NCBI RefSeq assembly: GCF_013376455.1
Contig: NZ_CP045504.1
Coordinates: 1,839,501 to 1,903,500, forward strand
DNA: 64,000 bases
Reading direction: 5' to 3'
Source of the DNA: Desulfolutivibrio sulfodismutans DSM 3696
Lineage (GTDB): Bacteria > Desulfobacterota > Desulfovibrionia > Desulfovibrionales > Desulfovibrionaceae
The notes under the pieces were generated by a model. That model saw nothing but the letters and a program-made list of their open reading frames with translations, had not been told where the DNA came from and did not search any database. Both the position numbers and the translations under genes were made by a program. Positions 1-64,000 of this stretch are shown one piece after another (the stretch's first letter is position 1; the number at the start of each line of letters is the position of its first letter).

Positions 1-1
1 T

Positions 2-715
2 TTCCTGCAAGGCCAGGCCGGGCCCACCAAGGTGGCCCAGTACAGCGCCACCTGGGAACTGGTGGACGGCATGGCCATCCTGGTCTCCAACCTGCTCCTG
101 CGCAGCGTCCTGTACCCGCTGTTCGTCCGGCTGTGGAAAAACGACAGGCAGGAGTTCGGGCGTCTGGCTTCGGACTGCCTGCGCTGGCTTATCGGCATTT
201 CCCTGCCGGTGATGTTCGTGCTCTACGTCGAGTCCGACCGCATCATCGGGGCCATCTACGGCGGGGCCTACCACGAGGCCATGTGGATGCAGAAATACCT
301 GGTGTTCACCATCATCTGCGCCTTCGTCCACAACCTGGCCGCCTACCTGATGATGAGCCAGGGCAGGGAACGGCTCCTGCTTTTCATCTACGTGGCCGGG
401 CTGGCCGTGAACCTCGTCCTGTGCGCCACGCTTATTCCGGCCGATCCCCTGCTCGGGGCCTGCCTGGCCATGCTCGTCACCAAGGCCGCCGTGGCCCTGG
501 CCTCCACCGCCTACTGCCATTTCAGCATGCACATCATCAACCTGCGCGCCCTGGCCCCCATCGGCCTGGCCCTGGCCGCCGGATGCGGCCTGTATCTCCT
601 TTTGGGGCTCACTGGCGTGCGGGAGCTGGCCGAGGCGGCGGCCCTGATCCCCTTCGTCTTCCTGGTCCGAAAATGGCGGGCCGAGATCAAGGCCCGGCAG
701 GCGGCCGTCCCGTAA
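2..715 (+). CDS. Polysaccharide flippase (Wzx/MATE-like), C-terminal part
   Basis: The reading frame is open from the window edge, so the 5' end of the gene lies outside. About 237 residues are visible. They are dominated by long hydrophobic helices separated by short basic loops, and end in a basic tail. This fits the C-terminal half of an inner-membrane lipid-linked oligosaccharide flippase of the polysaccharide biosynthesis / MOP superfamily, which moves undecaprenyl-linked sugar units to the periplasm. A GTG at 32 could be read as a start, but the hydrophobic domain clearly continues upstream. The next gene begins 262 bases downstream. The family assignment rests on membrane topology and overall character, not on a catalytic motif. 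Confidence 0.7.
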   Translation, partial: FLQGQAGPTKVAQYSATWELVDGMAILVSNLLLRSVLYPLFVRLWKNDRQEFGRLASDCLRWLIGISLPVMFVLYVESDRIIGAIYGGAYHEAMWMQKYLVFTIICAFVHNLAAYLMMSQGRERLLLFIYVAGLAVNLVLCATLIPADPLLGACLAMLVTKAAVALASTAYCHFSMHIINLRALAPIGLALAAGCGLYLLLGLTGVRELAEAAALIPFVFLVRKWRAEIKARQAAVP

Positions 716-977
716 CGCCCCCCTTCCCGGTAGGGACACGGAAGTCCGGCGGTCGGCGGTCGGTCCTCCTCTCGGAGAATATCGGCATCAGTCAGATCAT
801 GCGCCGCCGTATTCGGCCATATCATGTGCTCGCGACACGCCCCGGGAATTGCCTTTGCCAAACGACTGTAACATTCGTAATGTAGCGTATCCCGAAATGG
901 CCGTCGCACGGCGCCGCCGCGCGAAGGCCGGACACCGCGAACGCTCACCCCATGCCGTGAGCGGGAGGCAAGCGCAT

Positions 978-1565
978 ATGGCCCTGCCCATCAAGCCCAA
1001 ACTGGAAAAGACCCTGCCACGAGACGAACTGGCCGATTTTTTGCGCCAGTTGGCCGCCCAGGCCCAGTCGGGCGCCTTGGATTTTCCCGGCGGCTCCGTG
1101 CCCCTGGCGGGCATGAAGACGCTCAAAATCGCGGTCAAGGACTCGGGAGAGGCCCTGACCGTCAAGGTGCGCCTGAAATATCCCAAACCCGAACCGGCCC
1201 ACGCCCTGCCCGGCGGAAGCGGGGAGACGCCCGTCCCCGGCGGGAAAAGCGGCCCGGCGGCCGCCGGAGCCTCCCTGCGTCCCCGGTACAAGTCGCTGAA
1301 AAAACGCATGAAGCGCGATTTCAAGGACATCGGGGCCGCCCTGGCCGCCGGGAGCGCCCCCCGGCCGGACACCCTGGCCGCCTTCGTGGCCGATTCCCGG
1401 CTCATGACCACCTACCGGGGCAAGGGCGACGACCAGTATCCGGCCTATCTGGAGGCGGTGGCCGCCTTGGAGGCCGCCCAGGCGGCCGACGACCTGGAGG
1501 CCATGTCCCGGGGCTACCGGGAACTGGCCCTGTGCAAAAAGAAATGCCATGCCGGACACGCCTGA
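978..1565 (+). CDS. GAK-system XXXCH-domain protein
   Basis: A 195-residue protein. The ATG at 978 is chosen because GGGAGG lies about 10 bases upstream and because residues encoded before it are arginine-rich and non-family-like. The N-terminal ~70 residues resemble an amphi-Trp/XXXCH-type module (LPRDELADFLRQLA, then a beta-rich stretch ending in a basic segment). After a Pro/Gly-rich linker, a helical part ends in the signature CKKKCH near the C-terminus. Proteins with this ending are the XXXCH family, found in the 'GAK' gene cassette with HprK-related kinases and amphi-Trp proteins. Its biochemical role is not known to me. It is the first gene of a same-strand group running to 5940. Confidence 0.75.
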   Translation: MALPIKPKLEKTLPRDELADFLRQLAAQAQSGALDFPGGSVPLAGMKTLKIAVKDSGEALTVKVRLKYPKPEPAHALPGGSGETPVPGGKSGPAAAGASLRPRYKSLKKRMKRDFKDIGAALAAGSAPRPDTLAAFVADSRLMTTYRGKGDDQYPAYLEAVAALEAAQAADDLEAMSRGYRELALCKKKCHAGHA

Positions 1566-1590
1566 TATGGGCGAACACAAGGCGGTACCC

Positions 1591-2757
1591 ATGGAAGCGG
1601 TAAAAAAAATCGGCGCGGCGGCCCGATGCGCGGACATTGATCTGCGGGAGGTGCCCGGCGAGGCCACCGAGGAAGAGCGGGCGGCGTTTTTCCAGGTGAT
1701 CTCCACGCAGCTTTCCCCGGAGCAGATCATCCGGATCACCCAGCCGCAGCAGACCTATCCCCGCCAGGACTATGTCCTGGCCGTCCATTGGCATCCCGAA
1801 CAGGTGCCCATGGAGCTTGTGGACCAGCGCCTGGACGCCCTCTACCCCCACAGCCAGGGGGAACTGGTCATCCCCACCCAGCACAACGTGCTCTTGCACC
1901 GGGGCGACTATTCCGGGGTGGAGGTGGACTGCTATTCCCGGGGGTTCAACCGCAAGGTGCAGCTCCTTTTGCATTTCAAGGACATCAAGATGGAGCGGGC
2001 CGAGGTGCTTTTATGCATGCTCAAGCACACCTTCAAGTACCGCTCCTCCCAGCTTTTCGAATATTTGAACACCCTGGTGGAACCGGCCTTCGAGGATCGC
2101 CTGCAACTGGCCGCGGCCCAGACCAACACCGACGAGGACATCGTGGGCTTCGTGCGCGTCCAGGCCCAGAAGCTCAAGGATCTGCTTCTGGAAAACGAGG
2201 AGCAGGTTCCCGACGACGCCATTAAAAACAAGCTGGTGCGCAACTTCTTCGACGCCCTGCGGCAACGCTACCACGACCGGGTCATCGACAAGGCCCAGGT
2301 TTTCCTCAAGGCGGCCAAGGAAATCGTCAAGCGCCACTTTTCCCTGGACTATTTCTACCGGGCCTCGGAGGTCATCGAGGAGGCCCGCAGCCTTGGCGCG
2401 GGCGTGGTCATCCCCCACCCGGAACAGTTCTGGCCCATCCTTCTGGCCGACTACGACGTGGACGGCATCGAGGTCTGGAATCCCCAGTCCCAGCAGTACA
2501 CGGAGTTTCTCATCAACGTGGTCAACCGCCGCAACCGCATGGGCTGGCACGGCAAGCGGCCCATCCTGATTTTCATGGGCGACGACTGCCACTTAAGCGA
2601 AAAGCTGAAAGCGCCTTCGGAGCAGGATCCGGCCAAGGCCATCCGCGAGGTGGGGCTGCAACCCGCCTGGGACGACTACGCCATCCGCAAAAGCCTGATC
2701 ATCAACGGCGTCAACCGCAAAAAGGTCATTGAGGAATATCGCTCCCGGCTGTCCTGA
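1591..2757 (+). CDS. PHP-domain-like predicted metal-dependent phosphoesterase
   Basis: About 388 residues from the ATG at 1591, preceded by AAGGCGG. An in-frame ATG at 1549 would overlap the previous gene by 17 bases and has only a weak ribosome site. Features typical of the PHP superfamily are visible: HWH (residues 66-68), a conserved-looking PHPEQFWP block around residue 276 followed by GIEVWNP, and GDDCH (331-334). In PHP proteins such His/Asp residues bind two or three metals for phosphoester hydrolysis. A long helical insertion (roughly residues 130-260, Glu/Lys/Leu-rich) separates the first motif from the others. It lies inside the GAK-like cassette. Substrate unknown; PHP membership is inferred from motifs only. 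Confidence 0.55.
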   Translation: MEAVKKIGAAARCADIDLREVPGEATEEERAAFFQVISTQLSPEQIIRITQPQQTYPRQDYVLAVHWHPEQVPMELVDQRLDALYPHSQGELVIPTQHNVLLHRGDYSGVEVDCYSRGFNRKVQLLLHFKDIKMERAEVLLCMLKHTFKYRSSQLFEYLNTLVEPAFEDRLQLAAAQTNTDEDIVGFVRVQAQKLKDLLLENEEQVPDDAIKNKLVRNFFDALRQRYHDRVIDKAQVFLKAAKEIVKRHFSLDYFYRASEVIEEARSLGAGVVIPHPEQFWPILLADYDVDGIEVWNPQSQQYTEFLINVVNRRNRMGWHGKRPILIFMGDDCHLSEKLKAPSEQDPAKAIREVGLQPAWDDYAIRKSLIINGVNRKKVIEEYRSRLS

Positions 2758-2800
2758 CGGCCCACGGCGCGATGCCCACATGCCCGAGAAAGGTATCCCC

Positions 2801-3082
2801 ATGTCCCAGAAAGGCAAATTCTCCTACGAATCCCTCCAGGATTCGCAGATCCTGCTCACCTACCTGAAGGCTTTGGTGCAGGGCTTCGAATCCGGGACCA
2901 TGCGGTTTTCGGTCAAAGACGACGAGATCGAGCTGCATCCCACGGGGCTGATCCACTTCGGGGTGGAGGCCAAGGCCAAGCGGGACCGCATGAAGCTGAT
3001 CCTCAAGTTCGCCTGGCGCGAGGGCGAGGACGACCCCCGGGCCGGACACGACGTGCTTCGCGTCGAGGCGGAGAAACCGTGA
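2801..3082 (+). CDS. Amphi-Trp domain protein
   Basis: A 93-residue protein beginning MSQKGKFSYES. The ATG at 2801 is preferred over the one at 2780 because AGAAAGG sits about 6 bases before it. The sequence has the small amphi-Trp layout: a short helix (residues 10-27), then alternating beta strands (GTMRFSVKDDEIELHP), and a strand ending in LKFAWRE, where Trp lies among alternating polar and hydrophobic residues. Amphi-Trp proteins are small partners in GAK cassettes and in some archaeal loci; their function is unknown. The gene lies between the PHP-like gene and the PhoU-kinase fusion, all on one strand with short gaps, so co-transcription is likely. Confidence 0.7.
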   Translation: MSQKGKFSYESLQDSQILLTYLKALVQGFESGTMRFSVKDDEIELHPTGLIHFGVEAKAKRDRMKLILKFAWREGEDDPRAGHDVLRVEAEKP

Positions 3083-3140
3083 TCCCGGCCCGTCGTTTTT
3101 GCCCACCCGCACCTGTGTCGCCAGCCACGCGAGAACCACA

Positions 3141-4778
3141 ATGAAGTTTCTGGAAGGCATCGAAGAAAATCTGCGGTTCATGGTCCTTGAGGTCTCCCGC
3201 CAGGTGGAGAGCACCCTCAACTGCCTGGAAGACCCGGACCCCGCCCTCATCGCCAAGATCGAGAGCCGCGACGACTACATCGACAACTTAAAAAGCGTCA
3301 TCGAAAACCTGTGTTATTCCAAGATCCACGGCCCAAGCGGGGCCTACAAGCCCGCCGTGGACCTGGCCCGGGCCATCAACATCGTCAGCGCCAACCTGGA
3401 ACGGGTGGCCGACCACGCCGTGAACATCGTCATGCAGGTCCAATACCTGTCCGACGCGGCCTTCATCAAACGCTACGACTATCTGGCCGGATTCCACGAG
3501 GTGGACAAGGCCCTGGGCATCATCGTCAAGGCCCTTCTGTCCCAGGACGTGACCCTGGCGTTTAAGATCTGCCGGGCGGAATTCAACCTGGACGCCATCT
3601 TCAAGGACAATTTCGACCGCATCCTGGTGGACCTGCGCAAGGGCGAATCCCCGGAGAACTGCATCACCTGCCACAACATCTTCCGCTACCTGGAGCGCAT
3701 GGGGGATTCCATCCTAAACATCGGCGAGGCCATCATCTTCGCCGCCGTGGGAGAGAAATTCAAGATCCACCAGTATCAGGCCTTAAAAGACACCCTGGCC
3801 CAGCGCGGGGCCGAGGTGCCCATCACCAAGGGCGAATTCCAGTCCATCTGGGGCACCCACTCGGGCTGTCGCATCGGCAAGCTGCCCGACAAGCCCGGCT
3901 CCAAATCCCACGGGGTGCTCTTCAAGGAAGGCAACGCCACCAAGATCATCCAGGAAAAGGAGAACATCGAGCGCTGGGAGGCCATCCTGCCCGGCCTGCC
4001 GCCCCGGGTGCAGGGGTTTCAAAGCGAGGGCGACTCGGCCTCCATGCTCCTGGAATACCTGGGCGGCTGCACCCTGCAACAGATCGTGCTTACGGCCGAT
4101 GCCGAGATCGCGGCCAACGCCATGTTTTTGGTGGAACAGACCATGTCCCTGTTGTGGGACAAGACCAAAAAAGACGGACAGGTCTCGGCCGGGTACATCC
4201 GCCAGCTCCACGCCCGCCTGGAGGACGTCTTCCGGCTGCATCCCGATTTCGACACCCCGCCGCGCACCATGGGCGACCTGGAATTGTGGTCCTTCGCGGA
4301 AATGCTCGAGGCCACGGCAGAGCTCGAACGGCAGTTGCCCGCCCCCTTCTCCGTGTTCATCCACGGCGACTGCAACATCAACAACATCATCTACGAGCAC
4401 ACCGAGCAGCGCATCCACTACATCGATCTGCACCGCTCCAAGGACACGGACTACATCCAGGACGTCTCCGTGTTTCTGGTTTCCAACTTCCGCCTGCCCA
4501 TCATGGACCAGAGCATGCGCGCCCGGCCCAACCAGGTCATCGCCCGGTTCCTGGACTTCTCCCGGGACTACGCCCTGGCCCATGGCGACGATACCTTCGA
4601 GGCCCGGCTGACCCTGGGACTTATCCGCTCGTTTCTGACCTCCACCCGGTTCGAGTTCAACCGGGATTTCGCCAAGGACATGTTCCTGCGCTGCACCTAT
4701 CTCATGGGCCGCATCCTGACCCATGCCGGAAGCCCCTGGCAGGATTTCCGGTTGCCCGAACGGGTGCTGTACTACTAA
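3141..4778 (+). CDS. PhoU-like domain fused to APH-type phosphotransferase
   Basis: A 545-residue protein starting at MKFLEG. The first ~215 residues form a helical bundle like PhoU (NIVSANLERVADHAVNIVMQ and LERMGDSILNIGEA are the E-R-x-x-D-H/D metal-binding repeats of that fold). From about residue 250 the protein changes to an aminoglycoside-phosphotransferase/choline-kinase-like fold. The catalytic loop IHGDCNINNI and, 18 residues later, HYIDLHR match the H-G-D-x(2-3)-N and D-x-x motifs of these kinases. The fusion suggests phosphoryl transfer to a small molecule or protein, controlled by the PhoU half. It lies third from the end of the GAK-like cassette. Substrate unknown. Confidence 0.7.
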   Translation: MKFLEGIEENLRFMVLEVSRQVESTLNCLEDPDPALIAKIESRDDYIDNLKSVIENLCYSKIHGPSGAYKPAVDLARAINIVSANLERVADHAVNIVMQVQYLSDAAFIKRYDYLAGFHEVDKALGIIVKALLSQDVTLAFKICRAEFNLDAIFKDNFDRILVDLRKGESPENCITCHNIFRYLERMGDSILNIGEAIIFAAVGEKFKIHQYQALKDTLAQRGAEVPITKGEFQSIWGTHSGCRIGKLPDKPGSKSHGVLFKEGNATKIIQEKENIERWEAILPGLPPRVQGFQSEGDSASMLLEYLGGCTLQQIVLTADAEIAANAMFLVEQTMSLLWDKTKKDGQVSAGYIRQLHARLEDVFRLHPDFDTPPRTMGDLELWSFAEMLEATAELERQLPAPFSVFIHGDCNINNIIYEHTEQRIHYIDLHRSKDTDYIQDVSVFLVSNFRLPIMDQSMRARPNQVIARFLDFSRDYALAHGDDTFEARLTLGLIRSFLTSTRFEFNRDFAKDMFLRCTYLMGRILTHAGSPWQDFRLPERVLYY

Positions 4779-4821
4779 CCCCTTGCCCGGAGGCCCCGGC
4801 CGCCTCCATCCGGAGCAACGG

Positions 4822-5940
4822 ATGCGCGACCTCCCCCCGGCCAGGGCGGACGCCCCCCCGCCGGGCCAAAGCCTGGCCCAGGCTGTCGCCGTCCTGTGCC
4901 AGGCGTTCGCCCCGGCCGCCAGCCTGTCCCTGGTCCTGGCCCAGACCCGGGTGGCCGTGGTCTGCGACAGCCCGGACACGGCCCGGGCCGTGGGCGCGGC
5001 CTTTCGGGATTTCGCCGCCCCCCCCGGGCCCGCCGACATCACCATCCTGTTGCACTGCCGCCCCCCGGTTCCCGAAGACTTCTGCCCCGGCGTGGTCCTG
5101 GCCGACCGCCCCTTCGATCCCCGCGACGCCACCTCCAAGGAGCAATGGGCGGACCTGCCCGGCGGCCGGGTGGTCCGCAAAAAGCGCACGGGCATGGTCT
5201 TTGTCTTCGGCGACAACGTGCATGTGGCCGCCGGGCCCTGCCTGGACCACCTGGACCAGATCGTGAACTTCATCAATTTCCGGATGGTCGCCCGGCATTT
5301 AGCCCAGGGCTGCCTGCTGTCCCATGCCTCGGGCGTGGCCCGGGGGGAACGGGGGATTCTCCTGGCCGGGGTGGCCGGGGCCGGGAAATCCACCCTGGCC
5401 CTGCGCCTTGTGGGCCGGGGACTGGACTTCGTGTCCAACGACCGCCTGCTCGTGGGGCCACGGGAGCCCGGCCCCCGCATGTACGGCCTGGCCAAGATGC
5501 CGCGCATCAATCCCGGCACGGCCCTGGCCGATCCCAATCTGGTCCGGGTGGTTCCCGAGGCCGACCGCGCCGCCTTCGCGGCTCTTCCGACGGATCGGCT
5601 GTGGGAGGTGGAGCGAAAATACGATGCCGTCATCGACGATCTCTTCGGCCCCGGCCGGTTCCGGCTGGCCACGGACCTTTTTGCCGTGGCCGTGCTCACC
5701 TGGCGGCGCGGCGGCGGCAAAACGCGCGTCTGTCCGGTGGACCTGTCCGCCCGGCCCGATCTGCTTGGCCGCATCATCAAGCGTCCGGGCATCTTCCTGC
5801 GCTGCGCCCGGAACAGCGTCCACGATCCCGAGACATTCGCCCGCCGCCTGCACGGCCTGCCGACCTTCGAATTCTCAGGCGGCATCGATTTCCCGGCCGC
5901 CGAAGACGCCCTACTCGCCCTTCTGGATCGCCCGGAATAA
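4822..5940 (+). CDS. HprK-related kinase (GAK system, type B-like)
   Basis: A 372-residue protein. The ATG at 4822 has GGAG six bases upstream. The middle of the protein carries the P-loop GVAGAGKST (Lys189) preceded by LLSHASGVARGERG, which is the arrangement of HPr kinase/phosphorylase-type kinases. FVSNDRLLVG follows shortly after, with an acidic residue in the expected Walker B position. The N-terminal ~150 residues are family-specific. HprK-related kinases of this kind occur in GAK cassettes with XXXCH and amphi-Trp proteins. The cassette's usual ATP-grasp and CofD-like members are not seen in this window. The gene is followed by a 137-base gap and then an unrelated signalling block. Confidence 0.72.
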   Translation: MRDLPPARADAPPPGQSLAQAVAVLCQAFAPAASLSLVLAQTRVAVVCDSPDTARAVGAAFRDFAAPPGPADITILLHCRPPVPEDFCPGVVLADRPFDPRDATSKEQWADLPGGRVVRKKRTGMVFVFGDNVHVAAGPCLDHLDQIVNFINFRMVARHLAQGCLLSHASGVARGERGILLAGVAGAGKSTLALRLVGRGLDFVSNDRLLVGPREPGPRMYGLAKMPRINPGTALADPNLVRVVPEADRAAFAALPTDRLWEVERKYDAVIDDLFGPGRFRLATDLFAVAVLTWRRGGGKTRVCPVDLSARPDLLGRIIKRPGIFLRCARNSVHDPETFARRLHGLPTFEFSGGIDFPAAEDALLALLDRPE

Positions 5941-6077
5941 CCCTTCCCCCGCCTTCCGGCCGGGCGTTTTCCCCTCCCGGCTTGTCACACCCGTGATTTT
6001 ATGGTTTTTTATCAAACCGCCATGGCGCACATCCGCCGCATACCCATTCCACCCACGCGCCGGCGCGAGAGACGGTC

Positions 6078-8096
6078 ATGTACACGACTCCCCTGGTCCT
6101 GCCCCGACCGGCCGAAGGCGCACGGCAGAAACGCGTCCTGATCGTAGAGGACGACCCCGTTTCCGCCCAGGTTCTGGCCAAGCGCCTGGACCTCCTCGGA
6201 TTTCTCTGCACCGGGATCGCCCAGGATGCGGACACCGCCCTGGACATGGCCAAAACCGCCCTCCCCGATCTCGTGCTCCTGGACATCCGCATCCCCGGAA
6301 GCATGGACGGCATCGGCCTGTGCGACGTCATCCAGCGCCGCCACCACATTCCGGTGATCCTGGTCACCGCCTACACCCAGGAGGAGATCACCACCCAGGC
6401 CGCCGCCGTGAATCCCTACGGCCTGTTGTTCAAGCCCGTGGATTTCTCCCAACTCCGGGTGGCCATGGAAACGGCCCTGCGCAAGCGGGCCGAAGAGGAT
6501 CTGCAGGAGAGCTCCGAACGCTTCCGGGCCACCTTCGAACAGGCCGCCGTGGGCATGTGCCATGTGCTGACCGACGGCCGGTTCCTGCGGGTCAACGAGC
6601 AACTGTGTCGGCTTCTGGGCTTTTCCCGCCCGGAGTTGGCCGGGAGCGCCCTGCGCGCCGTCACCCATGAAGACGATCTGGAAATGGCTGACGCGGCCAT
6701 CGGCAGCATCCTCTCCGGCCACATCGAGACCCACACCTTCGAGATGCGCCTGGCCCGCAAGGACGGCTCCCTGGTCTGGACCCTGGTCACCCTCTCGCCC
6801 GCCCGGGGGGCCTCCGGGGACATCGACTATCTCATCGCCGTCATCCAGGACGTGACCCAGAGCCACCGCGCGGCGGAGGAACTGCGGGACAACGAGGAGA
6901 CCCTGCGCAACATCCTCAACGGCATACGCGCCGCCATCTTCATCATCGATCCTGAATCCAAGGTGATCCTGGACGCCAACGCCATCGCCGAGGATCTCCT
7001 GGGTCTGTCCAGGGAGGAGTTTCTGGGCAAATCCTGCTGCACGCTCGACTGGCAGGACAAGCGGGGCCGCGAGATATCCGGGTTGTGCCGGTTCCGGGAC
7101 AACTCCCTGGTCAACGAGGAAATGCGCCTGAAAAAGGCCGACGGCCGGGTCGTGCCCATCATCAAGACCGTGATCCCGGGCATGCGCCGGGGCCGGACGG
7201 TGCTGTACGAGATCGTATTCGACATCTCCGAGCGCAAGGCCCTGGAACGGCGGCTGTCCATCGCCCAGAAGCTCGAATCCGTGGGCGAGCTGGCCGCCGG
7301 GGTGGCCCATGAGATCAACACCCCCATCCAGTACATCGGCGACAACCTGCACTATCTGCAATCCGCCTACGCCGATCTGCACCGCATCCTGGACGCGGCC
7401 CTGTCCGCCCTGGCCCTGCCTTCGGTGCGCGACGCCGCCGGGGAGGCCCTGCGGGAGGTGGACGCCGCCCGCACCGCCGCCGATCTGGACTTTTTGGCCG
7501 AAGAGGTGCCCAAGTCCCTGGAACAATCCCTGGAGGGCGTGGAACGGGTGGCCTCCATCGTCCGAGCCATGAAAAAATTCTCCCATCCTGGCGGTGAGGA
7601 AAAAACCGCCGTGGACATCAACAAGGCCGTGGAAAACACCATCCTGGTGGCCAGGAACGAATGGAAATACGTGGCCGACGTGGTCACCGACCTGGATGCC
7701 GACCTGCCGCCCGTGCATTGCCTGCCCGGCGATTTCAACCAGGTGATCTTAAACGTGCTCATCAACGCCGCCCACGCCATCGGCGACGCCGTGCGCGGCA
7801 CATCGGAAAAAGGCCGTATCACCATCGTCACCCGTCGTGAGGGACGCCTGGCTCGGCTTTCCATCACGGACACCGGCACGGGCATCCCGGAAAAGAACCG
7901 GGAAAAAATCTTCGACCCCTTTTTCACCACCAAGGAAATTGGCCGGGGCACCGGCCAGGGACTGGCCATCGTCCACGACATCGTCGTGGAAAAACACGAC
8001 GGAACCATCGATGTGGAGTCGGAGGTGGGCAAAGGCGCCACGTTCCACATCCGCATTCCCATTGGCGGCGACCATGGATGCGAGGCCCCGAAATGA
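6078..8096 (+). CDS. Hybrid sensor histidine kinase: REC-PAS-PAS-HisKA-HATPase
   Basis: A 672-residue cytoplasmic kinase with no membrane segment. Residues 16-135 are a receiver domain (EDD at 24-26, phosphoacceptor Asp69, Lys119). Two PAS domains follow (about 140-275 and 275-395). The dimerisation helix carries AHEINTPIQYIGDN with His411 as the phosphorylated residue, and a ~60-residue helical insertion lies between it and the ATPase. The N box is NVLINAAHAI, the G1 box DTGTGIP, and the G2 box GRGTGQGLAI. Its stop overlaps the start of the next gene by four bases (ATGA), so it is translationally coupled to a REC-HDOD protein. The N-terminal receiver suggests it acts within a phosphorelay. 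Confidence 0.9.
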   Translation: MYTTPLVLPRPAEGARQKRVLIVEDDPVSAQVLAKRLDLLGFLCTGIAQDADTALDMAKTALPDLVLLDIRIPGSMDGIGLCDVIQRRHHIPVILVTAYTQEEITTQAAAVNPYGLLFKPVDFSQLRVAMETALRKRAEEDLQESSERFRATFEQAAVGMCHVLTDGRFLRVNEQLCRLLGFSRPELAGSALRAVTHEDDLEMADAAIGSILSGHIETHTFEMRLARKDGSLVWTLVTLSPARGASGDIDYLIAVIQDVTQSHRAAEELRDNEETLRNILNGIRAAIFIIDPESKVILDANAIAEDLLGLSREEFLGKSCCTLDWQDKRGREISGLCRFRDNSLVNEEMRLKKADGRVVPIIKTVIPGMRRGRTVLYEIVFDISERKALERRLSIAQKLESVGELAAGVAHEINTPIQYIGDNLHYLQSAYADLHRILDAALSALALPSVRDAAGEALREVDAARTAADLDFLAEEVPKSLEQSLEGVERVASIVRAMKKFSHPGGEEKTAVDINKAVENTILVARNEWKYVADVVTDLDADLPPVHCLPGDFNQVILNVLINAAHAIGDAVRGTSEKGRITIVTRREGRLARLSITDTGTGIPEKNREKIFDPFFTTKEIGRGTGQGLAIVHDIVVEKHDGTIDVESEVGKGATFHIRIPIGGDHGCEAPK

Positions 8097-9331
8097 AAAA
8101 GAAACGCATCCTGTTCGTTGACGACGAGCAGCATGTGCTCGACGCCCTGCGCCGCATGCTGCACGGCATGCGCGACCAATGGGAGATGAGCTTCGCCACC
8201 TCCGGGAAGCGGGCCCTGGACATCCTGCAGACCTCCCCCCAGGACGTGATCGTGGCCGACATGCGCATGCCGGGCATGGATGGCGTCACGCTGCTCGACG
8301 AGGTCCGCTCAAGCCATCCCGCCGTCATCCGCCTGGTTCTGTCCGGCCATTCCGATACGAACACGGCGCTCAAATCCGTACGCCATGCCCACCAATTCCT
8401 GCTCAAGCCCTGCCAACCCGGGGAACTTCGGGCCGCCATAGAACGGGCCACCACCCTTCAGGACATCTTTTCCAACGAGGCGGTCAAGACCGTGGTGGCC
8501 AGGATCGAGACCCTGCCCAGCCTGCCCCGGACCTATCTGGAACTCATGCAGGAACTGCGTCGGGAAGAGCCGTCCCTGCGTATCGTGGGGGATCTGATCA
8601 ACCAGGACATGGGCATGTCCGCCAACATCCTAAAACTCGTCAATTCGGCCTTTTTCGGCCTGCGCACCCATGTCTCGAGCCCGGTCCACGCCGTGAACCT
8701 GCTGGGCACCGAGATCATCAAGGCCCTGATCATTTCCCTGCATCTGTTCTCCCGTTTCAATCTGGACCGCTTCCCGGGGTTCTCCCTGGAGCTTTTATGG
8801 AAGCACAGCCTGACCACCGGACTCTTCGCCAAGACCATCGCCCAGGTCGAGGAGCGCAGGCCCCAGGAGATCGACGACTGTTACATCTCCGGGCTTTTGC
8901 ACGACGTGGGCAAGCTCCTTTTAGCCGCCAACTTCGAGCAGGACTACCAGCAGGTGCTCGCCCGCAGCCGGACGGAACAGCGCACGGTGCATGACATGGA
9001 AAAGGAAGTCTTCTCGGCCTCCCACGCCGAGATCGGGGCCTACCTGCTGGGCCTGTGGGGACTTCCCGAAAACGTGGTCACGGCCATCTTCTCGCACCAT
9101 ACGCCCCCGGCCGCCCCCCTATCGGGCTTCTCCACCCTTCTGGCCGTGCATGCGGCCAACAGCCTGGAACACGAGCTGGTGGTGCTCAACGCCGACTACG
9201 CCCCCCACCCCATGGACACCACCTTCCTGGAGGACTCCGGCATGGGGCGCAGGATCGAGGACTGGCGGCAGGCCTGCTCCCGACGACTTACGGAGGAATT
9301 CCATCTTGAACGAGAAAATTCTCTTCGTTGA
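8093..9331 (+). CDS. Response regulator with HDOD output domain
   Basis: A 412-residue protein. The ATG at 8093 overlaps the preceding stop and has GAGG seven bases upstream. The receiver domain spans residues 3-120 (Asp10, Asp11, phosphoacceptor Asp56, Lys near 105 in LLKPCQP). Residues from about 140 form an HDOD domain: LPSLPRTYLELMQEL, LVNSAFFG, and GLLHDVGKLLLA, which retains an HD pair. HDOD proteins are non-enzymatic or weakly characterised signalling outputs tied to cyclic-di-GMP and stress circuits. It probably receives phosphate from the upstream kinase. The next gene begins inside its last 26 bases. Confidence 0.88.
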   Translation: MKKKRILFVDDEQHVLDALRRMLHGMRDQWEMSFATSGKRALDILQTSPQDVIVADMRMPGMDGVTLLDEVRSSHPAVIRLVLSGHSDTNTALKSVRHAHQFLLKPCQPGELRAAIERATTLQDIFSNEAVKTVVARIETLPSLPRTYLELMQELRREEPSLRIVGDLINQDMGMSANILKLVNSAFFGLRTHVSSPVHAVNLLGTEIIKALIISLHLFSRFNLDRFPGFSLELLWKHSLTTGLFAKTIAQVEERRPQEIDDCYISGLLHDVGKLLLAANFEQDYQQVLARSRTEQRTVHDMEKEVFSASHAEIGAYLLGLWGLPENVVTAIFSHHTPPAAPLSGFSTLLAVHAANSLEHELVVLNADYAPHPMDTTFLEDSGMGRRIEDWRQACSRRLTEEFHLERENSLR

Positions 9332-10421
9332 CGATGAAGCCAACATCCTGGACACCTTCCGCCGGGGACTGCACAGGCGGTTCACCCTGGAAACGGCCCC
9401 GGGCGGCAAGGAGGGGCTCGACTGCCTGCAAAGCTCAGGCCCCTTCGCCGTGGTGGTTTCCGATCTCAAGATGCCCAAGATGGATGGCATCCAGTTTCTG
9501 CGCCACGTGCGCGAGATGTCCCCCAACACCGTGCGGGTCATGCTGACCGGACATGCCGACCTGGAGGCGGCCATTGCGGCCGTGAACGAAGGGCACGTCT
9601 TCCGGTTTTTGACCAAGCCCTGCGACGGGGGAACCCTGATAAAGACCCTGGAGGCGGCCCTGGAGCAGTACCGGCTGATCACCGCCGAAAAGGAGCTGTT
9701 GCACGGCACCCTGCGCGGCAGCATCAAGGTGCTGGTGGAGATCCTCTCCCTGGTCAACCCCGAGGCCTTCGGCCGCAGCGAACGCATCAAGCGCATGGTC
9801 GTGGCCACGGCCAAGGAGCTTCGGCTCAAGAACATCTGGCGTCTGGAACTGGCGGCCATGCTCTCCCAGATCGGCTGCGTGTCCATCCCCGAGGAGATCC
9901 TCTCCAAGAAGTATTCCGGCCAGCCCCTTGGCCCCGAGGAGGAACAGATCTACGGCATGCACGCCTCCATCGCGGTGAAGCTTCTGGACAACATCCCGCG
10001 CATGGACGAGATAAACGACATCATCGCCCACCAGGCGGACAACTATGTCGTCGGTCTCGAACAGCCCATAGGGGCCCGCATCCTCAAACTGGCCCTGGAT
10101 TTTGACGACCTGGAACAACAGGGGATGACCAGGGAAAAGGCCATCTCCGTGATGCGGGATCATCCCGAGTCCTACGATCCCGGGATTCAGACCGCCTTCG
10201 AGCGGGCCGTGTTTGTCGAAGAAGGCTTCGTGCCCAGACGCCTCCCCGTGCGCGAGCTGCTCCCGGGCATGATCCTTGGCGCAGACGTCAAGACCGTCTC
10301 CGGCATCCTGCTTTTGGCCAAGGGGCAGGAGCTCACGGACCTGGTTTTGGAACGCCTGATCCGGCTTTCCGGAACCTATGAGGTGCGTGAGCCTGTCCTG
10401 GCCCTGGCGCCCATTCAATGA
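9306..10421 (+). CDS. Response regulator with degenerate HD-GYP-like domain
   Basis: A 371-residue protein with a TTG start at 9306. GGAGGA lies eight bases before it, and the receiver motif KILFVDDE begins immediately after, so the start is well supported despite being rare. The receiver domain occupies residues 3-120 (VVVSDLKMPKMDG, MLTGHAD, LTKPCD). The C-terminal region follows the HD-GYP pattern in outline (SIPEEILSKK, PLGPEEEQIYGMH, PIGARILKLALDFDDL). However, the HD pair is replaced by SQ (residues 187-188, AMLSQIGC) and no GYP is present. It is therefore unlikely to hydrolyse cyclic-di-GMP and may bind it or act by protein contact. It overlaps the HDOD gene by 26 bases. Confidence 0.82.
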   Translation: MNEKILFVDDEANILDTFRRGLHRRFTLETAPGGKEGLDCLQSSGPFAVVVSDLKMPKMDGIQFLRHVREMSPNTVRVMLTGHADLEAAIAAVNEGHVFRFLTKPCDGGTLIKTLEAALEQYRLITAEKELLHGTLRGSIKVLVEILSLVNPEAFGRSERIKRMVVATAKELRLKNIWRLELAAMLSQIGCVSIPEEILSKKYSGQPLGPEEEQIYGMHASIAVKLLDNIPRMDEINDIIAHQADNYVVGLEQPIGARILKLALDFDDLEQQGMTREKAISVMRDHPESYDPGIQTAFERAVFVEEGFVPRRLPVRELLPGMILGADVKTVSGILLLAKGQELTDLVLERLIRLSGTYEVREPVLALAPIQ

Positions 10422-10494
10422 TCAGCGTAACGCTCCGGGATCGGGAAACACCCGCCCCGGGGACTGTCTCGTCCAACAGACAAAAGGAGCGCCC

Positions 10495-10845
10495 ATGCGC
10501 GTGACGTCGAAAAAAAAAGGGAACTGCGTGGTGGTGGAGATCGGCGAGGCCGAGCTGAATCTGACCGTGTCCGACGCCTTCAAGGAAACGGTTCTCGAAC
10601 GCTACGCGAGCCTGGGCGGGGGAGACCTGCTGCTCGACCTGCGTCAGGTGAACTTCATGGACAGCAAGGCCATCGGGGCCATGGTGGCCATCCGCAAGGC
10701 CGTTGCCGCCAGGAAAAGCCGGATGGGCATCTGTGAACTGCATCCCCACGTGCGCAAGGTGGTGGGGGTGGTCACCCTGGGAACCATCTTCGATATCTTC
10801 GAGACCCGGGCGGAGGCCCTGGCGGCCTATGGCGCCGGGGGCTAG
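10495..10845 (+). CDS. STAS-domain anti-sigma factor antagonist
   Basis: A 116-residue single STAS domain. The ATG at 10495 is preceded by AAAAGGAG. The sequence shows the alternating strand-helix layout and the key VNFMDSKAIGAM segment. Ser57 matches the phosphorylatable serine of SpoIIAA/RsbV-type antagonists. Such proteins are dephosphorylated by PP2C phosphatases and then sequester an anti-sigma or switch kinase. The convergent neighbour is exactly such a phosphatase, and their stop codons share bases. No RsbW-type kinase is seen nearby, so the third partner must be elsewhere. Located 74 bases after the degenerate HD-GYP regulator. Confidence 0.85.
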   Translation: MRVTSKKKGNCVVVEIGEAELNLTVSDAFKETVLERYASLGGGDLLLDLRQVNFMDSKAIGAMVAIRKAVAARKSRMGICELHPHVRKVVGVVTLGTIFDIFETRAEALAAYGAGG

Positions 10846-11996
10846 GCCCCGGTCGGGACCGCCTGCCCGCCGGGTTCTCCGTCCGTACGCCGGATGGCCA
10901 GCATGGCCAGATCATCGGTGAGACGCCCCATGCAGAACGGCAGGGCCTGGTCGATGACCCGGCCGATGAGTTCGCGCGGCGGGATGTCCGGATGCAGGAG
11001 ATCCACCAGGCGTTTTTCCCCGAAAAACTCCCCCGTCGGGGAGCGCAGTTCCGTCACCCCGTCGGTGAGCAGAAAAAGCGTGGAACCCGGCGCAAAGGGG
11101 ACGGTCAGGGTCTGCCATGTGAAGTCCTGGTGGAACCCCAGCCCCGGCCCGGTGGGGCCGAGGGTGAGCGTGGACCCGCCCAGCACGTAGGCCGGGGCAT
11201 GCCCGGCGGAGAGAAAGCGCAGGGTGTTTGTCCGGCGGCTGGCAGCGGCAAAGGCCAGGGTCACGTACATGTCCAGATCGCCGCCCGCGAGCATGGCGTA
11301 GAGCATGCGATTGAGTTCGGCCACCATGTCCGCCGGGTCCGGGCGCGAGGTGGCCAGGGAATACAGCAGGCCCTTGCACACGGCCATGAGCAGGGCCGCC
11401 GAGGCCCCGTGGCCGCTGATGTCGGCCATGACGATGCGCACGGTCTCGCCGTCGTCCCAGGCGTCGTAGAAGTCCCCGCCGATCTGTTCCTGGGCCTGAT
11501 AGACGGCGCTGGCCTCAAATCCCGGGAACTCCAGGCGTTGCGGCAAAAGCTGGCTTTGCACATGCCCGGCCAGATATTGTTCGCGTTCGAGCAGGGCGTT
11601 TTTCACCTGAAGTTCGCGGCTCAGCGCGGCCAGCCGCAGGTGGGTGTCCATGCGGGCCAAAAGCTCCCGCTTTTCGTAGGGTTTTTGCACGAAATCGTTG
11701 GCTCCGGCCTCGAAGGCCTCCACCCATTTTCCCCGATCCGTCTCGGTGGACAAAAAAAGGATGGGGATGTTGGCGTGTTCGGGGTCTTCGCGGATGCGGC
11801 GGATGGCCTCGATGCCGTCCATGCCGGGCATCATGAGGTCCATAAGGATCATGTCCGGGGCGGCCTGCTGCACGATCTCCACAGCGCGCAGGCCATCTGA
11901 GGCTTCCACGATTTCGATGCCTTCGAGCATGGCGATATGCCGTTTGAGCATGTCGCGGACGATGCGGTTGTCGTCCACGAGAAGCACCCTGGGCAT
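10842..11996 (-). CDS. Response regulator with PP2C (SpoIIE/RsbU-type) phosphatase domain
   Basis: A 384-residue protein reading toward the STAS gene. Residues 2-120 are a receiver domain (Asp8, Asp9, phosphoacceptor Asp53, Lys in FVQKPYEKRE). A coiled linker (LSRELQVKNALLEREQ) leads to a PP2C-like phosphatase, with metal-binding GGDFYDAW and ADISGHGASAALLM and a late TDGVTE-type motif (LLTDGVTELRS). This architecture dephosphorylates STAS antagonists when its receiver is activated. The start has GGGAGGG upstream. Its stop overlaps the STAS stop within a CTAG tetranucleotide. Confidence 0.88.
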   Translation of the reverse strand: MPRVLLVDDNRIVRDMLKRHIAMLEGIEIVEASDGLRAVEIVQQAAPDMILMDLMMPGMDGIEAIRRIREDPEHANIPILFLSTETDRGKWVEAFEAGANDFVQKPYEKRELLARMDTHLRLAALSRELQVKNALLEREQYLAGHVQSQLLPQRLEFPGFEASAVYQAQEQIGGDFYDAWDDGETVRIVMADISGHGASAALLMAVCKGLLYSLATSRPDPADMVAELNRMLYAMLAGGDLDMYVTLAFAAASRRTNTLRFLSAGHAPAYVLGGSTLTLGPTGPGLGFHQDFTWQTLTVPFAPGSTLFLLTDGVTELRSPTGEFFGEKRLVDLLHPDIPPRELIGRVIDQALPFCMGRLTDDLAMLAIRRTDGEPGGQAVPTGA

Positions 11997-12305
11997 GTTT
12001 GCGGCCCTCCCCTTCCTCTCTCATCGCCGTCACTTCACCGGGCACCTACACCAACCACTGGCTTCGCGCCAGCCCCGATATGACGCATGCGGCAGAACCT
12101 GCCGCAACACATCGGCCCGGGCTTTGCAATGTTGCCCCTGGGATGTGGCCCGATAGCCGAAACAGGGGACGGCGGCGCATCCCGTGACGCGTGTTGCACG
12201 CCGGGGTGCGTGCGCCAGAGTGCCCATTTCCCGCTCCTGCGGCACGCCGCAACCAGAGACGGGGCACGCCTGGCGGATCGCCCGGCAAGACCAGGGAGGA
12301 CGGCC
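11997..12305. other. Intergenic region, nothing recognised
   Basis: About 309 bases between the divergent phosphatase gene and a possible small membrane-protein gene. Several short open frames exist on both strands, but they are GC-skew artefacts with no recognisable motif or ribosome site. The phosphatase promoter must lie here, but no convincing -35/-10 pair could be picked out. Confidence 0.4.
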
Positions 12306-12404
12306 ATGCTGGGAATGCTCTTTTTGGGATTCGTGTTGGGGACGGCGAGTGCGCTTTTTTTATGCGAGGTGTGGTTTTCGGCCCGGGGCGGCCGCCCGCA
12401 GTAA
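12306..12404 (+). CDS. Possible 32-residue single-span membrane microprotein
   Basis: The ATG at 12306 is preceded by AGGGAGGACGGCC, a strong ribosome site. The peptide starts with a continuous hydrophobic segment (MLGMLFLGFVLGTASALFL) and ends in a short basic tail (ARGGRPQ), as in single-pass small membrane proteins with the C-terminus inside. No family is recognised. It is convergent with another possible microprotein at 12424-12495, 20 bases away. Support is the ribosome site and the clean hydrophobic pattern only. Confidence 0.45.
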   Translation: MLGMLFLGFVLGTASALFLCEVWFSARGGRPQ

Positions 12405-12423
12405 GACCTGGCCGCAGACCCGG

Positions 12424-12495
12424 CTAGAGGTAGAGCAACACCACATAATAAAACGCCAGCGCAGCGGAATAAAACACCTTATCGGCCTTGCTCAT
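12424..12495 (-). CDS. Possible 23-residue membrane microprotein
   Basis: On the minus strand, an ATG at 12495 follows GAGAGGAG within three bases of the start. It encodes MSKADKVFYSAALAFYYVVL plus LYL: a charged N-terminus followed by a hydrophobic, tyrosine-rich helix. The length and layout are those of tiny regulatory or accessory membrane subunits. No homologue is recognised. It ends 20 bases from the end of the opposing small gene. Confidence 0.4.
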   Translation of the reverse strand: MSKADKVFYSAALAFYYVVLLYL

Positions 12496-12633
12496 GACTC
12501 CTCTCTTTTCCGGACCGGCACGGGACACGACGGCGCGCCCCGGCCCGGACGAAATTTCCGGGACATTTCCCGGCGCTTGGACGGAAAACTTCTTGCCAAC
12601 AACCAGGGCATTTTGTAAAGACCCCTTTCCGGC

Positions 12634-12709
12634 GCCGAGGTAGCTCAGTCGGTAGAGCAGGGGACTGAAAATCCCCGTGTCGGCAGTTCGATTCTGTCCC
12701 TCGGCACCA
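12634..12709 (+). tRNA. tRNA-Phe (GAA)
   Basis: The 76-base gene folds as a full cloverleaf: acceptor GCCGAGG pairs with CCTCGGC, D arm GCTC/GAGC, anticodon stem GGGGA/TCCCC with loop CTGAAAA (anticodon GAA, phenylalanine), T loop TTCGATT, and an encoded CCA end (12707-12709). A strong terminator-like hairpin follows at 12720. The downstream DNA on the opposite strand carries an integrase remnant, so this tRNA may have been an integration site. Confidence 0.95.
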
Positions 12710-12719
12710 GGAATTTCAA

Positions 12720-12752
12720 GGGCTTACGGTTGAAAAACCGTAGGCCCTTTTT
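12720..12752 (+). terminator. Rho-independent terminator after tRNA-Phe
   Basis: A 12-base-pair stem (12720-12731 with 12736-12747, one T-G pair) with a four-base loop is followed by five T residues. It lies 11 bases after the tRNA CCA end. Confidence 0.88.
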
Positions 12753-12897
12753 GCTGTTTCCTGGGCCGTGTCCCCACTTTGGCCCCACTCTCGTTTTCGC
12801 CTCTTGGTCGGCATCGTTTTGGGCGGACGGGCCTGGGGCCTGTCGGGGTCTTTTCAGCCCGGATCATGACGCCGAGTTCGACATGGAGAATATTTCG

Positions 12898-13038
12898 TCA
12901 GTCTTTCCTGCGCGTTTTCCCCTTAAACAGTCGCCAGTCGAATTTGCGACGCCGCAGCCACGGCCACCAGCGCATGGCGATGAGGACCGCCAGGAGCAGG
13001 ACCAGATAGATGAGGTGCAGCGCGTCGGATCGGTTCAT
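12898..13038 (-). CDS. Possible 46-residue membrane peptide, third gene of HTH/nucleotidyltransferase group
   Basis: The minus-strand ATG at 13038 encodes a peptide beginning MNRSDALHLIYLVLLLAVLI. It continues into a tryptophan-rich, strongly basic tail (RWWPWLRRRKFDW) ending TRRKD. One hydrophobic span followed by a cationic tail resembles small membrane-active toxins or regulatory peptides. It starts 21 bases after the stop of the HTH gene (13060) in the same direction. The ribosome site is weak, so coupling to the upstream gene would be needed. No family is recognised. Confidence 0.45.
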   Translation of the reverse strand: MNRSDALHLIYLVLLLAVLIAMRWWPWLRRRKFDWRLFKGKTRRKD

Positions 13039-13059
13039 TGTGCTGTAATTTTACCGGGC

Positions 13060-13419
13060 CTACACGGCCAGCAGGCGCCTGGGGTCGACGTTCAGGGCCT
13101 TGGCCAGCAGGCGGGCGTTTTTCTTTCCAATGGGGCGCTTGCCGTTCTCCATCTCGGAAATGTGGCGACGCGGGATGCCGGTTGCCTGGGCAAGGGCGGC
13201 CTGGGTCATGTCCTCGCGGTACCGCGCCCCGGCCAGGAAAACACCGGGCAATTCCGCGTCCGCAAAGGGCAGCACCCCCCGCCAGGGCTTGGACGGCGTT
13301 TCCCGGGCCTCGAAGCCAAGACCGCGCAAGAGATCCACGGCCTCCTGGCGCTTGGCCGCCGGGCCGGTAAAGCAAAGCTCCACGGCGTCAATAGGGGGCT
13401 TTTTTGTGAGTGCCTGCAT
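13060..13419 (-). CDS. XRE-type helix-turn-helix protein (probable antitoxin)
   Basis: A 119-residue protein. The C-terminal half is an XRE/Cro-type HTH (MTQAALAQATGIPRRHISEM, then ENGKRPIGKKNARLLAKALN). The N-terminal half (about 65 residues) is a separate small domain containing LLRGLGFEA and WRGVLPFADAE. The gene follows the nucleotidyltransferase gene with only three bases between them, so the two are co-translated. A DNA-binding protein paired with a nucleotidyltransferase-fold protein suggests a toxin-antitoxin or defence pair in which this is the antidote and repressor. Pairing is inferred from layout, not from a known family match. Confidence 0.7.
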   Translation of the reverse strand: MQALTKKPPIDAVELCFTGPAAKRQEAVDLLRGLGFEARETPSKPWRGVLPFADAELPGVFLAGARYREDMTQAALAQATGIPRRHISEMENGKRPIGKKNARLLAKALNVDPRRLLAV

Positions 13420-13422
13420 AGA

Positions 13423-14448
13423 TCATCTCCCGCCTGCGACAATTCCCGCCCGGCACAAGACGGCATTCGCAGCGTCGAGGCCCGCGCCTCCACTCGCGGC
13501 AGAGGCCACCAGTTTCGTCACCCATTTTTTGTGAAGCCCGTCGGCGATGCGTTTCACGTCGTCAAGCATGGCGGGTTGCGCCAGAATGGCCTTGGCCACG
13601 GCCTCTACCTGCCGGTAGTCCTTGGCGCGCTTGCCCTCCTTGCGCCGCTGTGAGGCCACCAACAGCTTGTGAAGGAAGAAGGCCGCCATGGACGGCACGA
13701 CCACACGCCCAATTTCCCGGGCTTTGATCTCCATGGGGTTGGAGAGCAGAATCCGCATATAGGGAACCGCCACCGGGGCTATGCCGACGTCTGGTTCATA
13801 TGGGCCGCCACGTTCAAGGCCAGCGCCCATCCGGTCCTTGAGGAACTCCACGGATAATTCGCCACTCCGGTAGAAGACCGTCCCATCCGCGTGGTTGATG
13901 ACTTCTTCCAGCCCCAGTTCCTTGAGCATGTTGCCCACGTTGACCTTCTCCCCACGGTAGGGGAGCCTGATCGCGAAATCCACATCAAGGGTCCGGTCCG
14001 GGAAGTATTCCACGCCGCAATAATTCTGATACACTTTGAAACACCAGGAACCGACCAGGGAAAGTCCTTCATCCCACAGACCGGCATCGGCCATTACCTG
14101 AAACAGTTCTCGCAGCAGCGGAAAGAAGTCTTCGCTTTTTATTTCCCGATTCGACATTCCAAGCTCCTTCATGGCCGCCTTGGCGTCCCTGATGGACAAA
14201 ACGGCCTTGGCATGCGAATCCAAGCCTTCTTTCACACGGAAAGCATGGGCATCATCCACCTTCCCGATGTAGATATGTCGCTTTTTCCCATGCTCTAGCC
14301 GACGCAGGTAAAGAAAGAGGCTTTCGCCAGCTCTCTTTTGGTATAAAGAGCCTCTTGGATTTATGAGCAGGCGTCCGGTGCTTTCCCGCTTCAATGTGCG
14401 GTAATAGTCCCGACTTTCTCCGATGATGTCGTTGATGACAAGGGCCAT
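13423..14448 (-). CDS. GSU2403-family nucleotidyltransferase-fold protein
   Basis: A 341-residue protein. The central segment LVGSWCFKVYQ followed by DRTLDVDFAIRLP is the nucleotidyltransferase signature (G-S, then D-x-D, both acidic residues present) of the GSU2403 / NTP_transf_8 type. The N-terminal ~120 residues hold a YxKRAGESLFLYLRRLEHG block common to this family. The C-terminal part is helical and basic (VASQRRKEGKRAKDYRQ). Related nucleotidyltransferases act as toxins by modifying tRNA or proteins, but no activity is established for this group that I can name. It is directly followed by an HTH gene and lies between tRNA-Phe and an integrase remnant. Confidence 0.72.
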   Translation of the reverse strand: MALVINDIIGESRDYYRTLKRESTGRLLINPRGSLYQKRAGESLFLYLRRLEHGKKRHIYIGKVDDAHAFRVKEGLDSHAKAVLSIRDAKAAMKELGMSNREIKSEDFFPLLRELFQVMADAGLWDEGLSLVGSWCFKVYQNYCGVEYFPDRTLDVDFAIRLPYRGEKVNVGNMLKELGLEEVINHADGTVFYRSGELSVEFLKDRMGAGLERGGPYEPDVGIAPVAVPYMRILLSNPMEIKAREIGRVVVPSMAAFFLHKLLVASQRRKEGKRAKDYRQVEAVAKAILAQPAMLDDVKRIADGLHKKWVTKLVASAASGGAGLDAANAVLCRAGIVAGGR

Positions 14449-14516
14449 GATTGCTGTTCTCCCTGGCCGGATTTACCGCCCGAAAACGCGAAAAGTCAAT
14501 TTATGGCGGCAAACAT

Positions 14517-14903
14517 TCATGTGGCGGCCCTCTTGCGGATCGGCGCCACCCTGCCGGGCCTGGCTTCCACGGCAACCCCAAGGGCGGCTACGGCGCGGGC
14601 CTTGGCCTCGTCGCCGGGATGTGCGTAACGCGTCAGCATCGCCATGGTTGACCAGCCGAACAGGGCCATGATGGTGCGGATGTCCACCCCGGCGGCCAGT
14701 ATGAGGCTTGCGGCGCTGTGGCGCAGACTGTGAAAGACGATCCGCTCCCGGCGATCCTCGCGTCCGTCGTTGAACCCAAACGCCACCAGGTTTTTCGAAG
14801 CCCCGGGGGCATACGGTTCCACCGGCTGCATTCGAAGTTTCTCAACACGAGCGCCCGGACTCCTGGTCTGAGCATTCCTCCAAGACACCTCACTGTTCGC
14901 CAT
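14517..14903 (-). pseudogene. Tyrosine recombinase (integrase), C-terminal remnant
   Basis: About 128 residues are open. FHSLRHSAASLILAAGVDI, followed by LFGWSTMAMLTRYAHP, is the C-terminal catalytic end of a tyrosine recombinase: Arg-x-x-His, the Trp in place of the last His, and the nucleophile Tyr. The N-terminal core-binding domain and the first catalytic Arg are missing. The upstream DNA is instead the 3' end of the adjacent histidine kinase, which overlaps by 14 bases. The fragment is therefore a 5'-truncated relic. Together with tRNA-Phe at 12634 it marks an old integrated element. Confidence 0.75.
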
Positions 14904-17052
14904 ACTCCTCCAGATTCATCTGCATCATTTCGGAGAACGCAGGCTTGAGCGGAAACTGGACGAAAAAGGTTGTCCCCTCGCCCTCCACGGATTCAAACCA
15001 TATTTTCCCTTTATGTTTTTCAATAATTTTCAGGACAATGGCCAGCCCCATCCCCGTACCCTTGCCGACATCCTTTGTCGTGAAAAATGGGCTGAAAATT
15101 TTATCCCTGATGCTCTTTTGGATCCCTGCGCCATTGTCGGTGACGGATACAAACAGATGATGTTTTCCAGAATACGTCTTCATATGGATGCTCCCTGTTT
15201 CCGACGTATCACCGTATTTCTCCTGCAAGGCATGAGCCGCATTGATGATCAGATTCAAAATGACCTGATTGAAGTCGCTCGGAATGCATTGCAGATTCGG
15301 CAGGTTTTCTTCAAAATCAACCGTCAACTTCGCGATGGATTTCCATTCATTTCTGGAAATTGTAATTGTATTCTCTATTTCCTTATTTACATTGATTGAT
15401 TTGAACACATCGGAATCCGGATGGGAAAATCGTTTCACTGAAGTGACAATTGCGGCGATGCGGCCCAAACCTTCCATGCACTCAGAGATCGCTCGCGGCA
15501 TTTCTTCGGTGAGGAACTCAATATCCAGAACTTCGAATGCCTGCCGAAGGCCCTGCAACGTATCGTGAAGATTCTCATGGGCAACCATTTTGAGCGATTC
15601 TCGTATCTTCGTTGTCAAGTCCAGCAAGTCGCCCATATTTTCTTTTATAAAACTGCTATTCCCAATCACATATTGCAGCGGCGTGTTTATCTCATGAGCA
15701 ATTCCCGAGGCCATAACACCGATGGTTTCCATTTTTTGCGAATGGATGAGTTGCATTTCGATGAGTTTTATATTTGATATATTCGTAAGAACTTCATATG
15801 ATCCTTCAAACTTCTGCGAAGCATCAAAGAGTGGAGTAGGTGAAGACAAAACAAAGACCTTCTCACCATTGCTTTTCACCATGACAAACTCATGGGAATC
15901 CGCATTACCTTCTTTACGTAACCGCTGTTGCTCAATGAAATCATCCTTACTTTCCGCATGAAGAAATTTTAGGATGCTGTGACCGATGATCTCACTCTTG
16001 GGATATCCCAACAGCGAGCTCACTTTTTCATTGATATAGGTGACGACGAGATCCCCGTTGAGCACGAGAATCCCTTCATTCATGGTCTCAACGAGAGTTC
16101 GGTACTTGCTTTCGCTCTCTCGCAGTTGCATCTCCGTCATTTTTTTCTCAGAAATATTTTCAAAAAATATGATCTTTCCCAAAAACTTTTTTGAGAGATC
16201 GCGCATGGGAAAAATAGTTATGCAATAGTCTTCCATATTCCGAGAAGTTTCGTTTAATATACTGGTCACAAATTGACTACATGTCGCATCATATTTATCA
16301 AAAGCAGAAAAAGCACATTTCATCCACGGGAACAGCTTCATGATGTTCTTGTTTTTAAATTTAACAACGCTCTTTGATTTCTTATGGCGAAGTTTTCTTC
16401 TGCATTCTTCATCATAATAATACATTCCAGTTTCTTCGACTGGCTCCAACAACTGAATCCCTGCCATGTTGATATTTTCGATATGATTGTCTCGAAGAAG
16501 GATCAACGGGCTCAAAAAACTTTCGAACAGCGTCAGGTACTTATTTTTTTCATTCACCAGAAGCATGTTTTTTGTTTGCAACTCCTCCAATTTGATATCT
16601 TCCGAGGCCGTTGCCCACTCTATGCAAAACGACAACTCAATCCTGTCAAAACACCGGATAAGATATTTTGAAAATTGAGATGCCTGCTCATTCTGTTTGA
16701 CCTTCTCGTTGACAAGGTCAAGATACGAATCGCGATAATACTTGAAAAGTCCCAGAAACATTCCCAGGTCGATTCCCCGGCTGCGATGCCGCTTTGCCTC
16801 TACCACCCCAAAGCTGGCCACAGCATCGTCCCGGTAGTTTGAATCAACCCGAATATCTGGAATAACTTCCGGATTTTCTGAAATATATTGCGATATGGCG
16901 TTCGTCAAACCCGAGATGGAAAGTCGCCAGGCCTCCACAAGCGTGGACGTATACTTCGAATATCCATGCTGAATTGCATAATTGAGCACGGTATTCATCA
17001 ACCAGGATTCGTTTTCCTGCAAAAGTATTGCCAATTGGCGGAAAGTGTTCAT
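14890..17052 (-). CDS. Sensor histidine kinase with RsbRD-like N-terminus and PAS domain
   Basis: About 720 residues from the ATG at 17052; a TTG at 17130 is an alternative. The first ~150 residues are helical, starting RQLAILLQENESWLM, and resemble the RsbRD_N stress-sensor helix bundle. A PAS domain lies near residues 325-430. The phosphoacceptor region is GIAHEINTPLQY (His453), then a helical insertion, the N box NLIINAAHAL and the G boxes DNGAGI and GKGTGMGLAI. It has the same kinase-core arrangement as the hybrid kinase at 6078. No membrane span is seen. The gene is clearly richer in A and T than its neighbours (many AAA, ATT, TTT codons), which suggests horizontal acquisition. Its 3' end overlaps the integrase remnant. 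Confidence 0.85.
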   Translation of the reverse strand: MNTFRQLAILLQENESWLMNTVLNYAIQHGYSKYTSTLVEAWRLSISGLTNAISQYISENPEVIPDIRVDSNYRDDAVASFGVVEAKRHRSRGIDLGMFLGLFKYYRDSYLDLVNEKVKQNEQASQFSKYLIRCFDRIELSFCIEWATASEDIKLEELQTKNMLLVNEKNKYLTLFESFLSPLILLRDNHIENINMAGIQLLEPVEETGMYYYDEECRRKLRHKKSKSVVKFKNKNIMKLFPWMKCAFSAFDKYDATCSQFVTSILNETSRNMEDYCITIFPMRDLSKKFLGKIIFFENISEKKMTEMQLRESESKYRTLVETMNEGILVLNGDLVVTYINEKVSSLLGYPKSEIIGHSILKFLHAESKDDFIEQQRLRKEGNADSHEFVMVKSNGEKVFVLSSPTPLFDASQKFEGSYEVLTNISNIKLIEMQLIHSQKMETIGVMASGIAHEINTPLQYVIGNSSFIKENMGDLLDLTTKIRESLKMVAHENLHDTLQGLRQAFEVLDIEFLTEEMPRAISECMEGLGRIAAIVTSVKRFSHPDSDVFKSINVNKEIENTITISRNEWKSIAKLTVDFEENLPNLQCIPSDFNQVILNLIINAAHALQEKYGDTSETGSIHMKTYSGKHHLFVSVTDNGAGIQKSIRDKIFSPFFTTKDVGKGTGMGLAIVLKIIEKHKGKIWFESVEGEGTTFFVQFPLKPAFSEMMQMNLEEYGEQ

Positions 17053-17476
17053 GATAGGGCCGTTTCGGTAAAGGTTTTGCGTGCCGGGATTTCTTGGAAT
17101 ATCTTGAAGAATAGCCTTTCTCCGCTGCAAAGGGCAAGAAGCGATACGCCTTCTGCTCCGTTATTTCTCCTGTGCTTTCCTATGCACTCGTCCGCTCCTC
17201 CCAGTCAGGCGGAGCAGAAAACGTCCCCCAGCGCTCCAGACAGACGTCAGGCAGCACCTGAATAGCGGGTTCCACGTTGCAGCAGTGCCTTTCCTCTTGG
17301 CGCGGCGCAACGCCACAGGCCACACGGACGTGGCCTGCCCGACTCACCCCGCCACCCTCCGGCTCGTTGGGGTTGCGGCCTCGCGGCCTTTCCAGGATCT
17401 CGTGTTCCTGGTGGATTTACTTCGTAATTTTGGCAGGATAGGGAACTGGAAAAAGACGGGAGGACGTACGAAGTCC
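17053..17476. other. Intergenic region between divergent genes, nothing specific
   Basis: About 424 bases between the histidine kinase (minus) and the GNAT gene (plus). Base composition shifts here from AT-rich (kinase side) to GC-rich. No RNA gene, repeat or confident promoter was recognised. Confidence 0.4.
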
Positions 17477-18073
17477 ATGTTCAAAAAGGATCCTGTTTCA
17501 GGCGTCGCCATATCCCTGGCGACAGCCTTGGGCGACGACCCCTTCTACCGGTCCCTTGTGGTGGATGACGAGGACGATGCCGGGACGCGCCTGGCTGTCC
17601 TGGCCCGATATTTTGAGCAGTCGATCCGCGAAGGCCGGGACATCGGGCAGGTCCGTCAGGCCGACGACGACGGATGCGCCGTGTGGATCACCAGCCGCGA
17701 CACGGAACGTGTGCGGGCCGCCCGGGAGAAAAAGCTGGCGGCCCTTGGGCGGCTGCTCGGCCCTGTGGGGTTTGCCAACTACCGGTCCATGACGGCCAAC
17801 ATGGAACGCCAGCTTCCGCCGTTGATCGCCGAATCGGCGTGGTACCTGTCCATCATGGGGGTGGCCCGGGCCCGGCAGGGCCAGGGCCTTGGCGGGCGGC
17901 TTTTGGCGTCCACCCTGGCCGAGGCCGATTCCCACGGCGTCATGTGCTATCTGGAGACCTTCAATCCGCGCAGCGTGCCGTTTTATGCCCGGCTTGGGTT
18001 TGCGACGGCGAAGGAAGCGGTGGAGCCGCTCACCCGCGCCGGATACCAGGTGATGGTGCGGGCGGCGCGGTGA
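17477..18073 (+). CDS. GNAT-family N-acetyltransferase
   Basis: A 198-residue protein beginning MFKKDPVSG, with GGGAGG upstream of the ATG. The C-terminal half contains the acetyl-CoA-binding pattern of GNAT enzymes: WYLSIMGVARARQGQGLGGR (Q/R-x-x-G-x-G/A loop), then SHGVMCYLETFNPRSVPFYA and RLGF. This C-terminal layout is typical of small-molecule acetyltransferases with an N-terminal helical part. The acceptor substrate cannot be read from sequence. It stands alone between the divergent histidine kinase and the convergent cheW gene. Confidence 0.85.
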   Translation: MFKKDPVSGVAISLATALGDDPFYRSLVVDDEDDAGTRLAVLARYFEQSIREGRDIGQVRQADDDGCAVWITSRDTERVRAAREKKLAALGRLLGPVGFANYRSMTANMERQLPPLIAESAWYLSIMGVARARQGQGLGGRLLASTLAEADSHGVMCYLETFNPRSVPFYARLGFATAKEAVEPLTRAGYQVMVRAAR

Positions 18074-18349
18074 TTTTCCCGGCCGAAGGCCCGGTTCGGG
18101 ATGCCTGCGGCATGCGTGTCGCAATGTCCCCGCCGCCGACGCTCTTTGCCTCGGAAAGCCCGGCCAGGAAGGCTGAAGCCATGGAGACATCTGGTCCCAG
18201 GGGATAAGGACCACATACCTGCGGTTTGGCGGCGTACCCACTTCCGGCTTCGGCATGTCGCCAGGGCGATGTGGGCCGTTTGGATTCGCCGCACGGGGCC
18301 GCCTCCAACGGAGGTCAGCCCCTTGTGCGCCGTCATGGCCAGACGCGGA

Positions 18350-18823
18350 TCACTGCGCGTGGCGGATTTCCTCGCTGGTGAGCAGCTTGTCGATGTCGAG
18401 CAGGATCAGCAGCCTGTCGTCGAGCTTGCCCACGCCCTTGATGTATTCAGACTCCACACCCGCAACCACGGGAGGCGGCGGCTCCACGGTGCTCGACTGA
18501 ATCCGCAGCACCTCTGACACGCCATCCACCACGAAGCCGACGATCATGCCGTGAATCTCGATCACGATGATCCTGGTGGAGTTGTCGTGTTCCTTGACGG
18601 CCATGCCGAAGCGCTTGCGCAGATCGATGACCGGGATCACCCTGCCGCGCAGATTGATCACCCCGTCCACGGACGGCGGCGAGTTCGGAACCTTGGTGAT
18701 GGGCATGATCCGGATGATCTCCTGCACCCGCAGGATATCGATGCCGAATTCCTCTTCCGAGATGGCGAACGTCACCAGTTGCAGCAACTCGTTGTCCTGC
18801 TTAAGCCCCAAATCTGCGCTCAT
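18350..18823 (-). CDS. cheW: Chemotaxis coupling protein CheW
   Basis: A 157-residue CheW domain. It shows the expected blocks LVTFAISEEEFGIDI, then VQEIIRI, NLRGRVIPVIDLRKRFG, and near the end DDRLLILLDIDKLL. CheW links chemoreceptor signalling tips to the CheA kinase under the inner membrane. It lies 11 bases downstream of a methyl-accepting chemoreceptor on the same strand, so the pair forms an operon and this copy probably serves that receptor. Confidence 0.93.
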   Translation of the reverse strand: MSADLGLKQDNELLQLVTFAISEEEFGIDILRVQEIIRIMPITKVPNSPPSVDGVINLRGRVIPVIDLRKRFGMAVKEHDNSTRIIVIEIHGMIVGFVVDGVSEVLRIQSSTVEPPPPVVAGVESEYIKGVGKLDDRLLILLDIDKLLTSEEIRHAQ

Positions 18824-18834
18824 ACGCCGTCTCC

Positions 18835-20661
18835 TTATCTCCGGGACAGAGCCAGTGGCCTCGACCCGCCAATCGCCCGGGTTTTCGGGGCAGAGGAATC
18901 CTCGCCTTCGGATTTCATGTCGGTGATCAGAGTCTGCAACACCTGGCTTTGCTTGGCAAGTTCGGACACGGCCTGGGAGGCCTGGCCCATGGCCTGGGCG
19001 GTTTCGCTCGAAATGGTGGACACCTGCTCGATGGAGCGGTTGATCTCCTCGCTGGCGGCCGACTGTTGTTCCGAGGCCGTGGCGATGGCCCGGACCTGAT
19101 CCGACGACTGTTCGACCAGATTCACGATCACGTCAAGGGTCTCGCCCGACTTGTTGGCCAGGGTGGTGGCTTCCAAGATGGTCCGCCCGGACTGGTCGAC
19201 ATTGTTCATGTTCTTGCGCGTGCCTTCCTGGATGCCGCGGATCGCGTCGCCGACCTCCTTGGTCGCGGTCATGGTCTTTTCCGCCAGCTTGCGCACCTCG
19301 TCGGCCACGACCGCGAAGCCGCGTCCCGCCTCACCGGCCCGGGCCGCCTCGATGGCCGCGTTAAGCGCCAGAAGATTGGTCTGGTCCGCGATGTCGGAGA
19401 TCACGTTCATGACCTGGCCGATACCTTCGGCCTGCTTGCCGAGCACCTCCATGTCCTGCTTGAGATCCCGGGACTGGCGCTCCACCTCGCCGATGCCCTT
19501 GACCACCTGCCCCACGATCTCGGCCCCTTCCTGGGCCTTTTTACGCGCGTTATCGGATGTTTCAGCGGCCTGCGAGGCGTTTTTGGCCACCTCGAGCACC
19601 GTGGCGTTCATTTCCTCCATGGCCGTCGCGGTCTCGCTGACCCGGTGGGACTGCTCCTCCGCTCCCCGGCTGGACTGCTCGATCTGGGCCGAGAGCTCTT
19701 CGGAGGCCGAGGTCACCACCTCGACCACGCCCTCAAGCTGCTGCGCGGCCTGCAACATGCCCTCGGCCTTGGCGCGCTCGGCCTGCTTGCGGGCCTCTTC
19801 GGCCTCGGCCGTGGCGATCCTGGCCTTTTCGGACTCCTGCCTGGCCTCGTCGCCCATCTGCTGGGCCTCGGCGATCTTGGCCTTGAGCGTGGCCACCATC
19901 TGCTTCATGGCCCCGAAAACCCCGATCTCCGCACGCCTCTCGTCGAATCGCACATCGAGGTCGCCCCCGGCGATGCGCAGGGCCAGCGACGACAAGGACG
20001 ACGGCTCGTCGCCCAGCAGCCGCAACATGTTGCGGGAGACGACAAACCCCAGCCCCAGACCCAGAAGCACCGACACCAGCGTGGCGACAATGCACACCAT
20101 TCGCGCCGTGGTGTAATCGTCCGCGCTCTCGTCGACGTTCTTTTTGATCATACTTTGCTTAAATGCAATCAACTCTTCAATCGCAGTCGCCACTTCAGCC
20201 GTTTTCGCCCGCCCTGTGGTCGAAGAGAGTGTTTGCGCCTTTTTCTTTTGTTCTTTATCGGTGGTATTGCCGATTGTTATGACTTCATCATGCACCTTGA
20301 GCCACTCATTGATGGCTTCCTTTACCTTCCCAAGCTTTTTTCTTCCCTCGTCCGTATAGTAATACTGCTCTATATCTCCCATCTCTTTTTGCATCGTCGC
20401 TCGTCCAGACTTTAGAAAATCGATGAATTTCGACAATTCAGCATTCTCGTCGGCGAGTATCAAATTCTTTTCGTCGCGGATCAGGCGCAGCGTGGAGACA
20501 TTAAGCTCTCTGGCCAAATCAAGCCCCTTGATATCCATTGCGCTTATCCGGGACAAATCTTCATACTGGTCTTTCATTTTACCCAAGGCGTAAAACGACA
20601 ACAGCGCCGTCAAAAGCGAAAGCACACACGCCAGCCCCATCAGTTTGGTCATCGTTTTCAT
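18835..20661 (-). CDS. Methyl-accepting chemotaxis protein (four-helix-bundle sensor)
   Basis: About 608 residues from the ATG at 20661, which has AAGGA upstream and opens directly into the first membrane span (about residues 7-25). The periplasmic part (26-185) is helical, like the 4HB_MCP family. The second span is around 187-210 ([18 protein letters not shown]). It is followed by a HAMP-like segment, a long Ala/Glu/Lys coiled coil, and the signalling domain with the conserved hairpin tip [19 protein letters not shown]. Residues encoded before 20661 are not family-like. Ligand unknown. Co-operonic with cheW. Confidence 0.93.
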
Positions 20662-21502
20662 GCAGGATTCCTTGTCATATGCGTTGGCCCAATGTGAAAT
20701 CCTTACCCAGCCGAGTACGGCAGCACTCTCGTTTTTTTGGGGAAGCAAAATGCTGAACGTCGGCCGTGGCCAAACATCCTCTCAAGAAATCTGTCTTATA
20801 CAAGTGCAAGCATCCACGTCTAAACGCATTTTACCAAAAAGTGAATCGTAAAAACACACCCTGAATACATCCACGATTGCCACCCATCCGAGCCTTCCTG
20901 TTGATCAAAACATATATATGAATAACTATACACGTTTACCTGGATTTCGTAGCACAAAAGTGACCTACCCCGTACAGAAAAACCTGTTGCACGGACAGAC
21001 TATGCACAAAAGATGCAAATCTATACAATTTTCCCCTGCCGCAAGCCAGACCTGCTGATTTCGCACAGAGCAGAGAGGAACTTCAAGAACATGTATGTTG
21101 CGTATGCAACGTGCCGTCTACATACTATAACACAATGAAATTATGCAGCAAGGCAACGACGGGACGGCGGTTACGGCAACGAACAGAGCGAAAGAATCCG
21201 CCGATTCCCCAGGCCCGGGCAAGCCCTGCCGCCGTGTCCGCACCCTGGACGCCGCCCCGCGCCAACGGCGACCATTGCCTCCTCTGGGCAGAAACACACC
21301 TGAGCAACGCCACAACCTGCCGCCGACTGTTTGAAACAGCGACTATCCGAAGACGTCGCCGGCCTCCTCGCAGCAGCGGCCAATCCGCCTTATACGCAAA
21401 AAATTGCCTATTTTTTTACAAAAATGGCATCAGATGCTATTGTTACGATTTTAAGTTATCGAATTTATTAGTTTTAACTAAATTTGTCACAATCAGACGT
21501 TT
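20662..21502. other. Long intergenic region, AT-rich in its middle
   Basis: About 840 bases between the divergent mcp gene and the phosphonate operon. The 20860-21110 part is AT-rich. No gene, tRNA or repeat array is recognised; open frames here lack support. The last ~80 bases hold several TGTYAC-type repeats (near 21441 and 21485) leading into the Pho-box-like site. Confidence 0.45.
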
Positions 21503-21520
21503 TTGTTACAGTTCTGTCAC
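21503..21520 (+). promoter_or_regulatory. Pho-box-like site upstream of phosphonate operon
   Basis: Two seven-base direct repeats, TTGTTAC (21503-21509) and CTGTCAC (21514-21520), are separated by four bases, so they repeat every 11 bases. This is the geometry and near-consensus sequence (CTGTCAT, 4 bases, CTGTCAT) of a PhoB-binding half-site pair. It lies 52 bases before the start of the phosphonate-binding protein gene, which fits phosphate-starvation control. Further TGTYAC copies at 21441 and 21485 are not in 11-base register. Confidence 0.6.
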
Positions 21521-21572
21521 AATGCGATGCCGACGCCCGTGTCCACAACTTCTCGAGCAAAGGATGCCGACC

Positions 21573-22601
21573 ATGAAAAAAATCACCCGTCTCCTGGCCC
21601 TGACCTGTCTCGCGCTGGCGATGACCATCCGCGTCGCCTCGGCGGTGGAGCTGCTCGTCTACACCGCCCTGGAGGACGACCAGATCCCCGTCTACATCAA
21701 AAGCTTCCAGGAAAAGTATCCCGACATCACGCTCAAATTCGTGCGCGACTCCACCGGTGTCGTGATTTCCAAGCTTCTGGCCGAAAAAGACAATCCCCAG
21801 GCCGACGTGGTCTGGGGCACAGCCGCCACAGGGCTCATCCTGCTCGAAGACGCCGGGCTCATCGAACCCTACGCCCCCAAGGGCCTGGAGCGCATCAACG
21901 CCCGCTTCCGCGACGGCCGCACGCCGCCCACCTGGGTGGCCGACGATATTTTCGAGACCGGTTTATGCGTCAACGGCCTGGAGCTGGACACCAAAAAGCT
22001 CCCCGCCCCGGCCTCCTACGCCGATCTGATCAAGCCCGAATACAAAGGTCTGGTGGTCATGCCCAACCCAGCCTCCTCCGGCACCGGCTACCTGACCGTC
22101 TCCGGGATCATGGCCCTTATGGGCGAGGAAAAGGGCTGGGAATACCTGGACAAGCTGCACGAGAACATCGCCATGTACACCCATTCCGGCTCCAAGCCCT
22201 GCAAGATGGCCGGAACTGGCGAATTCCCCATCGGCATCTCGTTCGGCTACCGGGGCGTCATGCAAAAACGCAAGGGCGAGCCCGTGACCCCCGTCTTCCC
22301 TAAAGAAGGCTCGGGCTGGGACTGCGAAGCCAGCGCGCTGATCAAGAAAAAGAACATGAAGCCCGAGGCCAAGGTCTTCCTCGACTGGGCCATCTCCGAT
22401 CCGGCCATGGCCGAATACGCCAAGAACTACGGCATCCTGGCCGCCGACAACGTGGCCGGGTTCACGCCTCCGGCGGAGTATCCGGCCAATCCCGTGGACC
22501 AGCTCATCAAAATGGATTTGACCTGGGCCGCCAAGAACCGCGACCGCATCCTGGCCGAATGGGAAAAACGCTACGGGGCAAAGTCCGAAGCCAAGAAATA
22601 A
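21573..22601 (+). CDS. phnS: 2-Aminoethylphosphonate ABC transporter, substrate-binding protein
   Basis: A 342-residue periplasmic protein. The ATG at 21573 begins a signal peptide ([19 protein letters not shown], cleaved after ASA). The mature protein has the iron/polyamine-type binding-protein fold: [18 protein letters not shown] at the start, [37 protein letters not shown], and [13 protein letters not shown]. This matches the binding proteins that accompany PhnX/PhnW loci. It would capture 2-AEP in the periplasm for the ATPase and permease encoded next. A Pho-box-like site precedes it. Substrate is inferred from the downstream enzymes. Confidence 0.85.
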
Positions 22602-22657
22602 CCTCGCCATGCCGGGGGGCGGTCGCCGCCCCCCGGCCGGAGATCCGCATATGGGCA

Positions 22658-22667
22658 CCCCCCCCCC
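22658..22667 (+). repeat. C10 homopolymer tract at the start of the ABC ATPase gene
   Basis: Ten consecutive C bases lie seven bases after a well-placed ATG (22651, with GGAG upstream at 22639-22642). With ten Cs that ATG is out of frame with the ATPase. With eleven it would read MGTPPPPAPAIHLE directly into the conserved N-terminus. This is either slippage-driven switching or a base-count error. Confidence 0.75.
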
Positions 22668-22688
22668 GCCCCCGCCATTCACCTGGAG

Positions 22689-23804
22689 ATGTGGGGCATC
22701 AAAAAAACGTTCGGCGCCTTCACGGCCCTTAAGGAAATCAGCTTCAAAGTCCATCGGGGCGAGATGGTCTGTCTGCTCGGTCCCTCGGGCTGCGGCAAGA
22801 CCACGGCCCTGCGCGTCATCGCGGGTCTTGAGGACCACGACTCCGGCCGGGTGTTCATCGGTGGCCGCGACGTGTCGCACATGCCCATCTCCAAACGCAA
22901 CGTGGGCATCGTCTTCCAGTCCTACGCGCTTTTCCCCAACCTGACCGTGGAAGGCAACGTGACCTACGGCCTGCACGGCCGGGGCATGTCCCGCCAGGAC
23001 ATGCGGCAACGGGCCGCCGGGCTCCTGGATCTGGTGGGCCTGCCCCAGGCCGGGGAAAAATATCCGGCCCAGCTTTCCGGCGGCCAGCAGCAGCGCGTGG
23101 CCCTGGCCAGGGCCATGGCCCTGTCCCCCGACGTGCTGCTCCTCGACGAGCCGCTCTCGGCCCTGGACGCCAAGGTGCGCGTCCATCTGCGCTCCGAGAT
23201 CAAAAAACTCCAGCGCGAGTTGGGCGTGACCAGCATCCTGGTCACCCACGACCAGGAAGAGGCCATGACCATGGCCGACCGCATCCTGCTCATGGAGGGC
23301 GGCAGCATCGTCCAGGACGCGACGCCCGACGACCTCTACGACCATCCGGCTACGGTCTTCGCCGCCGGGTTTCTGGGATCCATGAATTTTCTGCCCGTCA
23401 GCTACGACAGGGCCGCCGCAACGGCCGCCATGGGCCAGGCCCGCCTGCGCGTGCCGGACGAGGCCGCACGCGGCGACGTCGGCACGCGGGCCGTCCTGGG
23501 CATCCGCCCCGAGGACGTCATGCTCGTGGAGGATGGCCGGGGAATCGTCGATTCCTCGGAGCCCAACCTCCTGGCGGTCCGGGCGGACTCCCTGGAATTT
23601 CGCGGAGCGCTCTACCGCATGCGGCTAGTGGCCGAGGAAGGATCCAGTCTGGAACAGGCCCTTTTCGCCGACGTCACGGCCAGACAGGTGCGGCGCATGG
23701 GCCTTGGCGAGGGAAGCCGCCTGCGCGTCTGCCTGCCCCTGGCCCGGCTGCACCTTTTCCCGGGCGCGACCGATGAGGCCATGCCGGACAGGGACGCCGC
23801 ATGA
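22689..23804 (+). CDS. phnT: 2-Aminoethylphosphonate ABC transporter, ATP-binding protein
   Basis: A 371-residue ATPase from the in-frame ATG at 22689. The Walker A is GPSGCGKTT, the signature LSGGQQQRVALA, the Walker B LLLDEPLSAL, with the switch His in ILVTHDQEE. A C-terminal TOBE-like domain follows (about residues 235-360), as in CysA/PotA-type importers. The start is unusual: no ribosome site precedes 22689, and the codons just upstream in frame (Ile-His-Leu-Glu) look like the normal N-terminus. A good ATG with GGAG at 22651 is out of frame by one base across a C10 tract. Its stop overlaps the permease start (ATGA). Confidence 0.85.
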   Translation: MWGIKKTFGAFTALKEISFKVHRGEMVCLLGPSGCGKTTALRVIAGLEDHDSGRVFIGGRDVSHMPISKRNVGIVFQSYALFPNLTVEGNVTYGLHGRGMSRQDMRQRAAGLLDLVGLPQAGEKYPAQLSGGQQQRVALARAMALSPDVLLLDEPLSALDAKVRVHLRSEIKKLQRELGVTSILVTHDQEEAMTMADRILLMEGGSIVQDATPDDLYDHPATVFAAGFLGSMNFLPVSYDRAAATAAMGQARLRVPDEAARGDVGTRAVLGIRPEDVMLVEDGRGIVDSSEPNLLAVRADSLEFRGALYRMRLVAEEGSSLEQALFADVTARQVRRMGLGEGSRLRVCLPLARLHLFPGATDEAMPDRDAA

Positions 23805-25555
23805 ACGCGACAGCCCAGGCCGTCCCCGCCGCCCGCCCGTCCGCCCTGTCCGACATCCTGGCCGGCCGCGGCATCCGGGGGGTGTTCATCGCCCTGGCCG
23901 GACTGTGGCTTACGGTCACCGTGGCCCTGCCGCTTGTCGGCCTTTTGTCCAAGAGCCTCTACGCCACCGACGGGCAGTTCGCGGGATTTGCGAACTTCCT
24001 GCGCTTTTTCACGGAGCCGAGCCTTTTTTCTTCCCTGACCCACAGCCTGTGGGTGTCCTCGCTGACCACCCTGGTGGCCGTCCCCCTGGCCTTCGTCTAC
24101 GCCTACGGCATGTGCCGGGCGAACATCCCGGGCAAGACCGTGTTCCGGGCCCTGGCCATGTCGCCCCTTTTCGCGCCCACGCTCATGCACGGCATCGTGC
24201 TCGTCTACCTGTTCGGCAAAAAGGGGCTGGTCACCACCGGATTTTTCGGCCACACCCCGGGCTTCGACATCAGCCTTTACGGCCACGTGGGCATCATCAT
24301 CGCCGAGGCCCTCTACGCCTTTCCCCCAAGCTTTCTCATCCTCTCCACGGCCCTGTCCCTGACCGACGCCAGGCTCTACGAGGCCGCCGCATCGCTTGGG
24401 GCCTCGCGTTTCCGCATCTTTCGCACCGTGACCCTGCCCGGGGTCAAATACGGCCTCATGAGCGCGATATTCATCAGCTTCGTCTCCAGCTTCACCGACT
24501 TCGGCGCCCCCAAGGTGGTGGGCGGCTCCTACAACGTCCTGGCCACGGACATCTACAAGCACGTCATCGGCCAGCAGAACTTCGTCATGGGAGCCACCGT
24601 CAGCGTCATCCTGCTCATCCCCACGGCCCTGGCCTTTTTGGCCGACTACCTCATCCAGCGCCGCCAGGTCTCGACCATGGCCGCCAAGGCCGTGCCCTAC
24701 GTCCCTCGCCGCAACAACGCCCGCGACCTTCTGGCGTTTTGCTCCTGTGGCCTGATCAGCCTGTGCTTCATCATCTATCTGGCCACCGGGCTTTTCGCCT
24801 CCCTGGTGGATGTGTGGCCCTACAAACTTGGACTCGTGCTCCGCCACTACGATTTCACCGGGGCCGGAGGCGGCGGCTACACGGCCTTTTTCAACAGTCT
24901 GCGCATGTCCGCTTATTCCGCCGTCCTGGGCGCTTTCCTGGCCTTTTTCACGGCCTACGTCCTGGAGAAATTCAAGGAATATCCGCGCCTGCGCCTGGGC
25001 TGCGCCGCCTTGTCGCTTTTGCCCATGGCCCTGCCGGGCCTGGTCATCGGCCTGGCCTACATCTTCTTCTTCAACTCCCCGGGGTGGAGCCTCCTTGGCG
25101 TCCACATCCCAAACCCCTTAAACTTCCTCTACGCCACCATGGGCATCCTGGTACTCTCCAACCTCGTCTACTTTCATACCGTGTCCTTTCTCACGGCCCG
25201 CACGGCGCTCAAGCAACTCGACCGGGAATACGAGGCGGTATCCGACTCCCTGGGTGCGCCCTTCACCCGCCTGCTGCGAACCGTGACCCTGCCGGTCTGT
25301 CTTCCGGCCGTCATAGAGATCGGCTACTATTTTTTCGTGCGCTCCATGACCACGCTCTCGGCCGTCATCTTCCTGTACAGCGCCGACATCCCCCTGGCCG
25401 CCGTGGCCGTGGCCAACATGGACGACGCCGGGGACACCGCCGCAGCCCTGGCCATGTGCGTGCTCATCGTGGCCACCAACCTGGTGGTGCGCATGGTCTA
25501 CGGTCTATGCACCGCCGGCGTGCGGCGAAAGGCCAGGGTGTGGATGCAACGGTGA
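23801..25555 (+). CDS. phnU: 2-Aminoethylphosphonate ABC transporter, fused two-domain permease
   Basis: A 584-residue inner-membrane protein with about twelve hydrophobic spans arranged as two similar halves. Each half carries a cytoplasmic EAA loop that docks the ATPase: EAAASLGASRFRIFRTVTLP in the first and EAVSDSLGAPFTRLLRTVTL in the second. One polypeptide thus provides both transmembrane domains, like the iron/thiamine/2-AEP (FbpB/PhnU2) class. It overlaps the ATPase stop by four bases and is followed after 160 bases by phnX. Confidence 0.88.
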   Translation: MNATAQAVPAARPSALSDILAGRGIRGVFIALAGLWLTVTVALPLVGLLSKSLYATDGQFAGFANFLRFFTEPSLFSSLTHSLWVSSLTTLVAVPLAFVYAYGMCRANIPGKTVFRALAMSPLFAPTLMHGIVLVYLFGKKGLVTTGFFGHTPGFDISLYGHVGIIIAEALYAFPPSFLILSTALSLTDARLYEAAASLGASRFRIFRTVTLPGVKYGLMSAIFISFVSSFTDFGAPKVVGGSYNVLATDIYKHVIGQQNFVMGATVSVILLIPTALAFLADYLIQRRQVSTMAAKAVPYVPRRNNARDLLAFCSCGLISLCFIIYLATGLFASLVDVWPYKLGLVLRHYDFTGAGGGGYTAFFNSLRMSAYSAVLGAFLAFFTAYVLEKFKEYPRLRLGCAALSLLPMALPGLVIGLAYIFFFNSPGWSLLGVHIPNPLNFLYATMGILVLSNLVYFHTVSFLTARTALKQLDREYEAVSDSLGAPFTRLLRTVTLPVCLPAVIEIGYYFFVRSMTTLSAVIFLYSADIPLAAVAVANMDDAGDTAAALAMCVLIVATNLVVRMVYGLCTAGVRRKARVWMQR

Positions 25556-25715
25556 CGGTGATCAAGAAAAAACGGCAGGAGGGTGGCGGCGGGGGAAATG
25601 CCACCGGCGGCCCAAAGGGGCTCGGCCCATTTTGGAATCCCCGGGCCGGGGAAAGCGTGGACCAGGGCGGGCGGGTTGGGAATTTGCGCGCAACAACAAG
25701 AAAAAGGAACAACAG

Positions 25716-26543
25716 ATGCAGGATGCAAAGCTGTCGCACGTCAAGGCCGTGATTCTCGACTGGGCGGGCACCGTGGTGGACCACGGCTGCATCGGCCCCG
25801 TGGCCGTATTCATTGAGGTCTTTGCCCGCCACGGCGTGGAGGTCACCACGGCCCAGGCCCGAAAGCCCATGGGGCTCATGAAAAAAGACCATGTCCGGGC
25901 CATGACCCGCGACCCCGGGGTGGCCGCTGTCTGGCGCGACGTCCACGGCCGCGATCCGGACGAAAAGGACGTGGACGCCATGTATCTTTTGACCGAGCCG
26001 CTCATGGTCGGCTGCATCGCCGCCCACGCCGATCCCATCCCCGGCGCGCTTGACGCCGTGGCCGCCTTCCGGGCCATGGGTCTTCCGGTCGGCTCCACCA
26101 CGGGCTACACCCGGCCCATGATGGACATTATGACCAGGGAGGCCGCCGCCAGGGGCTACGTCCCGGACACCATGGTCTGTTCCTCGGACGTGCCCGCCGG
26201 ACGCCCCTCGCCGTTTATGTGCTACAAGGCCGCCCTGGATCTGGCCGTCTATCCCTTCTGGGAGATGGTGAAAATCGGCGACACCGTGTCCGATGTGGCC
26301 GAGGGGAAAAACGCGGGCATGTGGACCATCGGCCTGACCCTTCGCGGCAACGAGATGGGCCTGACCGAGGCCGAGCTGGCTGCCCTGCCCCAGGCCGAAA
26401 AGGCCGCCCGCCTGGCCGGGATCGAGGCCCGGCTTACCGCCGCCGGAGCGGATTTCCTGGCCCCGGACCTGGCCGCCTGCCCGGCCGTCGTGGCCGGAAT
26501 CGAGGCCCGCATCGCCAGGGGCGAACGTCCGGGAGGCGAATAA
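25716..26543 (+). CDS. phnX: Phosphonoacetaldehyde hydrolase (phosphonatase)
   Basis: A 275-residue HAD-family enzyme that cleaves the C-P bond of phosphonoacetaldehyde to acetaldehyde and phosphate. The HAD loop is ILDWAGTVVDHGC, with nucleophile Asp15. The family-specific KPMGLMKKDHVR gives Lys56, aligned with the Schiff-base lysine of Bacillus cereus PhnX (Lys53). GSTTGYTRPMMDI, DVPAGRPSPFMCYKA and KIGDTVSDVAEG complete the family pattern. The ATG at 25716 has AAAGGAAC upstream. It is followed five bases later by the PbfA-like gene. Confidence 0.95.
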   Translation: MQDAKLSHVKAVILDWAGTVVDHGCIGPVAVFIEVFARHGVEVTTAQARKPMGLMKKDHVRAMTRDPGVAAVWRDVHGRDPDEKDVDAMYLLTEPLMVGCIAAHADPIPGALDAVAAFRAMGLPVGSTTGYTRPMMDIMTREAAARGYVPDTMVCSSDVPAGRPSPFMCYKAALDLAVYPFWEMVKIGDTVSDVAEGKNAGMWTIGLTLRGNEMGLTEAELAALPQAEKAARLAGIEARLTAAGADFLAPDLAACPAVVAGIEARIARGERPGGE

Positions 26544-26548
26544 TAGCC

Positions 26549-27922
26549 ATGGCCGACCATCCGTCGCCGCCGCCTCCGGGAGAAGGCGACAGCAACGCCT
26601 CGCCGCGCCGGGCTGCGTGGCGCGCGGGCCTTTCCCAGTCCGCACGGGAGCTTTTATCCCGCGACGAGAAGGTCTTTTTGCGTCAAAGCCTGTCCACGCC
26701 CTGCCTGGACGCCCTGTCCGGCTGCGTCGGCTCCACCCTGACCACCCTGGATGGCCGGGAGCTTCTGGATTTCCACGGCAACTCCCTGCATCAGGCCGGA
26801 CACGCCCACCCCGAGATCGTGGCCGCCATCAAGGGCCAACTCGACGCCATGGCCTTTTGTCCGCGCCGCTTCACCAACGAACCGGCCGTGCGCCTGGCCG
26901 AGGAGCTCGTCGCCCTGGCCCCGGGGCGGCTCGGCAAAGTGCTCTTCGCCCCGGGCGGAACCCTGGCCGTGGGCATGGCCCTGAAAATCGCCCGGCTGGC
27001 CACGGGCCGCTTCAAGACCGTGTCCATGTGGGACGCCTTTCACGGGGCTTCGCTGGACGCCTGCTCCGTGGGCGGCGAGGCCCTTTTTCGAAGCCGCATC
27101 GGCCCCCTTTTGCCCGGCACGCAGCACGTCCCGCCGCCCGACCCCTACCGCTGCGTGCTGCACCCCGCAGGCTGCGACGGCTGCGATCTGGCCTGCGCCC
27201 GCTACCTGGACTACGTGCTGGAAAAGGAAGGCGACGTGGGCGCGGTGGTGGCCGAGCCCCTGCGCTGCACCACGGTGAACATCCCGCCCAAAGGCTACTG
27301 GCCAGCGGTACGCGCCGCCTGCGACCGGCACGGGGCGCTTCTGATCCTGGACGAGACCGCCACCTGCCTGGGCCGCACCGGCAAGATGTTCGCCTGCGAG
27401 CACTTCGGGGCCGACCCGGACATCCTGGTCTGCGGCAAAGGCCTGGGCGGCGGCATCATGCCGCTTGCGGCGGTCATCGCCGACCCGGCCCTGGACGTGG
27501 GCCGGGATCTGGCCATCGGCCACTACACCCACGAAAAAAATCCCACGGCCTGCGCCGCCGGGCTGGCCATGCTGCACATCCTGCGCCGCGACGGCCTGCC
27601 CGGCCGGGCCGCATCCCTGGGGGAGACGGCGCTTTCCCGCCTGCGCGACATGGCCGCCCGCTTCCCGATCATCGGCGAGGCGAGGGGCCTTGGGCTGTCC
27701 CTGGCCGTGGAGCTGGTGCGCGACCGCACGACCCGCGAGAAGGCCGCGGACGCCGCCGACGCTGCGCTCTACCACTGCCTGGCCCGAGGACTGTCCTTCA
27801 AGACCTCCCACGGCAACGTGCTGACCCTGACCCCGCCCCTGACCATCTCCGAAACCGACCTCAACCGGGCCCTGGACATCGTCGAATCCGCCCTGGACCT
27901 CGCAAGCGCGCCAAAGGAATAA
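26549..27922 (+). CDS. pbfA: PbfA-like PLP enzyme, (R)-1-hydroxy-2-aminoethylphosphonate ammonia-lyase
   Basis: A 457-residue class-III-aminotransferase-fold protein; GGGAGG precedes the ATG. The pattern includes [20 protein letters not shown]-type N-terminal residues, [17 protein letters not shown] with the cofactor-contacting Asp, and [16 protein letters not shown] with PLP lysine Lys297. In 2-AEP loci, enzymes of this group convert (R)-1-hydroxy-2-aminoethylphosphonate to phosphonoacetaldehyde and ammonia. That would let PhnX use this substrate as well as 2-AEP. Assignment as PbfA rather than a transaminase rests mainly on its place between phnX and phnW, since phnW already supplies the transaminase. 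Confidence 0.75.
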
Positions 27923-27926
27923 CGCC

Positions 27927-29042
27927 ATGGATCTGTCCTGCTACCCTGACAACCCCTATATCCTCCTGACCCCGGGGCCGCTGTCCACCTCCAAGTCCGT
28001 CAAGGCCGCCATGTTGCGCGACTGGTGCACCTGGGACGCGGACTACAATTCCATCGTCACCGACCTGCGCGAGCGTCTGGCGAAGATGGCCAGCGATACG
28101 CCGGACTACACCGCCACGCTCATGCAGGGCAGCGGCACCTTTTGCGTGGAATCCTGCATCGGCACGCTGATACCCGAAGGCGGCGCGCTGCTCGTCCCGG
28201 CCAACGGGGCCTACGGGGCGCGCATCGCCAAAATCGGCAGGATGCTGCGCATCCCGGTCATCGAGGAGGATTTCGGCGAAACCTCGCCGGTCGATCCGTC
28301 CCGCGTGGCCGAGCTTTTGGGCGCACATCCCGAGGTGACCCATGTGGCCGTGGTCCACTGCGAGACCACCACCGGCATGCTGAACCCCGTGGCCGAGATC
28401 GGCGCGGTGGCCAAGGCCGCCGGGAAGATCTACATCGTGGACGCCATGAGCAGTTTCGGCGGCATCCCCATGGACATGGCCGCCATCGGGGCCGACGCCC
28501 TGATCTCCAGCGCCAACAAGTGCATCCAGGGCGTTCCCGGCTTCGGGTTTGTCCTGGCCAGACGGGCGGTCATGGAGGCCTGCGCCGGACAGGCCCGGTC
28601 CTTGAGCCTCGATCTGTACGACCAGTGGCAGGCCATGGAGCGCGGCGGCGGCAAGTGGCGTTTCACCTCGCCGACCCATGTGGTGCGGGCCTTTGCCCAG
28701 GCCATGGACGAACTTGCCGCCGAGGGCGGCGTTGCGGCCCGTTTCGCCCGCTACAGGGCCAATCAGGCCGCCCTGGCGGACGGCATGGCGGCCCTTGGCT
28801 TCAGCACGCTGTTGCCCCGCTCCCTGCAATCGCCCATCATCACCTCGTTTCTCAATCCCGCCCACCCCGACTACGCCTTCAAGCCCTTCTACGAGCGGCT
28901 CAAGGCCAAGGGATTCGTCATTTATCCCGGCAAGGTGACCTCGGCCGACACCTTCCGCATCGGCAACATCGGCGAGGTCTATCCCGCCGACATCGAACGC
29001 CTTCTTGCGGCGGTCAGGCAGTCCATGTACTGGTCGGCGTAA
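27927..29042 (+). CDS. phnW: 2-Aminoethylphosphonate:pyruvate aminotransferase
   Basis: A 371-residue class-V PLP aminotransferase. It transfers the amino group of 2-AEP to pyruvate, giving phosphonoacetaldehyde and alanine. [18 protein letters not shown] opens the protein as in known Phn[30 protein letters not shown] and [15 protein letters not shown] (PLP lysine Lys198) follow. It starts five bases after the PbfA-like gene. Its product feeds PhnX. Confidence 0.95.
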
Positions 29043-29124
29043 CCCCGCCGTCGCCGCGCATCCATGATCCATACGGCCGTCCCGGCCTCTGCGGGGCGGC
29101 CGGAAAGGCCCGGGCCAAAAACGC

Positions 29125-29994
29125 ATGAACGCCGTCGTCCTTACCCTGGTGCTGCTTTCGGCGGTGCTCCACGTTCTGTGGAACACCCTGGTCAAGACCT
29201 GCGACGACCGGTTGTCTTTCGCCTGGCTGACCACGGTCCTGGGCGGCGCGTTCCTCATCCTTCCCTTCGGCTACGTGCGCCTTTTCGCCCCCGGCCATAT
29301 CGACGCGGATGTCTGGCTGTGGGCGGGCGTGTCCGGAGCGTTCCAGGCCCTGTACGTGATGCTCCTTTTCGCGGCCTACGGCCGGGCGGACCTGTCCGTG
29401 GTCTATCCGGTCAGCCGGGGCCTGGCCCCCCTGGCGGTGATGCTTTTTGCCGGAAGGTTCGTTGGCGACGCCGTGGGGCCGCTCCAGGCGACGGCCGTGG
29501 GGCTTGTGGTGGCGGGCACGGTGGCCGTGGGCCTGACCACCCGCAACGGGTTCGGCCGCATGTCCCGTTCGGGGCTTTTCCTGTGCCTGCTCACGGCCCT
29601 GGCCACGGCCGGGTATTCGCTGGTGGACCGCAAGGCCATGAGCCTTCGCCCGGCCCCCGGGGCCACGGAGTTTTTGTTTCTATCCTACCTGTTCCTGACG
29701 GCCGTTCTGACGCCCTGGGCCCTGATCCGGCGGGGCTGGCGCGGTCTTTTCTCCCAGTGGCGCGTCAATCGTCGCGACGTGATCCTGGTCTCGATTCTCA
29801 CCCCCCTGTCCTATCTGTGCATCGTGGCCGCCATGGGCATGGGCAACGTGGTGCTCATCACCGCCGGGCGCAACGTGGGAATCCTGTTCTCCACCCTGGC
29901 CGGGGCCTGGCTCTTGCGCGAACGGGTCACCCGGGGCCGGGTCTTCGGCACGGGCGTGATTTTTTGCGGGCTGGTGCTTCTCCTCCTCAACTAG
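29125..29994 (+). CDS. EamA/DMT-family transporter
   Basis: A 289-residue membrane protein with about ten hydrophobic spans in two repeated halves, the layout of the drug/metabolite transporter superfamily. The first half contains VLHVLWNTLVK and YPVSRGLAPLAVML, typical EamA signatures; the second contains VGILFSTLAGAWLLRERVT. It lies 82 bases after phnW on the same strand, so it may move a substrate or by-product of phosphonate breakdown (for example an amino acid or amine), but nothing in the sequence fixes this. Confidence 0.85.
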   Translation: MNAVVLTLVLLSAVLHVLWNTLVKTCDDRLSFAWLTTVLGGAFLILPFGYVRLFAPGHIDADVWLWAGVSGAFQALYVMLLFAAYGRADLSVVYPVSRGLAPLAVMLFAGRFVGDAVGPLQATAVGLVVAGTVAVGLTTRNGFGRMSRSGLFLCLLTALATAGYSLVDRKAMSLRPAPGATEFLFLSYLFLTAVLTPWALIRRGWRGLFSQWRVNRRDVILVSILTPLSYLCIVAAMGMGNVVLITAGRNVGILFSTLAGAWLLRERVTRGRVFGTGVIFCGLVLLLLN

Positions 29995-30154
29995 CCAGCA
30001 ACGCCTGCCCTGGTTGCGTCATCTCTTTCCAACCGGGTGCGTCCTGCGGCGAAATCCCGCAACACGTCGCATCAGCCGCACGGTTCTGCGCCTGCATCTG
30101 GTGCTCGCGGGCGGCGTTTTCAAGCCTGTTCCGGATAACGTCCAGACGGGACAT
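29987..30154 (-). CDS. Possible 55-residue hypothetical protein
   Basis: On the minus strand, an ATG at 30154 has AAGGA about eight bases upstream. It encodes a polar peptide starting MSRLDVIRNRLENAAREHQM, helical and Gln-rich, with a CC pair near residue 31. The stop overlaps the 3' end of the transporter gene. No family is recognised. Evidence is limited to the ribosome site and non-repetitive composition. Confidence 0.3.
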   Translation of the reverse strand: MSRLDVIRNRLENAAREHQMQAQNRAADATCCGISPQDAPGWKEMTQPGQALLAS

Positions 30155-30450
30155 CGCCTGATCCTTCATGATTCTTGCCCAATGCGACGCATCTTCGCCT
30201 CCAGTCGAACGCCGCTTATACATGGCGCATGTATCGGATGAAGCATGGGCACGAATGGGGATGGCCATGCTTTCCTTTCAGGGCTTTCCCGTGGTATCGT
30301 CCCGAAACCCCATGCACTCCCGATACGCGACAGACCGCCTGAGCGCCCGTGAGGCGGCCCCGTAGGGCGCTCCATGAGGGAATCTGATGGAAAAGCCCCC
30401 GACGCCTTCCTTGAACATGCCGATATCATACAGAAATAAGGAGATACCCC
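30155..30450. other. Intergenic region, nothing recognised
   Basis: About 296 bases between a doubtful small gene and the HTH/AbrB-like gene. Only the ribosome site AAGGAGATA just before 30451 is recognised. No terminator is evident for the phosphonate operon. Confidence 0.4.
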
Positions 30451-30768
30451 ATGCCCCGTGAATCGAAATTCGACGCCGTGACGCTTCGTGCCCTCATCAA
30501 CGAAGGAAAATCCGCCCAGCAGATCATGGACGCCCTCGGCGTCAAAAAGCCCATGCTGAAGGCGTATGTGGCGCGGCTGATGATGCTGGATGAAAAATTC
30601 TACAAGATCGCAGGCATGGACGGCCGGGCCGCGAGCGGCTCGCCGGAGTTCAAAAAGACCGGCCTGCACCTGGGGGCGACCCTGCTGAATAATTACGGTT
30701 TCAGCGAAGGGGATGCGTTCCGGGTTTCGTCGCCCGAGGCCGGGAAGATCGTGTTGGAGAAGGTTTAG
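30451..30768 (+). CDS. Small HTH plus AbrB-like protein, intact copy of a locally repeated gene
   Basis: A 105-residue protein; AAGGAGATA lies upstream of the ATG. Residues 10-50 look like a helix-turn-helix (LINEGKSAQQIMDALGVKKP). Residues 70-105 (GLHLGATLLNNYGFSEGDAF, then a final strand GKIVLEKV) resemble the swapped-hairpin AbrB fold. It may be a DNA-binding regulator. Two decayed copies of the same gene occur at 36200-36487 and 37618-37754, sharing the GLHLSAALL and DAFR/GKIVL blocks, so the gene has been duplicated within this accessory region. Exact family not recognised. Confidence 0.65.
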   Translation: MPRESKFDAVTLRALINEGKSAQQIMDALGVKKPMLKAYVARLMMLDEKFYKIAGMDGRAASGSPEFKKTGLHLGATLLNNYGFSEGDAFRVSSPEAGKIVLEKV

Positions 30769-30941
30769 CCTACAACTTTTATGTGCATATGGCGAAAAGA
30801 GGCCCACTTCGTCCTGGGAAGTTGGTTGGCGCGGGTCATTTCCTTCACATTGGCGACCTTCTCCCAGCACCTTACCGGCGTGCCACCCTATCCAGCCAGG
30901 GTGTCAAGAGAAGCAACCCAAGGGAACCCGTCATGTCTCCC

Positions 30942-32972
30942 CTAGGAAAACCTTTTCTTCAGAACGTCGATCATTGTCGGACTCAACTGCTTGAAAAGTT
31001 CTGCATTGCACGACGGGTACGAATTTGTTTTATGAGCAGGAGAACCATACAAGCCGCTTTGTAAGGATGGAAACGGCCCATATCCTGTCACTTGCGGCCA
31101 TTTGATAGTCAGATCCAAAGCGCCGTTCTGCGCTCGACTAGGATCCATTGTCTCGAGAGCAATACCCTTGTAGTTGGCAAGATTCGGCGTATTAGGAGTC
31201 ATGTTATTCTGCAGTATTTGTTCCGTTGCAATGGAGTAATAACGTGATGTTGCGGCTGGCGTTCCATCAGCCACCGCCGGATCGACGTTGGTTGCAACGA
31301 TGGACACGGTATAGTCTGTGTTCAGGTGTATCGTGAATGTTCGAAACTGTTGGGGAAAATCCCTTAGTGAAGAGGTTTCGACTTGCCAAAAGCCATTTTG
31401 AGGGGTGTTGGTATTGGGTGATGGAAATGCTTTGATTGTATTAAAATGGCGATGCCCCGATATCCACATGAGAAGATTCGGAGTGTTCCAGAGTTCGTTC
31501 ACTAACCCGTTCAAAGAGACGGCATTGTGTTCCGTGGCGTTCGGGTCTTTGTCAGACTCCCACCATTCCATATCGGAACCGATGGGGGAAACACCGATCG
31601 GTATGTGGGCGGCGATGATCATCAACTGGTTGGCCGTCTGGCCAGCAGCAAGCTCATCCTGAAGCCAGCCCCACCGTTCGGCGTCAAGGAATCCATGTGC
31701 GTGAAAATCGTGGGAGCCGTCGGTATCCGACTGGGTATCATCCAGCACGATAATCTTAAGCGGTATATCGGACTTCGGGACAAAACTATAACAGGCAAAA
31801 CCCTTTTCAATTTTTGAAGGGTCGACCAGATTGAAGCCGTGGCCGATTGGCGTTGTGGCTGTATGAAAAAATTCCTGCATCCATTGGGTCTTCGTCACCG
31901 CGTAGCGAGCACTGTCCGCCGTGACAGTCGGAGGCGAAGAGTACTGTCCAATGGGTCCAGCCTTGACAATTGCGCCGTCAGCGGTTGCCCCGTCGAGCAC
32001 GCCCATGTAATCGGACCGCTCTTTCAGGCTGGCCGAGACATCGTACATGCATGGGAATAGCGCCCCTGCATCGACAGGGGCTAACAATCCGGAAGCCATG
32101 ACGTTACCGGTGATATACGATTGCCGAAGGCCGAGGGTGCTATCGGCGTCGACCGGGAGGGTACCTATCCAGAAATGATCATGGTTGCCAAGAGTCTGAT
32201 ACCAGGGGATGGATGGGTCGAGCCCGGCGGCCTGGAACGTCTTTTGGTAGTCAATGGTCAGGTTCCCTCGCAGGTCGCCGGAACAGGGTGTAATGACCTT
32301 GCCGTCTATGACGTCAATATACCATCTCAACTCGTTGTGTTGCGAAGTATTGCTTACATCTCCCAAGGATATGCCGAAATCGAACGGCGTTGTCTTGTGA
32401 AGCGCGTTTATCGTTTGGATGGCGGCATCGAGAACCTGGGTCGTACACATCATAACAGGAGAATATATTGAAGAATTTGCAAAACAAAAGGGATCAACCT
32501 GCTGCGTAGAGATGAGCTGGTTCGGGGATTCCTTGTCGGTGATATGGACATCGGTGAAGGAAAAGAAACTTGAGAGTTGGTGTCGTCTTTGCGGTGAAGC
32601 ATTGCTGTATCCGTTCGGCATGATATCGGTTCGCTGCACGTTCTCGAGCCCAGGGCCAAACGTAGAGTTGCCGTAGCCGTACGTACTGTACTGGGATATC
32701 TGCGGAAGCTGGGACGCCGTGAGCCCCGGCGAGATGGCGGGGAAAACCAGCACCCGGTCTTTCGTCGTAAGGACAGTGGCATCAATCGGGTAGGTTGGAG
32801 CCTGACCGCTGACAGAGGCCTCAGATGAGCCTGAAGTCGATCTGCCCAGATAGAGAGCTGCGGCCATTCCAACGGAATATTTCATGAACTTCCGCCGCGT
32901 GATGGGCTTGACCATATTCAAGTCGTCGCTTGGCAAAATACCGCCAGGCCTTTTTGAATCCCCTTTTGCCAT
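30942..32972 (-). CDS. Tat-exported metallophosphoesterase (TIGR03768-like)
   Basis: A 676-residue protein. The N-terminus has a twin-arginine signal (ITRRKFMKYSVGMAAALYLG), so it is folded in the cytoplasm and exported. The calcineurin-like phosphoesterase motifs are spaced through the chain: FTDVHITD, then GISLGDVSNT, LGNHDHFW, AAHIPIG and ISGHRHFN. Together they give the D-x-H, G-D, G-N-H-D and G-H-x-H metal ligands. Long insertions make it larger than a typical phosphatase, as in the TIGR03768 family. Substrate unknown. Codon use is less GC-biased than the core genes. It stands convergent to the small HTH gene. Confidence 0.85.
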   Translation of the reverse strand: MAKGDSKRPGGILPSDDLNMVKPITRRKFMKYSVGMAAALYLGRSTSGSSEASVSGQAPTYPIDATVLTTKDRVLVFPAISPGLTASQLPQISQYSTYGYGNSTFGPGLENVQRTDIMPNGYSNASPQRRHQLSSFFSFTDVHITDKESPNQLISTQQVDPFCFANSSIYSPVMMCTTQVLDAAIQTINALHKTTPFDFGISLGDVSNTSQHNELRWYIDVIDGKVITPCSGDLRGNLTIDYQKTFQAAGLDPSIPWYQTLGNHDHFWIGTLPVDADSTLGLRQSYITGNVMASGLLAPVDAGALFPCMYDVSASLKERSDYMGVLDGATADGAIVKAGPIGQYSSPPTVTADSARYAVTKTQWMQEFFHTATTPIGHGFNLVDPSKIEKGFACYSFVPKSDIPLKIIVLDDTQSDTDGSHDFHAHGFLDAERWGWLQDELAAGQTANQLMIIAAHIPIGVSPIGSDMEWWESDKDPNATEHNAVSLNGLVNELWNTPNLLMWISGHRHFNTIKAFPSPNTNTPQNGFWQVETSSLRDFPQQFRTFTIHLNTDYTVSIVATNVDPAVADGTPAATSRYYSIATEQILQNNMTPNTPNLANYKGIALETMDPSRAQNGALDLTIKWPQVTGYGPFPSLQSGLYGSPAHKTNSYPSCNAELFKQLSPTMIDVLKKRFS

Positions 32973-33242
32973 GACTTCCTCTTTCGACCGATCATTTTAT
33001 GCAGCCACTCGTAAACGACCAGCACACATGAACTGAAGCATTTATCCTTATCATATTTAAAGACATTGAAGTTGCTTACGTAGCGATGACAAGCAACTAT
33101 TTTAAACTCGAGAGACGTTTTCTAAGCAACGGTTATTGAACAGACAGCCTCCCGGGTCACACCGTGGGGCTCTATTTGTTCTCGGAGGGTGGGGGCCTCT
33201 TCGGTTGTCGCCTTTTCCCACACCAGTCACTCTTTCCCTACT

Positions 33243-34085
33243 CTATGGATTTTGCTTGGCAGGAACCGTTTCGTCCATAGCCAAGAAGGTCAAGACGATC
33301 CGGGTGAAGGCGGCTGGCGCTTCAAATTGCAAATGGTGCGTTCCACCTTTGAACTGAACCAACCAGGCGCCAGGGATAAGACTCGCCAAAATCTTTGAGC
33401 TCTTGGTGCCCACGACAGTATCCGCCGTTCCTACCAGCAACATGACCTGATTCTTGATCTGCGCCATCTTTTTCAAAGGGGTCTTCCAGCCCATGGCAGC
33501 CTGAATTTGTTTTTTTATCGTAGGATTATCAGGCAAAGCTATGTGCTTGAAAACATCGGCAACGGCTTTTCCATCTGTTGAAGTGGCGTGGATGATAGCC
33601 TTGTTGATGCGATCAGGAAAGTAAAGAAGCAAATTTTGTGTGGTCACGCTCGATTGAGAATACCCAAGCACGTTTGTTTTTTGGACTCCAAGTGCATCCA
33701 ACAAGCCAATAACGTCTTGAGCGAAAAGACGATACGTGAATTGTTGGCCATTATCCGTAGAATACCCCATTCCCCGGTTGTCCATGACGATCAATTGATA
33801 CTTTTTCGACGCCTCTTCGATTAATTCAGGGACCCAGCTCTCCATCGTGCCGCCAAGCCCGGTAAGCAACAGCAGTGGTTCACCGGAACCGACCAACTTG
33901 TACCCGATTTTGATCCCGTTGGCGTTTATCTGGTAAATGTCGTGGCCTTTGGCATCTACCGCTACCTTTTCACCCACGGGGACGATGTCCTTGGCCCAAG
34001 AGAAAGAAGTGCTGATCCCCAAAAGTATCATCAGCAGACACGAAACGCAGAGGGTGACTCCTGTGAGTCTGAAACGATGGAGCAT
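33243..34085 (-). CDS. Secreted alpha/beta hydrolase
   Basis: About 280 residues from the ATG at 34085, which has GAGGA upstream and starts a signal peptide (LCVSCLLMILLGISTSFSWA). The alpha/beta hydrolase pattern is clear: LLLLTGLGGTMESW oxyanion region, VMDNRGMGYS, nucleophile elbow LGYSQSS, the late acid in LVGTADTVV, and the His in FKGGTHHLQ. The elbow is G-x-S-x-S rather than the usual G-x-S-x-G. Likely an esterase or haloperoxidase-like hydrolase acting outside the cytoplasm; substrate unknown. Located between two other predicted exported hydrolases, each transcribed separately. Confidence 0.82.
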   Translation of the reverse strand: MLHRFRLTGVTLCVSCLLMILLGISTSFSWAKDIVPVGEKVAVDAKGHDIYQINANGIKIGYKLVGSGEPLLLLTGLGGTMESWVPELIEEASKKYQLIVMDNRGMGYSTDNGQQFTYRLFAQDVIGLLDALGVQKTNVLGYSQSSVTTQNLLLYFPDRINKAIIHATSTDGKAVADVFKHIALPDNPTIKKQIQAAMGWKTPLKKMAQIKNQVMLLVGTADTVVGTKSSKILASLIPGAWLVQFKGGTHHLQFEAPAAFTRIVLTFLAMDETVPAKQNP

Positions 34086-34426
34086 ATTATCCTCATTCCT
34101 GAAGAGGCAATTGATATTCTGGGAAATCCTGGTCCGCCTCATTGGGAAATCCTGGCGCGTGAAGAGTGGTGACTTTCCTGCTCACGTTCTCTGGCCACGT
34201 AACAATAGATTACACGCATGTGCAAGGGCGTTGACAAGGGCGTCACTTTTCGGCGCTGATTTTCTTGGCCTTCAAGATGTCGAACGGCGGCGTCCATGGA
34301 TGAGTCGGGAGTTGTCGTTTCCCCGCCCCGGCCCTTCCCCAGGACCGGCCTCTACCGCCCCCAAAATCTGTGCGATGAGAAGCCTCGTTCTTCACGTCAG
34401 CGAATTGGGCAACCCGGCGACAGGCT
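34086..34426. other. Intergenic region, nothing recognised
   Basis: About 340 bases between the alpha/beta hydrolase start and the cyclase-family stop. It should contain the hydrolase promoter, but no clear -35/-10 pair, RNA gene or repeat was seen. Confidence 0.35.
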
Positions 34427-35257
34427 TCACGGCAGGATGGCGAACACCCGGGCCGGGAATCCCGACCCCTCCTTCGGCTTGGGAAACGTCGCCACGACCA
34501 GCGCGCCGGATTCCGGAACCTCGTCCAGGTGCGCCAAAAGCTCGATCTGATAGCGATTGCGGCCCAGAATGTAGGCCTCCAGGGAATAGTCATTGCGCGA
34601 TGTCGCCGCGCCCGGGTCCGTGTCCGTCGTCTCGTGGCCCGACGCCGTGACGCCGCGCTCCTCATAGAGATACCGCAGCACCTCCAGGCTCCAGCCGGGC
34701 GTGTGGGAGATGCCGCCCGCGTCCTTGTTCTGCATGGCGGCCATGTCCGGCCAGCGTGCGGACCAGTCCGTGCGCAGGGCCACGAACGCCCCCCGGGGGA
34801 TCTGGCCGTGGCGCGTCTCCCAGGCCCGGACGTCGTCCATGGTCACGGTGTAGTCGGGGTTTTTGGCCGCCGCCTCATGCACGTCCAGGACCACCAGCGG
34901 CAGGAGCATCTCCTTGACGTCGATCTGATCCACGGTGCGAAGCCCTTGCACGAAATGCGCCGGGGGGTCGACATGGGTGCCCCACTGCCCCACATGCGTG
35001 AAAAGCTGGGCATAAAACCCGCTGCCCTTGGTCCCCTGGCCCGGTTCATACCCATAGACCGTCTGGCGCGTCTCGTCGGGAAAGCCCGGCCAATGCGGAA
35101 TCCCCGGCGCGAAGGCATGCGTCAGGTCCACGAAACGTTTGCTAGCGATGACTGTCCAGGCGTCGGCCAGGGTCAGGCCGTCCGCCGCCGGGCAGGCGGT
35201 CGCCGAGGCCAGGGCAAGGCAGATTGCCAGGGGGAGAAGGAGCGTTTTTGCGGACAT
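34427..35257 (-). CDS. Exported cyclase-family protein (kynurenine-formamidase-like)
   Basis: About 276 residues from the ATG at 35257, with GGAGG upstream and a signal peptide (LLLPLAICLALASATACPA). The PF04199 cyclase family pattern is visible: FVDLTHAFAPGIPHWPG near the N-terminus, and THVGQWGTHVDPPAHF, which supplies the H-x(3)-H-x-D metal ligands of this family. A late ASGHETTDTDPG segment corresponds to the conserved substrate loop. Members hydrolyse cyclic amides or formamides; the exported location here is less common. Substrate unknown. Separated from hicB by 147 bases. Confidence 0.85.
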   Translation of the reverse strand: MSAKTLLLPLAICLALASATACPAADGLTLADAWTVIASKRFVDLTHAFAPGIPHWPGFPDETRQTVYGYEPGQGTKGSGFYAQLFTHVGQWGTHVDPPAHFVQGLRTVDQIDVKEMLLPLVVLDVHEAAAKNPDYTVTMDDVRAWETRHGQIPRGAFVALRTDWSARWPDMAAMQNKDAGGISHTPGWSLEVLRYLYEERGVTASGHETTDTDPGAATSRNDYSLEAYILGRNRYQIELLAHLDEVPESGALVVATFPKPKEGSGFPARVFAILP

Positions 35258-35404
35258 GGGAAGCGCCTCCGTATGGCGAGGGACAAGACGGCGATGCGTC
35301 AGGGATGTCCGTGCGTAGCGGAGTACGGTGAGAAAAGAAAGCTTGGCGATGGCGATAGGGACGACACGGATACTCGACAGCAAACATACGTCACATGCGC
35401 CATA

Positions 35405-35749
35405 TTACGCCTTGATCGCCTCCCTCGCGGCCCGTTCCAGGGTCTCGGCGGCAAAGGCGTTCAGGCTTTTTCCCGTCACTTTGGCGGCGGATTCCGCCAG
35501 ACGGTGAATTTCAGGCGAAACCCGGACCATGAAGCGGCCGGAATAGGGTTTTTCGGGGGGCTTGCCGATCTCCGCACAGGTGGCCAGATAATCGTCCACC
35601 GCCTCCTGAAAGGCTAGGCGCAACTCGTCAACGGAACGGCCGGTGAAGTGAATCACGTCGCGTATTCCGGAAATTTCCCCATGAAAGGCGTCGTCGCCAG
35701 ACTCGAATTCAAACGTCCCAAGATAGCCTTTGTACTGAAACGCGTTCAT
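35405..35749 (-). CDS. hicB: HicB-family antitoxin
   Basis: A 114-residue protein starting MNAFQYKGYLG. The N-terminal part is the partial RNase H-like HicB fold (FHGEISGIRDVIHFTG, then SVDELRLAFQEAVDDYL). The C-terminal part is a ribbon-helix-helix DNA-binding segment (GRFMVRVSPEIHRLAE, then GKSLNAFAAETLERAA). It neutralises HicA and represses the operon. Its start overlaps the hicA stop by four bases (ATGA). Confidence 0.9.
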   Translation of the reverse strand: MNAFQYKGYLGTFEFESGDDAFHGEISGIRDVIHFTGRSVDELRLAFQEAVDDYLATCAEIGKPPEKPYSGRFMVRVSPEIHRLAESAAKVTGKSLNAFAAETLERAAREAIKA

Positions 35750-36003
35750 TGTTCGATCTCCATTTCGCACAGGAATCGGCGCACGGACTTGACCGCGCCC
35801 TTGTCCAGAACCGGCCTGGGGTGCGGCCGGTGAATGCGCAGGATGGCCCCGTCCGCCGAGACGAAGCGGACGCGCGACCCGTCGCCTTCAAGTTTTCGGC
35901 AGCCAAGCGCGAGTAAAAGCGCCTCCACGGCGGACCATGCGATATCGCCCCGCTCGGGCTTGGCGAGGATGGCTTCAAGTGTCCTGCGAAGCCGACTATT
36001 CAT
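35746..36003 (-). CDS. hicA: HicA-family toxin
   Basis: An 85-residue protein. HicA toxins are small double-stranded-RNA-binding-like mRNA interferases. The segment GDGSRVRFV, then LRIHRPHPRP and LDKGAVKSVRRFL, matches the HicA subfamily in which the usual G-S-H becomes G-S-R. The His residues at 58 and 61 may then be the important ones. It is the first gene of the pair and overlaps hicB by four bases. The promoter lies in the short AT-rich stretch just after 36003. Confidence 0.88.
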   Translation of the reverse strand: MNSRLRRTLEAILAKPERGDIAWSAVEALLLALGCRKLEGDGSRVRFVSADGAILRIHRPHPRPVLDKGAVKSVRRFLCEMEIEQ

Positions 36004-36199
36004 GTTTTTATGATATCATTCTATGATGCGAAGTCAAGTTTTCAAGATCGTGTGGATGGATGGCGGGCCGTAATCAGGGTTTCAGCGGTAGCAAAGATGG
36101 GCTGCGCCTGGGGCGCAGACCGGAATCCAAAAAGAAACGCCGGATTCGCTTCCGCGATATTGACCAGGGTGGACGCTCTCCATAGTATCCGAAATATCC

Positions 36200-36487
36200 T
36201 CGGCCGTCGGCCGAGCCGAGGGGAAAGCCGCCCGGCGGATCATGGATGCTTTCGGGGTCACAAAGCCGATGGTGAAATCCTCTCTGGCGCGGTTGATCCA
36301 GTTGGAGGAGCAGTTTTACACAATCAATGGCATGGAAGGCCGGGCCGTGAGTGGTTCGCCAAACATTATAAAGACCGGGCTGCACCTGAGTGCGGCCCTG
36401 TTGAGAACGGGCCGCTTCAGCGAAAAGGATGTTTTTCGGGTTTGGGTGACGGATGAGGGGAAGATGGTGTTGGGGCAGAAGCGGTAA
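36200..36487 (+). pseudogene. Decayed copy 2 of the HTH/AbrB-like small gene
   Basis: Reading in the frame of the ATG at 36242, codons from 36200 give EGKAARRIMDAFGVTKPMV and, later, GLHLSAALL and a final strand ending GKMVLGQKR. These align along their length with the intact protein at 30451-30768. Upstream of 36200 the similarity fades and no start codon with a ribosome site is seen, so the copy is probably 5'-damaged. A short protein from 36242 could still be made, but would lack the first half of the HTH. Confidence 0.6.
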
Positions 36488-36510
36488 GGATATGGGGGGA
36501 GGCTTGGCGC

Positions 36511-37617
36511 ATGCTCAAAATGACGAAAACATCCGTGCCGATCAGCGTCGCCGGGCTCTTGATTATCCCCTTGATGTTCGCTGACCTTGGCGCTGCCTGT
36601 TCACGGATATTGTGGAATACGAACACGCAGGCTGTTCTCGTTGCCAGGTCGATGGATTGGAGTGCACCATTTGGCGACAGGCTCGTTTTGAACCCCCGAG
36701 GCATTCACATGCAAGGGTGGCCGGGAGAGAGCCCGGCGACCTGGATCTCCAGGTATGGGAGCATCACGGTTGTTCCTTATGCGTTCAGCTTGGCCTTCCT
36801 GAAGAGTCTCGACAGCGGCTCAAACGCCGCCAGGAATCTCGACCCCCTGGCGGATGGGAGTTCGGAAGGCATGAACGAAAAGGGGCTTGCCGCGCATCTT
36901 CTCGCGTTGGAGGCCACGGCCTACGAAAAACGCGACACGGGGAAGCCGCGCGTTCACCCTGCCCGCCTGCTGCGATACGTCCTGGACAATTTCAGCACGG
37001 TGAAGGATGCCGTCGCCGCGCTGCAAACCATCCAGGTCGTTCCGCTCGTTGGCGAAACGGTGTACCCGCAACATATGGCTCTCGATGACGCCACGGGAGA
37101 TTCAGCGATTATCGAGTTTCTCGACGGCAGGATGGAAATCCACCACGGACGGGAACATACGGTGCTGACCAACGATCCGCCATATCCTGACCAGCAGGAA
37201 AATCTCTCGCGATATGCGGGCTTCGGCGGCGTGCGTGAAGAACTTCCCGGCGGCGTTGAATCCCTTGATCGTTTTGTCCGGGCCGCGACATTTCTCAAAA
37301 CCCTGCCCGAACCCAAAGACCGCACGGAAGCCGTCGCGTTTTTATCCAGCGTCATCCGCAATGTTTCCGTGCCGTTTGGTGCGGTGTACCATTCGTTGCC
37401 GGGATCACCGACATACCCCACTTGGTGGACGGCAGTCTCTGACTTGAAAAATCGCACCTTCTTCTTTCACATGACCCGCAGCCTGAATGCCCTGTGGGTA
37501 CACCTCGACAAGGTGGATTTTGCAGCTGGTAGCCCCCGGCGTGTTCTCGATCCTGGCCGGAATGATCTCGCGGGCGATGTCACGAATCGGTTTGAGCCGG
37601 TTCCGGCTGGCGGATGA
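36511..37617 (+). CDS. Linear-amide C-N hydrolase, choloylglycine hydrolase-like (exported)
   Basis: A 368-residue protein of the Ntn-hydrolase superfamily. A signal peptide (residues 1-29) would be removed just before Cys30, leaving Cys as the N-terminal nucleophile (CSRILWNTNTQ). ARSMDWSAPFG carries the family's conserved Asp and neighbouring residues; GMNEKGLAAHLLALEATAYE is also typical. Such enzymes hydrolyse bile-salt, penicillin or acyl-homoserine amide bonds; the substrate here cannot be named. It lies between two decayed copies of the small HTH/AbrB-like gene. Confidence 0.85.
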   Translation: MLKMTKTSVPISVAGLLIIPLMFADLGAACSRILWNTNTQAVLVARSMDWSAPFGDRLVLNPRGIHMQGWPGESPATWISRYGSITVVPYAFSLAFLKSLDSGSNAARNLDPLADGSSEGMNEKGLAAHLLALEATAYEKRDTGKPRVHPARLLRYVLDNFSTVKDAVAALQTIQVVPLVGETVYPQHMALDDATGDSAIIEFLDGRMEIHHGREHTVLTNDPPYPDQQENLSRYAGFGGVREELPGGVESLDRFVRAATFLKTLPEPKDRTEAVAFLSSVIRNVSVPFGAVYHSLPGSPTYPTWWTAVSDLKNRTFFFHMTRSLNALWVHLDKVDFAAGSPRRVLDPGRNDLAGDVTNRFEPVPAGG

Positions 37618-37754
37618 GTGGACGGAGTTTCGAAGTTCCAGAAGACTGGGTTGCACCTGAGTGCGGCTCTCCTGAAAAATTACGGCTCAGTGATGGGGAT
37701 GCGTTCCGGTTATCGGTGGTGGAAGAGGGGAAGATCGTGTTGAAGGAAATTTAA
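37618..37754 (+). pseudogene. Decayed copy 3 of the HTH/AbrB-like small gene (frameshifted)
   Basis: One frame reads FQKTGLHLSAALLKNYG. After a one-base shift near 37687 another reads SDGDAFRLSVVEEGKIVLKE and a stop at 37752-37754. Joined, these match the C-terminal half of the intact protein at 30451. No start codon or HTH part is present. The fragment begins right at the end of the choloylglycine-hydrolase-like gene. Confidence 0.65.
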
Positions 37755-37810
37755 CAAGATTGTTTTCAGGAATATTTAAATAGGTCAAAATTCTAGTTTA
37801 ATAGGCGAAA

Positions 37811-37822
37811 ATTGATATCAAT
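37811..37822. promoter_or_regulatory. Palindrome upstream of the AT-rich island
   Basis: ATTGATATCAAT is a perfect 12-base palindrome about 90 bases before the first gene of the island. A TTGACA (37845-37850) lies between it and the gene. It could be an operator, but in such AT-rich DNA chance occurrence is possible. Confidence 0.3.
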
Positions 37823-37909
37823 TAATTTTGGATATAACTATTTATTGACAGATACTGACCGTGGCGCAAAAATTACTAGATATACAAGCTTAATAGAATA
37901 TAGAAAAAA

Positions 37910-38446
37910 ATGAAAACAAAGCATTTTTGGTTTATATCCCTTGCAATGGGAATCTATATATTTCTAGCGATTTATTTTTATCGTCTTTTTGTGGGCACGG
38001 AATTTTCAATGAAAAGTTCTACATGGGGCGAGTTCGGAAGTTATATTAGTGGTGTTATTGGAAGCGTCATCGCTTTAGCTAGTTTTTTACTTCTCCTTGT
38101 CAATATTCGATTGTATAATGATGAGATTATGAGTGTTAAGGAAACTCTTAAAATTTCTCAGATGAAAGATAAGCGTGATGAGCTAGTGATGTATATACAT
38201 ATGCTAGAGCGTGATATAATGTTTCTCCTTGATGAGGATATATCTTTGCCATCAGGGCGCGGTATTTTAAAATTAAAGCGAGTGCTCAAGGAGCACGCGA
38301 ATGTCGTCGACCTGAAGTCGATTCAACAATATTTACTATATTTGGAGTTGGCAAAACAAGTTGTAACCCTCGCTGAAGAACTTGATAAAATTTCTAGCTA
38401 CAAACGCTCAGAAGAATTTTATAAAAATAAGTATCCAGGTGTGTAG
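37910..38446 (+). CDS. Small two-span membrane protein, putative phage-abortive-infection type
   Basis: A 178-residue protein in strongly AT-rich DNA. Residues 5-28 and about 42-68 are membrane spans. The second begins WGEFGSYISGVIGSVIALAS, a Trp-Gly-x-Phe-Gly-x(3)-Gly-Gly/Ser-like entry resembling the N-terminus of putative phage abortive infection (putAbiC-type) proteins. The remaining ~110 residues are a charged, helical cytoplasmic domain without recognised catalytic motif. It lies eight bases before a large P-loop ATPase gene. A membrane effector triggered by an ATPase is a plausible reading. Family resemblance is limited and the role is inferred. Confidence 0.55.
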   Translation: MKTKHFWFISLAMGIYIFLAIYFYRLFVGTEFSMKSSTWGEFGSYISGVIGSVIALASFLLLLVNIRLYNDEIMSVKETLKISQMKDKRDELVMYIHMLERDIMFLLDEDISLPSGRGILKLKRVLKEHANVVDLKSIQQYLLYLELAKQVVTLAEELDKISSYKRSEEFYKNKYPGV

Positions 38447-38454
38447 AGGTATTT

Positions 38455-40827
38455 ATGCACAAAAATTTGATCAATGGACTGGTTGATTGTTACCGTAAAG
38501 TTCTTGATAGTTATGATTTCAAAAATCCGATTGACTATCATTCTGTCAGTCTTTCCAGAGTTAGACCTGGTTCGCTTCAAGGTTCAGACTTAATCAAGGC
38601 TGATGATAATTCTCAAACATTGAGTTTGTCTCCTGACAACACAATGCTTAATAAGATATTTAATTATTGCATGAGTATTCAGGAGGCCGGCACGGGTAAA
38701 AAAGCCCTTTTTCGTACCATTTATACTTTCCCTGCTGTAGCGGATGATTTGAATCGATTTATTGATTATGACTATGATAACAATGACGAACTAAATGTCC
38801 CCATTAATTTAACACCAAAGCAGGTTGAAGATTTTTTTTATTTTTTGTGTGACAAGGCGCTTCAAGCAAAAGAACTAAACAACAATATTTATAATTTAAG
38901 ACAGACTCGTTTTATATTTACTGGAGATGTCGGGTCTGGGAAAACTACTTTTTTTAATTATATATTTTCAATGTATTACGATAAGCTTGATGAATTAGAA
39001 ATTATTTGGGTTCGACTGGATTTGACAAAAGACGCTTATTCTAATCAAGAGGTTAAAGATGCATTGATTGCCCATACTTCGTATATTATTAAAAGATTCT
39101 ATAAAGAAAAAATCGGTGGTGATTTTGCTACAGAGGCACTTAAGTCGATCTCAGTGCTTTACGGAGAAGATGTTGCAAAAAGTGCCATAACTTCTTTTTT
39201 GTCGGACAATTCTCGCCCACAAAATTCTTCCTCAGAACTGCATAAGAATTTACAGCTAAAATTAGTTAAATACATCAGTAGAAAATATGCTTTTATTTAT
39301 GTTTTTGATGCACTGGACAATCTGCGAACAGACAGTGATTTTGTTGATAAAATTAAGCAGTTTAAAGAAATATTTTATGATGAGGGTATTAAGTGTGTTA
39401 TGATTGCAGCGATGAGAAACCTTTCACATTTTCTTTTTCTGAAATCGCTGTCGGCTAATGAAATAATACAAGAATCTGATATGCGTGGGCAGCCACGAGT
39501 TTATAAAATCTTACCCCCTAATCTTAAGGGTGTTATTGAGAATAGGCTTAATTATTTAACGGATTGTTTTGAATGGCTATTTTATGCGCATAATCGTTCT
39601 AAAGAAAAAATTGCGAAAATACGAAACCTGAGAAATGTTAGCCGTGTTTCAACTTTTTTTTGGGTTGATGATGAAAATATCAACTATTATTATAAAGTTT
39701 TTATGTATTATGTCAGGCGTGGTTGTCTTTTTGATAGAAAAAAATACTACCATAGAAATGATGTTACCATAGACTCTGCCTATCTAGCTCTTGAAAAACT
39801 TGTTGGTACAAATTTCAGGCTTTTGCTAAAATCTTTAAATCAACTTCACAAATGTTTTTTAGATGTTCTGCAGCAATTGAATATTAGCCCTGAGGAAGTT
39901 GTTGAAATTTTAAAAAATCAAGACTCTGAAGAAACTGATTCGAGAAGGTTGAGCGCTGAAAAACTAAACGAAATACTTAGTAAGCACCATGCGGTCATTA
40001 AAACACTTCTTGCCTCAAATGGGATTTATAAACATCCTTTTTTTTACGATGAAATAGACGGAGAGTTGCAAGCGTGTCCGCAGCAAAGTTTTAAACACCC
40101 CTATATAAAGAGTTTGTTTCATGGTGCAAATACGACTCATCGGTGTCAAATATATCACTTGCTGGCAAAAATACGTCTTTTACAGTACTCAAAAAAATTT
40201 ATTTTTGAGCATGATACGAAGCCACTAGAGTATTTAAGTACACACTTCGGCTATAATGCAGCGCAGTTGAAATTTGATCTGAATGAACTTCTTGTTTATA
40301 ATATGATCAAAGCATCTCCTGTTGAAGAGGATTTGAAACGCGTTTTGAAGTACAAATTCCACATATCGGTTATTGGCGAGAACGCTTTGTCGCAACTTAT
40401 TGGCGAATTAAGCTATACGAGGATAGTTTTAAACGACATACTTATACCGTCTGTTTATGCTGATAAATTGACGCCTCTGTTTGAGTACACTGAGAATACC
40501 AAGTTTACAAACAGATCTCGGTTGCTCGGATCGGTTGTCGTTTTTCTTTTGATGGTAAAAAGCATAGAGTGCCAGGAGAATGAATTTTATGAATTGCAAA
40601 AGTCTGAGATACCTTTTTCTGAATGGGAAATATTTCCTGTTTTAAGGGATAAATTTTTAAGTGTATTTAGATCTATGTTGGCTGACAAAAAAAATGTTTC
40701 ATGCAACTTTTATAAAAGAGTCGTTGACAAAATTGATAAATTGAATTTGTTTCAGGAGAGTGTGTCTGACAAGTCTGTCTCATCACTTTTTGATGATGTT
40801 TTTATTCAGCTTCAAAGTTTAAAATAA
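38455..40827 (+). CDS. Large P-loop ATPase of unknown family (candidate defence sensor)
   Basis: A 790-residue protein. Residues 1-130 precede an ATPase domain with Walker A TGDVGSGKTTFF (Lys163), strand WVRLDLTKDAY, and Walker B-like FIYVFDALDNLRTD (Asp285, Asp288). VMIAAMRNLSHFL follows as a possible sensor strand. This order is like AAA/STAND-type NTPases such as those in bacterial immune systems. The long C-terminal half (about 380-790) is helical with many Leu, Lys and Tyr, has winged-helix-like stretches, and has no recognised enzymatic motif. It is co-transcribed with the small membrane protein just upstream. AT-rich codon use marks it as recently acquired. I do not recognise the family. 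Confidence 0.6.
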   Translation: MHKNLINGLVDCYRKVLDSYDFKNPIDYHSVSLSRVRPGSLQGSDLIKADDNSQTLSLSPDNTMLNKIFNYCMSIQEAGTGKKALFRTIYTFPAVADDLNRFIDYDYDNNDELNVPINLTPKQVEDFFYFLCDKALQAKELNNNIYNLRQTRFIFTGDVGSGKTTFFNYIFSMYYDKLDELEIIWVRLDLTKDAYSNQEVKDALIAHTSYIIKRFYKEKIGGDFATEALKSISVLYGEDVAKSAITSFLSDNSRPQNSSSELHKNLQLKLVKYISRKYAFIYVFDALDNLRTDSDFVDKIKQFKEIFYDEGIKCVMIAAMRNLSHFLFLKSLSANEIIQESDMRGQPRVYKILPPNLKGVIENRLNYLTDCFEWLFYAHNRSKEKIAKIRNLRNVSRVSTFFWVDDENINYYYKVFMYYVRRGCLFDRKKYYHRNDVTIDSAYLALEKLVGTNFRLLLKSLNQLHKCFLDVLQQLNISPEEVVEILKNQDSEETDSRRLSAEKLNEILSKHHAVIKTLLASNGIYKHPFFYDEIDGELQACPQQSFKHPYIKSLFHGANTTHRCQIYHLLAKIRLLQYSKKFIFEHDTKPLEYLSTHFGYNAAQLKFDLNELLVYNMIKASPVEEDLKRVLKYKFHISVIGENALSQLIGELSYTRIVLNDILIPSVYADKLTPLFEYTENTKFTNRSRLLGSVVVFLLMVKSIECQENEFYELQKSEIPFSEWEIFPVLRDKFLSVFRSMLADKKNVSCNFYKRVVDKIDKLNLFQESVSDKSVSSLFDDVFIQLQSLK

Positions 40828-41383
40828 TAGTTAATGTGCCTTTGTAGTTTAATTTATATTTTTTATTTATATCAACTGTAGATTGACTTATTTTATAAGT
40901 TATTTCTTTCTGATGTAAAAATATACGTTTCAACAATTTTAATTACATATTTTTCTTGAGAAACAGATTGTTTTCTAGATATGCTTTTATGATGTTGACT
41001 ATGTAAGTAATTACTTAAAATTGTTATTGATGAGTTCATTTGTCTGTAACAGGACATATTCGTTACAATTTCCACTCATGAGCCTAATACGATCATGCCT
41101 TCATAATCGTTAGAATGGTAAATCTCCCTCTGTACAGTGATAGTATTCAACTGACACCGCCATCCCCGGCGGGGTAGCGATTAGGCTGCATCTATATCCT
41201 TGTCCGCTTCGGATTCCTCGAAGGGGAAGAGGTCTCCAGAGAAAATACTGCCCGGCATCCGGCCGGTCCTCCCCCGCGCCAACTTCGCCAACGCCCTCCC
41301 TCAAAAAATTTCCTCTTTACCCCCGGGCCAATCTTGACTTCCCCACTGGTTTGGGGCAAGTAACCCATTCCCGTTTGGCCCTT
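40828..41383. other. Intergenic region: AT-rich tail of the island, then GC-rich leader of tRNA-Val
   Basis: About 555 bases. The AT-rich composition of the island continues to about 41100 and then switches to GC-rich core DNA, marking the island's right edge. Short open frames on the minus strand lack support. A TTGACT at 41334 may be part of the tRNA-Val promoter, but a good -10 is not seen. Confidence 0.45.
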
Positions 41384-41458
41384 AGGACCGTAGCTCAGGG
41401 GGAGAGCGCTTGCTTGACACGCAAGAAGTCAGGAGTTCAAATCTCCTCGGTCCTACCA
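41384..41458 (+). tRNA. tRNA-Val (GAC)
   Basis: The 75-base cloverleaf pairs acceptor AGGACCG with CGGTCCT, D stem GCTC/GAGC, anticodon stem CTTGC/GCAAG with loop TTGACAC (anticodon GAC, valine), and T arm AGGAG/CTCCT with loop TTCAAAT. The CCA end is encoded. It marks the return to core sequence after the AT-rich island and lies 94 bases before thrS. Confidence 0.95.
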
Positions 41459-41552
41459 TGTAATCCCGGGGAGGCCCTGGCCTCCCCTTCTTTGTATTGA
41501 GCGTCGCAGATGACGCGCGGGCGGGTTCCAACCGCCCTGGGGAGATGGCGCC

Positions 41553-43496
41553 GTGCAGGTCCGTGTCGAGGACAAAACAGTGGAAGCCGGACAGGGCGAA
41601 GCCTGTGGCCAGGTCCTGGCCAAGGCCCTTTCCGGAAAGCGTGTCAAAAACACCCTCCTATGCCGGTGCGGCCAGACCCTTATCGATCTGACCACCCCCA
41701 TCCCTGCCGACTGTCGCGAGCTCGAACCCGTGTCCGCCGACGCCCCCGAGGGCCTGGAGGTCATCCGCCACTCCGCCGCCCACATCATGGCCGAGGCCGT
41801 GAAAAAGCTCTTCCCCTCGGTCAAGGTCACCATCGGCCCGGCCATCGAGAACGGCTTCTACTACGATTTCGCCTTCGAGCGCCCGTTCACCCCGGAAGAC
41901 CTGGAGGCCATCGAGGCCGAGATGCGCCGCGCCGTGGCCGCCGACATCCCGTTTTCCCGCCGCGAGCTGCCCCGCGACGAGGCCCGGGCCTTTTTTGCCG
42001 ATGCGGGCGAGGACTACAAGATCGAGATTCTAGACGAGATCGCCAAGGGCGACACCGTGTCCTTATATAGCAACGGCGCGTTCACCGACCTGTGCCGCGG
42101 CCCGCACATCCCGTCCTCGGGACACCTCAAGGCCTTCAAGCTTTTGTCCGTGGCCGGGGCCTACTGGCGCGGCGACGAAAAGCGGCCCATGCTGCAACGC
42201 ATCTACGGCACGGCGTTCGCCTCGGAAAAAGACCTCAAGACCTACCTCCACCATCTGGAGGAGGCCAAAAAGCGCGACCATCGGCGCATCGGAACCCAGC
42301 TCGACCTGTTCAGCTTCTCCGACGAGGCCGGGCCGGGCATGGCCATCTGGCATCCCAAAGGCGAGCTGATCCGCACCATTTTGGAGGATTTCGAGCGCCG
42401 GGAGCACCTGCGGCGCGGCTACCACATTGTGCGCGGCCCGCAGATTTTGAAGCGCGAGCTGTGGGAGCGTTCCGGGCACTACGAAAATTACCGCGAGAAC
42501 ATGTATTTTACGGCCATCGACGAGCAGGTCTACGGCGTGAAGCCTATGAACTGCCTGGCCCACATGCTCATCTACAAATCAAAGGTGCGCAGCTACCGCG
42601 ATCTGCCGCTGCGCTACTTCGAGCTGGGGGTGGTGCACCGCCACGAGAAATCGGGCGTGCTGCACGGGCTGTTGCGGGTGCGCCAGTTCACCCAGGACGA
42701 CGCCCACATCCTGTGCCGTCCGGACCAGCTTTTGGAGGAGATCACCGGCGTCGTGCGCTTCGTGCAGGACGTGGTGGGCCTTTTCGGATTCGATTTCGAG
42801 GTGGAGCTGTCCACGAGGCCGGAGAAATCCATCGGCAGCGACGAGGACTGGGACCGGGCCACCACGGCCCTGACCGAGGCCCTGGACGCGCTCGGGCTGC
42901 CGTACGAGATCAACGTCGGCGACGGGGCGTTTTACGGCCCCAAGATTGACATCAAGCTCAAGGATGCCTTAGAGCGCCGGTGGCAATGCGCCACCATCCA
43001 GTGCGATTTCACCTTGCCGGAACGCTTTGATCTGGTTTACACGGACTCGGATGGAACCCGGAAGCGGCCGGTGATGCTGCATCGGGTGATTCTTGGCGCG
43101 GTGGAGCGTTTTCTGGGCGTTCTGATCGAGCACACGGCCGGGGCGTTGCCCACGTGGCTGACGCCGGTGCAGGCCCGGGTGCTGACGGTCACCGAGGCCC
43201 AGGACGAATTCGCACGCCAGGTCATGGACCGGCTGCGCGAGGCCGGCATCCGGGTCGAACTGGATGATCGCAACGAAAAGCTGGGCTTCAAGGTACGCGA
43301 GGCCCAGATGGAAAAGATTCCCTACATGCTGGTGATTGGGGACAAGGAAAAGGAACTCGGCGGGGTCAACGTCCGGCTGCGCTCCGGGGAAAACCTGGGG
43401 CTCAAACCACTCGACGAGGTGGTTCTTTTGATTCTGGCCGACTGCCAGGAACCGTTTAAGCGTGGAGGTATGAGCTATAAATTCTGCTCCCAGTGA
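41553..43496 (+). CDS. thrS: Threonyl-tRNA synthetase
   Basis: A 647-residue class II synthetase with a GTG start preceded by GGGAGA. The N-terminal ~60 residues are a TGS-like domain. The editing domain follows with HSAAH (His73, His77). The catalytic core has [11 protein letters not shown], where Cys334 is the zinc ligand that reads threonine, and the anticodon-binding domain is at the C-terminus ([13 protein letters not shown]). It charges tRNA-Thr. Its last 20 bases overlap the probable start of infC, so the two are translationally linked. Confidence 0.97.
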
Positions 43497-44001
43497 ACCC
43501 CGGTGCAACCACAGGATTCGCGCCCGCGAAGTGCGGGTCATTGCGGATGACGGTCAACAATTGGGCATCATTCCCACTTCCGAGGCCCTACGCATCGCCC
43601 AGGAAAAGGGGCTTGATCTGGTCGAGGTGGCGTCTGGCGCCGAACCTCCGGTCTGCCGCATCATGGATTTCGGGAAATTCAAGTATCAGCAGCAAAAAAA
43701 GCAGCAGGAAGCCCGGAAAAAGCAGACTGTCATCCAGCTCAAGGAAATCAAGGTCCGCCCGAAGACGGATGAACATGACTATCTGACCAAGCTCAAGCAT
43801 ATCCGGCGGTTTCTCGAGGCCGGAGACCGCTGCAAGGTCACCGTGTTTTTCCGAGGCCGCGAGATTGTGCACAAGGACCGGGGGCTGACCATTTTGAACC
43901 GGATCGTGGTCGATCTGGGCGAACTGGCCAAAACGGAGCAGGAGCCCAAGTCCGAGGGCCGTACCATGACCATGCTTCTGGCCCCGCAACCAAAGAAGTG
44001 A
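43477..44001 (+). CDS. infC: Translation initiation factor IF-3, probable AUA start
   Basis: IF-3 binds the 30S subunit and checks start-codon pairing. The conserved parts are [10 protein letters not shown] at the start, [32 protein letters not shown] and the second domain [14 protein letters not shown]. The first usable standard start, GTG 43531, would remove RIRARE, which is conserved. The frame extends upstream only to a TGA at 43471. A perfect GGAGGT (43464-43469) lies seven bases before an ATA codon at 43477, giving 174 residues, a normal length. A non-AUG start is the known basis of IF-3 self-control in other bacteria (AUU in E. coli). ATT at 43516 is an alternative. Confidence 0.85.
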
Positions 44002-44061
44002 TCCCCAGAAGTGATCCCCCGGTCGCCTGCATGGCCCGGGAATCCATAAAGGAGTCCGCAA

Positions 44062-44259
44062 ATGCCCAAGATGAAGACCAATAGAAGCGCCGCCAAGCGT
44101 TTCAGCGTGACCGGAAGCGGCAAGTTCAAACGGCGCCGTCAGAATCTGCGTCACATTCTGACCAAGAAAAACGCCAAGCGCACCCGCCGCCTGGGCCAGG
44201 GAACCCTGGTCGATTCGGCCAACATCAAGGCCGTCAAAAAGCTTCTGCCCTACGCCTAG
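44062..44259 (+). CDS. rpmI: Ribosomal protein L35
   Basis: A 65-residue very basic protein, beginning MPKMKTNRSAAKRFSVTGSG and ending VKKLLPYA, which is the L35 pattern of the 50S subunit. AAAGGAG precedes the ATG. It follows infC by 60 bases, in the standard infC-rpmI-rplT order. Confidence 0.97.
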   Translation: MPKMKTNRSAAKRFSVTGSGKFKRRRQNLRHILTKKNAKRTRRLGQGTLVDSANIKAVKKLLPYA

Positions 44260-44447
44260 CGTCGGCATTGGCCCGCGTCTACCCCGGGTGAGCGCCATGG
44301 GGAATGGGTGCGGTCCAGGTCATGGCCCCGCAGGAAACGCGGGGAGGCAAGGCTGGTAAGACAAGGCTGGAAGGCGCGCCTGGCGCGCCGAGGTCAAAAG
44401 TCCATCGAGTGGTCCCGGGTGCTCCCCCAAAGACCCTCGCCACAAAA

Positions 44448-44491
44448 AAAGCGCGTGAGACGTTTCGGTGCGGTCAGCCGCCCCGCGCTTT
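44448..44491 (+). promoter_or_regulatory. Hairpin in the rpmI-rplT spacer
   Basis: AAAGCGCG (44448-44455) pairs with CGCGCTTT (44484-44491), enclosing 28 bases. It lies 50 bases before rplT in a 282-base spacer that is longer than usual for these genes. A second GC palindrome (GGCGCGCC repeated twice) is near 44372-44388. An L20 autoregulatory leader or an attenuator is possible but unproven. Confidence 0.4.
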
Positions 44492-44541
44492 GACACCACT
44501 TACGGATGGCGTGTGCGCCGTCCGTCCAAGGAGATGAAGCC

Positions 44542-44895
44542 ATGAGAGTAAAAAGAGGGCAGGCCGCCCATAAGCGGCATAAAAAATATTTGAAGTTGGC
44601 CAAGGGCTACGTCGGCGCGCGCAGCAAGCTGTACGAAACCGCACGGGAAACCGTCGAACGCTCCCTGGCCTACGCCTACCGCGACCGCAAGACCAAAAAG
44701 CGCGAGTTCCGCAAGCTGTGGATCATGCGCATCAACGCCGCCGCCCGGGAACACGGCATGTCCTACAGCGTGTTCATCCGCGGACTGGCCCTGGCCGGTG
44801 TGGAACTGGACCGCAAGGTTCTGGCCGATCTGGCCGTGCGTGAAAAGGACAGCTTCGGCAAACTGGTGGAGCTGGCCAAAGCCCAGGCGGTCTAG
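44542..44895 (+). CDS. rplT: Ribosomal protein L20
   Basis: A 117-residue basic protein. The ATG at 44542 ([15 protein letters not shown]) has AAGGAG upstream; the residues encoded before it are not family-like. [19 protein letters not shown] and [20 protein letters not shown] are L20 signatures. L20 is needed for early 50S assembly and often represses its own operon. pheS starts three bases after its stop. Confidence 0.97.
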
Positions 44896-44897
44896 GC

Positions 44898-45944
44898 GTG
44901 TCGGCGCCGACCCTTCTTTCCGAACTGGAAAGCCTGGTCGGGGAGTGCGTGTCGCTCCTCGACCAGGCTTCGACGTTCGAGGCCCTGGAAGATGCCCGGG
45001 TGGCCTATCTCGGCCGCAAAGGGCGTCTGGCCCAGGCCATGGCCCTTTTGCCGTCGCTTTCCGCCGAGGAGCGCCGCGAGGCCGGGCAGGCCGCCAACCG
45101 CGCCAAGCAGACGCTCACCGAGCGCCATGACGCACGACTGGCCGAGCTGTCCCGGGCCGAGAGCGCGGCTAGGCTGGCGGCCTTCGACCCCTCCCTGCCC
45201 GGCCGGACGCCCTTCGCCGGGAGCCGCCATCCCGTGAACCTCGTGACTGCCGACATCTGCCGCGTCTTCGAGCGGCTGGGCTACGACATCGTGTCCGGTC
45301 CCGAGATCGAGACCGACTATTACAACTTCGAGGCCCTGAACATGCCCCCGGAGCATCCCGCCCGGGACATGCAGGACACCCTGTACATCTCCGACTCCAT
45401 CGTCCTGCGCACCCACACCTCGCCGCTGCAGGTGCGCACCATGCTGTCCAAAAAGCCCCCCGTGGCCGTGGTGGCCCCGGGCAAGGTCTACCGCCGGGAC
45501 TCGGATCTCACGCACACCCCCATGTTCCATCAGATCGAGGGGCTGTACGTGGACCACGACGTGTCCATGGCCGACCTGCGCGGCACCCTGACCCATTTCG
45601 TGCGCGCCATCTTCGGACCCGGGACCAAGGTGCGTTTCCGGCCGAGCTTTTTCCCCTTCACCGAGCCCAGCGCCGAGGTGGACATCTCCTGCGTCCTGTG
45701 CGGCGGCACGGGCGTGGCCGGAGAGGGCGCCTGCCGGGTGTGCAAGGGCACGGGCTGGGTGGAGATCCTTGGCTGCGGCATGGTCGACCCCAACGTGTTC
45801 GCCAGTGTCGGCTATGATCCCGAGCTCTATACCGGCTTCGCCTTCGGCATGGGCGTGGAGCGGGTGGCCATGCTCAAGTACGGCATCGGCGACCTGCGCA
45901 TGTTCTTCGAAAACGATATCCGGTTTTTGCGCCAGTTCGCGTAA
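44898..45944 (+). CDS. pheS: Phenylalanyl-tRNA synthetase alpha subunit
   Basis: A 348-residue protein with a GTG start three bases after rplT. The N-terminal coiled coil (residues 1-85) contacts tRNA. The class II core has GSRHPVNLV, then [32 protein letters not shown] and [15 protein letters not shown]. An extra CVLCGGTG...CRVCKGTGW loop gives four cysteines (265, 268, 279, 282), a possible zinc knuckle inserted before motif 3 and also known from some other bacterial PheS. It works as an alpha2-beta2 enzyme with PheT, whose gene is separated from it here by a toxin-antitoxin pair. Confidence 0.96.
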
Positions 45945-45986
45945 CGTCGAATCCCGGCGGCGTCCCGGGGAATACGGCGGTGGCCC

Positions 45987-46280
45987 ATGCGCCTTTCCGA
46001 CGAGGAAAAACAAGCCATAGTCAGCGTGGTGGCCTCCTTTGATCCGGCGGCAGAGGTCTACCTGTTCGGGTCGCGGGTGGACGACGCCAAAAGGGGTGGG
46101 GACATCGACCTGCTCATTTATTCCGGGCGCATGGACCGCACGGTGCGCCGGGCCATCCGCCGGGCCATTTTGGACCGCATAGGGGAGCAGAAGCTGGACA
46201 TCGTCACCGCCAAGGCCCCCGGCCACGCGGCCGAGCCCTTTATCCGGCTGGCCCGGCAAAACGCCGTGAGGCTGACATGA
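45987..46280 (+). CDS. mntA: MNT-type nucleotidyltransferase antitoxin
   Basis: A 97-residue minimal nucleotidyltransferase. LFGSRVDDAKRGGDIDLL gives the G-S-x(10)-D-x-D pattern (Gly28-Ser29, Asp39, Asp41). In HEPN/MNT pairs (type VII toxin-antitoxin), this protein adds AMP to the HEPN toxin and so silences it. Its stop overlaps the start of the HEPN gene by four bases. The pair sits between pheS and pheT, an unusual place. Confidence 0.82.
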   Translation: MRLSDEEKQAIVSVVASFDPAAEVYLFGSRVDDAKRGGDIDLLIYSGRMDRTVRRAIRRAILDRIGEQKLDIVTAKAPGHAAEPFIRLARQNAVRLT

Positions 46281-46741
46281 CGGCGCGGGACCGACTGGAC
46301 AATCTGCACCGATGCCTGGAGGCTCTTGATGCGGCGTCCGGATGGCTTGCCCGCTCTTTCGGACAATGCCGGGACATCGGCGGGGCAAGGCCGTATTCCG
46401 CAGAACAGTTCGACGCCTTCGAGACCCTGACCAGCCGGTTCGCCAGGACCGTGGACATCCTGATCCACAAGGTCTACCGGGCCGTGGACGCCATGGAGAT
46501 GGAAGACGGCGGGACGATGCTGGATGTGATCAACCGGGCGCACAAGCGGGGGCTGCTCGATTCCGTGGAGCGCCTGCGCGACATGAAGGACATCCGCAAC
46601 GAGATCGCCCACGAATACAGCCAAAACTCCCTGGAAGACCTGTTTGCCGACGTTGTGTCCCTGACGCCGGAACTGTTGGCCCTCACGGACAGAGCCCGCA
46701 TATACTGCGCAAAATATTCGTCCGACAGGAACAGGCCCTAA
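46277..46741 (+). CDS. hepT: HEPN-domain toxin (HepT-like)
   Basis: A 154-residue all-helical protein. DIRNEIAHEY carries the HEPN RNase motif R-x(4)-H-x-Y (Arg107, His112, Tyr114). In known HepT-MntA systems, the Arg and His cut RNA, and the Tyr is AMPylated by MntA. The ATG overlaps the mntA stop (ATGA), so the two are made together. It ends 57 bases before pheT. Confidence 0.82.
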   Translation: MTARDRLDNLHRCLEALDAASGWLARSFGQCRDIGGARPYSAEQFDAFETLTSRFARTVDILIHKVYRAVDAMEMEDGGTMLDVINRAHKRGLLDSVERLRDMKDIRNEIAHEYSQNSLEDLFADVVSLTPELLALTDRARIYCAKYSSDRNRP

Positions 46742-46798
46742 GACTTCCGGCCCTTCGGCCTGTCCCCGGCATCCTTCGACCCTTGGTGGAGAAACGAC

Positions 46799-49210
46799 AT
46801 GCTTTTGAGTCTTGCCTGGCTGCGCGAGTTCACCCCCTACGACGGCGCCCCCCAGACCCTGGCCGACCGCCTGACCATGCTCGGCCTTGAGGTCGAGGAC
46901 ATCCACAACCCCTTTGCCGGGCTTTCCGGCGTGGTGACGGGCAAGGTGCTGACCCGGGCCCCCCACCCCGACGCGGACAAGCTGTCGCTGTGCTCCGTGG
47001 ACGTGGGCGGCCCCGAGGCGCTTTCCATCGTGTGCGGCGCGCCCAACGTGGCCGCCGGACAGTGCGTGCCCGTGGCCACCGTGGGCGCGGTGCTGCCAAA
47101 CGGCATGGAGATCAAAAAAAGCAAGATTCGCGGCCAGGCCTCCCATGGCATGATCTGTTCCGAATCCGAACTGGGCCTTTCCGAGGAAAGCTCCGGCATC
47201 ATGGTCCTTTCCGGCGACCCCGCCCCGGGCACGCCCCTGGCCGAGGCCCTTGGCCTGGACACCTGCGTGCTCGACGTGTCCATCACCCCCAATAGGGCCG
47301 ACTGCTTAAGCGTCCTGGGCCTGGCCCGGGAGACGGCCATGGCCTTCGGGCTGCCCCTGACCCTGCCCGCCGTCGCCTTCACGGAGACGGCCCCCACCGC
47401 CGAGGATGCGGCCCGGGAGGTGCGCATAGAGATCGCGGACCCGGCCCTGTGCCCGGTCTACCGGGGCAAGCGCATCAAAAATCTCAACGTGGGCAAAAGC
47501 CCGGACTGGCTGCGCTACCGGCTTCTGGCCGTGGGCCAGCGGCCCATCAGCAACGTGGTGGACGTGACCAACTACGTGCTCTTCGAGCTTGGACAGCCCA
47601 TGCACGCCTTCGACCGGGACATCCTGGCCGGAAACGTGGTGCGGGTGGCCCCGGCCGCCGACGGCATGACGTTCACCACCCTGGACGGCCAGAAGCGCAC
47701 CCTTTCCTGCCGCGACCTGCTCATCTGGGACGCCGAAAAGCCCGTGGGGCTGGCCGGGGTCATGGGCGGCGAAAACTCCGAGATGACCGCGAAAAGCACC
47801 GAGGTCTTTTTGGAGTGCGCCGTGTTCAACCCGGCCACCATCCGCAAGACCGCCCGCCGTCTGAGCATCCCCAGCGAAGCCTCCTACCGCTTCGAACGCG
47901 GCGTGGACCAGGTGGGCTCGGCCTACGCCCTTGACCGGGCCGTGTCGCTCATCCAGCAGACCGCCGGGGGACAGGTGCTCACGGGCACAGCCCTGGCCGA
48001 ACCCCGGCCCTTCGCCGCCCCCCGCCTGACCTTCCGCAAGGCCCGGACCGAAAAACTTCTGGGCGTGCCCCTGACGGACGCCTTCTGCCGCGACACCCTG
48101 GCCGCCCTGGGCTGCGTCCTGGGCGCGGAGTCCGGCGAGGGCCTTTCGGTGCTGCCGCCGTCCCACCGCCTGGACCTGGAACGCGAGGTGGATCTCATCG
48201 AAGAGGTGGGCCGCGTCTACGGCATGGACCGCATCGAACCGGTCCTGCCCGCCATCGCCCGCAGCCTGGACACGGCCACGGCGGCCGAGTCCACGCATTC
48301 CTTCTGGAACCGGGTGCGGGCCTGGGGCGTGGGCGCGGGCCTCAACGAGGCCGTCAACTACAGCTTCGTGGGCCACGCCGACCTGGACCAATTGTGCCTG
48401 GATACAGCCTGCCGGGTGTCCGTGGCCAACCCCCTGTCCGAGGACCAAAACGTCATGCGCCCGGAGCTTGCGCCGGGTCTTTTGCAGAGCGTGCGCGTCA
48501 ACATCTCCCGGGGCAACGCCGATCTGCGGCTTTTCGAGGTGGCCAAGGTCTTCCATGCCTCTGCCGCCTCCGAAACCGGCTGCATCGAGTACGGCCGTCT
48601 GGGGCTGGCCCTGCACGGCAGCCGCCACCCCGAGGGCTGGCCCTTCCCGGCCGAGACCTCCGGCTACGAGGACATCAAGGGGTTGGTGGAAAATCTTCTG
48701 GCCGCCTTCCAGCTTCCCGGGGCCGACTATGCCCTGGCCGCCGGGGAGAGCCCCTGGCTGTCGCCGCGCGTGGAGCTGACCCTGGCCGGACGCGACTTCG
48801 GCTACATCGGCCGGGTGACGCCCGAGGTGGCCGACGCCTTCCACGCCCGGCGCGAGTTGTGGCTAGCCGAGGTCTCCCTGGACCTTCTGGCCGAGCTGTC
48901 CGCCACGACCAGGATCGCCTTCAGGCCGCTGCCCGTCTACCCGCCCGTGCGCCGCGACATCACGGTCATCGCCCCGGCCGAACTGTCCGTCAGGGCCGTC
49001 CTTGAGGCCATTGCCGCCAAAAAAACGCCGCTTCTGCGCGACGTGTTTTTGGCCGACCTGTTCGTCCCCGAGGGCGGCGCCGAGCGCAACCTGACCTTCC
49101 GCCTGACCTACCGCCACGACGAACGCACCCTCAAGGACAAGGACGTGGACAAGGAACGCGAGGCCCTGACCCGGCATCTGGCCTCGGTCCTCCCCGTGCG
49201 CTTCTCCTGA
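46799..49210 (+). CDS. pheT: Phenylalanyl-tRNA synthetase beta subunit
   Basis: An 803-residue protein of normal length. Residues 40-150 are the EMAP-type tRNA-binding domain (VVTGKVLTRAPHPDADKLSL). The B3/4 editing domain (about 200-390), the B5 domain (RKARTEKLLGVPL), the inactive core-like module and the C-terminal FDX-ACB anticodon-binding domain (PLPVYPPVRRDITVI) follow. It forms the alpha2-beta2 enzyme with PheS. The ATG at 46799 follows GGTGGAG. Expression may be affected by the HEPN/MNT pair inserted upstream. Confidence 0.97.
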   Translation: MLLSLAWLREFTPYDGAPQTLADRLTMLGLEVEDIHNPFAGLSGVVTGKVLTRAPHPDADKLSLCSVDVGGPEALSIVCGAPNVAAGQCVPVATVGAVLPNGMEIKKSKIRGQASHGMICSESELGLSEESSGIMVLSGDPAPGTPLAEALGLDTCVLDVSITPNRADCLSVLGLARETAMAFGLPLTLPAVAFTETAPTAEDAAREVRIEIADPALCPVYRGKRIKNLNVGKSPDWLRYRLLAVGQRPISNVVDVTNYVLFELGQPMHAFDRDILAGNVVRVAPAADGMTFTTLDGQKRTLSCRDLLIWDAEKPVGLAGVMGGENSEMTAKSTEVFLECAVFNPATIRKTARRLSIPSEASYRFERGVDQVGSAYALDRAVSLIQQTAGGQVLTGTALAEPRPFAAPRLTFRKARTEKLLGVPLTDAFCRDTLAALGCVLGAESGEGLSVLPPSHRLDLEREVDLIEEVGRVYGMDRIEPVLPAIARSLDTATAAESTHSFWNRVRAWGVGAGLNEAVNYSFVGHADLDQLCLDTACRVSVANPLSEDQNVMRPELAPGLLQSVRVNISRGNADLRLFEVAKVFHASAASETGCIEYGRLGLALHGSRHPEGWPFPAETSGYEDIKGLVENLLAAFQLPGADYALAAGESPWLSPRVELTLAGRDFGYIGRVTPEVADAFHARRELWLAEVSLDLLAELSATTRIAFRPLPVYPPVRRDITVIAPAELSVRAVLEAIAAKKTPLLRDVFLADLFVPEGGAERNLTFRLTYRHDERTLKDKDVDKEREALTRHLASVLPVRFS

Positions 49211-49259
49211 CGCCCTTTTGCCCCGTCCGGCCCGTTCGCCCCGGACGGGGGGCTTGACC

Positions 49260-49616
49260 GTGGGACACGACTTGGCGCACATCTGTCCGGTCATGGAGCC
49301 GAAAACATACAAAATCGGCGAGGCGGCCCGGCTGTGCGGCGTCAAGCCCTTTGTCCTGCGCTTTTGGGAAAGCGAGTTCCCCGGTCTTTCCCCCATCCGC
49401 ACCCCGAAAGGGCAACGGCTCTACACGGACGAGCATGTGCGGCTCATCGCCCGCATCAGAACCCTGCTCCATGAGGACGGGCTGACCATCGAGGGCGCGC
49501 GCAAAAAACTTGAGGAAAAAGGCGATGCGGCCGAATTGCTGCGCGTTATCCACGCGGAATTAAGCGACATCCGCAGTCTTTTGAGCAGCGGCGGCAGCGC
49601 CCGCGACCACCCCTGA
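49260..49616 (+). CDS. MerR-family transcriptional regulator
   Basis: About 118 residues from a GTG at 49260, which has a G-rich ribosome site; the ATG at 49293 (MEPKTYKIGEAARLCGV) is the alternative. The winged HTH pattern is clear: YKIGEAARLCGVKPFVLRFW, then ESEFPGLSPIRTPKGQRLYT. A short coiled coil (LTIEGARKKLEEKG) follows for dimerisation. No metal-binding Cys set is present. It follows pheT by 49 bases, and MerR genes in this place are common in related bacteria. Target unknown. Confidence 0.85.
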   Translation: MGHDLAHICPVMEPKTYKIGEAARLCGVKPFVLRFWESEFPGLSPIRTPKGQRLYTDEHVRLIARIRTLLHEDGLTIEGARKKLEEKGDAAELLRVIHAELSDIRSLLSSGGSARDHP

Positions 49617-49640
49617 CCCCCCCACGCAAGGACACAGGCC

Positions 49641-50417
49641 ATGAAACGGTACCACTTCCTGTCGGCAACGCTCTGCCTGCTGTGTTTTTCGGCCCTTTCC
49701 GCCCTGTGCGCCCTGGCCGCCGAAGACGCCGCCGCCCCGGCGGGCGATGTGGCGGATCTGCGCGCCCCGGCGGGCATCCTGGCGGACCTGCGCGGCGTGG
49801 TCAGCGCCAGGCTGGAGGGCGGCGATCCGCGCCTCCTGGCCAAGGACGCCCCCGTCTTCGTGTCCGACACCCTCACCACCGGCCCGGCGGACAAGGGCAA
49901 GGTGGTTTTTGCCGACGATTCGGTGCTGGAGATCGGCCCGGACAGCGAGGTCCGCATTGCGGAGTTCGCCTACGACACCACGGATCGCGACAATTTTCGC
50001 CAGGGAATCCACATGGGCAAGGGACTTTTCCGCTACGCCACGGGGAAGATCGTGGCCCATGACCCGGATCGCCTGCACATCGAATCCCCCCTGGCCAGCA
50101 TCGGCATCCGCGGCACCACCACCGACCACCTGATCCAGGTCCGGGAAGAGATCAGGGACGGAAAACCCGAGCGTATCGTGGAAAACGAGCTGCACGCCCT
50201 GCGGCAGTCCAAATCCAAGACCGAGGTGGTGGTCACCCACCTCAACAAGCCCGTCAGCCTGAAAAAAGAAGACGCCGCGGCCTCGCTTGCCCCAAAAAAA
50301 CCCGCCGTCACCCGAACCCTGACCGAGGCCGAAAAGAAGGTCTTCGCCGAGATCCCCCTCTCGCCCGCCCCCTTCGATCCCAGGCCGGGCTCAAGCCTTC
50401 TCGGCGGCGGGCAGTAG
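49641..50417 (+). CDS. FecR-domain periplasmic protein
   Basis: A 258-residue exported protein (signal peptide, residues 1-26, ending LCALAA). The body contains a FecR domain: GVVSARLEGGDPRLLAKDAP, then FVSDTLTTGPADKGKVVFAD and DSVLEIGPDSEVRI, and later ASIGIRGTT. FecR domains outside iron-sensing operons are found in periplasmic or surface proteins of unknown role. No FecI-type sigma factor is nearby, so iron signalling is unlikely. It ends just before a bidirectional terminator. Confidence 0.82.
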   Translation: MKRYHFLSATLCLLCFSALSALCALAAEDAAAPAGDVADLRAPAGILADLRGVVSARLEGGDPRLLAKDAPVFVSDTLTTGPADKGKVVFADDSVLEIGPDSEVRIAEFAYDTTDRDNFRQGIHMGKGLFRYATGKIVAHDPDRLHIESPLASIGIRGTTTDHLIQVREEIRDGKPERIVENELHALRQSKSKTEVVVTHLNKPVSLKKEDAAASLAPKKPAVTRTLTEAEKKVFAEIPLSPAPFDPRPGSSLLGGGQ

Positions 50418-50450
50418 CCCAGGGCCGGGGACACCGCCACCGGCAGGCGG

Positions 50451-50486
50451 AAAAAAAACCGCAGGAACGTTTCCTGCGGTTTTTTA
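50451..50486. terminator. Bidirectional terminator between fecR-like gene and higBA-like pair
   Basis: CCGCAGGAA (50459-50467) pairs with TTCCTGCGG (50471-50479) around a three-base loop. A-rich bases precede and six T residues follow, so it can end transcription from both convergent sides. Confidence 0.9.
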
Positions 50487-50542
50487 TGCTCACCCCGGAA
50501 GGCCTATTTCGTCGCCCTGGCTCTCGATCCACGCAACGCCGC

Positions 50543-50869
50543 TTACCGGGCTTCTCTCCATGGTGTCGGACAATCTGCATTTTCCATTTTGCAAAAGCGA
50601 TATTCCATGCGTTTCCCCAGGATATGCAGCCACTCCAGGAGCGTCTCGATGGACACCCGATCCAAGTCGCCGCGCAAAACTTTTGAAACTGTCGGCTGCG
50701 TGGATTTCAGCCTTGATGCGGCATCCCGTTGTGTGATCTTGAGATCTTTCAAGATGCTCCTCAACTGAATGATGAGGTCTGATTTCAATGTTAATTCGTT
50801 CGGATTTTCAAGTTCAAGATCCGTGAAGATATTACCCGAGCTTATTTCAAATTTCTGTTCGTTTTGCAT
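50543..50869 (-). CDS. XRE-family antitoxin (HigA-like)
   Basis: A 108-residue protein. Residues 30-90 are a Cro/XRE HTH (ITQRDAASRLKSTQPTVSKV, then LRGDLDRVSIETLLEWLHIL), as in HigA-like antitoxins that follow Gp49-type toxins. It lies downstream of the toxin-like gene on the same strand, with 75 bases between them. The DNA here is more AT-rich than the core genes. Confidence 0.8.
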   Translation of the reverse strand: MQNEQKFEISSGNIFTDLELENPNELTLKSDLIIQLRSILKDLKITQRDAASRLKSTQPTVSKVLRGDLDRVSIETLLEWLHILGKRMEYRFCKMENADCPTPWREAR

Positions 50870-50944
50870 GATTTTTCTTCCTGTCTCTTTCTACACTGCA
50901 CATTCGTGTGTCCCAGGCTATAGCCAGCTCAATGGGCTATCGGC

Positions 50945-51304
50945 TTACATTTCTTTCTCTATATCTTTGGCCATCGTCAGGCGGTGATGTAAAACTCTCC
51001 TTATTTCCTTCGGAATTTCTTTTCCAGTTTTCGACTTCTTTTTGAACGGGAAAAGAACAAAAACAAGACGCTTCGTCAGATAGATCACGCAGCGGTACGA
51101 ATCCGTGGCATGCACTTTGACAAGCTCGACAACCCTTGGCCCAAACTCCGGAAGTGGTTTTGATCCCGTTGGCCGAAGGCCTCGTTGGGCCTCGCACAGC
51201 ATGTATCCAAACGCCTTCCGCACCTCTGCATCCAGATCGACAAGCTCTTTGCGGCTTGATCCGACAAACAGGATGTCCTTGAGCAGCGGTTCCTCGTCTG
51301 ACAT
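50945..51304 (-). CDS. RelE/HigB-like toxin (Gp49 family)
   Basis: A 119-residue protein. VKVHATDSYRCVIYLTKRLV followed by LFPFKKKSKTGKEIPKE is the Gp49/HigB pattern: Tyr-Arg on a central strand, then the phenylalanine/lysine-rich strand. Such toxins cut mRNA on ribosomes. It is first in the pair, as in higBA modules, with the XRE gene next. Likely mobile in origin. Confidence 0.8.
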   Translation of the reverse strand: MSDEEPLLKDILFVGSSRKELVDLDAEVRKAFGYMLCEAQRGLRPTGSKPLPEFGPRVVELVKVHATDSYRCVIYLTKRLVFVLFPFKKKSKTGKEIPKEIRRVLHHRLTMAKDIEKEM

Positions 51305-51481
51305 GCCGACCTCCTCTCAAAAAACCGGGAAAAAACCGTCGACATATATTCCTTTAAGGCATATCCGAGGTTGCGTCAACATCCCGGACTTCATCAAAGG
51401 CCGAAAACATGCCGCTGGCGCTGGTGATCAAAAAGGCCCGGGGAAGGAAAAAATCCCGCCTGGGCAGACACAGGCAGGCCC

Positions 51482-51679
51482 TTACCAGCGCACAAGCGCC
51501 ACAACGGCAAGGCCGGCCAGAATGGCGGTCAGGCCCAGCCGACGCAACTCCGGCGCGGGGCGCTCGGACAAAAAGCGCAGCACCGTGGGCATCCTTTCGG
51601 CCAGGAGAAAATAGGGCAGGCCCTCCAGGATGAAGGCCAGGCCGAGGGCGGTGAGGAAGGTTTTTCCATCGAATTCCAT
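51482..51679 (-). CDS. DUF2065 small membrane protein
   Basis: A 65-residue protein beginning MEFDGKTFLTALGLAFILEG. Two hydrophobic spans (about 10-27 and 48-64) flank a polar loop with RMPTVLRFLSE. This is the DUF2065 (YjeT-like) pattern of small inner-membrane proteins of unknown function, often near hfl or tRNA genes. CTGGGG lies upstream of the ATG. It is divergent from the nucleotide-sugar dehydrogenase gene with a 199-base gap. Confidence 0.82.
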   Translation of the reverse strand: MEFDGKTFLTALGLAFILEGLPYFLLAERMPTVLRFLSERPAPELRRLGLTAILAGLAVVALVRW

Positions 51680-51878
51680 GTCCCCAGTATGCGGCTGCCG
51701 CGCCGGGTTGTAAACCGCCGCCTTGAAGCCTGCCCCGAAGTTCGCTAAAGACCTCCTTTGCCGGGGGCAAATCCCTCCCTGTGGAGGGACGAACCGACGC
51801 ATCGGGACATGATGCCGCCTCTTTCCGCCTGCGGGCTGCTCCCCGGTCCTTCCCAAAAATAGACAAGAAGGTTCCGCC

Positions 51879-53195
<1,317 letters not shown>

Positions 53196-53201
53196 ACCCG
53201 C

Positions 53202-53924
53202 ATGACCCTTCTTCTGGCCTGCGCCACCAGGACCGAACTGCGCGCCGTCCTGCCCGCCGGGACCGGCATCCCGGACCAGGGCGCGGCGGCGCATGAGGTC
53301 TTTCCCCAAAGCCCGCTGACCCTGCACGGCCACGAGGTGCTGGCGGTCTGCACCGGCGTGGGCCCCGTGGCTGCGGCGGCCGTCCTGGGCCGGGCCCTGG
53401 CCCGCCGCCCGGAGATTTCCGGGGTGCTCCAGCTTGGCGTGGCCGGAAGCTTCGACCTGGAGGCGGCCCCCATGGGCGCGGCGTTGTGCGTCATCCGCGA
53501 GACGTGGCCCGAATACGGCCTGGCGGGGGCGGACGGCGTGGCCCCCCGGGGCATCGGCCTGCCCATGGCCACCTGCCCCGACGGCCCGGTCCACGAGACC
53601 CTGGCCACCGACCCCGACGCGGCGGCTGCGGCCATGGGGCTGGGCCTGCCCGCCGCCTTCGGCCGGGCCGCCTCCCTGACCGTGGCCGGCGTGACCGGCA
53701 CCATGGAGCGGGCGGCCCTGCTGTACGCCCGCCACGGGGCCCTCCTGGAGAACATGGAGGGATTCGCCGCCGCCCTGGCCTGCCGTCTGGCCGAAACGCC
53801 TTTTTTGCAGATCCGCACCGTCTCCAACCTGGTGGGCAGCCGCCAGACCGGACACTGGGACCTCAAAGGGGCCCTGTCCGCATTGCGGCCGACCCTGGCC
53901 CGGCTCCTGGGGAATGCCTCATGA
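53202..53924 (+). CDS. mqnB: Futalosine hydrolase
   Basis: A 240-residue nucleoside-phosphorylase-fold protein. VLAVCTGVGPVAAAAVLGRA and LQLGVAGSFD match the MTA/SAH-nucleosidase-like core. VTGTMERAALL and ENMEGFAAALAC contain the catalytic Glu/purine-contacting residues, and IRTVSNLVG ends the core. It removes the base from futalosine in the alternative menaquinone pathway. Its stop overlaps mqnD (ATGA), and a polyprenyl synthase follows, which supports the pathway assignment. Confidence 0.9.
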   Translation: MTLLLACATRTELRAVLPAGTGIPDQGAAAHEVFPQSPLTLHGHEVLAVCTGVGPVAAAAVLGRALARRPEISGVLQLGVAGSFDLEAAPMGAALCVIRETWPEYGLAGADGVAPRGIGLPMATCPDGPVHETLATDPDAAAAAMGLGLPAAFGRAASLTVAGVTGTMERAALLYARHGALLENMEGFAAALACRLAETPFLQIRTVSNLVGSRQTGHWDLKGALSALRPTLARLLGNAS

Positions 53925-54802
53925 AACGCCTTTGCGTGGCCGTCTCCCCCTGCCCCAACGACATGACCATTTTCGGGGCCTGGATACTGGGGCTTGTGCC
54001 CGACGCCCCCCGGGCGGATTTCGTCTTTCTTGATGTGGAAAACTTAAACGAGGCCGCCCTGGCGGGCCGGTTCGACATCATCAAGGTCTCGGCCGCCGTG
54101 GGCCTGGCCCTTGGCCAGTCCTGCCGCATCCTGCCTGCGGGCGCGGCCTTCGGCCTGGGGGTGGGGCCCAAGCTGGCCGTGCCCGCCGGGGCCGATGCGG
54201 ACCTGCGCCCGGACACCGTAATCGTGCCCGGCCTTTTGACCACGGCGGCCATGCTTTTGCGCGCCGCCCTGGCCGATCCGGCCGTGGCCGCCCTGCCCGG
54301 CATCCCCGCGCCTGACGCGGCATTTGTCCCCGTGCGCTACGATCTGGTGGCCGAAACCGCCGCCAGGAGCCACGCCGCCGCCCTGCTCATCCATGAAACG
54401 GCCCTGGTCCCCGAGCGCCACGGCCTGCGCCGCATCCTGGACCTGGGCCGCTGGTGGGACGAAAAAACCGGCGGCCTGCCCCTGCCCCTGGGGTGCATCG
54501 TGGGCCGCACGGCCTGCGGCGGCGACACCCTGCGCGAGGTCTCCCGGACCATCCGCACAAGCCTGGAAACGGCCCTAGCCCGGCCGGAGGCGGTCATGCC
54601 GCTTATCCGGGCCATGGCCATCGAAAAAGACGGCGGCGTCCTGGACGCCCACATCAAGGCCTACGTCAACGACCTGTCCCGGGACATGGGACCGGCCGGG
54701 GAAAAGGCCCTCGCCGCCCTGTCGGCCATGGGAAAATGCCCGGCCTCCCCCTTGCCAGTTCTCGGCGAATCCTGGTACAGGCCCGTCGATGAATCCGCTT
54801 GA
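53921..54802 (+). CDS. mqnD: 1,4-Dihydroxy-6-naphthoate synthase
   Basis: A 293-residue protein with the periplasmic-binding-protein-like fold used by MqnA/MqnD. VSPCPNDMTIFGAWILG at the start and DIIKVSAAVGLALGQ are typical of MqnD, which makes 1,4-dihydroxy-6-naphthoate from cyclic de-hypoxanthine futalosine. LLIHETALVPERHGLRRILD and LPLPLGCIVGR are further conserved blocks. Its first bases overlap mqnB and its last 14 overlap the polyprenyl synthase gene. Confidence 0.92.
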   Translation: MKRLCVAVSPCPNDMTIFGAWILGLVPDAPRADFVFLDVENLNEAALAGRFDIIKVSAAVGLALGQSCRILPAGAAFGLGVGPKLAVPAGADADLRPDTVIVPGLLTTAAMLLRAALADPAVAALPGIPAPDAAFVPVRYDLVAETAARSHAAALLIHETALVPERHGLRRILDLGRWWDEKTGGLPLPLGCIVGRTACGGDTLREVSRTIRTSLETALARPEAVMPLIRAMAIEKDGGVLDAHIKAYVNDLSRDMGPAGEKALAALSAMGKCPASPLPVLGESWYRPVDESA

Positions 54803-55757
54803 GCGTTTTTACGAAAAGGAACTTCCCCGCATCAACCGCTTCCTGGAGTCCCAGGCCGAGCGGATGCATGTCTCCGTGCGCCCCACGGTGCGCCACGTGC
54901 TCGATTCCGGCGGCAAACGCTTCCGGCCCGTGCTGACCATCCTCATGGCCCGGGCCCTGGGCTACCGGGGCGACGACATCCTGCCCCTGGCCTGCTCCCT
55001 GGAGCTTTTGCATTCGGCCACGCTCCTTCACGACGACATCCTCGACGGAGCCAGGCTGCGGCGCGGACGCCAGTCGGCCCACGTCCTTTTCGGCTCCACC
55101 CACACCATCCTGGTGGGCGACGCCCTGCTGGCCCTGGCCAACCGGTTGGTGGCCGAATACGGCATTCCGCCCCTGACCCGGCACCTGTCCGAGGCGCTTT
55201 TGCGCACGGCCACCGGGGAGATCCAGGAAATCGCCCATCTGCGCGACACGGATCTTTCCATCGCCACCTACTACGAGATCATCACCGGCAAGACCGCCTT
55301 TCTCATCCAGGCCGCCTGTCGCTGCGGGGCCGTGTTCGCCGACGCGTCCCCGGACATGGAGGAGGCCGCCGCCGATTACGGCCTGTCGCTCGGCATCGCC
55401 TTCCAGCTTGTGGACGACGCCCTGGACTACACCTCCCCGGCCTCGGTCTCCGGCAAGCCAGCCGCCTCGGATCTCAAGGAGGGCAAGGCCACCCTGCCCC
55501 TGCTCCTTTTTCTGGCCGACCTGGACCCCCAGGAGCGTCGGCGTCTGGCCGAGGATTTCAAAATGGACCGGCTGACGCCGGATGATCTGGAAAACCTGAG
55601 GGATACCATCGTTTCCGGCGGATACGCGGACAAGACCCGCGAGGCGGCCGCCTCGTACCTGGCCCGGGCCGAGACGGCGCTGGCCCCCTTCCCGGCCTCA
55701 CCGGAGCGGGATCTGCTGGCCCTGGCCCTGGGCCCCATGCTCGACCGGAAGAAATAG
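54789..55757 (+). CDS. Polyprenyl diphosphate synthase (menaquinone side chain)
   Basis: A 322-residue trans-isoprenyl synthase. The two aspartate-rich motifs are DDILD (82-86, in LLHDDILDGARLRRG) and DDALD (209-213). KRFRP near residue 44 contacts the diphosphate. It makes the long prenyl tail, probably the heptaprenyl or hexaprenyl chain of menaquinone, because its gene overlaps mqnD. It ends 103 bases before purL. Confidence 0.9.
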   Translation: MNPLERFYEKELPRINRFLESQAERMHVSVRPTVRHVLDSGGKRFRPVLTILMARALGYRGDDILPLACSLELLHSATLLHDDILDGARLRRGRQSAHVLFGSTHTILVGDALLALANRLVAEYGIPPLTRHLSEALLRTATGEIQEIAHLRDTDLSIATYYEIITGKTAFLIQAACRCGAVFADASPDMEEAAADYGLSLGIAFQLVDDALDYTSPASVSGKPAASDLKEGKATLPLLLFLADLDPQERRRLAEDFKMDRLTPDDLENLRDTIVSGGYADKTREAAASYLARAETALAPFPASPERDLLALALGPMLDRKK

Positions 55758-55860
55758 CCCCGGGCGCGCCCGGTCCTGGCCGGAAGCCATGGACCAGGCG
55801 CCAAGGCCGCCGCCCTGCCTCGAAACATCCCGCGAACACCCCCTTGCAAGGATGACTGCC

Positions 55861-58800
55861 ATGCTTTTTCGCGTCGAAGTGGGACCACGGCCAGGCGTTC
55901 GTGACGTCATGGGCGAAAAGACCGCCCGAAAAATCCGCAGCGAACTCGGGCTGGCCATTGGCGGCGTGGACCTGGTTCGGGTCTTCACCCTGGAGGGGCT
56001 GACCCGGGACGAGGCCGCCCGGCTGCTCACGGCCCACGCCCTGCACGACCCGGTGCTGCACGAGGCCTCCCTCGCCCCCCTGCCCCTGTCCGACCCGGCC
56101 CCGGACTTCATCCTGGAGGTGTCGTTTCGGCCCGGGGTCACGGACAACGAGGGCCGCACCGCCTCGGAGACGGCCGCCCTGGTCCTGGGGTTGCCCCCCG
56201 ATAAGGCCGCGCAGGCCGCCGTGTACACCGCCGCCCAGTACCGCCTGCGCGGGACGCCCGACCTGGACACGGCCCGGCGCATCGGCCGCGACCTGTTGGC
56301 CAACGAACTTATCCAGCGATTCGAGATCAAAAGCCTGGCCCAATGGCGCGACGAACCGGGGTTCACGGCCCGGGCCGCCCGGGTCACCGGACAGGCCTCG
56401 GACGACGTGGCCGCCATCGATCTTTTCGCCATGGACGACGCCGCGCTTATGGCCTTTAGCCGGGACAACGTCCTGGCCCTCAGCCTTGTGGAGATGCGGG
56501 CCATCCGCGACCACTACGCCGATCCGGCCGTGGCCCAGGCCCGAAAAACCGCCGGGCTGCCGGTTTTGCCCACGGACGCCGAGATCGAAGTCCTGGCCCA
56601 GACCTGGTCCGAGCACTGCAAGCACAAGATCTTTAGCGCCGACATCGACTACCAGGACCGGGAAAAGGGCCTGCGCACGTCCCTGACCAGCCTCTACAAG
56701 ACCTGCATCCAGGGCAGCACCAAAGACATCCGGCGCGAGCTCGGGGAAAACGACTTCTGCCTGTCGGTCTTCACCGACAACGCCGGGGTGGTGCGCTTCA
56801 CCGACACCCATCACGCCTGCATCAAGGTGGAGACCCACAACAGCCCCTCGGCCCTGGACCCTTACGGCGGCGCGCTGACCGGCATCGTGGGGGTCAACCG
56901 CGACCCCATGGGCACCGGGATCGGGGCCAACCTTCTGTGCAACACCGACGTCTTCTGCTTCGCCTCGCCCTTCCATGAAGGGGCGCTGCCCCCACGGCTC
57001 CTGCACCCGCGCCGGGTCTTCGAGGGCGTACGCGAGGGCGTGGAGCACGGCGGCAACAAGTCGGGCATCCCCACGGTCAACGGCTCCATCGTCTTCGATG
57101 AACGCTACCTGGGCAAGCCCCTGGTCTTTTGCGGCACCGTGGGCCTTTTGCCGGTCACCGTGGCCGGACGCCCGAGCCATCTGAAACACGCCTGCCCCGG
57201 CGACGCCATCGTCATGACCGGCGGGCGCATCGGCAAGGACGGCATCCACGGCGCGACCTTTTCCTCCGAGGAGCTGCACGAGGGTTCCCCGGCCACGGCC
57301 GTGCAGATCGGCGACCCCATCACCCAGCGCAAGATGTACGATTTTCTCATACGCGCCCGGGACATGGGCCTGTATAACGCCATCACCGACAACGGCGCGG
57401 GCGGCCTGTCCTCCTCCGTGGGCGAAATGGCCCAGGACAGCGGCGGCTGCGACCTGGACCTGTCCAAGGCCCCGCTCAAATACGACGGCCTGCGGCCCTG
57501 GGAAGTGCTTTTATCCGAGGCCCAGGAGCGCATGACCCTGGCCGTGCCGCAAGCGCACCTCAAGACCTTCCTGGACCTGGCCCGGGAGATGGACGTTTTG
57601 GCCACGCAGCTTGGCACGTTCACCGATTCCGGGGTCTTTTTCGTCCGCCACGGCGAAAAACCCGTGGCCCGGCTTCCCATGGACTTCATGCACCACGGCG
57701 CGCCGACCATGGCGCTTTCGGCGGTGTGGGAGCGTCCGGATGTGGCCGCCACGGACGCGCCCCGCGTCCCGTCGGATGGTCAGGGGGCGCTGCTCAAACG
57801 AATGCTCGGGCGGCTCAACATCTGCAGCAAGGACTATGTGGTGCGCCAGTACGACCATGAGGTCAAAGGCGCCAGCGTGGTCAAGCCCATGGTCGGGGTC
57901 AGGCGCGACGGCCCGTCCGACGCCGGGGTGCTGCGGCCCGTGTTGTCGCGCCCCGAGGGACTGGTCCTGTCCCACGGCATCTGCCCCAAATATTCGGACC
58001 TCGACGCCTACTGGATGATGGCCAACGCCATCGACGAGGCCGTGCGCAACGCCGTGGCCGTGGGCGCAGACCCGGATCGCCTGGCCGGGGTGGACAATTT
58101 CTGCTGGTGCGACCCGGTGGTTTCCGAAAAGACCCCGGACGGCCGCTATAAGCTGGCCCAGTTGGTGCGGGCCAACCTGGCCCTTTCGCATTTTTGCCGG
58201 GCCTACCGCCTGCCCTGCGTGTCCGGCAAGGACTCCATGAAAAACGACTACACCGGCGGCGGGCAAAAGATCTCCATCCCGCCCACGGTGCTGTTCACGG
58301 TCATGGGCTCCATGCCCGAGGCCCACAAGGCCGTGACCTCGGACTTCAAAAAACCCGGGGATCTGGTCTACCTGCTCGGGACCACGGCCCCGGAATGCGG
58401 CGGATCGGAGATCGCGGCGGAAATGGGCTTTTCCTCGCCCGCCGTGCCCCATGTGGACGCCCTGGCCGCCGCTATGCGTTACCGCGCCCTGTATGCGGCC
58501 ATCCGCCAGGGGCTGGTCACCGCCTGCCACGACCTCTCCGACGGCGGCCTGGGCGTGGCCCTGGCCGAAATGGCCATCGGCGGCAGGCTGGGCTGCCAGG
58601 CCGATCTGGCCCTGGCCCCGACGGCGGGCATCCACGCCGGGGAAGGCGGCATGTCCGATATCGAACTCCTGTATGCCGAATCCGCCGGACGCCTCCTGGC
58701 CACCGTGTCCCCGGGCGACCGGGAGGCCTTCGAGGCCCTGTTCGCCGGACAGGCCGCGTCCTGCCTTGGCCGGGTGACGGAGACGGGGGAGCTCGCGCTC

Positions 58801-58878
58801 GCCAGGGGCGGCCGGATTCTCGCCCGCGAAAACGTGGAGGATTTGGCCCTGGCCTTCGCCAAGACCCTGTCCTGGTAG
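55861..58878 (+). CDS. purL: Phosphoribosylformylglycinamidine synthase, PurS-PurL type
   Basis: A 1005-residue protein; AAGGATGACTGCC precedes the ATG. The first ~170 residues look like two PurS-like small domains (LFRVEVGPRPGVRDVMGEKT and FILEVSFRPGVTDNEGRTA). The PurL core follows with TWSEHCKHKIF, the FGAR/ATP loop VETHNSPSALDPYGGA and GTGIGANLLC, then a second half with CVSGKDSMKND and DLSDGGLGVALAEMA. It converts FGAR to FGAM in purine synthesis. No glutaminase (PurQ) domain is attached, so that subunit must be encoded elsewhere. Confidence 0.93.
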   Translation: MLFRVEVGPRPGVRDVMGEKTARKIRSELGLAIGGVDLVRVFTLEGLTRDEAARLLTAHALHDPVLHEASLAPLPLSDPAPDFILEVSFRPGVTDNEGRTASETAALVLGLPPDKAAQAAVYTAAQYRLRGTPDLDTARRIGRDLLANELIQRFEIKSLAQWRDEPGFTARAARVTGQASDDVAAIDLFAMDDAALMAFSRDNVLALSLVEMRAIRDHYADPAVAQARKTAGLPVLPTDAEIEVLAQTWSEHCKHKIFSADIDYQDREKGLRTSLTSLYKTCIQGSTKDIRRELGENDFCLSVFTDNAGVVRFTDTHHACIKVETHNSPSALDPYGGALTGIVGVNRDPMGTGIGANLLCNTDVFCFASPFHEGALPPRLLHPRRVFEGVREGVEHGGNKSGIPTVNGSIVFDERYLGKPLVFCGTVGLLPVTVAGRPSHLKHACPGDAIVMTGGRIGKDGIHGATFSSEELHEGSPATAVQIGDPITQRKMYDFLIRARDMGLYNAITDNGAGGLSSSVGEMAQDSGGCDLDLSKAPLKYDGLRPWEVLLSEAQERMTLAVPQAHLKTFLDLAREMDVLATQLGTFTDSGVFFVRHGEKPVARLPMDFMHHGAPTMALSAVWERPDVAATDAPRVPSDGQGALLKRMLGRLNICSKDYVVRQYDHEVKGASVVKPMVGVRRDGPSDAGVLRPVLSRPEGLVLSHGICPKYSDLDAYWMMANAIDEAVRNAVAVGADPDRLAGVDNFCWCDPVVSEKTPDGRYKLAQLVRANLALSHFCRAYRLPCVSGKDSMKNDYTGGGQKISIPPTVLFTVMGSMPEAHKAVTSDFKKPGDLVYLLGTTAPECGGSEIAAEMGFSSPAVPHVDALAAAMRYRALYAAIRQGLVTACHDLSDGGLGVALAEMAIGGRLGCQADLALAPTAGIHAGEGGMSDIELLYAESAGRLLATVSPGDREAFEALFAGQAASCLGRVTETGELALARGGRILARENVEDLALAFAKTLSW

Positions 58879-59097
58879 GCTCTTTTCGTTTTTTTCCGGA
58901 TTCGGGCCCAAAGTCTGTCCGTCCCGCATCCGTTTTCAGCCCGCCCCAAACTGCACGCGATGTGCAAAAAAGGGTGGGCCCTCTTGCCCGCCGTCTTTTT
59001 CACATTCATAATAAATAAAAGAATTTCAGCATTTTCAGACAATCCCCTTTCCTTTCATCTCCCGTTCCCCAGTCCCTTTATGCAAAAAAATGCGCCC

Positions 59098-59130
59098 CCT
59101 GGCATGTTGGTTGTTGTCACAACTGCCAGG
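59098..59130. promoter_or_regulatory. Inverted repeat upstream of the tetrahaem cytochrome gene
   Basis: CCTGGCA (59098-59104) pairs with TGCCAGG (59124-59130). An inner GTTG/CAAC extends the stem. It lies about 42 bases before the cytochrome start. It could be an operator or a leader hairpin; no T-run follows, so it is not a typical terminator. Confidence 0.35.
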
Positions 59131-59172
59131 CTCGCATATATGTGAAGGAAGTATCATGAAGGAGGCGTTCAC

Positions 59173-59670
59173 ATGCGCGTCGTTCGTTTCCCGGCCCTCC
59201 TCGCCGGGCTGGCATTTCTTGTGTCTTTTGTCTGGGTTTCTGCGGGCCGCACCCAGCCACCTGAAAAAGCGGCGCCCCCCGAGGCCAGCTATGTCGGCTC
59301 GGAGGCCTGCGCCTCCTGTCACGACACCCAGTTTCACACATATTCCAAGTATTCGAAAAAGGCCCATTCCTCCAAGAGCATCCAGATCATGGCCTCGGAT
59401 CTGACCGAGGAAGAACTGCGCGGCTGCTACGGATGCCATACCACCGGATACGGCAAGCCCGGCGGGTTCGTGAGCTTCACGGCCACGCCCGGACTGGCCA
59501 ACGCCGGATGCGAGGTCTGCCACGGCCCGGGTTCGGCCCACGCCGAATCCGGAGGGGATGCTTCCCTGATCAAGGGCAAGCTGACCATGGCCGATTGTGA
59601 GACCTGCCACAGCGCCGAGCGGGTTGCGGCGTTCAATTTCAAGCCCATGCTCTACGCTGGCGCGCACTAG
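59173..59670 (+). CDS. Exported tetrahaem cytochrome c (c-554-like)
   Basis: A 165-residue exported protein; GAAGGAGG precedes the ATG, and residues 1-25 are a signal peptide. Four CxxCH motifs are visible: CASCH (46-50), CYGCH, CEVCH and CETCH, so four c-type haems are expected. GSEACASCHDTQFHTYSKYS and AGCEVCHGPGSAHAESG resemble the cytochrome c-554 type domain. It ends nine bases before a chemoreceptor that has its own CxxCH motif, so the two may share periplasmic redox signals. Confidence 0.93.
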   Translation: MRVVRFPALLAGLAFLVSFVWVSAGRTQPPEKAAPPEASYVGSEACASCHDTQFHTYSKYSKKAHSSKSIQIMASDLTEEELRGCYGCHTTGYGKPGGFVSFTATPGLANAGCEVCHGPGSAHAESGGDASLIKGKLTMADCETCHSAERVAAFNFKPMLYAGAH

Positions 59671-59679
59671 GAGATGCCC

Positions 59680-61692
59680 ATGGACATCATGGCTCGTTCC
59701 ATCGGCGTCAAGGTGCTCGTGCTGGTTTCGGCCCTGACCATCCTGGCCTTTACCGGCCTTTTTCTGGCCAACTCCTACTGGCAACACAACGGCACCGTGG
59801 ACCAGATCCGGGCCGCCTCCGAGCGCACCTCGGATCTTTTGCGCATGGCCATCGAGGAACCCATGGCCCTGGGCAAAAACCAGGAAACCACGGCCCAGTT
59901 CGAAAAGGTCGCCAAGCGCTACAACGACATCCGTGTGTTCATGACCAATTACAAGGGGAACATCACCTACGCCACGAACCAGGCCGATCTGCGCAAGGAT
60001 CTGTCCCAGGTGATCACCGAACCCGAATTCTCCGGCGCCGTGCAAAAAAGCCTCACATCGTCCACCGCCGCCGGGGCCATCATGACCGTGGGGGGGAAAA
60101 GCGCCTTCGTGGAGATCACCTCCATCGCCAACGCCCCGGCCTGCCACCACTGCCACGGCACGAGCAAGCCGGTCCTGGGGGCCATGGTGGTCGTCAAGGA
60201 CATCGAGCAGGAGATGGGGCGGCTCACCGACACCCAGTACAAAAGCGCGGGCATCTCCCTGGCGAGCCTGGTGGGTCTTCTGGCCTGCCTGCTCTTTTTC
60301 ATCCGCCGCTCGGTCATAAACCGCATCAAGACCATCGCCAGCGCCTCCCACGAGATCAGCCAGGGGGCTCTGGACGTGTCGTTTTCCGTGCATGGGCATG
60401 ACGAACTGAGCAACCTGGCAGGCAACCTGGCCGAGATGGTGGGCAAGATCAAAGACCAGCTCGAATACAACAAGAGCATCCTAAGCGGCATCATCATCCC
60501 CCTTTTCGTGGCCGATAAAAACGAGAACTTCGACTTCGTGAACGCCCCCCTGCAAAACATCCTGGGCAAGCACTACAAGGAACTCGTGGGCCGTCCCGTG
60601 GCCGAAAACCTCTCCGGCGAACACGGCGGCCGGATCTGCGGCGAGGTCATCGCCACCGGGACCAGCAAAAGCGGCTTCACCCGTTTCACCCGGGCCGACG
60701 GCAAGGTCTATCCCCTGCACTATGAGATATCCCCCCTGCAAAACGCCGCAGGCCAGACCGTGGGGGCCATCGGGGTGCTCATCGACCTGACCCAGGAGGA
60801 ACGCGACAAGGACCGCATCCGGGCCCAGCGCGAGAATCTGCTCAAGGTGGCCCAGGAGGTCACGGATGTGGCCATCAACCTGTCCGAGGCATCCGACGAA
60901 CTGTCGCGGCAGATGGAGGAACTGACCCGGGGCGTGGACACCACTGCCGGAGAAACCGAGCGGGTGGCCACGGCCATGGAGGAAATGAACGCCACGGTGC
61001 TTGAGGTCGCCAAAAACGCCGGACAGACCGCCGAGGCCTCGGATGTGGCCAGCCAGGCGGCCCGGGAGGGCGGCCGGGAGGTGCAAAACACCGTGACCGA
61101 GACCCGGCAGGTTTCCGAGCGCACGGAAAGTCTGGCCCTGTCCCTGGGCGAACTCTCCACCCGGGCGGAGAACATCGGCCGGGTCATGGCCGTCATCGGG
61201 GACATCGCCGACCAGACCAACCTCCTGGCCCTCAACGCCGCCATCGAGGCCGCCAGGGCCGGAGAGGCCGGGCGCGGCTTCGCCGTGGTCGCCGACGAGG
61301 TCCGCAAACTGGCCGAGAAGACCATGCTGGCCACCACCGAGGTGGCCGAGGCCATCCGGGACATCCAGGGCAGTACCCGCACCGTGGTTTCCGGAATGGA
61401 CGAAACCAAGGCCAAGGTGGAACTGACGGCCCAGATGGCGGAAAAATCCGGCGCGGTGCTGGGGCAGATCGTGGACCAGTCCGACCGCATTGCGGACATG
61501 GTGCGCAACATCGCGGCGGCCTCGGAGCAGCAGTCCTCCACCAGCGACGAGGTCAATCACAGCGTCAGCCACATCAATGAACTTTCGCAGGATATTTCGC
61601 GACAAATTCAAGAAGCCAACCACCGCATCACCGGGGTCAGGGACATGTCCCAGCATTTGGCCGCCCTGGTGGCGCGTTTTCGGGAGGAATGA
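59680..61692 (+). CDS. Methyl-accepting chemotaxis protein with periplasmic haem-binding motif and PAS domain
   Basis: About 670 residues. The ATG at 59680 has AGGAG six bases upstream; the ATG at 59674 is too close. The first span is about residues 6-28. The periplasmic domain contains ACHHCHGTSKPV (CxxCH at 155-159), which would bind a c-type haem, as in DcrA-type receptors of Desulfovibrio. The second span is near 190-210, then HAMP, a PAS domain (GIIIPLFVADKNENFDFVNA) and the signalling domain with tip [19 protein letters not shown]. It likely senses oxygen or redox. Co-transcribed with the tetrahaem cytochrome. Confidence 0.92.
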   Translation: MDIMARSIGVKVLVLVSALTILAFTGLFLANSYWQHNGTVDQIRAASERTSDLLRMAIEEPMALGKNQETTAQFEKVAKRYNDIRVFMTNYKGNITYATNQADLRKDLSQVITEPEFSGAVQKSLTSSTAAGAIMTVGGKSAFVEITSIANAPACHHCHGTSKPVLGAMVVVKDIEQEMGRLTDTQYKSAGISLASLVGLLACLLFFIRRSVINRIKTIASASHEISQGALDVSFSVHGHDELSNLAGNLAEMVGKIKDQLEYNKSILSGIIIPLFVADKNENFDFVNAPLQNILGKHYKELVGRPVAENLSGEHGGRICGEVIATGTSKSGFTRFTRADGKVYPLHYEISPLQNAAGQTVGAIGVLIDLTQEERDKDRIRAQRENLLKVAQEVTDVAINLSEASDELSRQMEELTRGVDTTAGETERVATAMEEMNATVLEVAKNAGQTAEASDVASQAAREGGREVQNTVTETRQVSERTESLALSLGELSTRAENIGRVMAVIGDIADQTNLLALNAAIEAARAGEAGRGFAVVADEVRKLAEKTMLATTEVAEAIRDIQGSTRTVVSGMDETKAKVELTAQMAEKSGAVLGQIVDQSDRIADMVRNIAAASEQQSSTSDEVNHSVSHINELSQDISRQIQEANHRITGVRDMSQHLAALVARFREE

Positions 61693-61699
61693 CCCGTTT

Positions 61700-61752
61700 A
61701 GGGGCTGTCCCGGCGAACCGGACCAAGTGCGGTCCAGGCCCGGACAGCCCCT
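61700..61752 (+). terminator. Large hairpin after the haem-motif chemoreceptor gene
   Basis: AGGGGCTGTCC (61700-61710) pairs perfectly with GGACAGCCCCT (61742-61752), and an inner GGACC/GGTCC stem sits between them. There is no T-run, so termination would be inefficient or factor-dependent. A TTGACA sequence (61752-61757) begins at its base and may be the -35 of the rubredoxin promoter. Confidence 0.55.
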
Positions 61753-61791
61753 TGACAAAAACAGCCGAACTAACGGATAGACTTCCCATGG

Positions 61792-61887
61792 CGTGATCGT
61801 GAAAATGGGCACGCCGGGCAGTGAGAACGAAACCGGTCCTGAACCGGCGATCTTTCGCCGGGACTCCGCCTGAAAGAGTCCATCACG
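61792..61887 (+). ncRNA. Candidate structured leader RNA upstream of rubredoxin
   Basis: CGTGAT (61792-61797) can pair with ATCACG (61882-61887), closing a junction. Inside it are CGTG/CACG (61798-61801 with 61810-61813), CGGCGA/TCGCCG (61845-61850 with 61855-61860) and GGACTC/GAGTCC (61861-61866 with 61876-61881). Four compatible stems in under 100 bases, in a 328-base gap upstream of an oxygen-defence operon, suggest a leader RNA or riboswitch. It matches no riboswitch class that I can recall. Confidence 0.4.
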
Positions 61888-62020
61888 GCGATACGAAAAA
61901 ACACCCTGTTTGCCGCTCAGGCAAGGGTCGCCCCTTTGGGACGCGCCCGGCGCTGAGGGCCAAAATGAGGTCTTTTTTTTCGTGGTTGCGGGGAAGGGCG
62001 ATACCGGACAAGGAGACGAC

Positions 62021-62179
62021 ATGGACAGATATGTCTGCAACATCTGCGGCTATGTGTACGATCCCAAGGACGGCGATCCGGACAACGGGGTCAAACCCGG
62101 AACCAAATTCGAAGACCTCCCCGAGGACTGGGTCTGTCCGGTGTGCGGCGCTGCCAAGGACGAGTTCACCAAGGAATAA
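62021..62179 (+). CDS. Rubredoxin
   Basis: A 52-residue electron carrier. The four iron-binding cysteines are in CNIC (6, 9) and CPVC (39, 42), and the sequence has the standard rubredoxin length and aromatic core. AAGGAGACGAC precedes the ATG. In Desulfovibrio, rubredoxin passes electrons to the flavodiiron oxygen reductase, which is encoded 67 bases downstream. Confidence 0.97.
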
Positions 62180-62246
62180 CCGCCTGCCTCCATATTTCCC
62201 TTCACACCGCCGGCCCCTGGCCGGCGGTCGTTTTGAGGAGACCTGC

Positions 62247-63449
62247 ATGAAACCCGTTGAAATCGTCAAAGACGTCCACTGGGTCGGGTCCGTGGAATGG
62301 GATTGCCGCAATTTCCACGGCTATTCCACCTCCCCCCTGGGCACCACCTACAATGCCTATCTCATCCGCGACGAGAAGGTCACCCTGTTCGATACGGTCA
62401 AGGCCGAATTCACAAACGAACTGTTGTGCAAAATCGCCCACCTGGTCAAACCCGGGGACATCGACTACATCGTGGTCAACCATGTGGAGATGGACCATTC
62501 CGGAGCCCTGCCGGAGATCGTGGCCCAGGTCAAACCGGAGAAGATCTTCTGCTCCCCCATGGGCGAGCGGGCCCTGAAAGCGCATTTCGACGTGACCGGC
62601 TGGCCCATCCAGGTCGTCAAGACGGGCGACGCCATAAGCATCGGCACGCGCACCCTGTCCTTTTTGGAAACCCGCATGCTGCACTGGCCCGACAGCATGG
62701 CCACCTATATCCCCGAAGACAAGATCCTCATCACCAACGACGCCTTCGGCCAAAACATCGCCAGCAGCGAACGCTTTGCCGACGAGGTGGACCGCTCCGA
62801 GCTGCATCGCCAGATGGTCCGCTATTACGCCAACATCGTGCTGCCGTTTTCGCCCATCACGCAAAAGATCATCGCCCAAATCGAATCCATGGGACTGGCC
62901 ATCGACTATCTCCTGCCGGACCACGGGGTCATGTTCCGGGGGGCCGACGTGGCCTACGCCATTGAGGCCTACAAGGCCTTCGCCGCCCAAAAGCCCACGA
63001 AAAAGGCCGTGGTGGTTTACGACACCATGTGGCACTCCACGGAAAAGATGGCCGAGGCCATCGCCACCGGCCTTATGTCCGAAGGCCTGTCCGTCAAGAT
63101 CATGAACCTGCACGTCGTCGACCACAGCGACGTCATGGAAGAGGTGCTGGAGGCCGGGGCCGTGGTGGTGGGGTCGCCCACCCACAATAACGGCATGCTG
63201 CCCCGGGTGGCGGACATGCTGACCTACATGAAGGGCTTAAAACCTCAGAACAAGATCGGCGGAGCCTTCGGCTCCTACGGCTGGAGCGGCGAGGCCGTCA
63301 AGGCCGTGGCCGAGGCGCTTTCGGCCATGGGCATGGAGATGCCGACCGAGCCCCTGCGTTCCCTGTATGTCCCCAGGCACGAGGAGCTGGCCAAATATGT
63401 GGAGATGGGCCGGACCATCGGCCAGGCCGTGGTCGCCAAGGCGGGCTGA
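62247..63449 (+). CDS. roo: Flavodiiron protein (rubredoxin:oxygen oxidoreductase)
   Basis: A 400-residue cytoplasmic enzyme that reduces oxygen to water (and may also reduce NO) with electrons from rubredoxin. The metallo-beta-lactamase-like half carries the diiron ligands His79, Glu81, Asp83 (NHVEMDHSG), His146 (LHWPDS), Asp165 (NDAFGQ) and His226. The C-terminal half is a flavodoxin domain (VVVYDTMWHSTEKMAEAI; VGSPTHNNGMLPRVADML; GSYGWSGEAV) that binds FMN. GAGGAG precedes the ATG. It is paired with rubredoxin as in D. gigas. Confidence 0.96.
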   Translation: MKPVEIVKDVHWVGSVEWDCRNFHGYSTSPLGTTYNAYLIRDEKVTLFDTVKAEFTNELLCKIAHLVKPGDIDYIVVNHVEMDHSGALPEIVAQVKPEKIFCSPMGERALKAHFDVTGWPIQVVKTGDAISIGTRTLSFLETRMLHWPDSMATYIPEDKILITNDAFGQNIASSERFADEVDRSELHRQMVRYYANIVLPFSPITQKIIAQIESMGLAIDYLLPDHGVMFRGADVAYAIEAYKAFAAQKPTKKAVVVYDTMWHSTEKMAEAIATGLMSEGLSVKIMNLHVVDHSDVMEEVLEAGAVVVGSPTHNNGMLPRVADMLTYMKGLKPQNKIGGAFGSYGWSGEAVKAVAEALSAMGMEMPTEPLRSLYVPRHEELAKYVEMGRTIGQAVVAKAG

Positions 63450-63485
63450 CCGCCGCGCCCGTTTCCCGACGTTCGCCCATAAAAA

Positions 63486-63515
63486 ACGGCCCGGAACCGC
63501 ATGGTCCCGGGCCGT
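63486..63515. terminator. Hairpin between roo and the HU gene
   Basis: ACGGCCCGG (63486-63494) pairs with CCGGGCCGT (63507-63515), and the inner bases ACC/GGT extend the stem. An A-run (AAAAAA) lies on the left, which would act as a T-run for minus-strand transcription of HU. It probably ends the HU transcript and may also limit roo read-through. Confidence 0.7.
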
Positions 63516-63544
63516 CGTCATTTCGGCGATCAGGGGAAGGGAAC

Positions 63545-63820
63545 CTACTTCACTGCTTCCTTGAGGGCCTTGCCCACGGTAAACTTCACCGCCTTGGAAG
63601 CGGGAATCTTGATCTCCTTGCCGGTCTGGGGGTTGCGGCCGGTACGGGCGGCGCGCTCGGAAACCTTGAAGGATCCGAACCCGGTCAGGGTCACGGTTTC
63701 CCCGGCGGACAGGGCGTCCCGGATGACCTCGACCACGGCGTCGAGAGCCTTGCCGGCAGCCGCCTTGGTTTCGAATCCCGCTTTAACCTGTACCTTTTCG
63801 ATCAAATCAGCTTTGGCCAT
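63545..63820 (-). CDS. DNA-binding protein HU
   Basis: A 91-residue histone-like protein. VTLTGFGSFKVSERAARTGR and NPQTGKEIKIPASKAVKF are the diagnostic HU/IHF arm and saddle region. HU bends and compacts DNA without strict sequence specificity. It is transcribed toward roo and separated from it by a hairpin. The MucR-type gene lies just upstream on the same strand. Confidence 0.96.
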   Translation of the reverse strand: MAKADLIEKVQVKAGFETKAAAGKALDAVVEVIRDALSAGETVTLTGFGSFKVSERAARTGRNPQTGKEIKIPASKAVKFTVGKALKEAVK

Positions 63821-63851
63821 GTACCCTTCTCCTGCTTGCTTTCGGTTGATG

Positions 63852-64000
63852 TTATTTCGCGGCCTTCTGGGCTTTCTTTTCCCATAGCCGCATTTCCTTC
63901 ATTTTCTTGCGACGGTCACGCTGCAAGGCCTTGCAGACCAGGGGCGTGCCCTTCTTGAGGCCGTGCTTCTCCTTGTACTCCTCGGGGGTCAATCCGTGGG
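63852..64000 (-). CDS. MucR/Ros-family regulator, C-terminal part
   Basis: The gene runs off the right edge of the window; only its last ~48 residues are visible. HGLTPEEYKEKHGLKKGTPL is the conserved end of the zinc-finger domain of the MucR/Ros family, followed by a basic Lys-rich tail ending AQKAAK. These proteins bind DNA and regulate exopolysaccharide or motility genes in other bacteria. Its zinc-binding residues would lie outside the window. Confidence 0.7.
   Translation of the reverse strand, partial: HGLTPEEYKEKHGLKKGTPLVCKALQRDRRKKMKEMRLWEKKAQKAAK

Follow-up and report, generated by a model that had tools for sequence, protein, structure and literature searches.

A GAK-type gene cassette divided over two loci in Desulfolutivibrio sulfodismutans, with a PHP-fold protein and a PhoU-kinase fusion among its most constant members

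The window analysed here, a stretch of 64,000 nucleotides from Desulfolutivibrio sulfodismutans DSM 3696 (contig NZ_CP045504.1, positions 1,839,501 to 1,903,500), carries a tight unit of five real genes on the forward strand between positions 978 and 5940, and the reading frames confirm that all five are co-directional, as an earlier note on this DNA had described. The unit comprises an XXXCH protein of 195 aa (978-1565; TIGR04358, 89 bits, cut-off 40), a PHP-fold phosphoesterase-like protein of 402 aa (1549-2757), a stand-alone amphi-Trp protein (2801-3082; TIGR04354, 60.7 bits, cut-off 31), a PhoU-kinase fusion of 545 aa (3141-4778) and a divergent second copy of HprK-related kinase B (4723-5940, with a possible start at 4822; TIGR04355, 360 bits, cut-off 200). 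The profile check that the note had proposed for the XXXCH, amphi-Trp and HprK-related families thus returned all three above the NCBIfam cut-offs. The proposed comparison of gene order was also made; the order of the cassette recurs in relatives, and the arrangement is therefore not a product of chance. A search for sigma-70-like promoters found none, and terminator-like sites were fewer than in shuffled sequences.

The XXXCH protein consists of an N-terminal amphi-Trp-like domain (approximately 999-1178), which matches TIGR04354 weakly and below the cut-off over residues 8-67 (24.2 bits), and a C-terminal four-helix XXXCH domain (approximately 1287-1553) with a nearly invariant Cys-His pair at 1545-1550. 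The motif CKKKCH, previously taken as the end of the protein, is present and is followed by the residues AGHA. The Cys-His pair was found in 82 of 83 XXXCH proteins, the remaining one retaining the His. In fold comparisons of the structure model, cytochrome c' proteins were the top matches (Foldseek 1.4e-3, VIA Z 11.6, where a Z below 13 is not decisive for helical bundles). A profile comparison with cytochrome c' gave E 0.0014 with the CH in register, designed helical proteins following at E 0.005, and 20 of 35 members gave weak Cytochrom_C_2 matches with E values of up to 10. The XXXCH protein would thus share with cytochrome c' and b562 the four-helix shape and a CH near the C-terminus, but it differs from them in its fusion to an amphi-Trp-like domain, in the absence of a CxxCH heme motif (0 of 82 proteins) and in the absence of a visible export signal (none in 83 proteins by a crude test, a hydrophobic run of 12 within the first 45 residues). 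One could imagine a heme or metal sensor of this shape in the cytoplasm, from which the cassette would relay signals of redox state or gases to its kinases. Given that the XXXCH protein is also missing from G170 and from the divergent loci L179-L181, we consider such a sensor very unlikely.

The stand-alone amphi-Trp protein was considered as an HPr-like phosphoacceptor of HprK. This role is unsupported: only P52 and W77 reach 95% conservation in 38 aligned rows, and because no Ser, Thr or His does so the protein is a weak candidate substrate.

The protein at 1549-2757 contains the motifs HWH (residues 80-82), PHPE (289-292) and GDDCH (344-348) that had suggested a PHP-like hydrolase. It matches no NCBIfam model and gave nothing meaningful in Pfam, and the recommended search with PF02811 detected none of 40 members of the family (up to E 10, within the HMMER filters). 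Likewise, hhalign found no significant agreement between the family alignment and E. coli RNase AM, and a PDB sequence search with the family profile yielded nothing useful. The AF2 model (pLDDT 89.4), in contrast, has an RNase AM-like PHP fold although the protein is invisible to Pfam: Foldseek matched the model to RNase AM at 4.7e-6, and its comparison with 3o0f gave a VIA Z of 15.4 (rmsd 3.6, 240 aligned residues). The nearest folds to the model are BAD_1165, RNase AM and a Chromobacterium protein (Cv1693) crystallised with AMP and phosphate, with which it shares the fold over about 240 residues (Z 14-15) and, by our own reading, the order of metal-type motifs. Invariant in the 40 PHP proteins are H80, H82, E84, H112, E125, H142, H290, D345, D346 and H348, all of which except D345 are candidate PHP metal ligands, mapped by motif order. 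The cassette protein differs from these relatives in lacking a PF02811 match, and from the solved PHP proteins in its size (402 versus 280-290 residues), with an N-terminal extension and a long helical stretch between the motifs (residues approximately 150-265).

The PhoU-kinase fusion joins PhoU helices (approximately 3150-3758; PF01895, 83 bits, gathering score 23.5) to an APH-type kinase part (approximately 3999-4493; PF01636, 29.2 bits, gathering score 23.2) with HGD...N and D motifs, so that the fusion recognised by the earlier note is indeed one protein. In the kinase half H408, G409, D410, N415 and D429 are each kept in 95% or more of 40 aligned rows. The PhoU half has solved PhoU relatives and shares its PF01895 match with the PhoU of the Pst system, from which it differs in being fused to a kinase; in some loci stand-alone PhoU genes also adjoin the PhoU-kinase gene. 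The last gene encodes the reported P-loop GVAGAGKST (5368-5394, residues 216-224), and both the P-loop and an SND motif are kept in the HprK_B alignment. The window copy sits on a long separate branch of the tree, and its match to the HPr kinase/phosphorylase model TIGR00679 (24.1 bits) is below the cut-off of 240.

The assignment of these genes to the GAK system proved right. In the host genome the XXXCH, amphi-Trp, HprK_rel_B, grasp_GAK and CofD_rel_GAK families are all above their NCBIfam cut-offs, i.e. all five named families of TIGR04354-TIGR04358 are present. The ATP-grasp and CofD-like partners reported as missing are truly absent from the window, but neither has been lost: a search of the genome located both about 0.59 Mb away, at 1.245-1.253 Mb, adjoining another HprK which is the main copy (TIGR04355, 528 bits versus 360 for the window copy). 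A single contiguous cassette was thus not found in the host genome, and no text was found that states contiguity as a defining property of GAK systems. Because all seven families stand together in 49 of 94 relative loci (distinct, at least 16 kb long and containing PHP), we regard the window as a split variant and not as a reduced system. By this comparison of gene content the cassette in the window is half of a divided GAK system, and its five genes represent a rearranged version of a conserved set. The host genus thus differs from the system as modelled by NCBIfam in dividing it over two loci and in having as constant members a PHP protein and a PhoU-kinase that no NCBIfam model names above cut-off. 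The second locus has ackA neighbours; among 158 loci these were seen in 6, confined to the host genus and to three loci from a single distant family, and they are therefore given no weight. Our literature searches found no papers on the function of the GAK families or system.

The PHP and PhoU-kinase proteins, regarded in the earlier note as unusual, are rather the most constant members of the system. PHP, PhoU-kinase and the GAK ATP-grasp (above cut-off) have an identical distribution, each being present in one set of 98 among 199 class-level genomes; HprK_B exceeds its cut-off in 92 genomes, every one of them within the 98, and three of the six assemblies in which it does not have at least 150 contigs. 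In the 94 PHP loci the PhoU-kinase was found 91 times, amphi-Trp 90, ATP-grasp 79, HprK 73, XXXCH 69 and CofD 67 times. By this comparison the core of the system consists of the PHP-fold phosphoesterase-like protein, the small amphi-Trp protein and the PhoU-domain kinase, accompanied in most genomes, and often in one gene run, by the ATP-grasp, HprK-related kinase B, CofD-like and XXXCH proteins. The divergent loci L179-L181 have only PHP, amphi-Trp and PhoU-kinase in the stretch. Four loci (L063, L083, L183, L184) have PHP without PhoU-kinase in the stretch, which counts against our main reading given below.

The alignments show conserved kinase, P-loop, ATP-grasp and CofD motifs. The ATP-grasp protein is nearest to glutamate ligases, lysine-biosynthesis and RimK-type enzymes, and the CofD-like protein matches the CofD Pfam domain at 132 bits. 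Several co-inherited enzyme-type members with conserved active-site motifs would suit a biosynthetic pathway for a hitherto undescribed small molecule, phosphorylated and amino-acid-ligated, in which two kinases activate, the ATP-grasp ligase and the CofD-like transferase build and the PHP enzyme trims. A pathway of the F420 type was rejected as the main reading: CofE (PF01996) is absent from 10 of 10 genomes, with matches in three archaea as positive control, and the CofD family model is silent in these three CofE-bearing archaea and matches in E. coli and Lactococcus. Furthermore, the CofD-like protein has five PDB sequence matches, two of them titled UPF0052 and the others hypothetical or uncharacterized. 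Any fixed pathway also has to face the loci L179-L181, whose stretches hold no ligase, HprK or CofD. Biosynthesis is hence a real possibility, but one on the unlikely side.

The UPF0052 matches of the CofD-like protein are presumably YvcK (GlmR) proteins. YvcJ is a P-loop protein, and in its place the CofD-like protein here would have an HprK-like partner. GlmR is reported to bind its partner YvcJ (PMC7525490), and uridyltransferase activity is reported for Listeria GlmR (PMC10128056). An association between the CofD member and the lactate operon by way of DVU3031 was ruled out, DVU3031 being an AAA-DRTGG protein according to PMC10102598 and PMC4481167 and being listed as a conserved hypothetical protein in PMC10920352.

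Parts of the system have phosphate transport genes as neighbours in several lineages, but in the window they do not. Of 119 distinct loci, 13 have in their flanks either a gene for PstB or two genes of the Pst system. The arrangement pstB-phoU-HprK-CofD occurs in L160 and L162, HprK adjoins pst genes in L167 and L170, and in L161 a PiT-type transporter (PF01384, 292 bits) lies next to amphi-Trp, PhoU-kinase, ATP-grasp and HprK. In 6 of 28 genomes, versus 0.26 expected, PstB lies no more than 10 kb from a GAK gene, a test inflated by relatedness because all six come from three genera (g6, g12, g43). No pst genes lie near the window cassette, and most loci are likewise without them, as are all seven of the retrieved loci in which HprK and ATP-grasp share a gene run that lies apart from PHP. 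Phosphate-limitation fitness data for D. alaskensis G20 neither support nor refute a link, no cassette member being identifiable from the locus tags in the available part of PMC5193443. The neighbouring pst genes, together with the nearest folds of the PHP protein, would also suit a nucleotide or RNA-end phosphoesterase, the cassette scavenging or balancing phosphate through nucleotide breakdown when phosphate is short and its other members regulating. This scenario leaves two kinases, a ligase and a CofD-like protein unexplained and sits poorly with the helical stretch and length of the PHP protein; we judge it unlikely.

The composition of the system is well supported, and its mechanism and substrate are inferred. 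As the best, if tentative, reading we propose a cytoplasmic, phosphate-linked phosphoryl circuit in which the PhoU-domain kinase is opposed by the PHP phosphoesterase. That one unit brings together a PhoU module with a kinase and a phosphoesterase-like protein fits the phosphoryl-transfer circuit hinted at previously, as do the phosphate transport genes nearby in some lineages. PhoU reads the phosphate-uptake state with Pst. By analogy, homology being no proof, the PhoU half would sense this state and control the attached APH-type kinase, which would phosphorylate a partner, and the PHP enzyme would remove or hydrolyse the product. HprK_B and the CofD-like protein may form a second couple feeding in carbon or nucleotide-sugar state, as they share one frame in one genome (locus L107) and stand beside pst genes in some. 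The RimK-like ATP-grasp might add an amino acid to the partner, with the amphi-Trp and XXXCH proteins as possible protein partners. The broader claim of a new phosphate-signalling system of anaerobes, with a PhoU domain wired directly to a kinase, an opposing PHP phosphoesterase and cytoplasmic cytochrome c'-like and YvcK-like proteins as further inputs or targets, we put forward more cautiously still, as somewhat improbable. With a PhoU-kinase and a PHP-fold protein as its most constant members, and parts of it beside phosphate transporters in several lineages, an orphan cassette of sulfate reducers and other bacteria becomes a testable phosphate hypothesis. The fusion of PhoU to a kinase would, in addition, be informative about the mode of PhoU signalling, to our knowledge an open question.

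Recurrent gene clusters, perhaps no more than a sign of shared ancestry, were also seen in the flanks of 122 loci, their types being partly read from sequence: histidine-kinase-like proteins in 25 loci, ABC ATPases with PstB among them in 22, a permease-type frame in 14 and a phosphatase of the low-molecular-weight type in 13.

We read the cassette at window positions 978-5940 as one half of a GAK system (the families named by NCBIfam as TIGR04354-TIGR04358) that is split over two loci. Its five genes were confirmed where the earlier note had placed them, on the plus strand and closely spaced. The XXXCH gene overlaps at its 3' end with the beginning of the PHP gene; the 3' end of the PhoU-kinase gene falls within the longest HprK frame, for which an alternative start exists at 4822. 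The XXXCH protein (89 bits), the amphi-Trp protein (60.7 bits) and the HprK-related kinase B (HprK_rel_B, 360 bits) each score above the NCBIfam cut-off, and Pfam places PhoU and APH domains in a single protein, as proposed. The N-terminal part of the XXXCH protein (residues 8-67) gives a weak amphi-Trp match of 24.2 bits, under the cut-off. The GAK ATP-grasp and CofD-like members, previously described as not visible, are indeed absent from the window, yet both are encoded elsewhere in the same genome (C1:1245290-1252651, same contig). This second locus comprises, in order, the ATP-grasp gene (C1:1251779-1252651, 417 bits), a second HprK_rel_B gene that outscores the window copy (C1:1250706-1251746, 528 bits), a peroxiredoxin-like and a pta-like gene (both named by reading the sequence), ackA (identified by tblastn) and the CofD-like gene (C1:1245290-1246384, 539 bits). 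As the cassette starts at about 1840478, the two loci lie approximately 0.59 Mb apart. The split is shared by both other genus members among 199 genomes (G007 and G010). In a tree, the HprK of the window and the copies from two genus mates form a long branch separate from the main HprK copy, with moderate deeper support. In fetched loci L005, L158 and L159 of the same genus, peroxiredoxin-like, pta-like and ackA genes lie between HprK and CofD. 3' of the cassette, window positions 6078-10421 hold a gene that Pfam identifies as a hybrid sensor histidine kinase with PAS, and two genes reading as response-regulator-type proteins.

The PHP and PhoU-kinase members had been called unusual, a view that our data do not support. 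Among the 199 genomes of the class, PHP, PhoU-kinase (both halves) and ATP-grasp above cut-off occur in an identical set of 98. HprK_B above cut-off was found in 92 genomes, every one among the 98 (G089, G118, G127, G135, G172 and G192 are without it). XXXCH is present in 118 genomes, covering 97 of the 98, and CofD above cut-off in 172; no CofD match row was obtained for G001, G053 and G185, all among the 98. In the 21 genomes with XXXCH and without PHP, XXXCH adjoins CofD in 13, does not in seven and could not be placed in one, as judged by eye. These counts indicate a constant core (PHP, PhoU-kinase, ATP-grasp) and a pair (XXXCH, CofD) able to exist without it. In a divergent family, sampled in loci from five of six PHP-bearing genomes (all but G451), the fetched loci L179-L181 carry only PHP, amphi-Trp and PhoU-kinase; L182 has the same three genes, with the contig ending about 0.5 kb past the kinase, and L183, as fetched, has PHP alone. 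PHP without PhoU-kinase in the stretch was also seen in L063, L083 and L184. In L179-L181, ackA is found close to this three-gene form.

Loci with PHP homologues were compared in three sets (40, 80 with record titles, and 18 phylum-wide). Their genes usually run XXXCH, PHP, amphi-Trp, PhoU-kinase, ATP-grasp, HprK, CofD; an extra amphi-Trp gene is frequent, and XXXCH stands at the end in some. Across 94 distinct PHP-containing loci of at least 16 kb, counted once per contig, PhoU-kinase occurs in 91, amphi-Trp in 90, ATP-grasp in 79, HprK in 73, XXXCH in 69 and CofD in 67, and all seven families occur together in 49. The titles of the best 80 of 237 relatives name several families of Desulfobacterota, Phycisphaerae, Zixibacteria, Nitrospinota and Eisenbacteria, although single titles may be wrong because many relatives are metagenome bins. 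In a phylum-wide sample the PHP protein was found in 27/395 genomes, and the system is therefore patchy. A second PhoU-kinase copy with ATP-grasp, away from the PHP cassette, occurs in L161, L163 and L167, in the first two with HprK in the same run.

The PHP protein matches no NCBIfam model and Pfam only at chance level; PF02811, the profile suggested for it, matches none of 40 members. Its assignment comes from structure. The AF2 model (mean pLDDT 89.4) has RNase AM (9etk, 4.7e-6) and BAD_1165 (3o0f, 1.1e-5) as best solved structures in Foldseek, and VIA aligned it to 3o0f over 240 residues (Z 15.4, rmsd 3.6), to 9etk (Z 15.1) and to 2yb1 (Z 14.3), whose record title mentions bound Mn, AMP and phosphate. 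These matches bear on an alternative, that the cassette scavenges phosphate from nucleotides. Invariant across 40 sequences are His, Glu and Asp residues whose succession is that expected of PHP metal sites, which makes them putative metal ligands by motif order, and a long helical segment (residues ~150-265 of the model) lies between the motifs. Another protein of PHP-type appearance (motif DLHVHSKFS) is found in the flanks of 10/122 loci, e.g. L144:17780-19051.

In the PhoU-kinase, signatures of both halves, including the APH active-site HGD, NN and D, reach 95% conservation or more across 40 rows; the linker WGxRSGCRI is distinctive, the window's copy having His for the first Arg. The five solved relatives found for it are all PhoU proteins, aligned to the N-terminal half. 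HprK_B retains the P-loop and an SND motif, and in L107 HprK and CofD share a single open frame. The five PDB matches of the CofD-like protein, titled UPF0052 (two), hypothetical (two) and uncharacterized (one), are presumably YvcK proteins. The ATP-grasp member most resembles alpha-L-glutamate ligases, enzymes of lysine biosynthesis and RimK-type proteins, a likeness to be weighed where the cassette is instead viewed as a biosynthetic pathway. Composition, conservation, folds and neighbourhoods are what our data support directly. Beyond these, we favor a circuit in which the kinase would be controlled by PhoU and opposed by the PHP phosphoesterase, the two acting on a partner; HprK, the CofD-like protein and the RimK-like ligase would join this pair in most genomes. 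Full-text searches, with subscription journals mostly outside their coverage, found no paper on the GAK system or its named families, and nothing on the system appeared among the titles and abstract starts of the matches listed for HPr kinase/Desulfovibrio/PhoU or PhoU-APH fusion.

Phosphate transport genes accompany the system in a minority of loci. When 122 loci (119 distinct) were compared by tblastn with Pst/Pho queries from L129 and L144, the flanks of 13/119 distinct loci contained either PstB or two or more Pst genes (L040, L041, L045, L050, L056, L080, L081, L097, L099, L115, L129, L131 and L144). The cassette of L129 is led into without a break by pstS, C, A, B and phoU; one further frame intervenes in L115 and two in L099. 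Where HprK lies apart from PHP and outside a run with ATP-grasp, pst genes occur in 4/6 fetched loci (L160, L162, L167, L169, L170, L171), with the order pstB, phoU, HprK, CofD in L160 and L162; where it lies apart from PHP but runs with ATP-grasp, they occur in 0/7 (L005, L158, L159, L161, L163, L164, L166). A PiT-type transporter (PF01384) adjoins the HprK-grasp run of L161. In 6/28 genomes, versus 0.26 expected, a PstB scoring above the TIGR00972 cut-off is encoded no more than 10 kb from a GAK gene; four of the six belong to one genus, so that with the two others they represent three independent cases. Most genomes, including that of the window, show no linkage of this kind. HPr kinase is regulated by inorganic phosphate, which would fit the pst context.

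The C-terminal half of the XXXCH protein was modelled as a four-helix bundle, with cytochrome c' as top Foldseek match (1.4e-3, probability 1.0; VIA Z 11.6). A profile of 35 sequences also matched cytochrome c' in the PDB (E 0.0014), aligning the Cys-His pair with the heme-motif pair; most of these PDB matches, however, represent variants of a single protein, and the next matches, at E 0.005, are to designed helical proteins. With a limit of E 10, Cytochrom_C_2 is found in 20/35 members, its best match reaching 1.2e-4, and Cytochrom_B562 in 12/35. The cassette as a heme-type sensor is the alternative that this likeness brings into view. Unlike cytochrome c', however, XXXCH proteins carry CxxCH in 0/82 cases (the last CH in the protein being used as the motif), and a crude test found an export signal in 0/83, some starts being uncertain. 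Taken together, the XXXCH protein may be a cytoplasmic relative of cytochrome c'. In the L128 protein the Cys is gone and the His retained (ISHNKYK), a hint that the His is the more important residue of the pair. In L173 (G048) a frame change appears to separate XXXCH from its N-terminal amphi-Trp-like part; this split gene adjoins CofD and an amphi-Trp gene. The window's genome also has an XXXCH domain gene standing by itself (C1:2890154-2890417, L006; product about 105 aa), close to genes whose sequences suggest parA, parB and sugar kinase, and second, short XXXCH copies are present in other genomes as well.
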